This document shows positions 1 through 51,750 of a DNA stretch of 51,750 nucleotides, in pieces. The stretch covers positions 1 to 51,750 of the forward strand of contig JACPJP010000018.1 of NCBI GenBank assembly GCA_016187495.1. Direction: 5' to 3'. Numbering within the stretch: the stretch's first letter is position 1; each line of letters opens with the position of its first letter. The DNA comes from Candidatus Woesearchaeota archaeon. GTDB lineage: Archaea; Nanobdellota; Nanobdellia; Woesearchaeales; GW2011-AR4. Position numbers and translations under genes: made by a program. The notes under the pieces were generated by a model. That model had not been told where the DNA came from. It ran no database searches and was given only the letters and a program-made list of their open reading frames with translations.

Positions 1-765
1 TCCTTGCAAATGGGCACTTCCCATAATCTGGGCCAGAACTTTGCGAAAGCATTCGACATTAAATTCATTGGAAAAGATGAGAAAAAATACCTTCCATGGC
101 AAAACTCATGGGGAATTTCAACAAGGTTGATTGGAGCATTGGTTATGGTGCATTCTGATGATAAAGGCCTTGTTTTGCCTCCAAAAATAGCGCCAACGCA
201 GATTGTTATAGTCCCAATTTACAACAGCGAAAACAAGGAAAAGGTGCTAAAAAAGGCTAACGAATTAATTAATAGATTGAATGATTATGAACTAATTTTG
301 GACGACAGGGACGAGTATAAGCCAGGATGGAAGTACAATGAATGGGAACTAAAAGGCATTCCATTAAGAATTGAAATTGGGCCTAAAGACATTGAAAAAA
401 ACCAGGTTGTTTTGGTAAGGAGGGATAGCAACAATAAGGAATTTGTAAAAGTTGCTCAATTAGACAAGAGAGTAAAGGACGCATTGGAAGATATCCAAGA
501 TTCATTATACAAGAAAGCAAAGAAATTCTTGGACTCTAATCTTGCTGAGGCAAAAGACTGGAATGAATTTGTTAAGAATATAAAGAACAAAAAACTTGTC
601 AAAGCCTTTTTCTGCGGAAACGCAAAATGCGAAGAGGAAATCAAGGAAAAAACGGATGGTGTTACCTCAAGATTAATCCCATTCGAGCAGCCTAAAGATA
701 TTGGAAAATGTGTCAAATGCGGAAATGATGGGAAATTTGTTGTTGTTTTTGGGAAAGCATACTAA
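1..765 (+). CDS. proS: Prolyl-tRNA synthetase, C-terminal part (5' truncated by window edge)
   Basis: Charges tRNA-Pro with proline in the cytoplasm. The frame is open from base 1, so this is the C-terminal portion of a longer gene and the apparent first Met is internal. It opens with the class II signature LQMGTSHNLGQNF, followed by the anticodon-binding region (residues about 60-160) and a C-terminal domain with two Cys pairs (CGNAKC and CVKC) and a terminal Tyr. That is the layout of archaeal/eukaryotic-type ProRS with its zinc-binding C-terminus. A T-rich stretch follows the stop and merges into the promoter of the tRNA gene downstream. Confidence 0.95.
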   Translation, partial: SLQMGTSHNLGQNFAKAFDIKFIGKDEKKYLPWQNSWGISTRLIGALVMVHSDDKGLVLPPKIAPTQIVIVPIYNSENKEKVLKKANELINRLNDYELILDDRDEYKPGWKYNEWELKGIPLRIEIGPKDIEKNQVVLVRRDSNNKEFVKVAQLDKRVKDALEDIQDSLYKKAKKFLDSNLAEAKDWNEFVKNIKNKKLVKAFFCGNAKCEEEIKEKTDGVTSRLIPFEQPKDIGKCVKCGNDGKFVVVFGKAY

Positions 766-773
766 CAGCAATC

Positions 774-782
774 TTTTTAAAA
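774..782 (+). promoter_or_regulatory. TATA box for the tRNA-Met gene
   Basis: TTTTTAAAA sits about 30 nt before the first base of the tRNA at 810, the usual archaeal TATA-to-start spacing. Called by eye. Confidence 0.5.
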
Positions 783-809
783 CACCCTCCTTTTCTTTTA
801 TAGCTTATC

Positions 810-979
810 GCCGGAGTAGCTCAGCCTGGTTAGAGCGCTAGAAACGAAAATTTTAGCGATACTCATATATTTGAGTTATGAAGCTTTATGCTGATGATAT
901 ACCTCAAACCGGGTCATCTAGAGTGCTTAATTATATTGAGCATGGATTAAGGTCGTGGTTTCAAGTACCGCCTCCGGCA
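810..979 (+). tRNA. tRNA-Met (CAT, elongator type) with three predicted BHB introns
   Basis: Acceptor GCCGGAG (810-816) pairs with CTCCGGC (972-978), discriminator A979. D arm is 819-836; T arm is 955-971 with loop TTCAAGT. The gene is 170 nt, and a normal tRNA appears only after removing three segments. Intron 1 (842-860) has helix GAG/CTC (833-835/862-864), central helix CGCT/AGCG (836-839/855-858) and 3-nt bulges AGA and ATA. Intron 2 (868-915) is at the canonical 37/38 site, with inner helix TTTGAG/CTCAAA (870-875/903-908) and one A-C mismatch in the central helix. Intron 3 (922-949) has central helix ATCT/GGAT (916-919/944-947), bulges AGA and TAA, and a 6-bp inner helix. The spliced product is 75 nt with stem CTAGA/TCTAG, anticodon loop CTCATAA and variable loop AGGTC. 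The identity rests on this splicing model. Confidence 0.8.
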
Positions 980-993
980 CTATTCATTTAGAA

Positions 994-1269
994 TTATCTA
1001 AAAAACGTTTCGTCCCTTCTGTCCCGTATATGCTCTAAATAAGCAAATAGCTTGTCATCATATCTTTCAGCATTTTTTGTATTATATTGGTAAAAATTAG
1101 TTTCTCCATGGAAAACTTCAAAACTCTGAACTTTGCCTGTAATCTCTTTTAATCCGCCATAATCTTTTTCTTCCGTTTCAAGAAACACTACAGTATAATA
1201 AACTGTAAATAAAATTAGCGTAATTACCAATAATACCATAAATGCAGTGTTTAACCTTATATCCCCCAT
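994..1269 (-). CDS. Small membrane-anchored hypothetical protein
   Basis: A 91-aa protein with one hydrophobic segment (about residues 8-30) and a hydrophilic, charged C-terminal part. This suggests a single-pass membrane protein with its tail on one side of the membrane. I do not recognise a family. The gene sits between tRNA-Met and tRNA-Ser without overlapping either and has an ATG start. It could be real or a chance frame in AT-rich DNA; the clean membrane segment and charged tail favour a real gene. Confidence 0.5.
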   Translation of the reverse strand: MGDIRLNTAFMVLLVITLILFTVYYTVVFLETEEKDYGGLKEITGKVQSFEVFHGETNFYQYNTKNAERYDDKLFAYLEHIRDRRDETFFR

Positions 1270-1305
1270 AATATAGGGTAATGAATATCAATTTATAAAT
1301 ATTGA

Positions 1306-1427
1306 CGCCACGGCTCGGATTTGAACCGAGAAATCCCGAAGGAAAACGGTTAGCTCAAAAATTCGAGACCGCCGCACTCTTCTGCTTGAACAAAACCTGT
1401 TCAAGTGCCAGATTATGCGACCGTGGC
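1306..1427 (-). tRNA. tRNA-Ser (CGA) with two predicted introns
   Basis: Read on the minus strand, acceptor GCCACGG (1427-1421) pairs with CCGTGGC (1313-1307), discriminator G1306. The T arm is CTCGG TTCAAAT CCGAG and there is a long serine-type variable arm. Anticodon CGA lies at 1365-1363. A 10-nt intron (1361-1352) follows position 37; its BHB has central helix CTCG/TGAG and bulges AAT and CTA. A second, 28-nt intron (1406-1379) lies in the D loop, with central helix TCTG/CAGA, bulges GCA and AGA, and a 7-bp inner hairpin CTTGAAC/GTTCAAG. Splicing gives an 84-nt tRNA-Ser with D loop AATCTGGCA. Without the D-loop intron the D arm is abnormally long. Confidence 0.88.
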
Positions 1428-1450
1428 GCAAGAATAAGTATATCTTGCAG

Positions 1451-1460
1451 TTTTAAAAAC
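1451..1460 (-). promoter_or_regulatory. TATA box for tRNA-Ser
   Basis: GTTTTTAAAA on the minus strand, about 25-30 nt upstream of the tRNA 5' end at 1427. Position and sequence fit an archaeal TATA element. Confidence 0.45.
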
Positions 1461-1537
1461 CTATTGATGGTCAGAGCAGTCTTCCATAATTAATTGAATT
1501 ATTATTAAAAATAAGAATTATATAAAAAAACTAATCA

Positions 1538-1969
1538 TTAACCAATCTTACAACCGGTCAAATCAGCCAGCCTGTCAAAAGTCTGCACGTTTTGGTAATA
1601 AGCCCCATTGATGAGCCATGTAGGGGTTATCTCGACATTAGGGTCCTGGGTAAAGTCCCTGTAATCAATCAACCTCATGGAATTTCCGAACATTGCTTTT
1701 TGGGCAGCAGTGTATTTGCATAAAGGTGCGCCATACACAACAGCTCCTTTTTCCGTCAAACATTTGGCAAAATCGTCTACTGGTCCTGGTTTATTGGAAT
1801 TGGCAAAGCTTACTCCGATGCCAATCCCTGCCAGAATCAATAAAACAGAAACGATAGAAACAAAGGCTATTTTTTTATTAGACATCTTGGTCGCACTCTT
1901 TTCTCTACTAGGCTCTGCTTTTTGATTTTCATGCCTAATTTCCCCTATTTCTTCTTTGCTTAGAGCCAT
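1538..1969 (-). CDS. Membrane-anchored thioredoxin-like protein with single active-site Cys
   Basis: A 143-aa protein with a charged N-terminus (1-32), one membrane helix (about 34-55) and an extracytoplasmic thioredoxin-like domain. The pattern CLTEKGAVVYGAPLCKYTAAQKAMFG (residues 70-95), followed by ITPTWLING with a cis-Pro (about 114-122) and TGC near the end, resembles the thioredoxin domain found with VKOR-type oxidoreductases. That domain normally carries CxxC; here it is CKYT (C84-T87), so the second cysteine is missing. C70 and C140 remain. Predicted role: thiol/disulfide chemistry outside the cytoplasm, possibly monothiol or non-catalytic. It starts 6 bp after the lipoprotein gene on the same strand, so the two are probably co-transcribed. 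Confidence 0.75.
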   Translation of the reverse strand: MALSKEEIGEIRHENQKAEPSREKSATKMSNKKIAFVSIVSVLLILAGIGIGVSFANSNKPGPVDDFAKCLTEKGAVVYGAPLCKYTAAQKAMFGNSMRLIDYRDFTQDPNVEITPTWLINGAYYQNVQTFDRLADLTGCKIG

Positions 1970-1975
1970 TTTCCC

Positions 1976-2191
1976 TTATGCAGCTGCGATTGGGTCAGAA
2001 ATCTCTACATTGCTGGGTTCAGGACCTGATACTGCACACCCTCCGCCTACATAGCCCTGCTGCGCACCACCCTGTGCTGGCTGCCCATAAGATGCATATC
2101 CTGTCTGGTAATCATTTCCTCCTTTAGAGCAGCCGATAACCAGTAAAGCTGCCAAAGCCAAAACAACCACCAAAACCAAAGTGCTTCTCAT
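1976..2191 (-). CDS. Small secreted lipoprotein
   Basis: A 71-aa protein with a classic lipoprotein signal: MRS, a long hydrophobic run, and lipobox-like VIGC with the modified Cys at residue 21. The mature part is short, rich in Gly, Gln and Tyr, with one further Cys (CAVSGPEPS) in the tail. The function is not recognisable. It lies directly upstream of the thioredoxin-like gene (6-bp gap), so its C-terminal cysteine could be a partner of that protein; this is inference. The start is the only ATG before the signal peptide. Confidence 0.7.
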   Translation of the reverse strand: MRSTLVLVVVLALAALLVIGCSKGGNDYQTGYASYGQPAQGGAQQGYVGGGCAVSGPEPSNVEISDPIAAA

Positions 2192-2335
2192 TTTAACATC
2201 CTCTCCTGTTTTCTATAATATTGGAGTGAGGGTATTTGCATTACATATAAATATTTTGCTGTAAACGGCAATATGCACTGCAAATGCATTATACTTAACC
2301 TATTCCTTATCACTTAAAACCCGCTTTTTTGACAA

Positions 2336-2345
2336 TATTTAAAAG
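2336..2345 (+). promoter_or_regulatory. TATA box for thiO
   Basis: The TATTTAAAA-type element at about 2336-2345 is roughly 30 nt before the ATG at 2375. This supports that ATG over the in-frame GTG at 2366. Confidence 0.45.
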
Positions 2346-2374
2346 CCATCGTTGAGTCCCTTTTAGTGTTTACC

Positions 2375-3499
2375 ATGAAAAAAATAATGGTTATAGGGGC
2401 AGGGATTATAGGATTGAGCATTTCTTACTATCTAAAAAAGCATAATTTCGACATTACACTAATAGAAAAAAACAAGGCAGGAATGGAAGCGTCTTACGCA
2501 GCCGCTGGAATGCTTGCAGCCCAATCCGAATTTGATTTTTATGAGGATTTTATGGACTTCTGCATTAAAAGCCGCAATATGTATTTGGATTATTGCAATG
2601 AAATAGAAAAAGCATCTGGAATTAATGTGGAATACCAAAAAAGCGGTATGATCAGGCCTGCATTAAATGAAGATCACGAAAAACATTTGAGAGCAAATCA
2701 CCAATGGCAGAAAAGCAAGGGATTTGAAATAGAATTTCTGTCTGGTAAAGAAATAAGGGAAATTGAGCCAAGTTTGTCAAAAAATATTATTTCTGGCTTA
2801 TATTCAAAAGATGATGGCCAAGTAAACAACAGAAAGCTAATGCAGGCTTTAATCATAGCCAATAAAAAGATAGGCAACAAAATAATCGAGAATACAGAAA
2901 TAAAAGGTCATTTAATAAAAAATAATAGAATCATCGGGGTAAAAACATGCAATGATGAAACTTTTAATGCAGACATTGTTATTAACACTGCTGGATCGTG
3001 GTCTTCTTTAATCTCTAAGGATTTAATACCTAACTTTAATGTTAAGCCTATACTAGGCCAAATGGTTTCCTTGCAGTCAGATAAGCCTTTATTGAATAAG
3101 GTCATTTTCGCATCTATACTTGGCAAAGGAGGCTATATTGTGCCAAGAAGAAATAACGAAATAATATTGGGCTCAACAATGGAAGATGCAGGTTTTGAGA
3201 AAACAGTTACAGAAGAGGGTATAAATTCAATACTGCAAAAATGCAATGAAGTAGTCCCTGAATTAAAAAAATTGAAAATAAAGGAAACATGGTCGGGCTT
3301 TAGGCCATTTGCATCAGACAATCTGCCAATAATAGGAAAAACAAGCATTGAAAATTTAGTCCTTGCAACAGCTCATGGAAGAAATGGAATTCTTTTAGCC
3401 CCAATAACAGCAAAAGCAGTCGAAGAGCTTGTAACGAACGATAAAATAATGCCAGAAATTAAGGATTTTGGGGTTGAGAGGTTTAATAATAAAGCATAA
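2375..3499 (+). CDS. thiO: Glycine oxidase (FAD-dependent), ThiO
   Basis: Oxidises glycine to dehydroglycine (iminoglycine) with O2, feeding thiazole synthesis for thiamine. The 374-aa protein begins with a Rossmann FAD-binding motif (GAGIIG, residues about 9-14) and has the ThiO-like signature ASYAAAGMLAAQSE. Near the end, GFRPFASDNLPIIG and ATAHGRNGILLAP match the C-terminal FAD-binding region of the DadA/ThiO family. ThiE is convergent 6 bp downstream, and thiG/thiS lie 6 kb away, which supports the thiamine role. The start at 2375 gives MKKIMVIGAG; a GTG nine bases upstream is the alternative. A general D-amino-acid oxidase is the other possibility. Confidence 0.88.
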   Translation: MKKIMVIGAGIIGLSISYYLKKHNFDITLIEKNKAGMEASYAAAGMLAAQSEFDFYEDFMDFCIKSRNMYLDYCNEIEKASGINVEYQKSGMIRPALNEDHEKHLRANHQWQKSKGFEIEFLSGKEIREIEPSLSKNIISGLYSKDDGQVNNRKLMQALIIANKKIGNKIIENTEIKGHLIKNNRIIGVKTCNDETFNADIVINTAGSWSSLISKDLIPNFNVKPILGQMVSLQSDKPLLNKVIFASILGKGGYIVPRRNNEIILGSTMEDAGFEKTVTEEGINSILQKCNEVVPELKKLKIKETWSGFRPFASDNLPIIGKTSIENLVLATAHGRNGILLAPITAKAVEELVTNDKIMPEIKDFGVERFNNKA

Positions 3500-3505
3500 T
3501 AACAA

Positions 3506-4132
3506 TTAAGATTTCTTAATCTTCTCAACAATCTCCTTAGCAGCCTCTTTAACATTCTCAGCAGCTACAACAGCGCTTATAACCGCGACATTCCTTACAC
3601 CTTGCGCTAAAACTTCATCAATATTACTTTTATTTATTCCCCCAATAGCAATTAATGGCTTACTGACTTTACTTACAATTTCCTTGATTAACCTGGTTCC
3701 AACAGTATAGTCCTTAGCCCTAGTCTTAAAAATCGGCCCTATGGTTATATAATCAACATCTTCCTTATCAGCCTTAATTGCTTGCTCAATGCTATGCGTT
3801 GATAAACCAATAATTAACTTATCCCCACAAATCTTCCTTGCTTCTTTTATTGGCATATCTAATTGTCCTAGATGAACCCCATCGGCTCCAATCTCTAGAG
3901 TAACATCAACGTAATCATTAACGATAAAAAGGACATTATTTTTTCTGCATATTTCTAATAATTTGATGGCTTCTTTCTTAATCTTATTTTTGTCCCACTG
4001 CTTTTCCCTTAATTGGATTATCTCTGCCCCGCCTTTTATTGCTTCTTTAACTACAAATTCATTGCTCCTTCCTTTAGAGATAGCACTTTCTGTTATTACA
4101 TACAGATTATTATCAAAATTAAATCTTTTCAT
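3506..4132 (-). CDS. thiE: Thiamine-phosphate synthase
   Basis: Couples HMP pyrophosphate with thiazole phosphate to make thiamine phosphate. The 208-aa TIM-barrel protein is the normal length for ThiE. Visible family motifs are IIQLREK (pyrophosphate/HMP binding), VNDYVDVTLEIGADGVHLGQ, and YITIGPIFKTRAK in the phosphate-binding loop, followed by AIGGIN and AVISAVV. It is convergent with thiO and divergent from tgt. It is the stand-alone ThiE form rather than the ThiD-ThiN fusion common in other archaea. Confidence 0.93.
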   Translation of the reverse strand: MKRFNFDNNLYVITESAISKGRSNEFVVKEAIKGGAEIIQLREKQWDKNKIKKEAIKLLEICRKNNVLFIVNDYVDVTLEIGADGVHLGQLDMPIKEARKICGDKLIIGLSTHSIEQAIKADKEDVDYITIGPIFKTRAKDYTVGTRLIKEIVSKVSKPLIAIGGINKSNIDEVLAQGVRNVAVISAVVAAENVKEAAKEIVEKIKKS

Positions 4133-4245
4133 ATTAATAGGAATTATTTTGACATTTTTAATTATTATTGTTTGTTTTGTTTGTTGTATTAATAAATATT
4201 ATTTTTGCGACATATTTATTAATGAACTTATTTAGCCTAAATTAT

Positions 4246-5481
4246 ATGGACTTTGAAATAAAAGCTAAATTAAAATCCTCAAGGGCAAGAGCAGGCATAA
4301 TAACGGTACCTCATGGAAAGATACATACGCCTTATTTTATTCCTGTAGCCACATCAGCAACCGTCCGTGCATTAGACCAAGAAGACATGAATTCTTTAGG
4401 CGCAGAAGTATTATTGGCAAACACCTACCATCTTCATTTAAAGCCCGGAGATAAAATAATAAAGAAATTAGGCGGCTTGCATAAATTCATGAACTGGAAC
4501 AGGCCATTGTTTACTGATTCTGGAGGCTTCCAGGCATTCTCCTTAGGGTATGGGATGGAGCACAGCATCAACAAGTTAGGGACAATTTTTCCGGAAAAAA
4601 AGAAAGCAGCGGAAAAGCAGCCGAAAATCGCAGAGATAAATGATGACGGTGTTACATTCAATGACCCTTCGTCAGGAAAATTAGTGCACCTTAATCCTAA
4701 AAAATCAATGCAAATACAGCAAAACCTTGGAGCTGACATAATTTTGGCTTTTGACGAATGCACCTCTCCATTATCCAGCTATGAATATACCAAAAAGGCA
4801 ATGGAACGAACTCATAAATGGGCAAAAGAATCATTGCATCATCATAAAAAATCGTTAATAGCTAGAAAAAATAAATATAAAGATAAATATGGAAATCAAT
4901 CGTTGTATGGCATTGTGCAAGGCGGGGCTTATAAAGATTTGCGCATAAAATCTGCAAAATTTATTTCCTCATTAAATTTTGATGGCATAGCTATTGGCGG
5001 CTCTTTAGGAAAATCAAAAGAAGATATGCACCGCATTTTAAGCTGGGTTATCCAATTATTGCCGGAAAACAAGCCAAGGCATTTGCTGGGCATAGGGGAA
5101 ATAGAAGACATATTTAAGTGCGTGGAAAAGGGCATTGACACTTTTGACTGCGTAATGCCTACAAGGATAGGGAGAAGAGGCTCTTTGTTCATAAGCCCAA
5201 AATCACATGGTAACTTAAAAAACAAGTTCCGCATTAATATAAAAAACTTGAAATACAAATTGGACAGAAAACCGATAGATAAAAACTGCGAGTGTTTAGC
5301 TTGCAGGAAATATTCCAGGGCATATATGAATCACCTTTACAAATCACAGGAATTAGCATATTACAAATTAGCTTCATTGCATAACCTTAATTTTATGCTA
5401 AGATTAATGGAAAAAATAAGAGACTCTATTTGCAAAAGTTATTTTAATGAATTAAAGAACGAGTGGTTAAAGAAGTATTAA
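4246..5481 (+). CDS. tgt: Queuine/preQ1 tRNA-guanine transglycosylase, bacterial type
   Basis: Exchanges guanine-34 of GUN-anticodon tRNAs for a 7-deazaguanine base. It is 411 aa with no PUA domain, the size of the bacterial/eukaryotic enzyme rather than archaeal arcTGT. Visible residues: FTDSGGFQ (D91), FDECTSP (D170), nucleophile FDCVMPTR (D301), and zinc ligands C348, C350, C353 and H379. The loop aligning by eye with the bacterial GGLAVGE loop reads GGSLGKS (251-257), with Gly at the position of Zymomonas Val233, as in queuine-using enzymes. A roughly 20-aa insertion lies near 104-126. The start at 4246 (MDFEIKAK) fits homology and a TATA-like ATTTATTA about 27 nt upstream; the longer frame adds an unlikely hydrophobic tail. 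The next gene is a YhhQ-type transporter, convergent. Confidence 0.93.
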   Translation: MDFEIKAKLKSSRARAGIITVPHGKIHTPYFIPVATSATVRALDQEDMNSLGAEVLLANTYHLHLKPGDKIIKKLGGLHKFMNWNRPLFTDSGGFQAFSLGYGMEHSINKLGTIFPEKKKAAEKQPKIAEINDDGVTFNDPSSGKLVHLNPKKSMQIQQNLGADIILAFDECTSPLSSYEYTKKAMERTHKWAKESLHHHKKSLIARKNKYKDKYGNQSLYGIVQGGAYKDLRIKSAKFISSLNFDGIAIGGSLGKSKEDMHRILSWVIQLLPENKPRHLLGIGEIEDIFKCVEKGIDTFDCVMPTRIGRRGSLFISPKSHGNLKNKFRINIKNLKYKLDRKPIDKNCECLACRKYSRAYMNHLYKSQELAYYKLASLHNLNFMLRLMEKIRDSICKSYFNELKNEWLKKY

Positions 5482-5497
5482 ATCATTCATTGTTAAA

Positions 5498-6160
5498 CTA
5501 ATCATTGCTGGCATAAATTGGATCTTCTGGCACGAGGTATATCATCCAGAAAGTAAACAGTGTTATTATTGCCTTTACCGCTATATTGGTCAAAAACATC
5601 TGCAGGATTACGGTGCCAGGGACTATTCCTATGAAAGCTATTATCGGAAATAATATGCTGTCAATGGGTATGGAAAAAGAGTTTGATATTATAACTCTTG
5701 TCCATTGCGGCATGTGGCTTCCAATGCCTAAAGTCCAGAACTGGTAAACATAAGTGTCAATTATTTCAGATATCAAGAAAGCTATTACAGAGCCAATTAC
5801 TATCCTTAGCTGTATTCCAAACAAAAACTCCCAAGCCTTTTGGCCCCCGGCAGCAGCCCATGAGGTTTCAGCAGGAAGCATAACTACAAGCTGGAAATAC
5901 AAAGCTGCAATTATATTTATTACCCCAGCAACGTAAATTGTGGTTAAAGCCGCTTTTTTCCCAAGCTGTTTATGGATAAGGTCGCGCCACGTAAAAGTTA
6001 ATGCATATATAAATCCAGCATCCATTATTAATTTCCCAAAATAAGTTACTTTTGTAGCCGCAATATTTGAAGCCAAAGATATGAATATGTAAACCCCGCA
6101 AAGAATTATAGTTGCTTGGGTCTTGCTTATCTTGAAGGTTTCTCTTATTGCTCTTGACAT
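5498..6160 (-). CDS. Queuosine-precursor transporter, YhhQ/VUT family
   Basis: A 220-aa integral membrane protein with about six hydrophobic helices. It has the family pattern SNIAATKVTYFG near the N-terminus, an acidic/basic membrane-border motif (FTWRDLIHKQLGKKAA), and SEIIDTYVYQFW followed by RVIISNSFSIPIDSILF. YhhQ proteins import queuosine precursors (preQ0, preQ1 or queuine). The gene ends 16 bp from the stop of tgt, so supply of the base and its insertion into tRNA are encoded side by side. The substrate preference cannot be read from the sequence. Confidence 0.88.
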   Translation of the reverse strand: MSRAIRETFKISKTQATIILCGVYIFISLASNIAATKVTYFGKLIMDAGFIYALTFTWRDLIHKQLGKKAALTTIYVAGVINIIAALYFQLVVMLPAETSWAAAGGQKAWEFLFGIQLRIVIGSVIAFLISEIIDTYVYQFWTLGIGSHMPQWTRVIISNSFSIPIDSILFPIIAFIGIVPGTVILQMFLTNIAVKAIITLFTFWMIYLVPEDPIYASND

Positions 6161-6275
6161 TTTGCTAATCTGGCAAATTAGGCTAGAAAACCAGTTTTGT
6201 TTATAAATATTTTTGATTAATCAGTAGCTATGCAAATAGCAAGAGATTTCTTATTTATAATAATTTATAGTTTAT

Positions 6276-6321
6276 AGTATAATGTTATACTTAATAATAG
6301 AAATTCTTATAAATAAGAATT
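6276..6321. promoter_or_regulatory. Two palindromes upstream of the CARF-HTH gene (candidate operators)
   Basis: Palindrome A (6276-6291) has arms AGTATAA/TTATACT around TG. Palindrome B (6302-6321) has 8-bp arms AATTCTTA/TAAGAATT around TAAA. They lie in the divergent intergenic region between yhhQ and the CARF regulator, 20-75 bp upstream of a second TATA element near 6341-6352. Symmetric sites here fit a dimeric winged-helix regulator acting on its own promoter. The binding role is inferred. Confidence 0.45.
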
Positions 6322-6340
6322 GTTTCTTTTTCCTATGGAA

Positions 6341-6352
6341 AATTATATAAAT
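6341..6352 (+). promoter_or_regulatory. TATA box for the CARF-HTH gene
   Basis: AATTATATAAAT about 36-47 nt before the ATG at 6388 would give a short leader containing a Shine-Dalgarno-like GAGGGTGGT at 6373-6381. Confidence 0.4.
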
Positions 6353-6387
6353 GGGCTTTGCCTTTAAGCGCTGAGGGTGGTAACATT

Positions 6388-6990
6388 ATGGGAAAAAAGG
6401 TATTGATAGCTACATTATACGGCCCTGAGCCCGTAATTTTGGCAACAACAAGGCTTGGACCTGAACGCTTAATTCTTTTGGTTGACAAAGAGCCGAGCAA
6501 GGAGCAAGAAAACAGCCTTAAGCTAATTGAGGATTCTTTGGGCAAGGTAATTGAAGTAAAAGTTATCAAAACTGACGTCTATGACATTGTCAATGTTGCA
6601 ACAAAATGCGTTGAAGTCATAGACTTGCAACCGAAAGACGATATAATTTATGTGAACATAACTTCTGGCAGGAAAACAAAAGCTATTGGATTGTTATTTG
6701 CTACCTACGCAAGGCATGATCGGGTTAAAAAAATAGCCTATAATCCAGAAGAGGACAAGAGCGCTGTTGTTTATCTGCCAAGGTTAAGCTTTAAGCTGAG
6801 CGAAAGCGAGAAGAAGATACTGGAAGTTTTGGATAAGGGCAAATATGAAACCCCTTCGGATATTGCTGGCAAAGTGGATATGTCTACAGCTATGCTCTAC
6901 AGGGCTCTTGATGAATTGAGAGACATGGACCTAATTACGACAGAAGACGGCTATAAATTGACAGATGCCGGAAAGATTGTGAGGCTGTGA
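6388..6990 (+). CDS. CARF-domain winged-helix transcriptional regulator (Csa3/HFX_2341-like)
   Basis: A 200-aa protein with an N-terminal CARF-like Rossmann domain (about 1-130) and a C-terminal winged HTH (about 137-200). The CARF-type motif VNITSGRKTKAIG (89-101) corresponds to the ligand-binding loop that in Csa3 proteins senses cyclic oligoadenylate. The HTH contains ETPSDIAGKVDMSTAMLYRALDELRDMDLI. ATG 6388 is chosen because GAGGGTGGT precedes it at RBS spacing; an upstream TTG at 6358 is less likely. No cas genes or CRISPR repeats occur in this window, so the ligand and targets are unknown. The BRO gene follows 4 bp after the stop and is probably co-transcribed. Confidence 0.78.
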   Translation: MGKKVLIATLYGPEPVILATTRLGPERLILLVDKEPSKEQENSLKLIEDSLGKVIEVKVIKTDVYDIVNVATKCVEVIDLQPKDDIIYVNITSGRKTKAIGLLFATYARHDRVKKIAYNPEEDKSAVVYLPRLSFKLSESEKKILEVLDKGKYETPSDIAGKVDMSTAMLYRALDELRDMDLITTEDGYKLTDAGKIVRL

Positions 6991-6994
6991 AAGA

Positions 6995-7834
6995 ATGGAC
7001 CAAGATAAAGCATTAGTGGTTTTTCAAGGAAAACAAATCAGAAGAACTTGGCACAATAATGAATGGTGGTTTTCAGTAGTGGATATAGTAGGAGTTTTAT
7101 CTGAAAGTGAGGATCCAAGAAATTATTGGAAAGTCCTTAAACATAGATTAAAAGATGAAGGAAGTGAGGTGGTTACAAAATGTAACCAACTGAAATTAGC
7201 TGCTTCTGATGGCAAATATTACGAAACCGACTGCGCGAACACAGAGTCAATATTCAGGATTATCCAATCAGTCCCCTCTCCAAAAGCTGAACCATTTAAA
7301 CAATGGCTCGCGAAGGTAGGCTATGAGCGTGTCCAAGAGATAGAAAACCCGGAACTTGCCCAAAAAAGAATGAAGGAGATTTACAAGGCAAAGGGCTATT
7401 CTGATGACTGGATTGAGAAAAGGGTCAGGGGCATAGCTATAAGGGATGAGCTTACTGATGAATGGAAGAAAAGGGGCGTTGAAACCGATAAAGAGTATGC
7501 AATTCTTACTGCTGAGATTTCAAAAGCCACTTTTGGCCTTACTCCAAGCGAATACCAAAAGCTCAAGGGATTGAAAAAAGAAAACTTAAGGGACCATATG
7601 AATGATTTGGAGCTCATATTTACCATGCTTGGCGAAAGAGTTACAACAGAAATAACCAGGAGCAAAGACTCGCAGGAATTTGATGGATGTGAAAGCTCGG
7701 CAAAAGAAGGCGGAGAAGTCGCAGGAAATGCAAGAAAAGACGCAGAGAAAAGGATTGGAAAATCAATAATAAGCAATAAAAATTATTTAGGGCAGAGTGA
7801 GAAGGAGAAGAGGAAAAGTTTAGAGAAGAAATAG
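6995..7834 (+). CDS. BRO-family / DinD-like phage antirepressor protein
   Basis: A 279-aa protein. The N-terminal BRO-N domain (about 1-115) has IRRTWHNNEWWFSVVDIVGVLSES, PRNYWKVLKHRL and the late element FKQWLAKVGYERVQE. The C-terminal part (about 125-260) has YKAKGYSDDWIEKRVRGIAIRDELTDEWKKRG and LELIFTMLGERVTTEITR, as in DinD-like proteins of bacteria and archaea. The family is linked to phages, mobile DNA and damage responses, but its biochemical function is unclear. It begins 4 bp after the CARF regulator. It appears complete, since the tail resembles the usual family ending (GGEVAGNARKDAEKRIGKSI). Confidence 0.85.
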   Translation: MDQDKALVVFQGKQIRRTWHNNEWWFSVVDIVGVLSESEDPRNYWKVLKHRLKDEGSEVVTKCNQLKLAASDGKYYETDCANTESIFRIIQSVPSPKAEPFKQWLAKVGYERVQEIENPELAQKRMKEIYKAKGYSDDWIEKRVRGIAIRDELTDEWKKRGVETDKEYAILTAEISKATFGLTPSEYQKLKGLKKENLRDHMNDLELIFTMLGERVTTEITRSKDSQEFDGCESSAKEGGEVAGNARKDAEKRIGKSIISNKNYLGQSEKEKRKSLEKK

Positions 7835-7847
7835 ATAAAATTGTGAA

Positions 7848-8165
7848 ATGAAAATAAACAATAATCCATGTATTAAAGCTTCGATTAAATGGGAAACAGA
7901 ATTTAATAGAAACAATAAACATTTTATTTTAGATGAAGATAAACCATTCATTGATAAAATCAAAAAGAATAACAATCTACATTTAGAATTACTTCCCCAT
8001 CCTTTTTGTGGAGATGTAGAGAATGGTCAGGTATATTTTTTACTTTTAAATCCAGGTGTTGATAGCCCCCCAAAGCTAGATGACACAAACGATAAGTACT
8101 TTTATAGAAAATTCCCAGATTTATTTCGTGAAGAATTAAAAATAATAGAATTGGTATATTTTTAG
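7848..8165 (+). pseudogene. Truncated N-terminal fragment of an uncharacterised protein
   Basis: A 105-aa frame whose middle, LELLPHPFCGDVENGQVYFLLLNPGVD, looks like the first strand and loop of a larger globular protein; similar LNPG-type starts occur in uracil-DNA-glycosylase-fold proteins. The frame stops soon afterwards at DLFREELKIIELVYF without completing a fold. The stop falls 39 bp before the next gene, so the downstream part seems deleted rather than frameshifted. It may still be expressed as a short peptide. The family link is tentative. Confidence 0.5.
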
Positions 8166-8204
8166 GAATTGGTTCCAATAATAAAACAAAAAATAGAAGT
8201 TAAA

Positions 8205-9386
8205 ATGCCCACCACTTACTCCCATTCCCGCTTAAGCTGCTTCGAGCAATGCCCACTAAAATTCAAATTCTCCTATATTGACAAGATAGAAACCGAGATA
8301 GGGGAAACAATAGAGGCTTTCTTAGGCTCAAGAGTCCATGAGGCATTGGAAAAGATGTACAAGGACTTAAAATTCCAAAAACTAAACACATTAAGGGAAT
8401 TACTAGACTTCTTTAATTCCGAGTGGAAGAAGAACTGGAATGACGCAATTGTTATTGTAAGAGGCGAGTATGACCAAGAAAACTACAGGAAAATGGGCGA
8501 GAAATTCTTAATGGATTATTATGAAAAGTACAAGCCCTTCGACCACACAAGGACAATTGCGCTTGAAACTGAAAGGACTGTGGATTTAAATGACAAATAC
8601 AAAATTCATATAAGAATTGACAGGTTAGCTATGAGTGACGACACAACTTATGAAATCCATGACTACAAGACTTCTAATGGGTTGCCAACGCAAGATGACT
8701 TGGACAATGACAGGCAGCTTGCAATTTATGCTTACGGCATAAAAAAGATGTATCCTGACGCTGAAAATGTGAAATTAATCTGGCACTATTTGTCTTTTGA
8801 CAAGGAAATGTCGTCAGAAAGGACACCTGACCAGCTCGAAAGCTTGAAAAAGCAGATTATCGGATTAATTGAGAAAATTGAGGCTGAAAAGGAATTTCCA
8901 GCAAGAGTTTCGTCATTATGCAACTGGTGCGAATTTCAAAAAATATGCCCTGAATGGAAACATAAGTTTAAGACAGAGGAATTAAGCCCTAACGAGTATC
9001 TTAAAGACAATGGTGTGCAATTAGTAAACAAGTTTGCCCAAGCAAAGGATGAGTATGATCATCTGGCAGAAAGGCTGGAAAAAATAAGGGAGGCATTAAT
9101 TGAATATGTAAAAAAGGAAAAGGTAAGCATGGTCTTCGGCTCTGATGTAAAAGCATCCATAAAATCCTATCCAAAACTAAGCTTTCCGAAGAAGTACGAC
9201 CAAAACCAGCAGGAGTTTTTTGAAGCTGTTAAGAAAATTGGATTATGGGATGCTCTAGCTATCGTTGATGTCTATGATCTTTCTAAGATGATAAACAACC
9301 GAGAAATACATCCAGACTTAATTAAATTATTAAGCAAGTTTATCAGTAAAGAGGAACTTTTTAGGGTAAGCATAAGAAAGAAATAA
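8205..9386 (+). CDS. PD-(D/E)XK nuclease with Cas4/AddB-like Fe-S cysteines (RecB family)
   Basis: A 393-aa predicted exonuclease of the RecB/AddB/Cas4 superfamily. Visible elements: SRLSCFEQCPLKFKF (C12, C16), GSRVHEAL (H45), ETERTVDL (E121 region), RIDRL (D139), HDYKTS (D153-x-K155), NDRQLAIYAYG (motif QxxxY-like) and a C-terminal Cys cluster CNWCEFQKIC (C239, C242, C248). With C16, these would ligate a 4Fe-4S cluster. Likely role: single-strand end processing in repair or defence. ATG 8205 (MPTTYSHSRLS) matches the family start; an upstream in-frame start at 8169 would overlap the fragment gene's tail region. No helicase gene is adjacent. Confidence 0.85.
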   Translation: MPTTYSHSRLSCFEQCPLKFKFSYIDKIETEIGETIEAFLGSRVHEALEKMYKDLKFQKLNTLRELLDFFNSEWKKNWNDAIVIVRGEYDQENYRKMGEKFLMDYYEKYKPFDHTRTIALETERTVDLNDKYKIHIRIDRLAMSDDTTYEIHDYKTSNGLPTQDDLDNDRQLAIYAYGIKKMYPDAENVKLIWHYLSFDKEMSSERTPDQLESLKKQIIGLIEKIEAEKEFPARVSSLCNWCEFQKICPEWKHKFKTEELSPNEYLKDNGVQLVNKFAQAKDEYDHLAERLEKIREALIEYVKKEKVSMVFGSDVKASIKSYPKLSFPKKYDQNQQEFFEAVKKIGLWDALAIVDVYDLSKMINNREIHPDLIKLLSKFISKEELFRVSIRKK

Positions 9387-9400
9387 GAGGCGATAGCACC

Positions 9401-10171
9401 TTATTTTAAAGTCCCTTCTATAGGGCTAGAAGCGCTCGCATACATTTTCTTAGGAATCCTTCCAGACAAAAAAGCATCCCTTCCACTTTCAACCGCAAGT
9501 TTCATTGCCCTTGCCATCCTTACTGGGTCTTTTGCCAAAGCAACTCCCGTATTCAATAAAACCCCGTCTGCACCTAATTCCATAGCTATTGTCGCATCGC
9601 TTGCAGTGCCAACGCCTGCATCTACTATTATAGGGACTTTTGCATTCTCCAAAACTATTCTTATGTTGTTTGGATTTAATATGCCTTGCCCAGAGCCTAT
9701 TGGCGCGCCTAAAGGCATTACTGCTGCAGCCCCAGCCTCTTCAAATTTTTTGCACGCGACAATGTCATCGTTAGTATAAGGCAGTACTGTAAATCCTTCC
9801 TTTACCAGAACTTTTGCAGCCCTAAGGGTTTCCTCATTATCCGGCATTAACGTTTTTTGGTCTCCTATAACTTCTAATTTAACCCATTTTGGCAGTCCAA
9901 TTTCAGCAGCCAGCCTTGCCGTCCTTATAGCTTCTTCCGCAGTATAACATCCTGCAGTATTAGGCAATATTGTCATTTTATTTTTATCAATAAAATTCAA
10001 TAAATTCTCTTTAGGGTTGTCAAAATTAATCCTTCTTATGGCAACAGTAACGACCTCTGCTCCTGAAGCCTCGTGCGCTTTTTTCATTATGCCAAAATCA
10101 GCATATTTGCCTGTGCCGATAATAAGCCTAGAATTGAATTCAAATTTCCCGATTTTTAATTTGTCATCCAT
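9401..10171 (-). CDS. thiG: Thiazole synthase
   Basis: Forms the thiazole-phosphate ring of thiamine from DXP, dehydroglycine and ThiS thiocarboxylate. The 256-aa TIM barrel is full length. Family features are [11 protein letters not shown] at the N-terminus, [29 protein letters not shown] (Schiff-base Lys), [24 protein letters not shown] and [26 protein letters not shown]. Its ATG abuts the thiS stop with no gap, so thiS and thiG are translationally adjacent. ThiG is the bacterial solution; most archaea use Thi4. Confidence 0.96.
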
Positions 10172-10375
10172 TCAGCCACCACCAACAACAGTAACGACTT
10201 CAAGCCTATCTTTGTCATTTAATTTTATATTACCGAACTCCTGCCTGTGCACAATGTTTTTATTTAACTCCACTGCAACCACATCTGGATTTAAGTTCAA
10301 TTTGTCCAATAACTCGGAAACATTGTCGCATTCTAATTCCTTTTCCTTGCCATTAATTATTAATTTCATTTCCAC
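10172..10375 (-). CDS. thiS: Sulfur carrier protein ThiS
   Basis: A 67-aa ubiquitin-like protein ending in VVGGG; the C-terminal Gly-Gly is adenylated and thiocarboxylated to deliver sulfur for thiazole formation. It has the typical start MKLIINGKEKEL, with an extra ME before it, and the middle NKNIVHRQEF. It directly precedes thiG on the same strand and is probably the first gene of the operon. The promoter must lie in the roughly 70-bp divergent region shared with the radical SAM gene. No ThiF adenylyltransferase is encoded in the window. Confidence 0.95.
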   Translation of the reverse strand: MEMKLIINGKEKELECDNVSELLDKLNLNPDVVAVELNKNIVHRQEFGNIKLNDKDRLEVVTVVGGG

Positions 10376-10445
10376 CCCTTAGTGCAGGATAAGCATTGTT
10401 AATTTAAAAAGATTTTTATTGGCAGCATGGCACCTAGAACTAAAA

Positions 10446-11429
10446 ATGAATAATCTGCTGTTAAAGGATAGCATTGAAACTAATAAAAAAATCCGCTTCG
10501 AGCGGGCAATCTTCATTTCCTGGTACTGCTCATTAGGGGACTGCACTTACTGCTATATGTCCACGCAAAAAAACCTTATTTCTAACCCTAGCAAGGCTAA
10601 GCGCTCAATGGCGTCTATACTTGCGGAGGCCTATATCTGCAAAAAATTGGGATGGAAATTAGGAAATCTTGCAGCGGGCTATGGAAGTTACACTCATGAG
10701 AGCATTCTGGAACTGGTAAAAAATGTGCATGGCGTCACAAAAGAAAAATTGTGGTTGAATATCGGGGTATTGCCTGAAAAGACTATTGCAGCATTAGCGC
10801 CATACCTAGAAGGGCTCTATGGGGCTGTGGAAACAACCAATGAAGAGATACACAAAAAAACGGCTCCAAATAAGCCAATAGCTCCGATAGAAAGGATGTA
10901 CAAAATATGCGATAAATACAATTTAAAAAAAGCAATGACATTCATTGTCGGAATGGGAGAAACAATAAAAGATTTTGATTCATTGAATAATTTTATAATA
11001 AAAAATAAAATTGACAAAATTGTATTCTATGCACTGAACCCGATAAAAGGGACTATGTTTGAGCATTCCAATGGGCCGAAAATAGATTATTACCTTGAAT
11101 GGATTAAAAAGACGAGAGAAAACTTTCCAAATATCGATATTGTTGCAGGGCCGTGGGTAAATCGCGTTGGAAGATTGAGCTCGATGCTTAATGCTGGAGC
11201 AAACGCAGTAACAAAGTTCCCGGCAATAAAACTATTTAATACAGCGCATGCAAGAAGCATTGAAGAAGAGATAAACAAGGCGGGATTTGAATTTGAAGGG
11301 ACATTTACAGAAGTTCCTAATCTAGACTTCAATGAGATAGAAAATTCAGATTTAAATGGAGGATTAAAAAAACAAATAATAGCTAAGGTTAAGGAATACC
11401 TTAAAATAATGGATAAACCTAATTTTTGA
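10446..11429 (+). CDS. Radical SAM protein (BioB/HmdB-like), CX4CX2C cluster motif
   Basis: A 327-aa radical SAM enzyme. The cluster-binding motif is C28-SLGD-C33-TY-C36 (CX4CX2C instead of the usual CX3CX2C), followed by a complete TIM-barrel-like region: AAGYGSYTHESI, LNIGVLPEKTIAAL, ETTNEEIHKKTAPNKP, TFIVGMGETIKDFD and GPWVNRVGRLSSMLNAGANAVTKFP. The late region resembles the barrels of biotin-synthase/HmdB-type enzymes. It is divergent from thiS, so it could share regulation with thiazole synthesis or be unrelated; the substrate is unknown. ATG 10446 is preferred over the TTG at 10419, because a TATA-like AATTTAAAA lies near 10401-10410 and the transcript would start near 10433. Confidence 0.72.
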   Translation: MNNLLLKDSIETNKKIRFERAIFISWYCSLGDCTYCYMSTQKNLISNPSKAKRSMASILAEAYICKKLGWKLGNLAAGYGSYTHESILELVKNVHGVTKEKLWLNIGVLPEKTIAALAPYLEGLYGAVETTNEEIHKKTAPNKPIAPIERMYKICDKYNLKKAMTFIVGMGETIKDFDSLNNFIIKNKIDKIVFYALNPIKGTMFEHSNGPKIDYYLEWIKKTRENFPNIDIVAGPWVNRVGRLSSMLNAGANAVTKFPAIKLFNTAHARSIEEEINKAGFEFEGTFTEVPNLDFNEIENSDLNGGLKKQIIAKVKEYLKIMDKPNF

Positions 11430-11439
11430 ATCTATACTC

Positions 11440-11505
11440 ACGGACAAAATCTATTGAGCAATAGTTGTCCGTTCGTAATAAGTAAAAGGCATAATTATTG
11501 CTCAA
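11440..11505. other. Interlocked inverted repeats (possible H-type pseudoknot or alternative hairpins)
   Basis: ACGGACAA (11440-11447) pairs perfectly with TTGTCCGT (11465-11472), an 8-bp stem. Its loop contains TTGAGCAATA (11454-11463), which pairs perfectly with TATTGCTCAA (11496-11505), 10 bp. The two pairings interlock, so they form either a pseudoknot or mutually exclusive hairpins. The element starts 11 nt after the stop of the radical SAM gene and lies about 140 nt past the permease gene end on the other strand. It could be a 3'-end structure, a terminator or a small RNA. Confidence 0.5.
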
Positions 11506-11646
11506 ATTTTTGTGTCTTTTATTATAATCCCTTTATTCATGCCTAAGGTCTATCGCTTTGTTTCTTGACATTAATGATGTTTATCTCATTCGTATCGTAG
11601 TATCGTAATGCATATCACTATAGTTCGTATCTTTGTATTATTCATC

Positions 11647-12873
11647 TCATTCATAACGCAAAGCATCCACTGGCTTTAATCTGGAAGCCCTTATCGCGGG
11701 CATGACTCCGCTTATTGCTCCGACTAAAAAAGCAAACAGCAGGGCACCTGCTATCAAGTAAGGGGAAAATGTAGACTTAAGAAAGGTATTCCCTGTTGTT
11801 GCAACTAAAATTTCCACCAGCTTGCTAAAGCCCATGCCCAAAGCAACACCTATTGCTCCGCCTGCCAGGCCTAATATTCCAGATTCCAGCAAAAATATTT
11901 TTAGTATGTCTGAATTTCTTGCTCCAATTGCCTTCATAACACCAATCTCTTTTGTTCTTTCCAATACAGCCGTATACATCGTGTTTGTAATTCCTATGCC
12001 GCCAACCAGCAAAGAGATAGCAGCTATGCCCACCAGAACAAGCTGCACCGCCAATAAGATGTTTTGGAACGATTCTATGAAGTCTTCAGATGTCTGCACA
12101 ACAAAATCCTCCTTGCCTTCCTCCAAATTCCTGAAATTTCTGAGTTCTTTCTCAACTCTGACAGCAACATTGCTCGGTTTTTCGCTTTTTGCAGCCCTTG
12201 CAAGAATAAAATCAACCCTTTCCTCGACATTGAAAATTTCCCTCATTGCATCTTCTGTAATTACTAAAGTGCGGTCATCTCCGCTATTCCCTATTCTTTC
12301 ATAATGCCCGATTACCTTGAATTCTATGTCGTTGATCTCAATTTTGTCCCCAACTTCGATGTTCGGCTGGAATAGGTCATCCTCAATGAATCCGATGCCG
12401 ACCAAAACCTTGAATTTGTCCCCTTTTCTAACATCCCTTCCGTCCTGCACCTCAAACTGGTTTATCTCATCATATAGCTTCTTGCCTTCATCTGTCGGAA
12501 TGCTAAAAAGCTGATGAAATCTTATTTGTTCGTTAAACTCCACTTTTACATTCTCCATGATAAAGCTTGTTGCTTCTATAACGCCCCTGGTTCTTTCAAC
12601 TACCCATTCATCATTGCTAGTAAGCTCTATTGTTGTTACATCACTTCCTGGAGGCGCAAAGCCTGTTTTGGGCTGTATTATCAGCTTGTCGGTTCCAAAA
12701 GCCTCAAACTGCTCATCAATAAACTGCTGCAAACCCTGACCCAAGCTGACTAAAGCAACAACTGCAGCTATCCCTATAAATATGCCGAGCATGGTAAGCC
12801 AGCTCCTCATCTTTCTTTTCCTGAAATTTTCAAATACATAGCTTATGTAATCCTGCAGCATTTTATTTCGCAA
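11647..12873 (-). CDS. ABC transporter permease, MacB/FtsX type (second copy)
   Basis: A 408-aa membrane protein with one N-terminal helix (SWLTMLGIFIGIAAVVALVSLG), a large extracytoplasmic domain (about 45-275) and three C-terminal helices (about 280-395), ending in ASRLKPVDALRYE. This is the four-helix MacB/FtsX plan used for mechanotransmission or lipoprotein/peptide export. It is closely related in sequence to the permease upstream (12911-14131), with near-identical stretches around AAISLLVGGIGITNTMYT, so the pair arose by duplication and may form a heterodimer. It is the last gene of the ATPase/S-layer/permease operon. Confidence 0.9.
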   Translation of the reverse strand: MRNKMLQDYISYVFENFRKRKMRSWLTMLGIFIGIAAVVALVSLGQGLQQFIDEQFEAFGTDKLIIQPKTGFAPPGSDVTTIELTSNDEWVVERTRGVIEATSFIMENVKVEFNEQIRFHQLFSIPTDEGKKLYDEINQFEVQDGRDVRKGDKFKVLVGIGFIEDDLFQPNIEVGDKIEINDIEFKVIGHYERIGNSGDDRTLVITEDAMREIFNVEERVDFILARAAKSEKPSNVAVRVEKELRNFRNLEEGKEDFVVQTSEDFIESFQNILLAVQLVLVGIAAISLLVGGIGITNTMYTAVLERTKEIGVMKAIGARNSDILKIFLLESGILGLAGGAIGVALGMGFSKLVEILVATTGNTFLKSTFSPYLIAGALLFAFLVGAISGVMPAIRASRLKPVDALRYE

Positions 12874-12910
12874 ATCTCAAGGCATACTCACTAACATTCA
12901 TAGCTTTGCA

Positions 12911-14131
12911 TTACTTATAACGCAAAGCATCAACCGGATTTAATTTAGAAGCCTGCAAAGCAGGCATTAAGCCCGAAATAGATCCAACAATGAATGAAAA
13001 CAACAAAGCGCTAATAATCAGCAATGGCGAAAATACAGGCGTTAAAAGTTCGGTTCCTAAGACAGTCTTTCCAACATTCTCCACCAGTTTCCCTAATCCA
13101 AATCCCAAGATAACCCCTATTATGCCTCCAACCATGCCCAGAATTCCGGATTCAATAAAAAACAGCTTGAAGATATCTGAATTTCTTGCACCAATGGATT
13201 TCATAATCCCTATTTCCCTAGTCCTCTCCAAAACAGAGGTATACATCGTGTTTGTAATTCCTATGCCGCCAACCAGCAAAGAGATAGCAGCTATGCCTAC
13301 AATTACAGCCTGCACCGCAAAAAGAACAATCCCAAAAGTCTCAACAATCTGTTGCGGTGTCTGGACCTCAAAATCTTCTTGGCCTTTTTTTAAGCCCCTG
13401 TCTTTTCTGATATTCTTTGCCAGCTCTTCCGCAACCTTGCTTGGGTCTTCCCCCTTCCCAGCTTTTGCAGCTATTAAATCAAATTCGTCCCCTATGTCCA
13501 GAACCTCCCTCATGGCATCTTCCATAATAATAACAATAGAATCGAACTGCGGGTTTCCAGTCTTGCCCATTACTCCGACAACCTCAAAGTCAAAGCCATT
13601 TATCTTTAATTTATCCCCTGCAATAATTTTTTTTGGATATATCTCCTTTTCATTGAGCATATTCCCAACAACAACCCTGAATTGGTCTCCCGGCTTCAGC
13701 ATCCTTCCCTCAGAGACGGAAAATGAAAAGCTTTCCAGGATAAAATCCCCTTCCTCTTTTTTTTCAGGCCAGCTTCCCAGAAACTGGAACTGCGCTTCAT
13801 CCTTGAACTCCACTTGTGCAGACCTAATCAATCTTCCTACCGCTATCTCTATTCCTTTTGTCTTTTCCACAATTTCCTTGTCATGCTCTGTTAGGGATTT
13901 GATGTCAAAGCTTCCTGGCGGTCCAAAACCGGTGTTAGCGTTCTGCACGATAATCCTATCGATACCGACGGAAGCGAACTGGCCTATAATAGCTTGCTCC
14001 AACCCTTCCCCCAAGCTTATCAAAGAAACAACAGCAGCTATGCCAATAAATATTCCAACCATAGTCAGCCAGCTTCTCAGCTTTCTCTGTTTTAAGCCGT
14101 TAAAGGCGTAAAGAAAGTAATCTAATAGCAT
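12911..14131 (-). CDS. ABC transporter permease, MacB/FtsX type (first copy)
   Basis: A 406-aa paralogue of the following gene. It has the same order: N-terminal helix SWLTMVGIFIGIAAVVSLISLG, an extracytoplasmic domain of about 230 residues, and three C-terminal helices with LLVGGIGITNTMYTSVLERTREIGIMKSIGAR. The end is KLNPVDALRYK. The cytoplasmic loop after helix 2 (ERTREIGIMKSIGA) is the expected contact with the ATPase. Only 37 bp separates it from the second permease, so the two are probably co-translated as an asymmetric pair energised by the ATPase at 15524-16225. Confidence 0.92.
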   Translation of the reverse strand: MLLDYFLYAFNGLKQRKLRSWLTMVGIFIGIAAVVSLISLGEGLEQAIIGQFASVGIDRIIVQNANTGFGPPGSFDIKSLTEHDKEIVEKTKGIEIAVGRLIRSAQVEFKDEAQFQFLGSWPEKKEEGDFILESFSFSVSEGRMLKPGDQFRVVVGNMLNEKEIYPKKIIAGDKLKINGFDFEVVGVMGKTGNPQFDSIVIIMEDAMREVLDIGDEFDLIAAKAGKGEDPSKVAEELAKNIRKDRGLKKGQEDFEVQTPQQIVETFGIVLFAVQAVIVGIAAISLLVGGIGITNTMYTSVLERTREIGIMKSIGARNSDIFKLFFIESGILGMVGGIIGVILGFGLGKLVENVGKTVLGTELLTPVFSPLLIISALLFSFIVGSISGLMPALQASKLNPVDALRYK

Positions 14132-14247
14132 TTTTTATTAACAAAATTTTCAATTATATATTGTCTTTTAATCTTATTGATGTGGATCTCAAATTAATTT
14201 TAATTTTTTAATTATAAACTTGGTTGCGAACTTATTGTACTTTGGTT

Positions 14248-15522
14248 CTAACCCTTCTTCTTCATGCGCTTTCTATAATAAAATAGACCCCCAATAACTA
14301 TTGCTACTACAATTAGAAATCCTAAAGTACCGTTCTCTTTTTTCAAGCCAAACTTCTTTGCCTCTGACGCGCTGTATAGATTGAGCTTTAGGCTTATCCT
14401 ATCCCTATAGTTATTGTTATTCGCATCTTTATACTCCAGAGTTAATGGAAGCTCTACCTGCTTTTCATTCGTGTTTTCAACAAAAAGGTCAAAGTCAGCA
14501 GTCTCAAAGTCATCTGAATCTATGTTGCCGAGGTAAGCCTCATCGCTTGATACTATTTTATAGCTGCTGCTTTCCCCCAATTTTACATTCATGAACTTAA
14601 TATCTGTTACTCCTTTATTGACGACTTTTACAACTATCTCCCCTGCTTTCCCATGTTCATATACTCCAGACTCGTCTAATGTAACACTTATATCGGGCTT
14701 TGCATTTACAATTACTCCTATTGTTGCATTCTTAATATAGCCCTTGTTCAACTCATCAGAATAGCTTATCCTCAATGGAACCTGATAAACTCCGCTTTCT
14801 GCTTCAGGCTTTGCCAGCAGCTCGAAGCTGAACTCATGCGCTTTCTTAGCATCTATCTGGTAGACGCTCTTTTCATTTGTAGACTTTAATGGAACAAAAG
14901 GCATGCCTCCTAAATCAAGCCGAGCCTTTACGTCCTTAACAAGGGAATCGGCTTCATTAACAACGCCTATTCTCAAAATCCCGCTTGAGCCCGGCTCAAA
15001 AAATTCCTTGTCTATAGAAACAGAATCAACGGAAAGAATTGCATCATAAGTCTGTACATCAATAAAAAACTCCTCAGGTTCAATCCATATACCTTTGTCT
15101 ATCCTATACCTTATTTTTATCTCATTTTCCCCTTCAACGGCATTTTTGTCAACTCTTATCCTATACTTTACTATAACTCCTACATCACCCCTCTGCATAC
15201 TCTGCAATGTTCCTGCACTCCTTAATGCCTCTACTCCAGGATCAAGCGAAAATGGATATTGAGGCAGTATTTCAACTTCCACATTCCTTGCTTCCTCGCT
15301 TCCATTGTTGTCTAGCTTGAACCTAACATCAACATAATTTCCAGGCTCCGCAGGATCAGGCTCCTGGTTAATTAGAGTGACTTCTATTTGAGATGTTCTT
15401 GCAGGCCTTTGTGTAGATTGCGTTGCAGCGTTTAAACCAACTGCAAATAAAATTAGTATGCACAAACTGACAATTATTATCCTATTAATTCTGTTAAACT
15501 TATTCTCCGGATTATTCCCCAT
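14248..15522 (-). CDS. S-layer-like/CARDB-domain protein with C-terminal membrane anchor (COG1361-type)
   Basis: A 424-aa cell-surface protein with an N-terminal signal or anchor helix (about 14-32), then several Ig-like beta domains rich in patterns such as GNYVDVRFKLDNNGSEEARNVEVEI and GSSGILRIGVVNEADSLVKDVKARL. These are CARDB/NEW3-like repeats at about 40-140, 155-260 and 265-370. A membrane helix (about 402-418) and a basic tail (RKRMKKKG) close it. COG1361 proteins commonly accompany MacB-type ABC genes in archaea, probably as an extracellular partner. Its ATG lies 1 bp from the end of the ATPase gene. Confidence 0.85.
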   Translation of the reverse strand: MGNNPENKFNRINRIIIVSLCILILFAVGLNAATQSTQRPARTSQIEVTLINQEPDPAEPGNYVDVRFKLDNNGSEEARNVEVEILPQYPFSLDPGVEALRSAGTLQSMQRGDVGVIVKYRIRVDKNAVEGENEIKIRYRIDKGIWIEPEEFFIDVQTYDAILSVDSVSIDKEFFEPGSSGILRIGVVNEADSLVKDVKARLDLGGMPFVPLKSTNEKSVYQIDAKKAHEFSFELLAKPEAESGVYQVPLRISYSDELNKGYIKNATIGVIVNAKPDISVTLDESGVYEHGKAGEIVVKVVNKGVTDIKFMNVKLGESSSYKIVSSDEAYLGNIDSDDFETADFDLFVENTNEKQVELPLTLEYKDANNNNYRDRISLKLNLYSASEAKKFGLKKENGTLGFLIVVAIVIGGLFYYRKRMKKKG

Positions 15523-15523
15523 C

Positions 15524-16225
15524 TTAACCGCCTATTCTCAATTTTTTGGATTTTACAATTGTACCATCTTTCAAAAATTCGATCCTGTTGGCATGCTTCG
15601 CAATATTCATGTCATGTGTTACTAAGATTATAGTTTTTTTATCTTTTTTATTAAGATTAGTCAAAAAGGATATTACAGTCTCACCTGTTTTTGAATCCAA
15701 GTTTCCTGTTGGCTCGTCTGCTAATACTACCTCAGGATTATTTGCCAAAGCTCTCGCAATTGCCACGCGCTGCTGCTGCCCTCCTGAAAGCTCAGTTGGC
15801 TTATGATTAATCCTATCTCCCAAACCAACCATTTCTAAGATATTTTTTGCTCTTTTAATTCTTTCCTCTTTGCTTACACCTTGGAATACCATGGGCAAAG
15901 CAACATTTTCCAACGCACTTAATGTATTAATCAAATTAAACTGCTGAAAAATAAAACCTATTTTCTTGCCCCTTATTTGCGCTAAATCAGATTCTGAAAG
16001 TTTTGATATATCCCTATTTTCCAGGTAAATCTTGCCCTTTGTTGGCATGTCCAATGCACCCACCATATTTACTGCCGTAGATTTTCCAGAGCCGCTTGGG
16101 CCCATTATAGCTACAAATTCGCCTTCCTTTATAGCTAAATCCAGGCCTCGCAGTGCGTTTACCTTTACATTTCCCATCCTGTAAGTTTTCCATACATCGT
16201 CCAGCTTTATTATTGCATTTTTCAT
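15524..16225 (-). CDS. ABC transporter ATP-binding protein, LolD/MacB type
   Basis: A 233-aa ATPase with Walker A GPSGSGKST, Q-loop IFQQFNL, signature LSGGQQQRVAIARAL, Walker B VVLADEPTGNLD and the H-loop VTHD. The sequence ALPMVFQGVSKEER is typical of the LolD/MacB subfamily. It powers the two permeases downstream. The ATG at 16225 is chosen because it overlaps the TGA of the preceding HTH gene (ATGA), an arrangement for coupled translation. An in-frame ATG four codons upstream (16237) is the alternative. Confidence 0.95.
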   Translation of the reverse strand: MKNAIIKLDDVWKTYRMGNVKVNALRGLDLAIKEGEFVAIMGPSGSGKSTAVNMVGALDMPTKGKIYLENRDISKLSESDLAQIRGKKIGFIFQQFNLINTLSALENVALPMVFQGVSKEERIKRAKNILEMVGLGDRINHKPTELSGGQQQRVAIARALANNPEVVLADEPTGNLDSKTGETVISFLTNLNKKDKKTIILVTHDMNIAKHANRIEFLKDGTIVKSKKLRIGG

Positions 16226-16413
16226 CTCAAAATCCACAGGTTTACTCCCTCTTTTTTCAATCTGTTAAGCTTACCGTCCAGCGCAAGCTCCAAAAGATAC
16301 TTTTCAGCAGTGTTCCACGAAACGTCAAAATGCTTTGCAATCTCTGCTGTAGTCACAACTTTGTCCTTTTTGGCGAAATCCAAAATTTTCTTCTCAAAAT
16401 TATGTAATTTCAT
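16222..16413 (-). CDS. Small winged-helix DNA-binding protein
   Basis: A 63-aa protein that is almost entirely one winged HTH: EKKILDFAKKDKVVTTAEIAKHFDVSWNTAEKYLLELALDGKLNRLKKEGVNLWIL, with helix-turn-helix at about 20-42 and a wing at the end. It is the first gene of the ABC export operon and overlaps the ATPase start by 4 bp, so it is a plausible local regulator. An AT-rich promoter region lies upstream (16414-16470). Confidence 0.8.
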   Translation of the reverse strand: MKLHNFEKKILDFAKKDKVVTTAEIAKHFDVSWNTAEKYLLELALDGKLNRLKKEGVNLWILR

Positions 16414-16638
16414 AAGTAATTACCTATTATCTAACCTATTTTTATACCTATGTGGTTACATATATAAAAATGTTTTGTATTACTGCAGCAATAAAGAGAT
16501 TTAGATTACTCAAATGCCAATTTATAAGTTATGAATTAAGAATTACTCCGAAAGTTGTAAAAATTAAATTAATGGAATTGTTGAGTGGATCTGGAATGAA
16601 AACAGAATTAAAAGAAAAAAGGATTATTGAGTCTAGGA

Positions 16639-17259
16639 CTAAAACCTGGCCAAAACAGCCCTTATTGGAGAAGCATCATTCTTTATTTTTAACGGCAGCC
16701 CAATAAAGAAATACCTTCCCTGCTTTATTTTTGAAAGCTCTAACCCTTCAATTATTGGAATGCCATTGCCCAGAAGGATTTTATGGGTATCATGCTCCGG
16801 CTGGTCTCTCTCTATGCCCAATGCATTGATTCCAACAGCGTTGACTTTTTTTGATGCTAAAAACTTTGCGCCTGACTCTGCAAGATAAACAAAATTAAAA
16901 TCAAATGTTTTTTTGTATTCGTTCAAGGTTTTTAGCAGGACTATATCCTTTTCTCTTATTTTGGCTTTAACTAGGTCTTTCTTTTCTATTCCGGGGTTTT
17001 TTATTTTGGTTAAATCGACAACAATGCACTCACCTAAAAATCTGTTAAGTGCAACAGCATCAATCTTTTTGCCATCCTGGAGAAAATGAAACGGAGCGTC
17101 AACATGCGTTCCAGTATGAGCATCAATATGCAATCTTGACTCATTTGCATTGCCTCTTTTAAGTGTTGAAGTGACTTCTATCTTAGGCCTTTTGCTATCT
17201 TTGTCTTTCCATGCACCCATACTCTCTGTTATTTTGAGGGAAATATCATTTATTATCAT
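16639..17259 (-). CDS. Cyclase / kynurenine-formamidase-like metal hydrolase
   Basis: A 206-aa protein with the cyclase-family metal motif HTGTHVDAPFHF (H48, H52, D54) and later GINALGIERDQPEHDTHKILLGNGIPIIEGLELSKI, the usual C-terminal signature. The family includes arylformamidases and related hydrolases; the real substrate here is unknown. It starts MIINDISLKIT, typical of the family. It stands alone, 32 bp downstream of the G6PD start region on the same strand. Confidence 0.88.
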   Translation of the reverse strand: MIINDISLKITESMGAWKDKDSKRPKIEVTSTLKRGNANESRLHIDAHTGTHVDAPFHFLQDGKKIDAVALNRFLGECIVVDLTKIKNPGIEKKDLVKAKIREKDIVLLKTLNEYKKTFDFNFVYLAESGAKFLASKKVNAVGINALGIERDQPEHDTHKILLGNGIPIIEGLELSKIKQGRYFFIGLPLKIKNDASPIRAVLARF

Positions 17260-17291
17260 TTGTCATGTATTAATATTATAATTATATATTC

Positions 17292-18803
17292 TCATTTTCC
17301 CAGCAACGCAGAGTAGTAGGGCTTTTTGGGCTCGTACCATTTTCTGCCATCTTTTTCAATCAGCTTATCAGCCTCCTGGATTCCCCAAGTTCCAGGATTA
17401 TAATATAAAACTTTCCCGCGCTTCCACCCATTTGATATTTTATCGGCAAGCTCCCATGAATGCTCTACCATATCCCAGCTTGTAAACAGCGTTTGATCTC
17501 CAGATATAACATCATAGAGCAGCTTTTCATAGGCATCTGGCGTATTAGGGCCAAATATACATTCATGGCAGAAATCCATCCTTACATTGTCTATCACCAT
17601 TTTTCTGCCAGGTACTTTTGCAGCAAACTGCAAAGAAATGCCCTCTTCCGGCTGTATCCTTATTATAAGCATGTTGGGCTCTATGCCGCTTGCGCGGCTT
17701 GCATTATTGTTGAATAAAATCTCGGGGTTCTGCTTAAAAACTATACTTATCTCTGCTACCCTTTCTTTCAACCTTTTCCCGGTTCTTAAGTAAAATGGCA
17801 CATTAGCCCATCTCCAGTTATCGATATTCAGCTTTAAGGCAACAAATGTCTCTGTATCGGAATTTTTGGCAACTTTTTCCTCATCTTTGTACGCTTTTAC
17901 CTTTTTATTGTTTACTGTACCTGAAACATACTGGCCTCTAACAGACATCTCATTAACATCTTTTGATGAAAATGTCCTTATTGACCTTAACACTTTTACC
18001 TTTTCTTCCCTTATGTCATCAGCATCTAGCTTTACGCACGGCTCCATTGCAGTCAGAGCAACAAGCTGCATCATATGGTTTTGCACCATGTCTCTCAGAG
18101 CTCCTGCCTTATCATAATAATCCCCTCTTGTCTCTATACCAAGTTCTTCTGCAACGGTTATTTGCACATGGTCTATATACCTCTTGTTCCATATAGAATC
18201 AAAGATGGGGTTGGCAAATCTAAGGACCAGTAAATTCTGCACAAGCTCCTTTCCCAAGTAATGGTCAATCCTATATATCTGATTTTCATTGAAATCCTTT
18301 TTTATTGTTTCATTTAGCTTTTTTGCTGACTCCAAATCATGCCCAAAAGGCTTTTCAAAAACAACTCTTGACCAGCCGCTGCTTTCATTAAGGCCGCTTA
18401 TTCTTAAATTGTCTATTATGGCCCCAAAAAAGCCAGGTGGCGCAGCCAAATAGAATATTTTATTGCACCCTGCATTTTTCGCGCATATTTTTTTAATCAG
18501 GTTTCTAAGCTTATTGTAGCCTTCGGCATCCTGGAATTCGGATTTCTGGTAAAAAATCTTGCTTGCCAGTTTTTTCCAAACATCATAGTTTATGATTAAT
18601 TTTGAAAATTTTTTTGTCGAAGCCAAAGCCTCTTTTCTGAATTGCTCATTGCTTTTCGGCTTTCTTGCAAATGCAACTATCCTTGTATCTTTGTGCAACA
18701 GACTATCTAATTCCAACTTGTACAAGGCAGGCAATAATTTCCTATTTGTTAAATCGCCAGTTGCCCCGAAAATTATAATCACGCATGGCTCGATTGTTTC
18801 CAT
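17292..18803 (-). CDS. zwf: Glucose-6-phosphate 1-dehydrogenase
   Basis: Oxidises glucose 6-phosphate to 6-phosphogluconolactone with NAD(P)+, the first step of the oxidative pentose phosphate pathway. The 503-aa protein is full length. It has the nucleotide site IFGATGDLTNRKLLPALYKL (about 11-30), the substrate motif RIDHYLGKE, AEELGIETRGDYYDKAGALRDMVQNH, and YLRTGKRLKERVAEISIVFK. This is the bacterial/eukaryotic enzyme, uncommon in archaea. No 6-phosphogluconolactonase or 6-phosphogluconate dehydrogenase gene is nearby. Confidence 0.96.
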   Translation of the reverse strand: METIEPCVIIIFGATGDLTNRKLLPALYKLELDSLLHKDTRIVAFARKPKSNEQFRKEALASTKKFSKLIINYDVWKKLASKIFYQKSEFQDAEGYNKLRNLIKKICAKNAGCNKIFYLAAPPGFFGAIIDNLRISGLNESSGWSRVVFEKPFGHDLESAKKLNETIKKDFNENQIYRIDHYLGKELVQNLLVLRFANPIFDSIWNKRYIDHVQITVAEELGIETRGDYYDKAGALRDMVQNHMMQLVALTAMEPCVKLDADDIREEKVKVLRSIRTFSSKDVNEMSVRGQYVSGTVNNKKVKAYKDEEKVAKNSDTETFVALKLNIDNWRWANVPFYLRTGKRLKERVAEISIVFKQNPEILFNNNASRASGIEPNMLIIRIQPEEGISLQFAAKVPGRKMVIDNVRMDFCHECIFGPNTPDAYEKLLYDVISGDQTLFTSWDMVEHSWELADKISNGWKRGKVLYYNPGTWGIQEADKLIEKDGRKWYEPKKPYYSALLGK

Positions 18804-18840
18804 TTTTATTGTTTATAATTCAAGCATAAAACCAATTAGT

Positions 18841-18849
18841 ATTTAAATA
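18841..18849 (+). promoter_or_regulatory. TATA box for the FKBP lipoprotein gene
   Basis: TATTTAAAT lies about 28 nt before the ATG at 18873 and includes part of the sequence leading to the ATG at 18852. It supports the downstream start with a leaderless or very short-leader mRNA. Confidence 0.45.
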
Positions 18850-18872
18850 ATATGCCATTACGGCAAAATAGC

Positions 18873-19424
18873 ATGAAAAATGCAATATTATGCTCTGCTT
18901 TTGTTTTATTGCTCGTCTTAGCATCAGCATGCAGTGTAAAGGAAGAGCAAAAGAATCCTGCTGTAGAGTTTGGGAAAAAAATAACCTTTGATTATGCAGC
19001 AGGCTTTGATAATGGAACTTTATTTGATACAACATTTGAGAATGCTGCGAAAGAAGCTGGAATCTATGATCCAAATAGGGTTTACGAGCCTGTTACTGTT
19101 GTTTATGGCAAGGACCCATTATTTCCTGGATTGCAGGAAGCATTGCTCGGTATGAAAGAAGGGGAAATAAAAAATATACGCATACCTCCACAAAAGGCTT
19201 ATGGGGAAAGAATTGAAGGCTCAACAGCCCTAATTCCTAAAGAGGAAATCAGCAATTATAATAGCCTAAAAATTAACGACATTGTAACCATCGCGACTCA
19301 AGATGGCAACAGAATAAATGCCTATGTAAAGGAAATAGGGGAAGAAAATGTCACCCTCGACTTAAACCATCCTTTAGCAGGGCAATTTGTGCAGTTTTCT
19401 GTAATGGTGAGGGGTATTGAATAA
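18873..19424 (+). CDS. FKBP-type peptidyl-prolyl isomerase, secreted lipoprotein
   Basis: A 183-aa protein with a lipoprotein signal (hydrophobic run then LASAC, Cys about 20) and an FKBP domain: ITFDYAAGFDNGTLFDTTFE, the flap-type insertion, PLFPGLQEALLGMKEGEIKNIRIPPQKAYGER, and a closing strand VQFSVMVRGIE. Like other archaeal FKBPs, it has an inserted domain (about 108-165) between the last FKBP strands that can act as a chaperone. It assists folding outside the membrane. The ATG at 18852 would overlap the TATA region, so 18873 is preferred. Confidence 0.88.
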   Translation: MKNAILCSAFVLLLVLASACSVKEEQKNPAVEFGKKITFDYAAGFDNGTLFDTTFENAAKEAGIYDPNRVYEPVTVVYGKDPLFPGLQEALLGMKEGEIKNIRIPPQKAYGERIEGSTALIPKEEISNYNSLKINDIVTIATQDGNRINAYVKEIGEENVTLDLNHPLAGQFVQFSVMVRGIE

Positions 19425-19514
19425 TTTGTTAATTTTATTATTGATTTAATGCCCTTATTATATGTGATTTAATGACCAGAGCCGAAAGCAGGTAAATAAG
19501 AATTCTTATAGGAG

Positions 19515-19573
19515 CGGAGTTCTGGCAAACTTCGTCCAAAGAGTCGAGAAAAAAAACTTATGATCAAGCTCGA
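19515..19573. other. GC-rich hairpin pair in intergenic DNA
   Basis: The 237-bp gap between the FKBP and HAD genes holds a local GC-richer block. CGGAGTT (19515-19521) pairs with AACTTCG (19528-19534) around a 6-nt loop, and TCGAG (19544-19548) pairs with CTCGA (19569-19573). The string ACTTCGTCC at about 19529-19537 also occurs in the hairpin repeats inside the Rpo7 gene near 49158. No gene is recognisable here; it may be a small palindromic repeat or a structured leader. Confidence 0.35.
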
Positions 19574-19661
19574 AGATTTATCCACAAAATGCATAGCGGG
19601 TTTTGGGGCGTACAAAGGAATTCGTAAAGAATATATAGAATCTTACTATTTTGTATTTATA

Positions 19662-20522
19662 ATGAAAATAAAAGGCATTATTTTGGACATTGATGGAGTA
19701 ATAATCGGAGAGAAAATTGGATTTAATTCTCCATCACCACATCCAGAAGTAATATCAGCACTTAAAAAAATTAAGTCAAAAGGAATTTTTGTAAGTTTAT
19801 GCACAGCAAAACCACACTTTGCAATTAAGGATATAATTGAAAGTGCTGGACTAGATAATTTGCATATTACCGATGGAGGTGGGGTTATTATTGATCCGAT
19901 TGACAATGTAATTTTGAAATTAAATATTATTAATTCTAATTCTGCAATAAAAGTAATAGATGCATACTTGAAAAATAATGTTTATACTGAATATTACACA
20001 GTTGATGATTATTTTATTGAAGAAAATCAGGCATCTGAAATAACAAAAACACACACTCATATTTTACAGCGCAAACCTCGAGTAGTAAAATCACTTGCTA
20101 AATCCGCTAGTCAGAATAAAATTACTAAAATCATGCCTATTGCAAAGAATGAAGAAGATAAAAAAAGATTGACTGAATTATTCAAACCATTTGAAAATGA
20201 ATTCGTCTTGAGTTGGGGAATTCATCCAGTTGCATTACCTTTACAATTTGGAATAATTACTGCAAAAGGAATTTCTAAAAAGAATGCATGGGAAGAAATT
20301 ATTAAAAATAAAAATATTTCATTTAATGAAGTATTAGGAATTGGAGATAGCACAAGTGATTGGCAATTTATTCAGTTATGTAAATATGCTGCTGCTATGG
20401 GAAATGCATCAAAAGAATTAAAGGAATTAGTCCAATCAAAAGGTAGAAAATTTTCTTATATTGCTCCAAGTGTTGATGAGAATGGAATTATTGAGGTATT
20501 CAAACACTTCAAGATTGTATAA
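19662..20522 (+). CDS. HAD-superfamily hydrolase (Cof/sucrose-phosphatase-like phosphatase)
   Basis: A 286-aa soluble phosphatase. Motif I is LDIDGVIIG (nucleophile D9, D11), motif II is SLCTAKP, a lysine lies in the cap/motif III region, and motif IV is LGIGDSTSDWQFI with GDxxxD. After that, AAMGNASKELKELVQSKGRKFSYIAPSVDENGI is the usual Cof-type ending. The alpha/beta cap between motifs II and III marks the Cof (IIB) type. The substrate is unknown; sugar phosphates are typical. ATG 19662 is chosen because the longer frame adds 34 unrelated residues and a TATA-like AATATATAG lies about 28 nt upstream of this ATG. Confidence 0.85.
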   Translation: MKIKGIILDIDGVIIGEKIGFNSPSPHPEVISALKKIKSKGIFVSLCTAKPHFAIKDIIESAGLDNLHITDGGGVIIDPIDNVILKLNIINSNSAIKVIDAYLKNNVYTEYYTVDDYFIEENQASEITKTHTHILQRKPRVVKSLAKSASQNKITKIMPIAKNEEDKKRLTELFKPFENEFVLSWGIHPVALPLQFGIITAKGISKKNAWEEIIKNKNISFNEVLGIGDSTSDWQFIQLCKYAAAMGNASKELKELVQSKGRKFSYIAPSVDENGIIEVFKHFKIV

Positions 20523-20546
20523 AACCCCAACCCCTTTTAAATATTT

Positions 20547-22037
20547 TTAAGTTTTTATTGGTTCTATCTCCATTTCCTTTGCAACTTTCCCAACCAAACT
20601 CCTTAGCATATGCCCTGTTACTTCCAAATTATAGAACTTTTTCAGCTCAAGCCTCCCTTTAACCCCTACAATTAAAGGGTAAGTTCCAAACTGCCTGCAG
20701 AATGTCGTATTCCCATCGTAAATTTCCGCGTAGCAATCCTTAAGCACGGTTCCTGAAGGAGCAATCCTTTGCAGCATAGGCCAGTCAATGTTCTGCCTTA
20801 TATCATTCCTCCATTTCCAATAGTATCTTTTATTCTTTTTCAAAAATTTGTCTTTTCCCTCATTAAACAACGATGTACCTTCAAATATAGCAACCTGCCT
20901 TATATTTATCCTTCTTAGCATTAATCCGTCATCGTAAATTTTCTTAAGCCAAAACATATTTTCCTCATGCGTCTTTTTAGTCTCCCACCTTAAGCCAAAA
21001 ATTATGTTTATGCCTGGCAAAAACCTTGGCATTCCATCTTCGCCCCTTTCTGCGCCGTACTTATTCAATATCTTTGTTGCCTCATAGGCAATTTTAGGAG
21101 TGCTGTTTAATGTGTTTTCTTTGCAAACAACCTTGTCAAAACTCTCAACGCCAAAAGCAGCGATATTTCCGCTTGTGCAGTATTTGACTATAGCTTTTGT
21201 TATTTCATGGTTCTTGTCCATAATGACTTTAACCGGGTTTACATTATCCAGATGAAGGACTTTTATGTCCGGGCAATTCTCTCTTATGCCTTTAAGAAGC
21301 TCAATAGCATGCGGAAAAGTATAGAAGCATGTTTGTTTTCCTAATCGGAAATATCTGCAGCCTAATCTATAAAATTCAATAACTTCCCTCAAAACATCCT
21401 CTTTATCGCGAAATTCAACTTTATTTTTTATTGGCTCTGTGCAGAAGCTGCAATGCCCTATATCGCACCCGTGCCCGGTCTCAATTTCAATCATCCTAGT
21501 GTCAGGAATCTGCTTGACTATTTTGGCACCGGCAATTGCATAATCCCTAACTTTATCATATGTAAAGTTAAACATTGAATAATCTATTTTGTCAAATGCT
21601 GCTTTGTCATATTTCTCAAAAAATTTGCCGCCAAAAAGCTGAGTGCCAAAAACAGCTGGCCCTGTAAGGATTTTTTTGCATTTAAGGTCGTTAATCAGAG
21701 GGATTACCTCATGCAAAGTTCCTGGTACAGCAGAAAGATATTTTCCAGGGACATGAACCCCAAGAACAACAATTAAAGTATCAGTTTCTTCCAAAATTTT
21801 TTTAATATTTTTATAATTAATTGTCAAATTGTATGTTGCAATATCTGTTTTTTGAGAGGGTTTTGTATTATTTATTATTGACCTATTTTTATAAAACAGC
21901 CTTAAGTCGTCAATTGTCAAATAATTTACATCCTCATTCAAATAGCCTGCTATATACCTTGGATATGTGCCTAAGTAAGGCGGCACCCCTAATCCTGCTG
22001 GCTCGTCTGTATAACAGTCTAAAATTGTATAAGCCAT
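20547..22037 (-). CDS. Radical SAM protein, COG1031/MJ0865-like
   Basis: A 496-aa protein beginning MAYTILDCYTDEPAGLGVPPYLGTYPRYIAG, the hallmark of the archaeal COG1031 family. An N-terminal Rossmann/B12-like region (about 1-180) is followed by the cluster motif C191-DIGH-C196-SF-C199 and TEP, then the radical SAM barrel with GCRYFRLGKQTCFYT, HLDNVNPVKV, GNIAAFGVESFD and GINIIFGL. COG1031 members often end in a helix-hairpin-helix domain; here the protein ends at VAKEMEIEPIKT without an obvious HhH. Its function is unknown. It is divergent from nothing close and has its own short upstream region. Confidence 0.85.
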   Translation of the reverse strand: MAYTILDCYTDEPAGLGVPPYLGTYPRYIAGYLNEDVNYLTIDDLRLFYKNRSIINNTKPSQKTDIATYNLTINYKNIKKILEETDTLIVVLGVHVPGKYLSAVPGTLHEVIPLINDLKCKKILTGPAVFGTQLFGGKFFEKYDKAAFDKIDYSMFNFTYDKVRDYAIAGAKIVKQIPDTRMIEIETGHGCDIGHCSFCTEPIKNKVEFRDKEDVLREVIEFYRLGCRYFRLGKQTCFYTFPHAIELLKGIRENCPDIKVLHLDNVNPVKVIMDKNHEITKAIVKYCTSGNIAAFGVESFDKVVCKENTLNSTPKIAYEATKILNKYGAERGEDGMPRFLPGINIIFGLRWETKKTHEENMFWLKKIYDDGLMLRRINIRQVAIFEGTSLFNEGKDKFLKKNKRYYWKWRNDIRQNIDWPMLQRIAPSGTVLKDCYAEIYDGNTTFCRQFGTYPLIVGVKGRLELKKFYNLEVTGHMLRSLVGKVAKEMEIEPIKT

Positions 22038-22094
22038 AGTGTCGAGTACTCATTGTAGCATTAAAAATGTTTTTATTTAGCTCTAGACAATATC

Positions 22095-22538
22095 CTAGAA
22101 AATATAATAGCTGAAAACAGCAGAAATAAACCCAATAATAAGCCCGGATGCAACCTCTATAGGCGTATGCCCCAATGCATATCGAAATCTGTCTATCTTT
22201 ATATTTTCATACTTGACAATTTTTTCTATTGCTTTGCCCTCTTCTCCAACGCTTCTCCTTACACCCATTGAGTCCCTTAAAACAATTAGGGAGAAAGTAA
22301 GAACCACGAAAAACAATGGACTTAATCCCTGCTCAAGGAATATTACTGCCGCAAGAGAGCTTACAAGCGCAGAATGAGTGCTTGGCATTCCACCTGTTAC
22401 AATAAGATGGTTAAAATTGAATGTTTGCTTGTGTTTTGCTGTTATTATGGCTATTTTTAATATTTGTGAAACAGCGCCTGCTATCAGGATGGAAAGGAAA
22501 ATGCTGTTTGCAAATAAATCTGAAGCTATACTAGCCAT
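22095..22538 (-). CDS. Divergent PAP2-like membrane phosphatase (DUF212/COG1963)
   Basis: A 147-aa membrane protein with about four helices and the acid-phosphatase/PAP2-like motifs GGMPSTHSALVSSLA, RDSMGVRRSVGEE and LGHTPIEVASGLIIG. COG1963 proteins have no firmly assigned role. The start at 22538 (MASIASDLF) is preferred because a TATA-like ATTTATAAA lies about 28 nt upstream; the ATG at 22589 overlaps the end of the upstream CDP-alcohol transferase gene. Its neighbours make phosphorylated phospholipid headgroups, so dephosphorylation of a lipid phosphate (archaetidylglycerol phosphate or archaetidylinositol phosphate) is a reasonable but untested idea. Confidence 0.8.
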   Translation of the reverse strand: MASIASDLFANSIFLSILIAGAVSQILKIAIITAKHKQTFNFNHLIVTGGMPSTHSALVSSLAAVIFLEQGLSPLFFVVLTFSLIVLRDSMGVRRSVGEEGKAIEKIVKYENIKIDRFRYALGHTPIEVASGLIIGFISAVFSYYIF

Positions 22539-22573
22539 AGGAAAAAAACTCGAAGTATTGTTTATAAATATTT

Positions 22574-23626
22574 CTAAACTCCTCCCCAAACTTTTGCAGG
22601 TTTATACAGTTTAGAAGCCATGAAAAGGTACCTCATCATGGAAAAATAGATAATGATGAATGTTGCAATTAAAATTTGTTTATTATATGCAAAGCCCATT
22701 AATATAGAAATTATTGTAATATAGGTCATAGCGACGGATATTCTTGCTATGGGTGTAACGGGAGCTTTTTTCTGCTTCTTGAGGAATATAAGCTTGGAAA
22801 AAAACATAACAACTGCGGGAAAGACCAGTAGCAGTATCCAGAATAATTCTATATATCCCAGGCTGACCAGAAGTATGAACGCCACTATAAACACAGACCA
22901 GTCTGTGAACGAGTCAAACGACTTGCCAAATTCCGTCACCTGCTTCATGACCCTTGACGAGATGCCATCAATCTTGTCCGTTATAGCAATAATAGCAAAT
23001 ATCACCAATGCGTAATTCAGGTTTGAATTCAGCATTAAAACTGCAAATAAAGGCAGTAAGGCAAACCTCATAAATGTAATAAAATTGGGTATATTTAATA
23101 TCTTCTCATTCAGCATATTGCTTATTTTAACTAAATAAACAAGCCCGGAAAATAAAGTTATTATTACTGCCAGCAGCATCAAATGCCAGCTGAATGGAAG
23201 GTTTAGTATAACTGCTATTATAGCTGCTGTCTGGGTTATTGTCTTAAACTTACCCAACTTGTCTGCGGGAACAACGCGCTTCGGCAGTACAATAAATCTT
23301 AAAATTGTTATAACCAATTCCCTTGCTATTATAGTTACTATCATCCATAGCGGTATCCTATCAGCTAAAAAAATCAAGGCTGCGGAAATAAGGAGCTTAT
23401 CGGCTATTGGATCAAGCAGTTCCCCTGATTTTGAGGCTTGTTTTTTCCCCCTGGCAATGTATCCATCAAGAGCATCAGATAAGGATAGGACTGAAAAAAT
23501 AAACGCAGATATATAATCGCTATGGGGAATGTCTGCAAGCAGGAAAAATACAAATACGGGTATAAGGGCAATCCTCATTAGGCTTATCTGGTTCGGTTTT
23601 GAAAATACCCATTTCATTTCCTCCAT
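22574..23626 (-). CDS. Double CDP-alcohol phosphatidyltransferase (two domains fused)
   Basis: A 350-aa protein with two complete CDP-alcohol phosphatidyltransferase domains in tandem. Domain 1 (about 1-165) resembles PgsA: D51xxD54G55xxxR59...G68xxxD72xxxD76 within LSDALDGYIARGKKQASKSGELLDPIADK. Domain 2 (about 175-345) carries D217xxD220G221xxxR225...G234xxxD238xxxD242 within TDKIDGISSRVMKQVTEFGKSFDSFTD, with Ser where Ala is usual. Both active sites look intact, about 12 membrane helices in all. Such enzymes join CDP-archaeol to an alcohol (glycerol-P, serine, inositol-P). Normally each is a single-domain homodimer, so the fusion is unusual. An ATG three codons inside (23617) is an alternative start. 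Confidence 0.9.
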   Translation of the reverse strand: MEEMKWVFSKPNQISLMRIALIPVFVFFLLADIPHSDYISAFIFSVLSLSDALDGYIARGKKQASKSGELLDPIADKLLISAALIFLADRIPLWMIVTIIARELVITILRFIVLPKRVVPADKLGKFKTITQTAAIIAVILNLPFSWHLMLLAVIITLFSGLVYLVKISNMLNEKILNIPNFITFMRFALLPLFAVLMLNSNLNYALVIFAIIAITDKIDGISSRVMKQVTEFGKSFDSFTDWSVFIVAFILLVSLGYIELFWILLLVFPAVVMFFSKLIFLKKQKKAPVTPIARISVAMTYITIISILMGFAYNKQILIATFIIIYFSMMRYLFMASKLYKPAKVWGGV

Positions 23627-23674
23627 AAGAAGTGATAAAATTTATAATGCTTTTATACCTTTCTATATTCAAAA

Positions 23675-23684
23675 TATTTAAAAA
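23675..23684 (+). promoter_or_regulatory. TATA box for the inositol-1-phosphate synthase gene
   Basis: TATTTAAAAA about 25-34 nt before the ATG at 23709, consistent with a leaderless mRNA. The divergent lipid gene has its own TATA-like GGTATAAAAGC (minus strand) near 23650-23660. Confidence 0.45.
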
Positions 23685-23708
23685 TAAAGATATAACTCGT
23701 AAAACTAT

Positions 23709-24803
23709 ATGGCAAAAATAAAAATAGCAATAGCTGGAGTTGGAAATTGTGCAAGCACCTTAGTCCAGGGAATGCATTACTACAAGGATAAAGACCCAAA
23801 AGATGCTATAGGGTTGATGCACTGGGACCTTGCAGGCTACAAGCCCTTTGATATGGAAGTTGTAGCTGCTTTCGACATAGACAAAAGAAAAGTAGGCAAG
23901 GATATTTCAGAAGCAATCTTTTCAAAGCCCAATAACACGACAATATTCCAAAAAGCAATTCCAAAATCAAATGTAGAAGTAAAAAAATCCCCAGTTTTAG
24001 ATGGCTATGCATCCCATATGAACGAGTATTCTGAAGACCATAGGTTTGTGGTTTCCGATGAAAAAGAAGCGGATGTAGCAGCCGAATTGAAAAAATCCGG
24101 AGCAGAAATGTTGATAAATTACCTTCCAGTAGGAAGCGAAAAGGCTACAAGGCATATGGCTGAGCAGTGCTTAAGGGCAAATATAGCTTTCATTAACGGA
24201 ATGCCAGTATTTATTGCTTCCGACAATGAATGGGCAAAAAAATTCGAGGAAAAAAAGCTCCCAATAGTTGGAGATGATATTAAATCTGCTTTTGGCGCAA
24301 CCATTGTGCACAGGACACTGGCAAAGCTTTTTGTTGAAAGAGGACTGAAATTGGATAGGACATACCAGATAAATGTTGGCGGAAACACCGATTTTTTAAA
24401 CATGCTTAATATGGAGCGCTTAAAGTCAAAAAAGATCAGCAAAACTCAAAGCGTTCAATCACAGCTTACAGTTCCTTTAGATGCGGAAAACATACACATA
24501 AGCCCCAGCGACTATGTTCCATGGCTTAAAGACCGCAAGCTCGCTTTTATAAGATTAGAGGGAAGGCAGTTTGGCAGCGTGCCTTTGGACATAGAAGTAA
24601 GGTTAAATTGCGAAGACAGCCCGAATTCTGCAGGAAGCATGATGGACGCTATAAGATGCTGTAAGCTGGCTCTGGACAGGAAAATTAGCGGAGCGCTAAC
24701 ATCAATTTCCGCATACACAATGAAGCATCCGCCTCAGCAATTCTCAGACAGCGAGGCAAGGAAGATGGTGGAAGAGTTCATAGCAGGAAAGTGTGGGAGA
24801 TAG
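23709..24803 (+). CDS. ino1: Myo-inositol-1(3)-phosphate synthase
   Basis: Converts glucose 6-phosphate to inositol phosphate using NAD+. The 364-aa protein is the compact archaeal/actinobacterial form: KIAIAGVGNCASTLVQG (NAD site, about 4-20), MEVVAAFDIDKRKVG, INYLPVGSEKAT, AFINGMPVFIA, PIVGDDIKSAFGAT, INVGGNTDFLNM and LEGRQFGSVPLDIEVRLNCEDSPNSAG (the inositol-synthase signature). It lies next to archaetidylinositol phosphate synthase, convergent and 1 bp apart, so substrate and user genes are linked. G6PD in the same window uses the same glucose 6-phosphate pool. Confidence 0.96.
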   Translation: MAKIKIAIAGVGNCASTLVQGMHYYKDKDPKDAIGLMHWDLAGYKPFDMEVVAAFDIDKRKVGKDISEAIFSKPNNTTIFQKAIPKSNVEVKKSPVLDGYASHMNEYSEDHRFVVSDEKEADVAAELKKSGAEMLINYLPVGSEKATRHMAEQCLRANIAFINGMPVFIASDNEWAKKFEEKKLPIVGDDIKSAFGATIVHRTLAKLFVERGLKLDRTYQINVGGNTDFLNMLNMERLKSKKISKTQSVQSQLTVPLDAENIHISPSDYVPWLKDRKLAFIRLEGRQFGSVPLDIEVRLNCEDSPNSAGSMMDAIRCCKLALDRKISGALTSISAYTMKHPPQQFSDSEARKMVEEFIAGKCGR

Positions 24804-24804
24804 T

Positions 24805-25428
24805 TTATAATTTTTCGCTTTTTTTATTAATAATCTCTTTGGCATAGAATATTCTTTGCACACTGCCTATATATATCATGGCTGCTATTAAATAAAAGAA
24901 AAAAGATATTGTTGAGATTTTAAATTCCAGTATTGTGAAATCTGGCAAAAAAATGCTGATTATAATGGCAATAACTAATAACGACAGCCTGTCAAATCTT
25001 TCTCCAATTGCAGGCCAGTCATGGTTGTCTATCGGAACTACAATTGCAGTCCTTGCCTTTGCATAGCTCACAAGCAAGCTTCCGCTGACAACTAAAAACG
25101 ATTCGATAAAAAATCCAGAAAAGGCGAATCCAAGCAGTATTATTATCTCAACATACCTGTCAATCATTGCATCTAAGTAATTCCCAAATTTTGTGACTTT
25201 GTTAGAAACCCTTGCTAAGCTTCCATCTAAGGCATCCCATATTGACGCAAGCACTACAAAAATAAGCCCAGAAACCATGTCAATATTTGCTATAAAGTAA
25301 GCTGCAAGTGCGGCCCATACCAAAGCTATGGAAGAGAATACATTTGGGTTGATGCCAGTCTTAGCTATTACCAAAGAAGTTCCCTCAAGCTGCTTCTCTA
25401 GTTTTTTTCTTAATTTGCTGCCAAGCAT
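24805..25428 (-). CDS. Archaetidylinositol phosphate synthase
   Basis: Joins CDP-archaeol and inositol 1-phosphate to give archaetidylinositol phosphate in the membrane. The 207-aa protein has about six helices and the CDP-alcohol transferase motif D65xxD68G69xxxR73...G82xxxD86xxxD90 in SIWDALDGSLARVSNKVTKFGNYLDAMIDRYVE. The N-terminal KLEKQLEG...GINPNVFS and DNHDWPAIGERFDR later fit the AIPS/PIPS subfamily rather than PgsA. The neighbouring INO1 gene supplies the inositol phosphate. Confidence 0.92.
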   Translation of the reverse strand: MLGSKLRKKLEKQLEGTSLVIAKTGINPNVFSSIALVWAALAAYFIANIDMVSGLIFVVLASIWDALDGSLARVSNKVTKFGNYLDAMIDRYVEIIILLGFAFSGFFIESFLVVSGSLLVSYAKARTAIVVPIDNHDWPAIGERFDRLSLLVIAIIISIFLPDFTILEFKISTISFFFYLIAAMIYIGSVQRIFYAKEIINKKSEKL

Positions 25429-25502
25429 TTTAATAGGATTTATACAATCAATATAAATAACTTTTGCAAAACTATTTAAAACAATATATATTGCTTAGTA
25501 AA

Positions 25503-26141
25503 ATGAAATATGACTTGCACAATCATACGCACTATTCCAAATGCAGCAATCTAAAGCCGGAAATTCTCCTTAAGATCGCAAAAAAGAAGGGGCTGAACGG
25601 AATAGCAGTGACAGATCACAACACAACAAAAGGCGCGCTTGCAGTAAAAAAGCTCAATAAAGACAAGAATTTTGAAGTTATTATTGGAGAAGAAGTTGAT
25701 ACAAATTTTGGAGATGTTCTTACTTATTACCTAAACCATGAAATAAAAACATATGATTTCTTTACCATTGTTGATGAAGTAAAAAAGCAAAACGGCCTTA
25801 TTTCAATACCCCACCCCTTTAGAGTTTCAATAAACTCGAAATTAAGGTTTAAATACCCCATTGAAAAAATAAAAAATAAGATTGATGCGGTAGAATGCTT
25901 TAATGCAAGGATGCTTCCTGGCAATAATGAGAAAGCGCAAAAGCTTGCAAAGAAGCTCAATATACCTGGAACTGGAGGAAGCGATGCCCATTTTAAATTG
26001 GACATAGGGAGGGCTTATACTATATTTAATGATAACTCTACTTTAAGAAAGGCATTGAAACAAAACAAAACCGGATATGAAGGCACGATTATTTTCGGGG
26101 CTTTAAGCGGCTTCAGGAGCTTTTTGAGGAACAGGTTTTAA
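25503..26141 (+). CDS. PHP-domain metal-dependent phosphoesterase
   Basis: A 212-aa protein with PHP motif I DLHNHTHYSKCS (3-14), motif II AVTDHNTTKGAL, motif III IPHPFR and motif IV GTGGSDAHFKLDIGRAYTIF. These supply the His/Asp residues of a trinuclear metal site. Such stand-alone PHP proteins act as phosphoesterases on nucleotides or small phosphates; the substrate is unknown. ATG 25503 (MKYDLHNH) matches the family start and follows a TATA-like TATTTAAAAC at about 25472. Its end overlaps the convergent TVP38-like gene by 4 bp. Confidence 0.88.
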   Translation: MKYDLHNHTHYSKCSNLKPEILLKIAKKKGLNGIAVTDHNTTKGALAVKKLNKDKNFEVIIGEEVDTNFGDVLTYYLNHEIKTYDFFTIVDEVKKQNGLISIPHPFRVSINSKLRFKYPIEKIKNKIDAVECFNARMLPGNNEKAQKLAKKLNIPGTGGSDAHFKLDIGRAYTIFNDNSTLRKALKQNKTGYEGTIIFGALSGFRSFLRNRF

Positions 26142-26899
26142 TCTTTTTTATGATTTTTAATTTTTTCTTTAATGTTTTCTTCAATTTTTATAATTTTTTC
26201 TTCATATTCCCTTATCTCCCTTATTAAGAACACTTTTAATTGGTGCCTAAATAGGTAGCCCGATATTGCAAGAATAATCAAGACTAACACTATAAAAGTT
26301 GTCTGATTTATTCCTTGTGACAATTTCTGACCAAATAATGCCAGTATAAGCAAGTTTGGCATAAATCCCAAAATTGAGAAAATAACATAATGCTTAAACT
26401 TTATTTGCGTCAATCCTGCAGCAACTGATACTACATCAGGAGGAAATAGAATCAGAATAGATCTTGTAAGGAATATAGATATATCTCCTCTCTTTTTAAA
26501 AAAGATATCAAAATGCTCAAGCTCTTTCTTGTTTATTATCTTACTGAAAAAAGACCTTCCCAGCTTTCTGGCAATGGCGAAGATAATTATAGAGCCTATA
26601 GTCATGCCTATTAGCGAGTATACCGTTCCCCATAGAGCACCAAAAACATAGCCCCCGAACATTGTAAGGATTAAAGTTGGGATGAATGGGATAAAAGCCT
26701 GCACTATATACAGCAAAATAAAAATAAGCGGGGCAAATACCCCAAATCCAGCAATATAGCCCTTTACGGTTTCTGGACTTTTATATAGCAATTTTAATTG
26801 GTCTTGGTAAATAAAGAAAATGGCAATTAAAACCAAAATAAAAATTATGAAGGAGTACACGATTAACCTGTTTTTGAAATTGAGTTTTGGTTTTATCAC
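26138..26899 (-). CDS. TVP38/TMEM64 family membrane protein (VTT domain)
   Basis: A 253-aa membrane protein with one N-terminal helix (about 10-32), then the VTT/SNARE-associated domain: FGVFAPLIFILLYIVQAFIPFIPTLILTMFGGYVFGALWGTVYSLIGMTIGSIIIFAIARKLGRSFFSK, FLTRSILILFPPDVVSVAAGLTQI and FGQKLS. A basic coiled tail (about 220-253) follows. The family includes flippase-like DedA/VTT proteins; the role here is unknown. The start is uncertain: GTG 26899 follows a TATA box (minus strand ATTATATAAAT near 26920) by about 26 nt and avoids the 77-bp overlap with NAD kinase, while the ATG at 27022 would add a Cys-containing leader inside that gene. Confidence 0.75.
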   Translation of the reverse strand: MIKPKLNFKNRLIVYSFIIFILVLIAIFFIYQDQLKLLYKSPETVKGYIAGFGVFAPLIFILLYIVQAFIPFIPTLILTMFGGYVFGALWGTVYSLIGMTIGSIIIFAIARKLGRSFFSKIINKKELEHFDIFFKKRGDISIFLTRSILILFPPDVVSVAAGLTQIKFKHYVIFSILGFMPNLLILALFGQKLSQGINQTTFIVLVLIILAISGYLFRHQLKVFLIREIREYEEKIIKIEENIKEKIKNHKKD

Positions 26900-26945
26900 A
26901 TTGTATTTGTTGGTTAATCTATTTATATAATTTTCCAACTCAATT

Positions 26946-27737
26946 TTAAAATGACACTGAATGCAGGGGCTTGTTTGACATTCTAACAGTAACCTTTTCT
27001 TTTGCCTTGAATGTATGCTCAACGCTTAAGGAATCCGCTATTAGCATTCCATCCCCTAGCTCAAATTCTACAATTATTTTTTTATCTTTATCCAGTATGC
27101 CATTGACTAATCCGCATTTCGCGCTTATTCTTCCGCAGTAAGGCTCTCTAACTATATATTCGAACTTATCCGAGTTCAAAGGAAGCTGTTTTCCGCCAGC
27201 GCTTTTCATCCATGCATAGCTTCCTGCTGCAGTTGATATTATTATTCCGCTGCTCTTTTGCCTTTCCCTCTGCCCTCTTATGGTAAGGTAATACCTTGCA
27301 GTATGGTACTCTTTTTTAGATGAAATATAGAATTCATTCAAAGCCAGCTCAGGGATTTTTTTATTGTCAAGGTAAGCTTCCAATCTGTTTAATTTTTTAA
27401 TTTTAAAACTGTTATTAATTATTTTATTAAATTTTTTATCAAAATCCTTTTTTGCAGCTGACATAAAAAACCCTTCTTTGGACTTGGGATTAGAATTAAC
27501 TCCTAGGATGGGAGTTGTATCAAAAATAAAGTGCGAAGCCCGCAAAAATGTTCCGTCTCCGCCTACTGCAATGATAAAATCCTTGTTTTGGAATAACTTT
27601 TTGTTCAAACTCTCCCTTTTTGAAATAATATAACTAACATTGTATTTTTTTAATGTTTTTTCAACTACCTGTAATGTTTGTTTCTCTGCAAGGTTTTTCA
27701 GCTTTGTGTAGACTACGAGGGTGTTTTTGATTTTCAT
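26946..27737 (-). CDS. nadK: NAD kinase
   Basis: Phosphorylates NAD+ to NADP+. The 263-aa protein has the diagnostic FIIAVGGDGTFLRASHF (GGDG, residues about 58-61), ILGVNSNPKSKEGFF, a conserved NE pair in ALNEFYIS, and GIIISTAAGSYAWMKSAGGKQLPL (the glycine-rich second motif). NADP+ would serve the G6PD encoded earlier in the window. The gene starts 10 bp after the end of leuS on the same strand, so both may share a transcript. Confidence 0.93.
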   Translation of the reverse strand: MKIKNTLVVYTKLKNLAEKQTLQVVEKTLKKYNVSYIISKRESLNKKLFQNKDFIIAVGGDGTFLRASHFIFDTTPILGVNSNPKSKEGFFMSAAKKDFDKKFNKIINNSFKIKKLNRLEAYLDNKKIPELALNEFYISSKKEYHTARYYLTIRGQRERQKSSGIIISTAAGSYAWMKSAGGKQLPLNSDKFEYIVREPYCGRISAKCGLVNGILDKDKKIIVEFELGDGMLIADSLSVEHTFKAKEKVTVRMSNKPLHSVSF

Positions 27738-27746
27738 TGTAAAGTC

Positions 27747-30605
27747 TTATTCTACTAAAATAGCCAACTTTCCAGGCATAGCGTTCTTTGCCTTTGCCTC
27801 GTTGCTTTTGTCAGCCTCAATTACTCCTATATTGCAATTAAACTCGTTTTTAATAAAATCTAAAGATTCTTTTATTGCCTTAACTTCATCTTCCCACGCA
27901 AGCCTAATTTGGGGTATTTTCCTGCTGGCTATCATTTTAGGCAAAAATTTTTGTATGTCCTGTCCGTATTTCCTGAATTTTTCATCTGCCATTACCTCTT
28001 TTATTATTTCATTTGGATTCTTTATCTCAATCATCTTGTTTGCTTTTTTAAAAAGCTCATATTTCCATGACGGGCTTATGAATAATTTTATTGCTTTTGG
28101 CTTATTAATCTTAGCAAGCTTTAAAATCTCCTTTATGTCAGCTAAAGTATTTTCTATGAATTCTTCAATATAATCCAGGCTTTCATTTATTGCCTTTAAA
28201 TTTGATTTAGGCCATTGTTCAGCAGAAACAAAACTTCTTTTTCCTATCAAGTGCCAGCATTCCTCGCAGAAATGGGGTGTTACAGGAGCCATTAGCTTAA
28301 TTATAGACTCGGCAAAAAGATTAATAAGCTCCTTGTTTGGGTTATTATTCGTCCTTTTTAAATACCATTTCAAGTTCCTACGCATTTCTATAAATGAGTG
28401 CTGCACTGCAGACTTGAAAAGCATGTTTTCCATAGATTCTGTTGCATTTTTTATTGACTCGTTTATTTTGCTTTCAAACCATTTGTCTATGATTTTTTTG
28501 TCATTCCTTCCTTTATTATAGTTTTCTTTAATGAAATCATGAAGCTCTATAAGCTTTTTCTTTGCAACTTCAAGAAATTCCATTTCGTAGTTTGCATCAT
28601 CTACCCCTTCGCCTGCGTTTGCGGCTGCTAACCTTACAATATCCGCGCCATGCTTCTCGTAAAGCTCCCTCATTGTGAAGAAATTGCCTTTGGACTTTGA
28701 CATCTTCTCATTATTGACCATTATCCTTCCATTAATTACGAATGCCTTTGGCCAGTATTTTTTAGGGAATAAGGCGACATGGTTGAAGATGCAGAATACG
28801 AGGTGGTTTTGCACTAGGTCTTTTGCCGAGTTTCTAAAATCGAATGGATACCAGTATTCAAAATCCCTTCTCATTGTTTCTAGCATCTTTTTTGGTATGC
28901 CTGTGGATTTTTCTACCTCCGCAATATTGCCTTTTCCCAAATAAGCATAATCAAAAAATTCGTCATTAAGTTTATTTATCTTAAATCCGTAATCTCCAGG
29001 ATGCAATAAATATTTTGAAATTGTGCCATAAGCCATCTGTATTGTAGAATCAGACAAAGACTCAATTACCCACTTATCGTCCCATGGCAATTTTGTGCCT
29101 AATCCATATTCCCTTGTGCATGCCCAATGGTCAAGCCAATCTATTACATAATCAAACTGCTTTCTTACGATTTCAGGATAGATTTTCATGCCGTCTAGGC
29201 ATTCATGCGCCAATTTTTTCCATTTAGGATCGTTGTACTCGATAAACCACTGGTCCTCAACCATCTTTACAATGCATTCAGTTAAGCAGCGGCATACGAC
29301 TTTGCCTGTAAGCTCATAAAACATTGCAGCATCTTTTGATTTTAGAATGTCCTTCTTTATGGCATCCTGCGCCTCCGGAACAGTCAATCCAGCATATTTG
29401 CCGCAGTTCTTTTTCATAACGCCTTTCCTAAAAACAATCCTGTTAAGCTCTCCTTTTGCATCTTCCAGCTTCTCTTTATCCTGCGGATATTTTATATTAT
29501 GCTTATTGAGCATCTCCTGCCCTAAGTTTTCACCCATTCCTTCCACATTAATTATGGAAATAGGCTTCAATTTTTCAATAACCCTTGGATCAATATCATA
29601 TTTACTTACAATTTCAGGATGAGACTGTATATGCTGCATTTCTGCCAAGTCAACAGGGTCCTCAAGAGCTGAATAAACAATTCCAGAACCAACTTTTGCA
29701 TCAATAAATCCTGCAGGCACAATATAAAGATCGTAATCAACCAAAGGCCCTTTAGCCCATTTGCCGATAAGCTCCTTTGCCTCGATATTTCTTATAATCT
29801 TGGTCTTTCCATATTGCTGCTCAATTTTTTTTACAGCTTCTTTGCTTACAACCCAATTTTCGTCTTTGATTTTTGCAACAACATACTCTCCATTAGGATC
29901 TATCCATAAATGGGTTTGCCCCCACAATGCATCAGGCCTTGTGGTTCCGGACATTATTATTAAGTCAGAATTCTTTAACCTGAATTTTGCCCAAATGAAG
30001 TCCTTCGGAGTTTCACCTTCTCCTTCAGAGCGGTCATGGTCGCCTACAGGTAAATTATCCTTGGGGCACCAGACAACAGGATGTTTTCCTTTCTTTACAT
30101 ATCCTTTTTCCCTTAGCTTGTTGAACTGCCATCTTATAAAAGAATCATAGCTTGGATTCAAATATGTGGTCCTGAAAGCATACCTTTCGTCAATGGAAAA
30201 CCCCATATTTTTTGCATCCTTTAAAGTTTCTTTGGGAAAATAATCGCACCAGTATTCTGGGTTTCCAAATTTTGACATTTCTTTGTCTGAAATGCCCATC
30301 TTTTTTAGCGTATCAATCTGCGTTGCTTCCTTTTCTTTTACGCGCTGCGCAGCCGCTACTATTGGAGTCCCAGTACAATGAAAACCATATTTTGCCAAAA
30401 CATTAAAGCCCTGCATCCTTTTATACCTTAACACTATCTCAGAAAATGTATATGTAAATAAATGCCCTAAATGAAGAAGTCCACTCATATAAGGATAAAC
30501 AATTGCAACATAGAACTTTTTTCCATTATCTGCTTCAGCTTGGAAAAGCTTGGCTTCATCCCACTTCTTCTGCCATTTCTTCGCTATTTCATTAAAATCA
30601 ACCAT
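27747..30605 (-). CDS. leuS: Leucyl-tRNA synthetase, archaeal/eukaryotic type
   Basis: Charges tRNA-Leu. The 952-aa class I enzyme has YPYMSGLLHLGHLFTYT (HIGH equivalent, HLGH), an editing domain in the central CP1 region, the KMSKSKGN motif, and a long C-terminal helical domain. The N-terminal FNEIAKKWQKKWDEAKLF is typical of archaeal LeuRS. It is the largest gene in the window and appears complete. A tRNA-Leu gene lies 2 kb away in the ribosomal cluster. Confidence 0.97.
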   Translation of the reverse strand: MVDFNEIAKKWQKKWDEAKLFQAEADNGKKFYVAIVYPYMSGLLHLGHLFTYTFSEIVLRYKRMQGFNVLAKYGFHCTGTPIVAAAQRVKEKEATQIDTLKKMGISDKEMSKFGNPEYWCDYFPKETLKDAKNMGFSIDERYAFRTTYLNPSYDSFIRWQFNKLREKGYVKKGKHPVVWCPKDNLPVGDHDRSEGEGETPKDFIWAKFRLKNSDLIIMSGTTRPDALWGQTHLWIDPNGEYVVAKIKDENWVVSKEAVKKIEQQYGKTKIIRNIEAKELIGKWAKGPLVDYDLYIVPAGFIDAKVGSGIVYSALEDPVDLAEMQHIQSHPEIVSKYDIDPRVIEKLKPISIINVEGMGENLGQEMLNKHNIKYPQDKEKLEDAKGELNRIVFRKGVMKKNCGKYAGLTVPEAQDAIKKDILKSKDAAMFYELTGKVVCRCLTECIVKMVEDQWFIEYNDPKWKKLAHECLDGMKIYPEIVRKQFDYVIDWLDHWACTREYGLGTKLPWDDKWVIESLSDSTIQMAYGTISKYLLHPGDYGFKINKLNDEFFDYAYLGKGNIAEVEKSTGIPKKMLETMRRDFEYWYPFDFRNSAKDLVQNHLVFCIFNHVALFPKKYWPKAFVINGRIMVNNEKMSKSKGNFFTMRELYEKHGADIVRLAAANAGEGVDDANYEMEFLEVAKKKLIELHDFIKENYNKGRNDKKIIDKWFESKINESIKNATESMENMLFKSAVQHSFIEMRRNLKWYLKRTNNNPNKELINLFAESIIKLMAPVTPHFCEECWHLIGKRSFVSAEQWPKSNLKAINESLDYIEEFIENTLADIKEILKLAKINKPKAIKLFISPSWKYELFKKANKMIEIKNPNEIIKEVMADEKFRKYGQDIQKFLPKMIASRKIPQIRLAWEDEVKAIKESLDFIKNEFNCNIGVIEADKSNEAKAKNAMPGKLAILVE

Positions 30606-30644
30606 AGAACATAAGAAAAAGAATTAATTTAAAATGTTTATGGT

Positions 30645-30842
30645 TTAAAACTTCTTAAACTCTGCTACGGTATCAATTAAGTCAACGTGCCCCAAAAACA
30701 CGGCCCTGCAGCAGTACCTTTCCAGGCCTAATTCATCCAGTGCATTCTTGCGGTCCTCGCCTTTTTCGAGTCTAGCCTTAAAATCTTCCCACAAATGGCC
30801 TATTGGCTTTCCACAGCTCCAACAACGAATTGGTATGATCAT
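30645..30842 (-). CDS. rpoN: DNA-directed RNA polymerase subunit N (Rpo10)
   Basis: A 65-aa zinc-binding subunit of archaeal RNA polymerase. It begins MIIPIRCWSCGKPIGHLWEDF with the first Cys pair (C7, C10), and the second pair is in RYCCRAVFLGHVDLID. Length and sequence are typical of Rpo10/RPB10. It is the last gene of the uL13-uS9-rpoN segment on the minus strand. Confidence 0.97.
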   Translation of the reverse strand: MIIPIRCWSCGKPIGHLWEDFKARLEKGEDRKNALDELGLERYCCRAVFLGHVDLIDTVAEFKKF

Positions 30843-30860
30843 TTTTTCACCCTTCCATTT

Positions 30861-31262
30861 TTAACGGTACGACTTCTGAACCTTAGCCCTTGCCTGTCCA
30901 TGACGATTTGGTTTTGCAGGCTCCTTCCTTCTTACATCCGCAACCAAAAGACTCCTGTCATAATTCAAAAAATCCTCTTTTAATTTATCGTTTTTTGAAA
31001 ACTCTACAAGCCCTTTTGCAATCGCTAGTCTTGAGGCGTCTGCCTGGCTTGCAATGCCTCCTCCAATAACATTAACGCTGATATCAACCTTATTGGCCGC
31101 ATCTCCTGCGATAATTAGTGGTTCTTTTATTTTTAATCTATACATCCTTGACCCATAGCAATCCAAAACCATGTTATTTATCTTTACAATTCCATTTCCA
31201 GGTTTTGTTGTTGCTCGTGCAATCGCCCTTTTCCTTTTTCCAGATGTTAATATAGGCTTCAT
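30861..31262 (-). CDS. rps9: Ribosomal protein uS9
   Basis: Small-subunit protein contacting the P-site anticodon loop through its C-terminal tail. 133 aa, full length, starting with SGKRKRAIARATTKPGNGIVKINN and ending with RAKVQKSYR, the conserved uS9 tail that reaches the tRNA. It is immediately downstream of uL13 (1 bp) and upstream of rpoN, the standard archaeal order. Confidence 0.97.
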   Translation of the reverse strand: MKPILTSGKRKRAIARATTKPGNGIVKINNMVLDCYGSRMYRLKIKEPLIIAGDAANKVDISVNVIGGGIASQADASRLAIAKGLVEFSKNDKLKEDFLNYDRSLLVADVRRKEPAKPNRHGQARAKVQKSYR

Positions 31263-31263
31263 T

Positions 31264-31680
31264 TTATACCTTAGCTCCTATGTGAATACAAACCTCTTTT
31301 ACGGTTACATACTTAAAATTCGGAAGCTTTTCAACATTAGCATCCTTTATAGTGTCCTTTTTTTGGCCTTTAAGGCTGTCAGGAATTCCGATATAACACT
31401 TTATATTCTTAAATGCCTCTCTGCCTCTTCCTTTTTTGTAAGGAAGCATTCCCCTTATTGCCCTTTTAACAAACCTGTCGGGCATCTTGCGGGCAAATGG
31501 CCCTTTTGCTGGAGTGCCTCTGTGCAAAAATTCGTCGTATCTTTCAAAAATGTCATATTTGTCTCCTGTGACAACTGCATTTTCACAATTTACGATGTCT
31601 ACTTTTTCCCCTAGCAAAGCCTTCTTTGCAACAAAAGTACCAAGCCTTCCCAATATTAAGTTGTTTGCGTCAATAATCAT
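31264..31680 (-). CDS. rpl13: Ribosomal protein uL13
   Basis: Large-subunit protein. 138 aa starting MIIDANNLILGRLGTFVAKKALLGEKVDIVN, with RGTPAKGPFARKMPDRFVKRAIRGMLPYKKGRGREAFKNIKCYIGIP, the conserved centre. The start at 31680 matches the family N-terminus; an ATG two codons upstream (31686, MKMIID) is equally possible. It is followed 1 bp later by uS9. Confidence 0.96.
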   Translation of the reverse strand: MIIDANNLILGRLGTFVAKKALLGEKVDIVNCENAVVTGDKYDIFERYDEFLHRGTPAKGPFARKMPDRFVKRAIRGMLPYKKGRGREAFKNIKCYIGIPDSLKGQKKDTIKDANVEKLPNFKYVTVKEVCIHIGAKV

Positions 31681-31746
31681 TTTCATTATTTTTTGTTTTA
31701 TCTCAACTTGTTTAATATTTTTTATTTATTGAGTCGTTTTAATTGA

Positions 31747-32109
31747 TTAGCCTATTATCCTAATATTTTTGCCATTGGGCTTCTCTTTGCTTAAATCTAG
31801 CAGTGAAACTATTTGCGCTCCGCATTTCTCCAATTTGTCTTTTGCCTGCTCTGAAAACTGGTAAGCGCTTATTGTCAGCTTATGGTTCAGGTCACCAGAG
31901 CCAAGAACTTTGCCTGGGACAACAACAACTTCATTCTCCTTAGTGTGTCTATTAATCCTGGACAGGTTAACAGCTCTCCTCTGCCTTGTAGGTTTCTCTA
32001 AATCTGAAGCAATCCTCTTCCATAGATTAACCTCTTGCTCGTTGCCCCTCTTCTTCAGTTCCCCTATCAAGTCCCTAAGCAAGGGGTTTGTCGGCCCTGT
32101 TCGTTTCAT
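31747..32109 (-). CDS. rpl18e: Ribosomal protein eL18
   Basis: Large-subunit protein found only in archaea and eukaryotes. 120 aa: MKRTGPTNPLLRDLIGELKKRGNEQEVNLWKRIASDLEKPTRQRRAVNLSRINRHTKENEVVVVPGKVLGSGDLNHKLTISAYQFSEQAKDKLEKCG. The start at 32109 matches the family; the longer frame to 32145 adds 12 atypical residues. It heads the eL18-uL13-uS9-rpoN run. Confidence 0.95.
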   Translation of the reverse strand: MKRTGPTNPLLRDLIGELKKRGNEQEVNLWKRIASDLEKPTRQRRAVNLSRINRHTKENEVVVVPGKVLGSGDLNHKLTISAYQFSEQAKDKLEKCGAQIVSLLDLSKEKPNGKNIRIIG

Positions 32110-32465
32110 TTTTGTACATTGAATTTTTGATTTTATCTTATGCACACAAATATTTGCGTGAATTTAGTTTCTTTCACTTCATATTTCTTTTTTGCAATGA
32201 ACAATATTATCATTAACAGGAAAAATTTCCATCTTCCTGCGTTAATGAAATTTTTGATCTTATATTTTTTTGTACAGCCACATCAGATTATTTTTTGCTT
32301 TTGCCATACAAGCAAGCAAAAAATCCTATTATTATTAATCTTTATTGAATAAATATTATTGTTTGGAAATATGAATTTACTTTTACTTTTTTGTTATCAA
32401 AGCGTTTGTGCAGTTTAATGGATTTTTAGTTTAATGCATTCCCATTCATGTTACATTTATTTTAA
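32110..32465. other. Intergenic region without a recognisable gene
   Basis: About 355 bp of AT-rich DNA between eL18 and tRNA-Leu. Short frames on the plus strand (for example from 32140) have no recognisable content. The region probably holds the promoter for the eL18 operon on the minus strand and the 3' end of the rpoD/tRNA-Leu transcript. I see no repeat or stable hairpin in it. Confidence 0.5.
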
Positions 32466-32549
32466 TGCGGGGGACGTGATTCGAACACGCGTACCCACTA
32501 AGGGACAAGGCCCTCGACCTTGCGCATTTGGCCACTCTGCCACCCCCGC
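32466..32549 (-). tRNA. tRNA-Leu (GAG), no intron
   Basis: An 84-nt type II tRNA. Acceptor GCGGGGG (32549-32543) pairs with CCCCCGC (32473-32467), discriminator A32466. The anticodon stem CAAGG/CCTTG encloses loop TCGAGGG with anticodon GAG. It has a long variable arm and T loop TTCGAAT. Position 33 reads C instead of the nearly universal U. It lies 21 bp after the rpoD stop on the same strand, the usual archaeal position, and is probably processed from that transcript. Confidence 0.93.
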
Positions 32550-32570
32550 AATAAGCATAAATGCAGGGAT

Positions 32571-33365
32571 TTACTTAAGCGCCTTTACTTTCTCGTTGAA
32601 CTCATCAAAAGTTTCATTGAAAATATCCAAAGCCGCATTCAATATCTCCTTGCAGCTTAGCTGCCCCCATGATTCAATGTAAAATATTATATCATTGTCG
32701 TATTTGACCTTTATCTCATTATTGGAGACATCCTCCAGTATTCCTGCAAGATCGTACTTGAATAAATTATCTTTGATTATCTCAAGCTTGCCATTTTTTA
32801 TCTCAAAAATATTTCCATGCGTTTTTTCCACAACCTCTTCCGGATTTTTTACATTTCCTATTTCTATTACAGGCTTGTGCTTATAATACGCTAGACAAGG
32901 GCTCCATTTTGAATGCTCCTTGCCCCTTCCTAGGACAGCAGTAGCCTCCAGCTCCAGGCTTTGCCCTTTTAGCAATTTGACAATAGGCATTTTTGGGTAT
33001 ACCGGCTTTATAGCGGGGTCTTTGCTTTTAAGTTCGGAAGCATCAACCATTCCAGCGCCTTTTAAGGCTTTAAGCGTAATCTTGACTTGGCATCTTGCGC
33101 ACCCTTCTCCATTGCACTTGCACTTTTCCGGCAGATTATATGATTTCAGATCTGTGCTTAAGGGTATTAAACCAAGCCTGTGAGCAATCATTTCATCATA
33201 AAGTATTGAATTATTTTTTGTAAATTCTACATCCTCAATGGCCATAGTTGGGACTTCATCAACTATTATTCTTCTCAAGGTATTTGCAAAAGCAGGCGTT
33301 ATATCCTTGGCAATAAATGAAAGCTTCCCTTCTTCCTTCTCATTTGACAATACCCTTATCTCCAT
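32571..33365 (-). CDS. rpoD: DNA-directed RNA polymerase subunit D (Rpo3)
   Basis: Assembly-platform subunit of archaeal RNA polymerase (alpha homologue). 264 aa: EGKLSFIAKDITPAFANTLRRIIVDEVPTMAIEDVEFTKNNSILYDEMIAHRLGLIPL is the dimerisation domain. The cysteine motif CKCNGEGCARC (about 83-93) matches the extra domain that can hold an Fe-S cluster in some archaeal Rpo3 proteins. It lies between uS11 (16 bp) and tRNA-Leu. Confidence 0.97.
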   Translation of the reverse strand: MEIRVLSNEKEEGKLSFIAKDITPAFANTLRRIIVDEVPTMAIEDVEFTKNNSILYDEMIAHRLGLIPLSTDLKSYNLPEKCKCNGEGCARCQVKITLKALKGAGMVDASELKSKDPAIKPVYPKMPIVKLLKGQSLELEATAVLGRGKEHSKWSPCLAYYKHKPVIEIGNVKNPEEVVEKTHGNIFEIKNGKLEIIKDNLFKYDLAGILEDVSNNEIKVKYDNDIIFYIESWGQLSCKEILNAALDIFNETFDEFNEKVKALK

Positions 33366-33381
33366 TTTAGCACCTCAAACT

Positions 33382-33777
33382 TTACACCCTTCTGCCTCTT
33401 CTTCCTCCTTTCTTTCTGCAGCCATCATGCGGCAAGGGGGTAACATCTTCTATTAAGCCTATCTTTAGCCCCATTCTTGACAGTGCCCTTATCGCAGCCT
33501 GCGCTCCTGGGCCTGGTCCGGTAGCATCGTTATGGCCGCCTTTGGACCGTATCTTTACATTGATGGAGTTTATCCCTTTTTCTATCGCAACCTCTGCAGC
33601 TCTTTTTGCAGCAATCATTGCAGCTGTAGGGCTTGATTCCATCCTGTCGCTTTTTACAACAACTCCGCCAGAGCATTTGCTTATTGTCTCTGTGCCAGTT
33701 ATGTCTGTTATGTGGATTATAGTATTATTGTATGATGCGTAAATATGCGCAATGCCGCTTCTTTCCTTAAATGCCAT
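33382..33777 (-). CDS. rps11: Ribosomal protein uS11
   Basis: Small-subunit platform protein. 131 aa: [56 protein letters not shown] and the C-terminal [21 protein letters not shown], both strongly conserved. It is 2 bp downstream of uS4 and upstream of rpoD. Confidence 0.97.
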
Positions 33778-33779
33778 TT

Positions 33780-34478
33780 TTATTTGCCCCCTTCTTTTTT
33801 CTTCTGCTTATCTCCTTTGCTAGCATGATCTTTTTTCTCAGTTTTTGCAGCTTTCTCTTCTTTATTGTCATTCTTATCCCCAGATTCTTCTTTCTTTTTT
33901 TCTGCTTTATCAGAGCTTTCTTTCTTCCCTTGCTTCTCTTTTCTCTTGCCAGTCTTCACTTCGCTTATTGCTGATCTTTGAGGATGGTCTGCGTTTGAAA
34001 GCACAGAACCCTGAGAAAATCCAATGTTTGCTTCTTCATCCACTGGAACAAGGTATGATGGCGCTGTAACTGTTTTTTCTCCAAGTGCAATGTGCTCATG
34101 GACAATAAACTGCCTTGCTTGCCTGGCACTTGAAGCCAGGTTTTTCCTGTAAACCAGCGTCTGCAATCTTCTTTCCATTATGTCCTTTAACGACAATGAT
34201 AAGACATCTTCAACCTGCGCTTCTTTGTTTATAATGCCCAAGGAATGAAGTTTCGTCAAAAGTTGTTTTGCTTCCTTTTCAGCTTGCGGTTTTTTTGTTG
34301 CTATAAGGTTTTTAGCCTGTCTTGTGAGGTTCCTAAGGACAGAATTCATTTTCCATAACTCATACTTCCTATTAAGGCCGTATTCCTTGACTAGTTCCTG
34401 CTCTGCCAGAATCCTTTCCTTCTGCCACGGATGTGTAGGCTTTGAAAATTTCTTTCTTTGTTTTTTTGGGCTTCCCAT
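33780..34478 (-). CDS. rps4: Ribosomal protein uS4 with charged C-terminal extension
   Basis: Primary 16S rRNA-binding protein. 232 aa; the conserved body runs to about 180 ([43 protein letters not shown]..., S4 domain [30 protein letters not shown]). After that comes a Lys/Glu-rich tail of about 50 residues ending KKKEGGK that is not part of the normal fold. It is in the uS13-uS4-uS11 order, with 2-bp gaps. The tail appears disordered. Confidence 0.95.
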
Positions 34479-34480
34479 TT

Positions 34481-35050
34481 TTATACCTTTCCCGGTTTGG
34501 CATCCGCCCTTTTGATAACACCTAATGATACTTTCCCCTTATTTTTCCTGAAATTTGATTTTGTCCTTTGGCCCCTGACAGGCAATCCCATGCCATGCCT
34601 GATCCCACGGTAAGACCTGATCCTTTTCATCCTCTTAACGTCATTTTCTTCTGCAAAGGATAAGTTTCCTGTTATAATGTGATAGTCCTTCCCGTCCTCA
34701 TAGTTTTTTCTTCTGTTGAGCATCCAGCCTGGCGCATTGTATTTTCCTGGATCATTCAAAACTTCATCAATCTTCTTTACCTGGTCATCTTTTAGGTAAC
34801 CTGTCTTTGCATTTTTATCTATTCCGGCAATATTGCAAAGCATGTTGGCAAACATAAAACCAACCCCTTTAATTTTCGTAAGCGCCTGGAAAATTTTTTT
34901 ATTTCCATCTAAGTCAGTATTTGCAATCCTTACAAAATACCTGAAGTCTTTGTCTGCAGGTTGGATGCTAGGCTTACGGGCATCTTCTTTTCTCGCAACT
35001 TGAGATCCAGAAGCCTGCTTTACATTATCTTGTTTTTCATGTTCAGCCAT
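34481..35050 (-). CDS. rps13: Ribosomal protein uS13
   Basis: Small-subunit head protein contacting the P-site tRNA. 189 aa: the conserved part starts at DFRYFVRIANTDLDGNKKIFQALTKIKGVGFMFANMLCN and ends at RSYRGIRHGMGLPVRGQRTKSNFRKNKGK. An unusual charged N-terminal extension of about 30 residues precedes it. The start at 35050 (MAEHEKQ) is preferred; the frame to 35098 adds a short hydrophobic stretch and a TATA-like CTATATTC lies about 27 nt before 35050. First gene of the cluster. Confidence 0.93.
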   Translation of the reverse strand: MAEHEKQDNVKQASGSQVARKEDARKPSIQPADKDFRYFVRIANTDLDGNKKIFQALTKIKGVGFMFANMLCNIAGIDKNAKTGYLKDDQVKKIDEVLNDPGKYNAPGWMLNRRKNYEDGKDYHIITGNLSFAEENDVKRMKRIRSYRGIRHGMGLPVRGQRTKSNFRKNKGKVSLGVIKRADAKPGKV

Positions 35051-35208
35051 TTTGAGCAATTGAGTAATAACAGCCGAGAATATAGCACTTAAATCCATAT
35101 ACTCATTATATGAACCCTAAAAGCGCTCTTATCGAACTCGGGCTTAATTAATAGGAGAGAAAATAAGGCTTATTTATAAAGATTATGATTGTAGGTTCTG
35201 GTGCGTAA

Positions 35209-35439
35209 GTGGGTGATGGATTAAGCGGTGCGTTAAGGGTGATAAAAGGTTACATATTAAGGGAAATAGATGAACTAATAGTGGCAGTAGAACGAGCTAA
35301 AATAGAAGCCGAAAAACAAGCAAAATCACCTATCAAGAAATTTTATAATCTTTTGGAGTATTGTTTTAATGCTCTTAAGGAAATAAATAATACTATTTTC
35401 AAATATTTTAAGAATGACAAAAATTCCAAGAAACATTAA
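35209..35439 (+). CDS. Hypothetical small protein (uncertain)
   Basis: A 76-aa frame from GTG with an amphipathic, mostly helical, Lys/Glu-rich sequence and no recognisable family. A TATA-like TTATTTATAAA lies about 30 nt upstream. It overlaps the opposite-strand membrane frame 35326-35568 over more than 100 bp, so at most one of the two is likely real, or both are remnants of decayed DNA. Confidence 0.3.
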   Translation: MGDGLSGALRVIKGYILREIDELIVAVERAKIEAEKQAKSPIKKFYNLLEYCFNALKEINNTIFKYFKNDKNSKKH

Positions 35440-35568
35440 AGCCCACTTAAATATCCCTGCTATAACAAACAGAATAACCAACAATAGAGATATTCTTTTC
35501 AACCAAATAATTAGAATAAAATAATTAAAGAAAAAATGAAAGATTTTTCTTTTAGGTTTCGAAGTCAT
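35326..35568 (-). CDS. Hypothetical small membrane protein (uncertain)
   Basis: An 80-aa frame with a Lys/Arg-rich start (MTSKPKRK) and two hydrophobic stretches (about 14-40 and 43-62), ATG start, and an ATTAAATAA TATA-like sequence about 27 nt upstream. It has no family resemblance. AT-rich DNA often gives such frames by chance, and it competes with the plus-strand frame at 35209. Confidence 0.3.
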   Translation of the reverse strand: MTSKPKRKIFHFFFNYFILIIWLKRISLLLVILFVIAGIFKWALMFLGIFVILKIFENSIIYFLKSIKTILQKIIKFLDR

Positions 35569-35627
35569 ATACCTACATTTTATTTATTGTTATTTAATGC
35601 TTTCTCCAATAATTCCATCAATCTACC

Positions 35628-35707
35628 TCATTCCACCTCAACCCACACTCCAGATTTTAAGACAGTATAATTCCTATCGCCGAATGTTGCATTTTCACTG
35701 CTCAAAA
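35628..35707 (-). pseudogene. C-terminal remnant of an unidentified gene
   Basis: On the minus strand a short frame reads LSSENATFGDRNYTVLKSGVWVEVE then stop, which looks like the end of a protein. The upstream part runs into the VapB promoter region without a start. It suggests the tail of a gene broken when the VapBC/R-M island was assembled. Weak evidence. Confidence 0.25.
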
Positions 35708-35764
35708 ACCAAAAATATATAAGTAAGATATGTTTTACTTTTCCTATAATTAAGGAGGATTAAA

Positions 35765-36025
35765 ATGGAAGTAGAATTAACAAGAATATCGGAAAAGGGC
35801 CAAGTTGTAATACCCAGCTCTCTAAGGAGAGTGATGAAAATAGAAAAGTCAGACCAGTTTCTGGTATTTGGGGAAGGGAATACAATAATACTTAAAAAAG
35901 TTGAAAAACCAGCTTTTAAAAAGTCTTTTGAGCAAATAGCCAATCCTTTACAAAAAGCAGCCAAACAAGTAGGACTAACAAGAAAAGACTTGGAAAATGC
36001 AATTAGGGATGTAAGAAATGCTTAA
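35765..36025 (+). CDS. AbrB/SpoVT-type antitoxin (VapB-like)
   Basis: An 86-aa DNA-binding antitoxin. The swapped-hairpin AbrB domain is at the start: VELTRISEKGQVVIPSSLRRVMKIEKSDQFLVFGEGNTIILKKV (about 3-46). The C-terminal helix (about 55-86) would bind the toxin. A Shine-Dalgarno-like GGAGG lies just before the ATG. Its last codons overlap the start of a PIN-domain toxin gene (ATG at 36018), the standard antitoxin-toxin overlap, but that toxin gene is broken. Confidence 0.85.
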   Translation: MEVELTRISEKGQVVIPSSLRRVMKIEKSDQFLVFGEGNTIILKKVEKPAFKKSFEQIANPLQKAAKQVGLTRKDLENAIRDVRNA

Positions 36026-36113
36026 ACTTGTTTTAGACACCAATACTTTTGTGTCTGCTTTCTTTTGGAAAGTCGCCCATATCCAAAAAGTTAAGTACCT
36101 GCCCGAAAAGTAG
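36018..36113 (+). pseudogene. Truncated VapC-type PIN-domain toxin
   Basis: Starts MLKLVLDTNTFVSAFFWK, the canonical first strand of a PIN RNase with its first catalytic Asp (D7), and overlaps the VapB end by 8 bp. After 18 residues the homology ends abruptly and a stop follows at 36113. The rest of the PIN domain (over 100 residues) is missing and is replaced by the region leading to the restriction-modification gene. This looks like truncation by insertion or deletion. Confidence 0.75.
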
Positions 36114-36143
36114 GGTTTTTGTATAAAAAGTCAAATATCAAAA

Positions 36144-36198
36144 ACTATGTTTATTTTCAATATAAACAATTTATCTGAATAAAGTTTATAAACATAGT
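36144..36198. promoter_or_regulatory. 11-bp inverted repeat over the TATA box of the R-M gene
   Basis: ACTATGTTTAT (36144-36154) and its exact complement ATAAACATAGT (36188-36198) flank the promoter. The right arm overlaps the TATA element GTTTATAAA (36184-36192), about 27 nt before the ATG at 36215. A protein bound across both arms would block transcription. Operator function is inferred. Confidence 0.5.
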
Positions 36199-36214
36199 CA
36201 AAAATTCCTATATT

Positions 36215-38956
36215 ATGGGCTTAACTAAAGAGGAAGTTAAACATGAAATTTTGAAATTAATTTCTTTATGTAATAAGAAAATAGAAGTTGGCGAAATTGA
36301 ATTTAATGAAGAACAAACTTGCAACGATTTGATAAAACCTCTGTTTAAAGTTTTAGGTTGGGATGTTGATAACCAAGAATATGATGAATTTATTTGTCAA
36401 TCAAAGTTAGGTAGAAAAAGATTAGATTATTTAGTGAAGTGTGATGGGATTTCAAGATTTTTTGTAGAAGCCAAAAAACTTAATAGGGATATTTATAACA
36501 ATGAAGAAGATTACACACAAACATTAAAGTATGGTAGAAGCAATGGACTACCATTTGCTATTTTAACTAATTTTAGGGAATTTTTAATTCTGTATTGTAA
36601 TTTTGATACGTCAAATATTTTTCAAACTATTGTAAGAAAGAGAATAAAATTATTAGATGGATTCAATGATGAGGATTTTGATTTAATTTGGGAATTTAGC
36701 AAAGAAAGGATAAAGAACAAAGACGAAAGATTTAATTTATTAAAAAAGCATATCAATCCAAATGTAGGATTTAGAGAGCCAGTTGATAAAGAATTGACGA
36801 TTTATTTTTGGAAATGGAGAGATAAATTATTAAGGAATGTTAAATCTCATAGAATAAAAAATAACATTACCAATGATACAGATTTTGGATATATCGAAGA
36901 AGAACTTCAAAGATTCATTGATAGATTTATATTTATATGTTATTGTGAAGATAATGAAATTGAAGATGTAAAATTATTACATCTATTAAATCAAAAAAAA
37001 GAAAACCACCCATTTAATCTTTTAGGAGCTATTCATAACTTATTTGGAGACCCTTATAATCGAAGGTATAATAGTGATTTATTTAGAAGTGGACTTTGTG
37101 ATAAATTTTACATTGAAGATGATGTTTTAGGAGATATAATAACTGATTTAAGAAGACCAAAAAATTCAGTTGCTTATGATTTTAGTGTTATACCAATTGA
37201 TGTTTTGGGAACAAGTTATGAAGAGTTTATCGGGCATATTCTAAAAATTGGTAAGGGAGTAACCCAAAAGTTAGATATTGGCAAAAGAAAATCTGAAGGA
37301 ATTTATTATACTCCCCCGCATATTGTTAGTTACATATTAGAAAAAAGTCTTGGTGAATATTTTAAATCACATAAAGATTTTGAAAATCTAAAAGTAATTG
37401 ACCCCACTTGCGGTAGTGGTTCTTTTTTATTGAAAGCTTTTGAAATTCTGGTTGAAGAATACAAAAATATAAATCAAAAAGAAGAGGTAATGTATAATGA
37501 AAAGATTAACCTACTCTTAAATTGTTTATATGGGGTAGATAAAGATGAAAGAGCTTGTGATATTGCCAAATTAAACTTATCTTTAAAGTTGGCTACAAGG
37601 AGAGAAAAAATTCCTGAACTTCATGATAACATCCTAAATTATGATAGCTTAATTGATGATGAATCTATTACTGGAAATAAAGGATTAAAATGGCAATTTT
37701 ATTTTAAAGATTTTTATAATGATAAAGGATTTTTTGATGTAATAGTTGGCAATCCCCCTTATGTTCACCAAAAGGGAGAAAAAGGAAAACCAAAAATCGA
37801 AATGAAGACAAGAGATTATTTTAGAAATAAATATGATTATGTGTATTCTAAAGATGAATCGACAAAAGGCGGAGTAAAATTAAATATGTTTGTCCCATAT
37901 ATTGAACGATTTATAAAATTATTGAGAGAGGATGGTTATTTTGGGTTTATAGTTCATAAGAACTTATTAAGGGTTGAATCGTACAAATTCATAAGAAAAT
38001 TTATTTTGGATAGCTGTGTAATCAAAACAATTGTAGATATGGCTTCAAGTGGTTTTAAGATAACTGGCGAAACAGCAATTTTTATTTTAAAAAAAGAGTC
38101 CAATGAAAAAATTAGAATGAACAATAAGATTGAGGTAATAACTCATATTCCAGACGTAGATATTAAAAATGGAACTAAATCCTTAATTAGCCAAAGTTCA
38201 TTCTATAAAAGTGGTTATATATTTAATATTTACTCAACTCCAGAATTAGAAGAAGTAAAAAATTCTGTGCTAAAATCATCTGAACTTTTGTCTTATTTAG
38301 ATGAGTCCGAAGAACTTAAAATTGTTAGTTTTGGTTTTGGAATTGACAATAAATATATAGTAAACAAAAAAATAGATTCTGATTATAAGCAATGTATAAG
38401 GGGGAGAGATATTGTGAAATTTGGATTAAAACCAGTTAAGAAATTTGTTTATTACAATAAAAGAGTATTGACCAGAATTGGAGATGAACAGGCATTTTTG
38501 AGCAAAGAAAAAATTGTTATGCAGAGAATTGCTGGTAAGATAATAGCAACACTTGACGAGAAGCAAAATTATTGTGAAAACTCAATAAATATGATACTGC
38601 CTACATCTAATGGAATTAATTTAAAGTATCTTTTAGGCATTTTAAATTCAAAGTTAATTGAATTTTATTATAAAAATTTTATAAATAATAGAGACCAAGT
38701 AACTAATAATGTAACTCAAACTTCTTTAGGAAAAATACCAATAAGGATTAACAAACAACATGAAAAACAAGTTATTGAATTAGTTGATAAATTATTATTA
38801 ACACAAGAAGAATTAGTCAAGTTATCAGAAAACGACAAAGAATACCGTAATTTAAGTAAAATTTTTGATAGATATAGCAAGCAGTTAGATGAAGAAATCT
38901 ATGAACTATACGATGTAAAAACATTCAAGGGTATAATAGAAAAGAGTTTGGAGTAA
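36215..38956 (+). CDS. Type IIG restriction-modification enzyme (Eco57I-like, fused nuclease-methyltransferase)
   Basis: A single 913-aa polypeptide with restriction and N6-adenine methylation in one chain. An N-terminal nuclease-like region has RLDYLVKCDG...FFVEAKKL (D71, E85-x-K87, PD-(D/E)XK). A helical linker follows, then the methyltransferase with motif I DPTCGSGSFLLKAF (396-404) and motif IV NPPYV (513-516). A C-terminal target-recognition region follows, with INMILPTSNGINLKYLLGILNSKLIEFYYK and TQTSLGKIPI, as in Eco57I-type and BREX PglX-like enzymes. The sequence is more AT-rich than the ribosomal genes. It lies beside a truncated toxin gene and short tandem repeats, consistent with acquisition by transfer. 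Confidence 0.92.
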   Translation: MGLTKEEVKHEILKLISLCNKKIEVGEIEFNEEQTCNDLIKPLFKVLGWDVDNQEYDEFICQSKLGRKRLDYLVKCDGISRFFVEAKKLNRDIYNNEEDYTQTLKYGRSNGLPFAILTNFREFLILYCNFDTSNIFQTIVRKRIKLLDGFNDEDFDLIWEFSKERIKNKDERFNLLKKHINPNVGFREPVDKELTIYFWKWRDKLLRNVKSHRIKNNITNDTDFGYIEEELQRFIDRFIFICYCEDNEIEDVKLLHLLNQKKENHPFNLLGAIHNLFGDPYNRRYNSDLFRSGLCDKFYIEDDVLGDIITDLRRPKNSVAYDFSVIPIDVLGTSYEEFIGHILKIGKGVTQKLDIGKRKSEGIYYTPPHIVSYILEKSLGEYFKSHKDFENLKVIDPTCGSGSFLLKAFEILVEEYKNINQKEEVMYNEKINLLLNCLYGVDKDERACDIAKLNLSLKLATRREKIPELHDNILNYDSLIDDESITGNKGLKWQFYFKDFYNDKGFFDVIVGNPPYVHQKGEKGKPKIEMKTRDYFRNKYDYVYSKDESTKGGVKLNMFVPYIERFIKLLREDGYFGFIVHKNLLRVESYKFIRKFILDSCVIKTIVDMASSGFKITGETAIFILKKESNEKIRMNNKIEVITHIPDVDIKNGTKSLISQSSFYKSGYIFNIYSTPELEEVKNSVLKSSELLSYLDESEELKIVSFGFGIDNKYIVNKKIDSDYKQCIRGRDIVKFGLKPVKKFVYYNKRVLTRIGDEQAFLSKEKIVMQRIAGKIIATLDEKQNYCENSINMILPTSNGINLKYLLGILNSKLIEFYYKNFINNRDQVTNNVTQTSLGKIPIRINKQHEKQVIELVDKLLLTQEELVKLSENDKEYRNLSKIFDRYSKQLDEEIYELYDVKTFKGIIEKSLE

Positions 38957-38965
38957 TCTGGCTTT

Positions 38966-39043
38966 GTGTAAGAAGTGGCTTCCGTGTATAAAGTAAGGAT
39001 TCTGTGTAGAAAGTCAAGGGAGTGTGTATAAAGTCGGGCAAAA
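38966..39043. repeat. Four degenerate GTGTA-type tandem repeats (about 20 bp period)
   Basis: Units begin at 38966, 38984, 39004 and 39024 (spacing 18, 20, 20) and share GTGTA followed by 1-2 bases and AAAGT or AAGT. Related single copies occur at 36119-36133 (GTATAAAAAGTC), 42495-42506 (GTGTAAAGTCGG), 44214-44240 (GTGCAAA twice) and 51613 (GTGTAAGAA). They lie at the edges of the R-M and ATPase genes. Confidence 0.55.
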
Positions 39044-39062
39044 TTAAGACTTATTATACAAA

Positions 39063-39089
39063 GCAGATTGAGGGTGCTGTCTAATCTGC
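39063..39089. terminator. Hairpin after the R-M gene
   Basis: GCAGATT (39063-39069) pairs with AATCTGC (39083-39089) around a 13-nt loop. It lies between the R-M gene and the opposite-strand zinc-ribbon gene, so it could terminate one or both. The T-rich run is weak. Confidence 0.3.
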
Positions 39090-39123
39090 GTGACTTTTAG
39101 CTTTTACTTGTTTGCCTGTCGCT

Positions 39124-39618
39124 TTAGGGGACTTTGGAAAAAAACCAAACAATAATTATTATTATAGCCATACCAAAAATTAATATCCTAATTAACCAAT
39201 TTAATCGAGAGCCTTCTTGAGGATATATCTTAAGAAATTTAGAATAGATTAATACCGATATAGCCAATAGGAATATTATGATGGTTATTAAGAAAATCAT
39301 CGATATTGAATTATAAATTATATCTTTGATAGAAGCATCTTCTTTAATATGAGCAGGTTTCAAATTTTCCATATAAGGTTCAATCTGAATTATAAAAGCC
39401 ATTAGTGCAGTTATTGAAATCACAATAGTTCCCAGCATTAAAACCTCATTAAAATCAGCCTGCCTTCTCTCTAATTTTCTTGTTTCTTGTAAGCTCTCTA
39501 ATTGAACTATATCGACACAAGTATTATGGTTATGGGGAACAATTTTCTTGCAATGAGGGCAAAGCAAGTGATTTTCATCAATCCTTTCAGCTGGCTCGTA
39601 ATTAGCTATTATTAACAC
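39124..39618 (-). CDS. Hypothetical membrane protein with zinc-ribbon N-terminus
   Basis: A 164-aa protein with a small zinc-ribbon-like region (LLCPHCKKIVPHNHNTC, C20, C23, C34 with His29 nearby), a charged helix (42-58) and three membrane helices (about 62-82, 108-132, 144-162). I recognise no family. It lies within the accessory island, between the R-M gene and the toxin-antitoxin pair. Confidence 0.6.
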   Translation of the reverse strand: MLIIANYEPAERIDENHLLCPHCKKIVPHNHNTCVDIVQLESLQETRKLERRQADFNEVLMLGTIVISITALMAFIIQIEPYMENLKPAHIKEDASIKDIIYNSISMIFLITIIIFLLAISVLIYSKFLKIYPQEGSRLNWLIRILIFGMAIIIIIVWFFSKVP

Positions 39619-39676
39619 CTATTTATTTTATTTTGATTATCATTATAAACTTTTCTTCAACAATTCCACCCCATTC

Positions 39677-39931
39677 CTAATAAGCCCTTGACCTTTTCTC
39701 AATATCAGAAATAAATACTAAACTTTCCTCATAATGGACCGTATATTGTATCCTATGATCTCCAACCCTGACTCTGAATATTTTTTCCTTTCGGTTTACT
39801 ACTCTCTTGACATCGGTTGGAAACGGTTCTGCACATAATTTTTCTATTCTTTCAATTATTCTTTTGGCAAGTTGCTCTTCAGCTTTATTGAGAAATTTTT
39901 TAGCATGGGAAGAAAGTTGAATTTCAAACAT
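39677..39931 (-). CDS. RelE/ParE-family toxin
   Basis: An 84-aa protein with the RelE/ParE fold pattern: MFEIQLSSHAKKFLNKAEEQLAKRIIERIEKLCAEPFP, then FRVRVGDHRIQYTVHYEESLVFISDIEKRSRAY. RelE-type toxins cleave mRNA on the ribosome. It follows its antitoxin gene with a 1-bp gap, a standard toxin-antitoxin order. The basic R-V-R-V-G-D-x-R-I motif is intact, so it is probably active. Confidence 0.9.
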   Translation of the reverse strand: MFEIQLSSHAKKFLNKAEEQLAKRIIERIEKLCAEPFPTDVKRVVNRKEKIFRVRVGDHRIQYTVHYEESLVFISDIEKRSRAY

Positions 39932-39932
39932 C

Positions 39933-40136
39933 TTATAATCCTAGCTCTTTTTTAAGTTCAGAAAGCGATGTAGCTTTTCCTTCTTTGAGTTCTTTTAGGC
40001 TCTCTTCAAATCTCCTGCTTTCTTCCGTAGTCATTATTGTATCTGGATCAAACATATGCCTTTTGATGAATGTAACATCCTCCTTAATCCCCTTAAGCTC
40101 ATCATAAATTTTTCGTATTGTGGTTGTTTCTGCCAT
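39933..40136 (-). CDS. Antitoxin of the RelE-type pair
   Basis: A 67-aa acidic, largely helical protein (TTIRKIYDELKGIKEDVTFIKRHMFD..., then EESLKELKEGKATSLSELKKELGL). The C-terminal region resembles the toxin-binding tail of small archaeal RelB-type antitoxins. Identification rests mainly on its position 1 bp upstream of relE and on the size. No DNA-binding motif is obvious. Confidence 0.75.
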   Translation of the reverse strand: MAETTTIRKIYDELKGIKEDVTFIKRHMFDPDTIMTTEESRRFEESLKELKEGKATSLSELKKELGL

Positions 40137-40187
40137 AGGGGAACCAATAGCATATTAGGATATTTAAATCTTATGGAATAATTTAAC

Positions 40188-42080
40188 CTAATAATTCACC
40201 AGAATCTCGACATCTTTCCCGAAAATATTCTTTAAATCCTCAAATATAGGCTCTTTGATAAAAACTTTAGGCGGTATTTCCACTTTTGTCAAAACCTTCT
40301 CAAGTTCCGCCAAAGAGCTTTTTTCCGTCGTTCCTAGGCTTCCGTCTTCCTTGATCTTTGCCTTGCTTATCTCCTTTTCCTCATGGTCTATATCATGTAT
40401 AATGAAAGCAACGTCTCCAAGCAAGATTACTTCCCCATATCTGCTGCCGTGCTTCACTCTTATCTTTGCCCTCTCTAGCTCTCTCCCTCTTTTGCGCTGC
40501 AAATATTCAACTAAAAACTTGATGAATTCATTAGAGTCTTTCTTCACTTTCTCGACCTCAACTCTAGTCAGCTTTTTTTCATCATAATCTTTCTTTGCCT
40601 TTAATATCTCATTCAATATCCTCAAAAATTTTGCTGGAATCTTGCCTTGGCTGATGAGCTCGTCCTCAAACAATTTGACAACTTCCTCATCCTCTACCTT
40701 TTCAACACCTTCCATGCGCAGAACATCCCTTATTATTGTGACAATAGTCTCATAAATCTTGACCATATCATCTTCTTCCTTTATCCTCTCTATTTGCGTA
40801 AACAATCTTTTGATCCTTTTTAGGTACTTATCGCTTTCATCCAGCAGCTCGTCTATTTCTTTTCCACTTACATCCTTTCTTTCGCCATGCTCGATTGCTT
40901 TCCTCAGATCTATTACTCTCTCAAGCGTCTTGACATACTTGTCCTCAAGCATATTCTCCTTCTGCACGAAAATTTCCCTCATTAATGCAGCTGTCTCTTT
41001 CGGAGCAGGGGGAGGAACTCCATGAAGCATCAAAGCAGCCTGCGAAGGCGTCAATATTGCATAATAAATATCTTCCATGCCTATATCTTTAAGCTTTAAT
41101 TCAACCCTCTTTAGCATTTGTTCGCCGGAACCCATAAACATGTCTATTGCCTCAGGACTTGGCTTTATCTTTCCCATCTTCAGCAATTGTTTCCATGCCA
41201 TGAAAATACCCCTGTCATAGAATGGAACTCCATCTCTAAGCAAAGTAAATATTATTGGATTGGCTTCCCTTAAGCTGTCCCAGAAATCCGTCAAAATGTA
41301 AACTTGTATGTTTAGCTTATTCTTTATGCCTGTAAGTTCGCCTGCCTCTATGCCAATTCCTATTATTATTGCCCTTAGCTTGTCTTTCAATTCCGCTCTT
41401 GTCATCTTTTTGACGTCAGTATCGTCAATAACAATCCATACATCGATATCAGAGCTTGGAGTTGCCCTTCCTTGCACTAAACTGCCTGCTAAAACATAGC
41501 TTACAATGTACTTTTCAAACTTCTTTAGAACCATGGTCTTATGTATTTCCGCTATCTTGATTGCGGCTAGCATGCCTCTATCAAATATAGGCGCAGATAA
41601 AGCTATCAGCTGCAATACCTCATATTTGCCGTCATAGCAGTTCTGCCATAACTCTGATAATATCACAACTTGCGGAATTAGATTTTTGTCAATCTCCTTA
41701 GCCGTATTGCTCATTATGACACTAAGCTTGTCTTTTAGCTCAAACTTAGACATCTTCTTGCTGTCGAAATCATCTACAAGAACAAGAACGCTTATTTTGT
41801 CTTTGTCGGCTAGCTGTTGCGTACTATGTTTTTGCAAATCTTGCTGCTGCTCCGCAGCCTTTGGCGGAGGCAATAGAGTAATCCCAACAATATATTTGTC
41901 GAATTTCTCTAGTATTATCTTCTGAAATTTGTCAAGTTTAGTCTTTATGCTCTTTAATTTTTCCTGGACATCTTTTGGCAGCTTTTCAAGACTTTTTTCC
42001 GGCAAAGCTGTATTGCCTTCTTTTACAGCCGCACTTCCAGAATCAGTTTTATCCCCATCTTTATTTCTTTTTTTCGCCAT
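40188..42080 (-). CDS. Fusion of two nucleotidyltransferase-like domains with a HEPN-like domain (uncharacterised)
   Basis: A 630-aa protein. Residues about 50-180 and 185-305 are repeats of each other: both have a KFxKYIV strand, xVDDxDxKKM(S/T)(K/R)xELKDKL, and end in FDRGM or YDRGI. The second is an intact MNT-type nucleotidyltransferase with AGSLVQGRATPSSDIDVWIVID (GS...DxD, D211/D213); the first lacks GS and DxD and is degenerate. Residues about 320-440 are helical, with R393-KAIE-H398 (Rx4H), the HEPN RNase motif. A charged C-terminal domain (about 540-630) is unassigned. HEPN and MNT proteins usually work as separate toxin and antitoxin; here they are in one chain. It sits next to a RelE pair. 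It could instead be a conserved housekeeping DPANN protein. Confidence 0.7.
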   Translation of the reverse strand: MAKKRNKDGDKTDSGSAAVKEGNTALPEKSLEKLPKDVQEKLKSIKTKLDKFQKIILEKFDKYIVGITLLPPPKAAEQQQDLQKHSTQQLADKDKISVLVLVDDFDSKKMSKFELKDKLSVIMSNTAKEIDKNLIPQVVILSELWQNCYDGKYEVLQLIALSAPIFDRGMLAAIKIAEIHKTMVLKKFEKYIVSYVLAGSLVQGRATPSSDIDVWIVIDDTDVKKMTRAELKDKLRAIIIGIGIEAGELTGIKNKLNIQVYILTDFWDSLREANPIIFTLLRDGVPFYDRGIFMAWKQLLKMGKIKPSPEAIDMFMGSGEQMLKRVELKLKDIGMEDIYYAILTPSQAALMLHGVPPPAPKETAALMREIFVQKENMLEDKYVKTLERVIDLRKAIEHGERKDVSGKEIDELLDESDKYLKRIKRLFTQIERIKEEDDMVKIYETIVTIIRDVLRMEGVEKVEDEEVVKLFEDELISQGKIPAKFLRILNEILKAKKDYDEKKLTRVEVEKVKKDSNEFIKFLVEYLQRKRGRELERAKIRVKHGSRYGEVILLGDVAFIIHDIDHEEKEISKAKIKEDGSLGTTEKSSLAELEKVLTKVEIPPKVFIKEPIFEDLKNIFGKDVEILVNY

Positions 42081-42211
42081 AACTAAAAACTCCGAGTTAT
42101 TTTGTTGTTTATAAAGGTTTTGAAAAAGCTTTGCTGTTTCAAATACCTAGAAAAAATGGTTTTTTCCGCTGCTTTTGATGACCTTCTTACAACATAAAAA
42201 TAAGATACTAT

Positions 42212-42418
42212 TCATCTTCGCGAATGATGTATCTTTTTGGCCCTGATTTTGATGAGCCCTCGTAATTTGTCTCTTCCCAGTTTTAGACATGTCTCTACAG
42301 CTTCTGCTGGTGTCTTTTTGAGACTTTGATGCGGATTGACAAAGTTGTGTATGATGTGCCTCAGATTAAGAAATGCTTTTAAATAAAAACGCAAAAGTTT
42401 AGTAAATAATATACGCAA
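42212..42418 (-). pseudogene. Transposase C-terminal remnant (IS6-like DDE type)
   Basis: A 68-aa frame reads ...LNLRHIIHNFVNPHQSLKKTPAEAVETCLKLGRDKLRGLIKIRAKKIHHSRR, the tail of a DDE transposase, in which HNFxNPHxSLxxxTPAEA is characteristic. The catalytic core with its Asp/Glu residues is absent, so only the end of an old insertion sequence remains. It is located in the accessory island upstream of the ATPase gene. Confidence 0.75.
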
Positions 42419-42429
42419 GAGAAAGAGGC

Positions 42430-42447
42430 TTCAGACGTTAGTCTGAA
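42430..42447. repeat. Perfect 18-bp palindrome next to the transposase remnant
   Basis: TTCAGAC (42430-42436) and GTCTGAA (42441-42447) with loop GTTA. It is 12 bp beyond the upstream end of the transposase remnant, so it may be an end or internal structure of the lost insertion sequence. Confidence 0.45.
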
Positions 42448-42570
42448 TAGTTTCATTTTTAGAAGTTTATTTATAAGCCCTACATTAGATTATTGTGTAA
42501 AGTCGGTTTTATCTTTATACTAATGCAACATATCATACTATTGGAAATTACAATGAGTATATAAAGGCTT

Positions 42571-42633
42571 ACTAATCTAATTTAGCAATAATATACTATT
42601 TTCACTAATCTAATTTAGTAACATTTATATATA
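42571..42633. promoter_or_regulatory. Promoter with 15-bp direct repeat upstream of the ATPase gene
   Basis: ACTAATCTAATTTAG occurs at 42571-42585 and 42604-42618, 33 bp apart, with the second copy just before the TATA element CATTTATATATAAG (42621-42633) and ATG at 42655. This arrangement fits an operator for a repressor or activator. Confidence 0.45.
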
Positions 42634-42654
42634 AGTAATAATATCTATTAGTTA

Positions 42655-44154
42655 ATGAACGAAAAAACAATAATTGACTTTTTATCATTACAAAATAGAT
42701 GGTGGTATAATAAAAATGATTTTCCTTTTGATAAAACATATCAATTTAAGAGAAGTGACTATGGATATATACTACATCAACTCCTCCCAATTAAAGATGC
42801 AATTGTGATTTATGGTCCAAGGGGTGTCGGCAAATCTACCATCTTATATGAACTAATTAGGCATTTATTAGGTTTCCCAAAAGATATCACTAAACACGAC
42901 CAAGAAATAAAAGAATCAAATGAAGGTGGTGTGGATAATAAAAGAATATTATATGTAACTTTTGAAGAATCTTCACTTAGAAATTTAAAGATTCTTGATG
43001 TATTAAAGATTTATAGTAAGTATATCCTAAATGAAGACATATCCCAGCTTGGAAAACAAATCTATGTATTTTTAGATGAAATACAAAATATTGGAGAATG
43101 GGGTGATGAAATAAAGATAATCCAAGACTTAAATTATCCAATAAAATTTATGATTACTGGATCGTCTAGTACAGCTATGGAAAATGAGGCATCTAAAGCT
43201 ACAAGAAGATTAAACTTATATTCTATGCACCCACTTAAATTTTCAGATTTTCTTAGGTACCATTTTTCTGATGTAGCTTTCGATCCTGTGTTAAAAGAAG
43301 CTAGAGCTATAAGGTCAGTGCTTATTGAAGCCTGTAATAAAAATCAACCTCAAAAAATATTAGATTCTTTTTTGCGACTTTACAATAATTTGAAGCCATG
43401 GCAAACCAAAATTGAGATATCTTTTCAAGAATATTTTATTAAAGGGGGGTATCCACAATTACTCGATGAAAAAGACTATTCAAAATGTGCTTCAAGATTA
43501 AGAGAAACTTTTTGGTTAGGATTCCACAAGGATATCGTTTTAGCTAAGGGAATAGGGGACCCAGTAGGCATGCAAGAATTAACGCTTTATATCTCATCAA
43601 TATCTTCTTGTGAAACCAATTATACTTCATTAATGAAAAAAAGTGGAGCTACTACAAACACTGGCATGTTAAAAAAATATTTATACCATCTCGAGAAAAA
43701 TTTTTTAGTTAATATGTCCTTCAAATTTGAAAGAAAACCTTCCAGAAAAAGTTCGTCTTTTAAGATATACCTGCAAGACATTGCCGTAAGAAATATGTTA
43801 CAAGGAATGTTAAACGAACTTCTTTTAAATGACCAAAATCAGTATGGTTTGGCAATGGAAACATTAGTTTTCGACCATTTAGTTAGGCTTTATTTTAAGA
43901 TAAGGCCAGGTATGTTAATGTATTACTGGAAAGATTCTAAAACTAACAAGGAAGTCGATTTTATTTTAAAATTAAATGGAGATTTAATGCCATTTGAAGT
44001 AAAGAAGGCAGATTCCCCTTCCCTTTCTGATGTTATAGGGCTTAGGATGTTTTGTAAAGAAAAATTGCCTGGAATAGTAATATGTGGGAAAAAACTAAGT
44101 TTAGAAGAAAATATCTTGTTTGTACCCCATTGGTTATTCCTTATGATATGTTGA
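42655..44154 (+). CDS. P-loop ATPase, DUF4143/COG1373 family
   Basis: A 499-aa protein with Walker A GPRGVGKST (residues about 59-67), Walker B VFLDEIQNIGEW, sensor-like MITGSSSTAM, and a C-terminal restriction-endonuclease-like fold region with SKTNKEVDFILKLNGDLMPFEVKKADSP (D-x-EVK). The middle (about 250-360) is the winged-helix part. The family is common in archaea and bacteria, often on mobile DNA, but has no agreed function. Leaderless ATG 22-34 nt after the TATA box. AT-rich and flanked by the GTGTA/GTGCA motifs. Confidence 0.88.
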   Translation: MNEKTIIDFLSLQNRWWYNKNDFPFDKTYQFKRSDYGYILHQLLPIKDAIVIYGPRGVGKSTILYELIRHLLGFPKDITKHDQEIKESNEGGVDNKRILYVTFEESSLRNLKILDVLKIYSKYILNEDISQLGKQIYVFLDEIQNIGEWGDEIKIIQDLNYPIKFMITGSSSTAMENEASKATRRLNLYSMHPLKFSDFLRYHFSDVAFDPVLKEARAIRSVLIEACNKNQPQKILDSFLRLYNNLKPWQTKIEISFQEYFIKGGYPQLLDEKDYSKCASRLRETFWLGFHKDIVLAKGIGDPVGMQELTLYISSISSCETNYTSLMKKSGATTNTGMLKKYLYHLEKNFLVNMSFKFERKPSRKSSSFKIYLQDIAVRNMLQGMLNELLLNDQNQYGLAMETLVFDHLVRLYFKIRPGMLMYYWKDSKTNKEVDFILKLNGDLMPFEVKKADSPSLSDVIGLRMFCKEKLPGIVICGKKLSLEENILFVPHWLFLMIC

Positions 44155-44300
44155 TTAAAAAAGGAATTTAGGTGTATAGCTGACTCAAATTATTATATGA
44201 AACATAGGTTTTTGTGCAAAAAGAGGTTATTGTGCAAAGCCAAAAAAAAACAATTAACTTTAAATATTGACCTATTTTCCCATAAAAATGCCCAATAATA

Positions 44301-44318
44301 CTACTTAAAGTAGGAGGG
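44301..44318 (+). promoter_or_regulatory. Leader hairpin and ribosome-binding site of uL1
   Basis: CTACTT/AAGTAG (44301-44313) forms a 6-bp hairpin whose last base begins the Shine-Dalgarno GGAGGG (44313-44318), 3 nt before the ATG at 44322. A TATA-like CTTTAAATAT lies near 44257. In archaea uL1 binds its own mRNA leader to repress the L1-L10-L12 operon, so this leader is a candidate site. Confidence 0.4.
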
Positions 44319-44321
44319 AAG

Positions 44322-45143
44322 ATGGACAAAGCATTAATAGCAGCCACACTGAAGAAAGTAAGGGATAATTCTCCTAAAAAGAACTTCAAGCAGAGCCTTG
44401 ACTTAATTATGAACCTCAAGGGCCTTGACTTAAAGAAGCCCGAGCATCAGGTAAATATATTTGTCACTTTTCAATATGGCACCGGCAAGAATGTTTCTGT
44501 CTGCGCTTTAGTGGAGCCAGATTTAGCATCAAAAGCAAAAGAAGCCTGCGATGAAACAATTACTATCGATCAATTTGAAAGGTTCAAAAGCAAGGCGGAA
44601 GCAAAAAAGCTCGCAAATAAATATGATTTCTTTATTGCTCAATCATCAATAATGCCTAAAGTTGCCACTACATTCGGCCGCTACTTGGGACCGAGAGGCA
44701 AAATGCCAAATCCGAAAATAGGTAGCGTCCTTACCCCTGCTTCTAATATAAAGCAGCTGTGCGACCAGCTTAAAAGGACCGTGCTTTTAGTGACTAAAAA
44801 TGAGCCTACAATAAAGTGCAGAATAGGAAATGAAGACACAAAAGATGACGAGGCAATAGACAACATACTGGCAGTTTACAATAGTGTTGCGCAAAAGCTC
44901 CCCAATGACAAGCAGAACATAAAAAGTGTAATGCTGAAGCTTACAATGGGACATTCATTCGCAATAGGCGCTGAAGAAGAGGTAGAAGTTAAGCCGCAGG
45001 GCAGGGAAAAGGCAAAAGCAAAGGAAAAAGGAGTATTGAAGGAAGAAAAAGCAAAAGCTGCAGAAACTAGCCTTAAAGAAGCTCATGAAACAAACGAAAA
45101 AAGGCAGGAAATAAAGCCAAAATCTAGGAAAAGGGGCAAATGA
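44322..45143 (+). CDS. rpl1: Ribosomal protein uL1 with C-terminal extension
   Basis: Stalk protein of the large subunit. 273 aa: the conserved domain runs to about 215 with FFIAQSSIMPKVATTFGRYLGPRGKMPNPKIGSVLTP in the centre and the C-terminal KSVMLKLTMGHSF. A tail of about 55 Lys/Glu-rich residues follows. Strong RBS at 44313. The ATG of uL10 overlaps its last codons (ATGA), so the two are translationally coupled. Confidence 0.95.
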   Translation: MDKALIAATLKKVRDNSPKKNFKQSLDLIMNLKGLDLKKPEHQVNIFVTFQYGTGKNVSVCALVEPDLASKAKEACDETITIDQFERFKSKAEAKKLANKYDFFIAQSSIMPKVATTFGRYLGPRGKMPNPKIGSVLTPASNIKQLCDQLKRTVLLVTKNEPTIKCRIGNEDTKDDEAIDNILAVYNSVAQKLPNDKQNIKSVMLKLTMGHSFAIGAEEEVEVKPQGREKAKAKEKGVLKEEKAKAAETSLKEAHETNEKRQEIKPKSRKRGK

Positions 45144-46498
45144 CACCGACAATAACTGCAAAAATCTCCGAATATAAGAAGAATGCTGTGGATGAGATGT
45201 CCAGTTTAATCAGGAAGAGCTCTATTACCGCCTTGGTTGATATGTCCAACATACCTGCCCCGCAACTGCAGGCAATGAGGAAGGAAATGAAAGGCAAAAT
45301 AAGTCTTTACATGACCAAGAAAAGGCTGATGAGGATTGCCCTTGACAGATCAAAGAATGAAAAGAAAAACATAGAGGCTCTCGCAAATTATTTTGAGGGC
45401 ATGCCCGCATTTATTTTCAGCAATGAGGATCCATTCAAATTAAGCAGGCTATTGCAAAAAGGCAAGACAAAGGCTCCTGCAAAACCAGGTCAGACGGCTC
45501 CAAGCGATATTATAATCAGCAAGGGCCCAACGCCATTTGCTCCAGGACCGATAATAAGCGAGTTGAGCAGCGTTGGGTTAAAAGTAGGAGTTGAAGGCGG
45601 AAAGATAGCTATAAAGGAAAATGCCGTTATTGCAAGGAAGGGAGAAAGAATAAAGCCCAAAGTTGCAGAGATTCTTGCAAGGCTTGATATAAGGCCGATG
45701 GACGTCGGCTTAGGAATGGTTGCAGCTTACGAAGACGGCATTATTTATACAAGGGGTGTATTGGAAGTTGACGAAAAGGCATTCAACAACAAGCTTAACA
45801 ATGCAGCAGTGCAGGCATTTAATCTTGCATTTAATATTGCTTATACAACTAAAGGCAACATATACTTGTTAATTGCAAAAGCGTTCAATGACGCAAAGGC
45901 TCTCGGATTAAGCCAGAACATATTTGATGGGGGCATTATTGAGCACATATTAGGCAAAGCAGAAAGGGAAATGCTGAGCCTGAAACATATAGCTAATATC
46001 GAAACTGCTGAGAAACCAAAGGAAAAGGAAGAAGAAATCCTTGAAGAAGAAAAAAGCATAATTGAAGAAGAAGAAAAGCTTGAGAAGGAACCGATTGCGC
46101 CAGTTCCTGAAGAGAGAGAAGTCCAGGAAGCGGTGAAGGAAGAAGAGGAAAAGAAGCTTGAGAATGAAAGGATAGAGAAGGAAAAAGAGCTGGAGGAAGT
46201 GAAAGGCTCCAAGGAACGGCAATCAGAGAATGATGTTGATAAAAAAATCAGTAAGATGGTGGAAAACACAAAAAAATTTGTCGAAGGCAAACAAGAGACA
46301 GCCAGTGATATATTGAATGAAGTAAGCCGACAAGAAAAGAAAGAAAATGCGGAACAGCAAAGAAAAGAGACAAGAATCCCGCCTGCTCACGAACTCAATA
46401 TCCAAAAAGAGAAAAAATCGAAAGAAGATGAAAAAAACCAGAAAGAAGTTGAAGAGCTGACCAAGGAACTTTTGAGAAAAGGCACGCTGAGGAAATAA
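45140..46498 (+). CDS. rpl10: Ribosomal protein uL10 (P0) with long charged tail
   Basis: Base of the L12 stalk. 452 aa. The first about 280 residues contain the rRNA-binding domain (KISLYMTKKRLMRIALDRSK, the FIFSNEDPFKLSRLL region), the archaeal insertion domain with AVIARKGERIKPKVAEILARLDIRPMDVGLGMVAAYEDGIIYTRGVL, and the L12-binding helices. After about 285, a 165-residue Glu/Lys-rich segment replaces the usual tail. The conserved C-terminal acidic-hydrophobic ending of P0 is not visible; the protein ends LLRKGTLRK. Confidence 0.95.
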   Translation: MTPTITAKISEYKKNAVDEMSSLIRKSSITALVDMSNIPAPQLQAMRKEMKGKISLYMTKKRLMRIALDRSKNEKKNIEALANYFEGMPAFIFSNEDPFKLSRLLQKGKTKAPAKPGQTAPSDIIISKGPTPFAPGPIISELSSVGLKVGVEGGKIAIKENAVIARKGERIKPKVAEILARLDIRPMDVGLGMVAAYEDGIIYTRGVLEVDEKAFNNKLNNAAVQAFNLAFNIAYTTKGNIYLLIAKAFNDAKALGLSQNIFDGGIIEHILGKAEREMLSLKHIANIETAEKPKEKEEEILEEEKSIIEEEEKLEKEPIAPVPEEREVQEAVKEEEEKKLENERIEKEKELEEVKGSKERQSENDVDKKISKMVENTKKFVEGKQETASDILNEVSRQEKKENAEQQRKETRIPPAHELNIQKEKKSKEDEKNQKEVEELTKELLRKGTLRK

Positions 46499-46585
46499 GA
46501 AATAATGAAAGTATAATGATTTAGATGGTATAAAGATAAGAAATTAGTTATAATAAAAAACTAAAATTTAATGGAGGTAAATAAA

Positions 46586-46900
46586 ATGGAATATGTCTAT
46601 AGCGCAATGCTGCTGCACAAAGCAGGGCAGAAAATAGGTGAAGCTAACGTAAAAAAAGTGCTTGAGGCTGCTGGCGTAAAAGCAGACGAAGCAAGGATTA
46701 AGGCTTTAGTAGCTACATTGGAAGGAGTGAATATAGATGAAGCAATAGAGAAAGCTGCAGTGCCAGTTGCTGCTGCGCCAGTTGCATCTGCACAGACAGC
46801 AGGTGAAGGGGCAAAGAAGGAAGACACAAAGAAGAAGGTAGAGGAAGAGAAGAAATCTGAAGAGCAGGCAGCCGCGGGATTGGGCAGCCTGTTCGGCTGA
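46586..46900 (+). CDS. rpl12: Ribosomal protein L12 (P1 type)
   Basis: Archaeal stalk protein that recruits elongation factors. 104 aa: [31 protein letters not shown] dimerisation domain, Ala-rich hinge ([14 protein letters not shown]), a KE-rich segment and the conserved C-terminus GLGSLFG. The start at 46586 follows an ideal Shine-Dalgarno (GGAGGT at 46573-46578), which rules out the ATG at 46571 that contains it. Third gene of the L1-L10-L12 cluster. Confidence 0.95.
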
Positions 46901-46922
46901 TTTTTTATTTTTTTATTTTGTA
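46900..46922 (+). terminator. T-rich terminator after L12
   Basis: Immediately after the L12 stop the plus strand reads three T-runs (6, 7 and 4 Ts) separated by single A bases. Archaeal RNA polymerase terminates at such T-tracts. This ends the L1-L10-L12 transcript. Confidence 0.5.
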
Positions 46923-46990
46923 ATTTTGCTGCCTTATATTCATTAAGCCAATTAAAAATATTTTTATATATGCTAATTCTCCCACAAAAA

Positions 46991-47899
46991 ATGAATCAGG
47001 ATAAGGAACCTAAAAAACCAACAAAAACTGAACTATTTGCAGAATTAGACGAGCTGAAAAGCGATGTCAATTTCCTGAAAAAAGAGATGAATAAAACAAA
47101 TGGCGATAAGGAATCATGGTATTCCAGAAAAGAAGAAATTTCCAGAGGAATAAGAGAAAAGATAAATGCTATAAAGCAAAACCGAGAAAAAAGGGACTCT
47201 TTGACGGGAAAGGTCAGGGAGCTGAAAGAAAAAAGGGCAAAGCTTAATGACGAGTTAAGGAAGAAGGTTTTTGAACTTACGGGATTGAAAAAACAATCTG
47301 CTGATTTAATGAAAAAATCTAAAATAACCTATCCTTCCAAGATAAAAACTGATATAGACTCTATCGAATCTAAACTTGAGACTGAGGTTATGTCTTTTGA
47401 TAAGGAAAAGGAGCTTTCAAAAAAGCTCAAGCTGCTCAAAAAATCACTTGCAGACGCCTCAGGACTTATAAGTGTATTGGACGCAATTAAAAAGCTAAAT
47501 CCAGATGTAGGCAGCGCAAAAAAAGAAAGTAATGCAGTGCATAAAGAAATACAGGATCTGGCAAAAGAAAGCCAGGCGCTGCATGAAACCATAATATCAG
47601 AATCCAAGAATGTTGACGAACTCAAGGCAAAAGAGGAAGGGGCATTTTTAAAATTTGTTGAATTCAAGAAAGTATTCAATGAAAAAAACTCCATGCTCAA
47701 GGATAATCTTAAGAGCATGGACAAAATAAGAGCAGAAATCAGCAAGTTCCAGCTCGAGGAGAATGAGAAAAGAAGGCTGCAGGAAGCAATGCTGATAAAG
47801 AATAAGGAACGGGATATTGAAGATAAGATCAAGAGCGGCAAGAAGCTTACAACAGAGGATTTTCTTGTGTTTCAGGAATCTATTAAGGGAACGAAATAA
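46991..47899 (+). CDS. Coiled-coil protein (COG1340-type)
   Basis: A 302-aa highly charged, almost entirely alpha-helical protein with long heptad-like coiled coils throughout (about 10-280) and few hydrophobic patches. It resembles the archaeal COG1340 coiled-coil proteins often found near translation genes. A specific role is unknown. ATG 46991 (MNQDKEP) follows a TATA-like TTTTTATATATG at 46960-46971 by about 25 nt; the frame to 46970 would include that promoter. Confidence 0.8.
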   Translation: MNQDKEPKKPTKTELFAELDELKSDVNFLKKEMNKTNGDKESWYSRKEEISRGIREKINAIKQNREKRDSLTGKVRELKEKRAKLNDELRKKVFELTGLKKQSADLMKKSKITYPSKIKTDIDSIESKLETEVMSFDKEKELSKKLKLLKKSLADASGLISVLDAIKKLNPDVGSAKKESNAVHKEIQDLAKESQALHETIISESKNVDELKAKEEGAFLKFVEFKKVFNEKNSMLKDNLKSMDKIRAEISKFQLEENEKRRLQEAMLIKNKERDIEDKIKSGKKLTTEDFLVFQESIKGTK

Positions 47900-47964
47900 T
47901 CATTTTTTCTTTCTATAAGCTAAACTGAGCGATTTATGCATGCACTAATAGGATTATTAAAGCT

Positions 47965-48008
47965 GTAGTAAATAAGGATTAAAAATGTAGTAAATAAGGA
48001 TTAAAAAT
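47965..48008. repeat. Perfect tandem 22-bp duplication
   Basis: Two adjacent identical 22-bp units (47965-47986 and 47987-48008, beginning GTAGTAAATAAGG) between the coiled-coil gene and eS31. Probably recent slippage or unequal exchange. No coding or known regulatory function is visible. Confidence 0.6.
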
Positions 48009-48097
48009 GGATTATATATGTGGTATATTTGTATTAAGGATTATACCAAGTAGGACTAATATTACAAAATAGGTAATGCAAAGTAAATTAACAAGAA

Positions 48098-48289
48098 CTA
48101 TTCCTTTTTATCCTTCTTTTCCATGTATCCGGTTTTGCCGCAAACCCAACGGTCCTTGTGGTTGGCCATGAAGCATCCTGGGCCTGCTTTATGGGAAAAG
48201 GGGTTTTTCCTTACAGCCTTCCCATCTTTAATCTCGTAAAGCTTCCATATCTGCATAGGCCTTTTCTTAGCTGGTTTTTTCTTTGCCAT
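48098..48289 (-). CDS. rps27ae: Ribosomal protein eS31 (S27ae) with reduced zinc finger
   Basis: Small-subunit protein. 63 aa: MQIWKLYEIKDGKAVRKNPFSHKAGPGCFMANHKDRWVCGKTGYME. The family pattern is CPKCGPGxFMAxHKDRWxCGKCGY, with four Cys zinc ligands. Here the first pair is replaced by SHKA and the second has T in place of its last Cys; Cys remains only in GCFM and VCGK. Length and context (next to eS24, Spt4, Rpo7) confirm the identity. Confidence 0.92.
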   Translation of the reverse strand: MAKKKPAKKRPMQIWKLYEIKDGKAVRKNPFSHKAGPGCFMANHKDRWVCGKTGYMEKKDKKE

Positions 48290-48406
48290 TTTATTTTTTG
48301 ATTCTGATTAATTATTTTTATTGATCTGTAATTGCTGCTTCTTAGTATTTAATTTCCTTGTAAGATTTATTTTTATCATTTAAGTTAATATTATTATTGG
48401 CAACTT

Positions 48407-48452
48407 CGGCATTGGGACAACTTATGATATCATTAATCTCTGTCCCGTACCG
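48407..48452. ncRNA. Candidate structured RNA or leader hairpin upstream of eS31
   Basis: GGGACA (48414-48419) pairs with TGTCCC (48441-48446), and CGG (48407-48409) with CCG (48450-48452), separated by an internal loop CATT/GTA. The apical loop contains palindrome ATGATATCAT. This GC-richer block stands out in the 250-bp AT-rich region between eS24 and eS31. On the minus strand it lies about 120 nt upstream of the eS31 start, within the possible leader. Possible guide RNA (H/ACA-like) or leader regulator; no class assigned. Confidence 0.35.
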
Positions 48453-48539
48453 ACGTTGATGCTATGATTCTTTGTTTTATTGTTAAAAAATTATTTTGTA
48501 TTATTAAAAAATATTCTTATTGGTTTTCTATTATTGGCG

Positions 48540-48857
48540 CTATTCCTTCTTTTCTTCTGCAGTTTTTTGTCCTTTCGACTCTGCTTTGATTTCCTTATGT
48601 TCCTTATGCCTTGGCTCTATAGACTTCATGATCTCTTCATTCTCATAAACATAAGATACATGTTTTGCCTTTCTTACTTTATATCCAGTATGTATGCCCT
48701 TGACAACTATTAATTTCTCGTCTCTGCCCAAGCTTTTTGCCAGTGCATTCCTGATTTCCGATTTTGAAGGCGTAGCTTTGTCAAATGACACCTCTGCCTC
48801 TAGTTTTGTCCTCGAAAGCAGAGGCTCTTCCTTCTTGCTTAAAATCTTGAGATCCAT
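48540..48857 (-). CDS. rps24e: Ribosomal protein eS24
   Basis: Small-subunit protein of archaea and eukaryotes. 105 aa: MDLKILSKKEEPLLSRTKLEAEVSFDKATPSKSEIRNALAKSLGRDEKLIVVKGIHTGYKVRKAKHVSYVYENEEIMKSIEP, with a charged tail. The start at 48857 (MDLKIL) matches the family; a GTG three codons upstream overlaps the Spt4 stop. Same operon as Spt4 and Rpo7. Confidence 0.95.
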   Translation of the reverse strand: MDLKILSKKEEPLLSRTKLEAEVSFDKATPSKSEIRNALAKSLGRDEKLIVVKGIHTGYKVRKAKHVSYVYENEEIMKSIEPRHKEHKEIKAESKGQKTAEEKKE

Positions 48858-48862
48858 GAAAA

Positions 48863-49048
48863 TCACCTTGCCTTTATTGCATACTCTCCCTTAGCAGGTA
48901 TGCCCACTTTATTTGCTATTGTGGATTTGTTTGCATCCAGAATGTGCAGCCTTCCCTGCCAGTTTGTTGAAAATTGATTGCCTTTGCATATTGGACATGC
49001 ATTCCCTTCCACGAAAATCTTGCATTTCTTGCATACTTTTTTCTTCAT
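48863..49048 (-). CDS. spt4: Transcription elongation factor Spt4 (RpoE'')
   Basis: Partner of Spt5 on archaeal RNA polymerase. 61 aa with two Cys pairs, VCKKCK and ACPIC (zinc), then GNQFSTNWQGRLHILDANKSTIANKVGIPAKGEYAIKAR, typical Spt4. It lies 11 bp downstream of Rpo7 and just upstream of eS24, the standard archaeal order. Confidence 0.95.
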   Translation of the reverse strand: MKKKVCKKCKIFVEGNACPICKGNQFSTNWQGRLHILDANKSTIANKVGIPAKGEYAIKAR

Positions 49049-49059
49049 TATAATCCCCT

Positions 49060-49731
49060 TTATTTCTTCTTAGACTCTTTGCTACTTTCTTTTTTAGATT
49101 CCTTTCCCGCGGAGTGGGTGTCCCCTTGCGGGATACCGAACTTCGTTCGTGTACCGGACTTCGTCCGAACATTATCCTCTCTGCTGCTTTCCGGCTTTGC
49201 CCCTTCTTCCCCTATCCAGTCGATCCTTCCTAATCCAGGCTGCCTCATTGTAAGCCCTAATTTCGGGTTTAAGGGATCTTTAAACGAAACTGCTATTATC
49301 CTTGCTCTGCAAACATCATTTACCTTAAGAGTTTTCTTGCTTTCCCTTCCTGACAAAGCCTTTTCCTTGCTGAAGCTCACAAAATCATCCATTGTTTGGG
49401 ATACATGAATCATCCCGTCTATCGGGCCTAGCGTTATGAAAGCCCCAAAATCAACTATGTCCCTTATTTTTCCAGTGACAACTTCCTGCAATTCGGGCTT
49501 AAAGCTTAAGACGTCAAATACAGTTTCATAGTAAGATGAGCCGTCTCCAGGTATTATAACTCCGTCCCCTATGCTTTTGATTCCTGAAATATCTATGACC
49601 ACTCCCAAGTCTTTCGAAATATAGCCGTCATACTTCTTTTTTACGCTTTTAATGACGGCTTCCTTAGTGTCTAAATTAAAAAGGTTTGGTGTTACCCTGA
49701 TGCGATCTTTGACTTCTATCTTATAGTACAT
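49060..49731 (-). CDS. rpoE: DNA-directed RNA polymerase subunit E' (Rpo7) with repeat-bearing tail
   Basis: Stalk subunit of archaeal RNA polymerase. 223 aa: RNP domain MYYKIEVKDRIRVTPNLFNLDTKEAVIKSVKKKYDGYISKDLGVVIDI, then S1 domain VVTGKIRDIVDFGAFITLGPIDGMIHVSQ. The conserved body ends near GLTMRQPGLGRIDWI (about 180). A tail of about 40 residues follows that includes RTKSGT-RTKFGI, encoded by hairpin-forming repeats, and a KESKKES sequence. The tail looks inserted. Confidence 0.93.
   Translation of the reverse strand: MYYKIEVKDRIRVTPNLFNLDTKEAVIKSVKKKYDGYISKDLGVVIDISGIKSIGDGVIIPGDGSSYYETVFDVLSFKPELQEVVTGKIRDIVDFGAFITLGPIDGMIHVSQTMDDFVSFSKEKALSGRESKKTLKVNDVCRARIIAVSFKDPLNPKLGLTMRQPGLGRIDWIGEEGAKPESSREDNVRTKSGTRTKFGIPQGDTHSAGKESKKESSKESKKK
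49106..49167. repeat. Cluster of three short GC-rich hairpins inside the Rpo7 gene
   Basis: CCCGC/GCGGG (49106-49110/49128-49132), CGAAC/GTTCG around TTC (49137-49149) and CGGAC/GTCCG around TTC (49155-49167). The last two form an 18-bp tandem period, encoding RTKSGT and RTKFGI on the minus strand. They are GC-rich in an AT-rich genome and share ACTTCGTCC with 19529-19537. Possibly a palindromic repeat element that invaded a coding sequence in frame. Confidence 0.6.
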
Positions 49732-49833
49732 TTTCCCCTTAAATTATTAGTCATTTCTATGCCTTTTCTTTCTGTGCAAATAAAACGCTCAAAAATTAGA
49801 GGCCTACTTTCCCTTGCACTGGAGCGGACTTAG

Positions 49834-50256
49834 CTAAAAGCCCTTGTCATTTACTAGAGCAAGAATCTTCTTCTGCCTTAGTATAATAACAGTAGTACCG
49901 TAGTTAATAAGCCTCCTTTTTAAATCTTTGTCTTGCGTAGCGACAACATAATTGCTTTTAGAAGACAGCTCAATTATGGCGTCATCTGCTTTCTTATCCC
50001 CCTCAGTGTTTACTATTGCAATATTTTTAATAGCTATGAGCTTTAGCGCGATCTTTGCAGCATCCCTGCTTTTGCCTTTCTGCTCCCCAACAATCTTCTT
50101 GAGCTCTTCAATTCCCTTGTCAAGAACAAAAATTTTGTATGGGAAATGAATTATCTTATCTATTTGCGTGAATATATCAACTCTAAACTGGTAAGGGATG
50201 AGGAGAAAATTAGTGTCGAGCAGTATTTTCTTATAATTATTTTTTTTCTTGTTCAT
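49834..50256 (-). CDS. PIN-domain protein (Fcf1/COG1412-like)
   Basis: A 140-aa PIN nuclease: KILLDTNFLLIPYQFRVDIF (first Asp), a central conserved Glu in GIEELKKIV, and the closing ADDAIIELSSKSNYVVATQDKDLKRRL (acidic cluster D-D and D-K-D). The family, related to eukaryotic Fcf1/Utp24, takes part in rRNA processing and is often encoded beside Rpo7 in archaea, as here. All catalytic acids are visible. Confidence 0.9.
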   Translation of the reverse strand: MNKKKNNYKKILLDTNFLLIPYQFRVDIFTQIDKIIHFPYKIFVLDKGIEELKKIVGEQKGKSRDAAKIALKLIAIKNIAIVNTEGDKKADDAIIELSSKSNYVVATQDKDLKRRLINYGTTVIILRQKKILALVNDKGF

Positions 50257-50454
50257 TTTGTATTATTTTTTACAATTTCTGCAATGGTTGTATTTTTAAT
50301 TTTTCATTAGGTCTATCTTGTTATATTCTTTGTATAAAGGTTATTACTAAATTATTTTATTGGAGCTTTGATTATTTATTATTTGTTAATTTTTATTATA
50401 GCACTACTATTCCAATTATAAAGATTTTTATAATTACCGCATAAACTTGCTGCT

Positions 50455-51591
50455 ATGAAGGGGTTTTTAATTACACATAAAGGCATGGAAGGCATTGCAG
50501 CTATTGAGGTTAAGGAGTTGATAGGCTCTGAATCAAAGATTAATGACGGGTGTATTGTTTTTGACATAAAAAGCTATGAAGATTTGTTTAGGTTATGCTA
50601 TAAATCACAAAGCGCAACAGGAGTCTGCTGCCTTTTATCGGAATTTGAGCATAAGGATATTTTTGACGATTTTGGAGAAAATGTAGTAAAAATAAAATTT
50701 GACGAATGGCTGGGAAAAAATGTGCGGTTTAGGGTAAAGTGCGTAAGAAATTATGAAGATGGTGCTGCACATATAGAAACGGAAAGGAAGCTGGGAGAAA
50801 TAATTATTAATGATATACACAAAAAATACGGCTATAATCAAAGGGTTGAGCTTGAAAAGCCAGAGATTATAGTGATTTTCTTCCTGACAAAAAGAATATG
50901 CTATGTGGGCATAGATTTTGCGGGATTTGACTTAAGCAAAAGGTCATATAAAATACTTCAGCATCCATCTGACATAAAAGGCACAATTGCATATTCCCTA
51001 GTAAGGATTGCGGGCTACGGCAAAAATGAAGCCCTATTAGACGTTTTTTCAGGCTCCGGGACAATACCAATAGAGGCCGCTTTATTCTCCTCAAAATTTC
51101 CGGTAAGATATTTTGACAAGGAAAAATTTATTTTTTTAAAGTTTGAAAAGTTCAAAGAGCTTGATTTTAAGAGGTTATTTGGGAAATTCGACAGGGAAAT
51201 TTCGGACTATAAACCAAGGATATACAATGTCGACTTGTCAATGAAAAACATCAATTATGCAAAAAAGAACAGCAAAATAGCAGGCGTTGACAAGAAAATA
51301 AGATTCAGCAGAATGGACGCGGAATGGCTCGACACCAAATTTGAGAAGGGGAAGATTGATAAAATAGCAACAAAAATGCCGAACAGCAATGGAAATGGGC
51401 TGTACAATGAGTTTTTTTACCAGGCAGAGTTCATTCTTAAAGATAAAGGAAAAATTGTTTTAATAGGAAACAAAGAATTAATAGAAAAGCACTCTTCCAA
51501 ATACAAATTTGAGATTTGCGGTCAAAGGGAGATATTCAGCGGAAAGATGAAATATACTGTTTTTATATTAAACAAACAGGAAGTAAAATAA
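50455..51591 (+). CDS. THUMP-domain methyltransferase (Trm14/TrmN-like)
   Basis: A 378-aa protein. The THUMP region (about 1-160) has FLITHKGMEGIAAIEVKELIG and RVKCVRNYEDGAAHIETERKLGEII. The Rossmann-fold methyltransferase has the linker LSKRSYKILQHPSDIKGTIAYSLVRIAGY and motif I EALLDVFSGSGTIPIEAAL (192-210). At the catalytic motif IV position, expected (N/D)PPY(G), it reads ATKMPNSNGNG (about 305-315). Trm14/TrmN enzymes methylate guanine N2 in tRNA; here the missing NPPY makes activity doubtful or specialised. The ATG at 50455 matches the family start. Confidence 0.82.
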   Translation: MKGFLITHKGMEGIAAIEVKELIGSESKINDGCIVFDIKSYEDLFRLCYKSQSATGVCCLLSEFEHKDIFDDFGENVVKIKFDEWLGKNVRFRVKCVRNYEDGAAHIETERKLGEIIINDIHKKYGYNQRVELEKPEIIVIFFLTKRICYVGIDFAGFDLSKRSYKILQHPSDIKGTIAYSLVRIAGYGKNEALLDVFSGSGTIPIEAALFSSKFPVRYFDKEKFIFLKFEKFKELDFKRLFGKFDREISDYKPRIYNVDLSMKNINYAKKNSKIAGVDKKIRFSRMDAEWLDTKFEKGKIDKIATKMPNSNGNGLYNEFFYQAEFILKDKGKIVLIGNKELIEKHSSKYKFEICGQREIFSGKMKYTVFILNKQEVK

Positions 51592-51626
51592 AACAGTAAA
51601 TAAAATAAGAGTCGTGTGTAAGAAAT

Positions 51627-51750
51627 CTACCATTCATTAGGCTCAATGCCCAACTCATAGTAAGCTCTGCCTAGTACGGTAAAATTATATGCACACCACG
51701 TCAATTCGCTTTCCTGCTCTTTTGCAGTATCATTTTTACAAAGGACATAA
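51627..51750 (-). CDS. C-terminal end of an unidentified protein (runs off window)
   Basis: On the minus strand an open frame reaches the window edge and ends YVLCKNDTAKEQESELTWCAYNFTVLGRAYYELGIEPNEW then stop at 51627. The last 41 residues look protein-like and contain no internal stops. The family cannot be told from this portion. The gene starts beyond the window. Confidence 0.55.
   Translation of the reverse strand, partial: YVLCKNDTAKEQESELTWCAYNFTVLGRAYYELGIEPNEW

Follow-up and report, generated by a model that had tools for sequence, protein, structure and literature searches.

The window analysed here, a stretch of 51,750 nucleotides, is a contig of a 778-kb genome (67% complete) of a woesearchaeal DPANN archaeon. 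Beside the 3′ part of a gene for an archaeal-type prolyl-tRNA synthetase lies a tRNA-Met(CAU) gene, most likely for the elongator, that contains three bulge-helix-bulge (BHB) introns (Table 1) and that, to judge by its sequence and orthologs, is functional. Excision of the introns in silico leaves GCCGGAGTAGCTCAGCCTGGTTAGAGCGCTAGACTCATAATCTAGAGGTCGTGGTTTCAAGTACCGCCTCCGGCA, a 75-nt RNA that ARAGORN recognizes as a complete tRNA-Met(cat) and in which the acceptor, D, anticodon and T stems are all perfect. The unspliced gene was not called by ARAGORN and had no match in Rfam at default filters; under permissive filters RF00005 spans it exactly, at 36.2 bits with a cut-off of 29. Because of this blind spot in ARAGORN, DPANN genomes like this one may be recorded as having no tRNA-Met. 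The sole tRNA called by this program in the window is a tRNA-Leu(GAG) at 32465-32550 on the minus strand. Upstream of the tRNA-Met gene is the promoter-like element AGCAATCTTTTTAAAAC, and a similar element is found at about the same distance in 11/11 orthologs inspected.

Table 1. Features of the tRNA-Met gene and of the putative guide in its canonical intron (window coordinates).
Feature	Position	Strand	Support
Promoter-like element, TATA/BRE-like, ~30 nt upstream of the tRNA	767..783	+	conserved
Elongator tRNA-Met(CAU) gene, three introns	810..979	+	splicing in silico, orthologs, RF00005
Exon 1, tRNA nt 1-30	810..841	+	spliced cloverleaf
Intron 1, position 30/31; central helix 836-839 CGCU with 855-858 AGCG	842..860	+	4/4 in 13/13 distinct orthologous introns
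Exon 2, nt 31-37, ACUCAUA; C34 = 864	861..867	+	spliced cloverleaf
Intron 2, canonical position 37/38; central helix 862-865 CUCA with 910-913 CGGG, 3/4 pairs	868..915	+	
Putative guide UGAGU, complementary to nt 31-35 (861-865); G873 pairs with C34 (864)	872..876	+	
D-type box AUGA, non-bulged kink-turn strand	878..881	+	NUGA conservation
Stem I hairpin of kink-turn, AGC-UUUAU-GCU	882..892	+	stem covariation
C-type box GAUGA: 3-nt bulge GAU, then GA of tandem G.A pairs	893..897	+	
CUCAAA, copy of the target sequence within the intron; pairing possible with UUUGAG 870-875	903..908	+	direct from sequence
Exon 3, nt 38-43	916..921	+	spliced cloverleaf
Intron 3, position 43/44; central helix 916-919 AUCU with 944-947 GGAU	922..949	+	
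Exon 4, nt 44-73	950..979	+	spliced cloverleaf

An earlier note on this DNA had proposed a tRNA-Met gene with three BHB introns, whose 75-nt product appears only once three segments are removed and whose middle exons measure 7 and 6 nt. Splicing bears this out (exons of 32, 7, 6 and 30 nt), as do the orthologs, in which the intron positions recur. The note was also right about the junctions, two of which it gave 4-bp central helices and the canonical one a single mismatch. We found all four pairs at 30/31, all four at 43/44 (one of them G-U) and three at 37/38, where A35 faces C. Thus introns 1 and 3 have the full 4-bp helix between two 3-nt bulges and intron 2 has three of the four pairs, an arrangement kept in orthologs.

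The tRNA has a CAU anticodon and a full cloverleaf, and it is most likely elongator tRNA-Met because of its acceptor stem, GCCG..CGGC, which we take to be of the Met type, and because the genome encodes its own tRNA-Ile(UAU) and therefore needs no tRNA-Ile2(CAU). The tRNA-Ile(UAU) gene, itself with introns, lies at positions 2318-2424 of contig C14, and it is apparently this tRNA, not a modified CAU tRNA, that decodes AUA in the genome. Of the tRNA genes recovered from this genome, an incomplete inventory, nearly all are interrupted. Four different tRNA genes carry introns of about 41 nt at the same T-loop site (C14:1056-1182 and genes starting at C14:2318, C24:32744 and C24:11252), and these introns are 71-90% mutually identical, which suggests that they may have spread between tRNA genes. 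Elsewhere in the window are a bacterial-type tRNA-guanine(34) transglycosylase (4168-5481, plus strand; TIGR00430, 507 bits) and beside it a queuosine precursor transporter (5498-6160, minus strand), queuosine salvage genes in an archaeon. Adjacent genes for ThiO (glycine oxidase; 2366-3499) and ThiE (3506-4132) are also present in this small DPANN genome.

Orthologs were collected by a DNA search of a 36-genome family and by a pattern scan of 84,980 species. Among the 80 pattern matches listed, 73 were archaeal and 7 were chance matches in bacteria. The archaeal matches listed are mostly from Woesearchaeota, with some labelled Nanoarchaeota, Nanohaloarchaea, Aenigmatarchaeota, Micrarchaeota or Diapherotrites, and close orthologs are in records labelled Candidatus Woesearchaeota. 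None of the listed strict-pattern matches came from Euryarchaea or Crenarchaea, whose D-arms may not fit the pattern. All three introns occur together in at least three relatives, and others lack one or two of them. The earlier note had regarded three introns in one gene as notable; we dropped this point of novelty, since three introns are found in these relatives and have been recorded for Pyrobaculum tRNA-Glu and tRNA-Pro (PMC4390854). Some tRNA-Met genes of relatives have a further intron in the T-arm, and in two the D-arm is apparently interrupted.

The central helices were scored across distinct introns. At 30/31 all 13 have four of four pairs and at 43/44 all nine have three or four; among 53 distinct introns at 37/38 the helix has four pairs in 26, three in 19 and two in 8. 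The chance of a 4/4 central helix is about 0.02, and with the positions recurring, chance is excluded as the source of these predicted BHB helices. The 30/31 and 43/44 introns are, by their sequences, ordinary BHB introns that relatives have gained or lost. All pattern-scan orthologs have the 37/38 intron, partly since the search pattern extended into it. A search of this 67%-complete assembly for the splicing endonuclease, which the earlier note had proposed as a check, recovered no PF01974 gene; in the family, 30/36 members have the gene. In one relative the enzyme has N and C domains and resembles those of Nanoarchaeum and Methanocaldococcus.

It is the "imperfect" canonical intron that is the remarkable element at this locus. 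Within it is a conserved putative guide of the box C/D type directed at C34, an element that the earlier note did not see. Comparison of the 37/38 introns shows a single predicted box D′/C′-type kink-turn together with a five-nucleotide guide to nt 31-35 that places C34 at N+5. Here the kink-turn reads AUGA-AGC-loop-GCU-GAU-GA (878-897) and lies 3′ of the guide. Counting upstream from the D-type box, G873 is the fifth nucleotide; it stands opposite C34, the position at which box C/D RNAs direct 2′-O-methylation under the N+5 rule (PMC2584109). The introns (36-85 nt; 48 nt here) share one order: a short spacer, UGAG(U/C), one base, NUGA, a hairpin mostly of 2-5 bp, and NAUGA. Across orthologs UGAG(U/C) is complementary to (A/G)31-C32-U33-C34-A35. 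Read as a kink-turn, the hairpin is stem I, NAU supplies the three bulged nucleotides, and the tandem G.A pairs come from the two GA steps. We discarded an arrangement in which stem I joins RUGAUGA directly; covariation places the 3-nt NAU bulge before GA, as in a U4-like kink-turn. The minimum-energy fold of the exon-intron fragment contains both the guide duplex and the hairpin. In one relative's gene, recovered as two loci, the kink-turn hairpin carries an insertion of about 40 nt, with stem I and both boxes intact.

The first pattern scan was baited with part of the guide, so the search was repeated with a covariance model built from the exons only, with the intron columns left blank. The model was applied to 353 genomes in the order, and 90 of the best-scoring loci were examined. 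We found the guide and kink-turn at exact N+5 spacing in 58 of 65 distinct 37/38 introns among these best-scoring loci, a prevalence biased toward introns near 44 nt by the 44-nt spacer of the model. Shuffled introns gave 0.06 devices per set. The guide pairs with nt 31 in 58/58 cases (38 G-C and 20 A-U, with zero mismatches). Both pair states occur within each of five families, and the double change has therefore happened repeatedly. Stem I covaries (GC, CG, AT and TA); its first pair forms in 52/52 introns by five pair types, and its second in 51/51 by four. The D-type box is NUGA in 51/52 distinct introns found by pattern and in 49/57 found by exons; the remainder are NNGA.

A direct pattern scan of 371 genomes found matches in 111, compared with four matches overall to the reversed control pattern. 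The matches fall in 109 of the 199 genomes of the order, a few of them looking like chance by eye, and in 2 of the 172 genomes of the class's other orders, one of these being a real tRNA-Met. These controls and the shuffles lead us to reject a chance origin of the guide. In about 870 kb of fetched loci, N+5 devices match RCUCA 99 times, with all other targets combined near the shuffle background, and none on other tRNAs rose above it. Some relatives have an intronless tRNA-Met (five loci) or an intron that lacks the device (seven loci); thus the device is dispensable.

The genome encodes the proteins that such an element would need, namely L7Ae (C7:35339-35620), Nop5 (C3:14498-15136) and fibrillarin (C3:16354-17004). 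Archaeal C/D sRNAs normally need a C/D plus a C′/D′ motif (PMC8413462), and the intron sequences have one kink-turn motif. Compared with canonical CUGA and RUGAUGA, box D is mostly NUGA and box C is NAUGA with a degenerate 3′ end, while the GA of both kink-turn strands is conserved. The N+5 placement of the target is that of a canonical C/D sRNA, and stem I covariation, the NAU bulge and the GA/GA steps are, at the sequence level, consistent with kink-turn geometry. Our data suggest that the element would work like a C/D guide; because it has a single C/D motif we do not class it as a canonical C/D sRNA.

We consider it likely that the 37/38 intron encodes a guide for a predicted Cm34, probably acting in the pre-tRNA before splicing. 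L7Ae would bind the kink-turn and Nop5 and fibrillarin would then join. The guide would base-pair within the same pre-tRNA to the anticodon arm, where fibrillarin would methylate the 2′-OH of C34 to give Cm34. A switch might follow in which the guide pairs with the intron's CUCAAA and the exon's CUCA with CGGG, after which the splicing endonuclease could cut and a ligase join the exons. CUCAAA would compete with the exon for the guide, and a similar CUCAA is found in many orthologs. By sequence the two conformers are mutually exclusive, as exon nucleotides 862-865 pair either with the guide (methylation) or with 910-913 (splicing). Exon nt 32-35 take part in the guide duplex and also form the exon strand of the BHB central helix, so methylation would have to precede splicing. 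That methylation occurs, and occurs first, we infer from the parallels of tRNA-Trp and H. volcanii tRNA-Met (PMC2584109). Points against a guide are the short duplex (5-8 bp), the degeneracy of the C-type box after AUGA and a D box of AUGA rather than CUGA. A fuller proposal is that this is a minimal single-kink-turn guide acting in cis, in which competition between guide and splice pairing orders methylation and splicing, and that it is the usual route to Cm34 in numerous families of a single DPANN order, and in further DPANN lineages scattered outside it. We advance this tentatively, rating it at slightly less than an even chance.

The intron might instead guide in trans, either after excision, possibly as a circle, or from another pre-tRNA. 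The Haloferax tRNA-Trp intron guide acts in trans in vitro (PMC7994747), the Nanoarchaeum tRNA-Met intron is described as a stable, abundant RNA (PMC3491384), and in a circularized intron the D′-C′ order would read as a normal C...D guide. However, a guide of 5-8 bp within about 10 nt of its target in the same molecule favours action in cis, and on mature tRNA-Met the anticodon stem would need opening at nt 31. We regard action in trans as unlikely, while giving it appreciable weight. It is improbable that the kink-turn and UGAG serve folding or splicing only, for example through L7Ae binding that presents the BHB, with no methylation. UGAG can indeed form pairs with CUCAA of the intron as well, and either conformer is plausible. 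Yet covariation links guide position -2 to exon nt 31, a nucleotide that plays no part in the BHB, and the distance from guide to D box keeps the one value that puts C34 on target, whereas the loop between target and guide varies. The order also has device-free introns in tRNA-Met genes that are intact in other respects, which argues that the device is not needed for splicing.

Two other identities for the gene were rejected as very improbable. A tRNA-Ile2(CAU) would be compatible with the anticodon and with A73, which suit either identity, but it is opposed by the tRNA-Ile(UAU) of the same genome, by the presumably Met-type acceptor stem and by a predicted methylation target, C34, that is that of archaeal elongator tRNA-Met (PMC2584109). 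A degenerate, inactive copy with an intact elongator tRNA-Met elsewhere would find room in a 67%-complete assembly, but the perfect stems of the spliced tRNA, the conserved promoter-like element and the covarying orthologs speak against it, and own-genome tRNA searches, an incomplete inventory, found no other CTCATA anticodon loop.

The reading we prefer, an intron-encoded guide for Cm34, can be set beside several known systems. Multi-intron tRNA genes of Thermoproteales likewise have three BHB introns per gene, non-canonical sites included; the present gene differs in belonging to a DPANN lineage and in having a putative guide element inside one of its introns. Stand-alone C/D sRNAs of the sR49 type (Pyrococcus, Haloferax) have the same predicted target, Cm34 of elongator tRNA-Met, under the same N+5 rule, but they are separate genes whereas the guide here lies inside the intron. 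The Cm34 guide of tRNA-Met has been stated to lie always outside the intron, in stand-alone sRNAs (PMC2584109), a statement that our reading would contradict. In the literature searched, whose coverage is incomplete, we found no published report of the conserved DPANN device or of its C34 target. The nearest DPANN case is the 66-nt intron of elongator tRNA-Met in Nanoarchaeum equitans, the same host tRNA, for which a stable C/D-like RNA was proposed by Randau in 2012 (PMC3491384). The main-text section of that report gives no target and no comparative evidence, and the likeness drawn here is to its description. Our reading suggests a target for that RNA.

The closest parallel in function is the guide in the tRNA-Trp intron of Euryarchaeota (sR50, directing Cm34 and Um39 in Haloferax), described in a 2014 review as a unique example (PMC4090602). 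It too lies in the 37/38 intron of its own target, aims at nt 34 and requires modification before splicing. The host here is tRNA-Met rather than tRNA-Trp, the intron is shorter (about 65-103 nt in tRNA-Trp), and there is one D′/C′ kink-turn in place of C/D plus C′/D′ and one target in place of two. The intron would offer a natural system in which to ask whether archaeal fibrillarin RNPs can work with a single kink-turn and whether splicing is gated by tRNA modification. If our reading is true, tRNA-Met would join tRNA-Trp as a second case of an intron retained because it guides modification of its own host tRNA, here in a very compact form.
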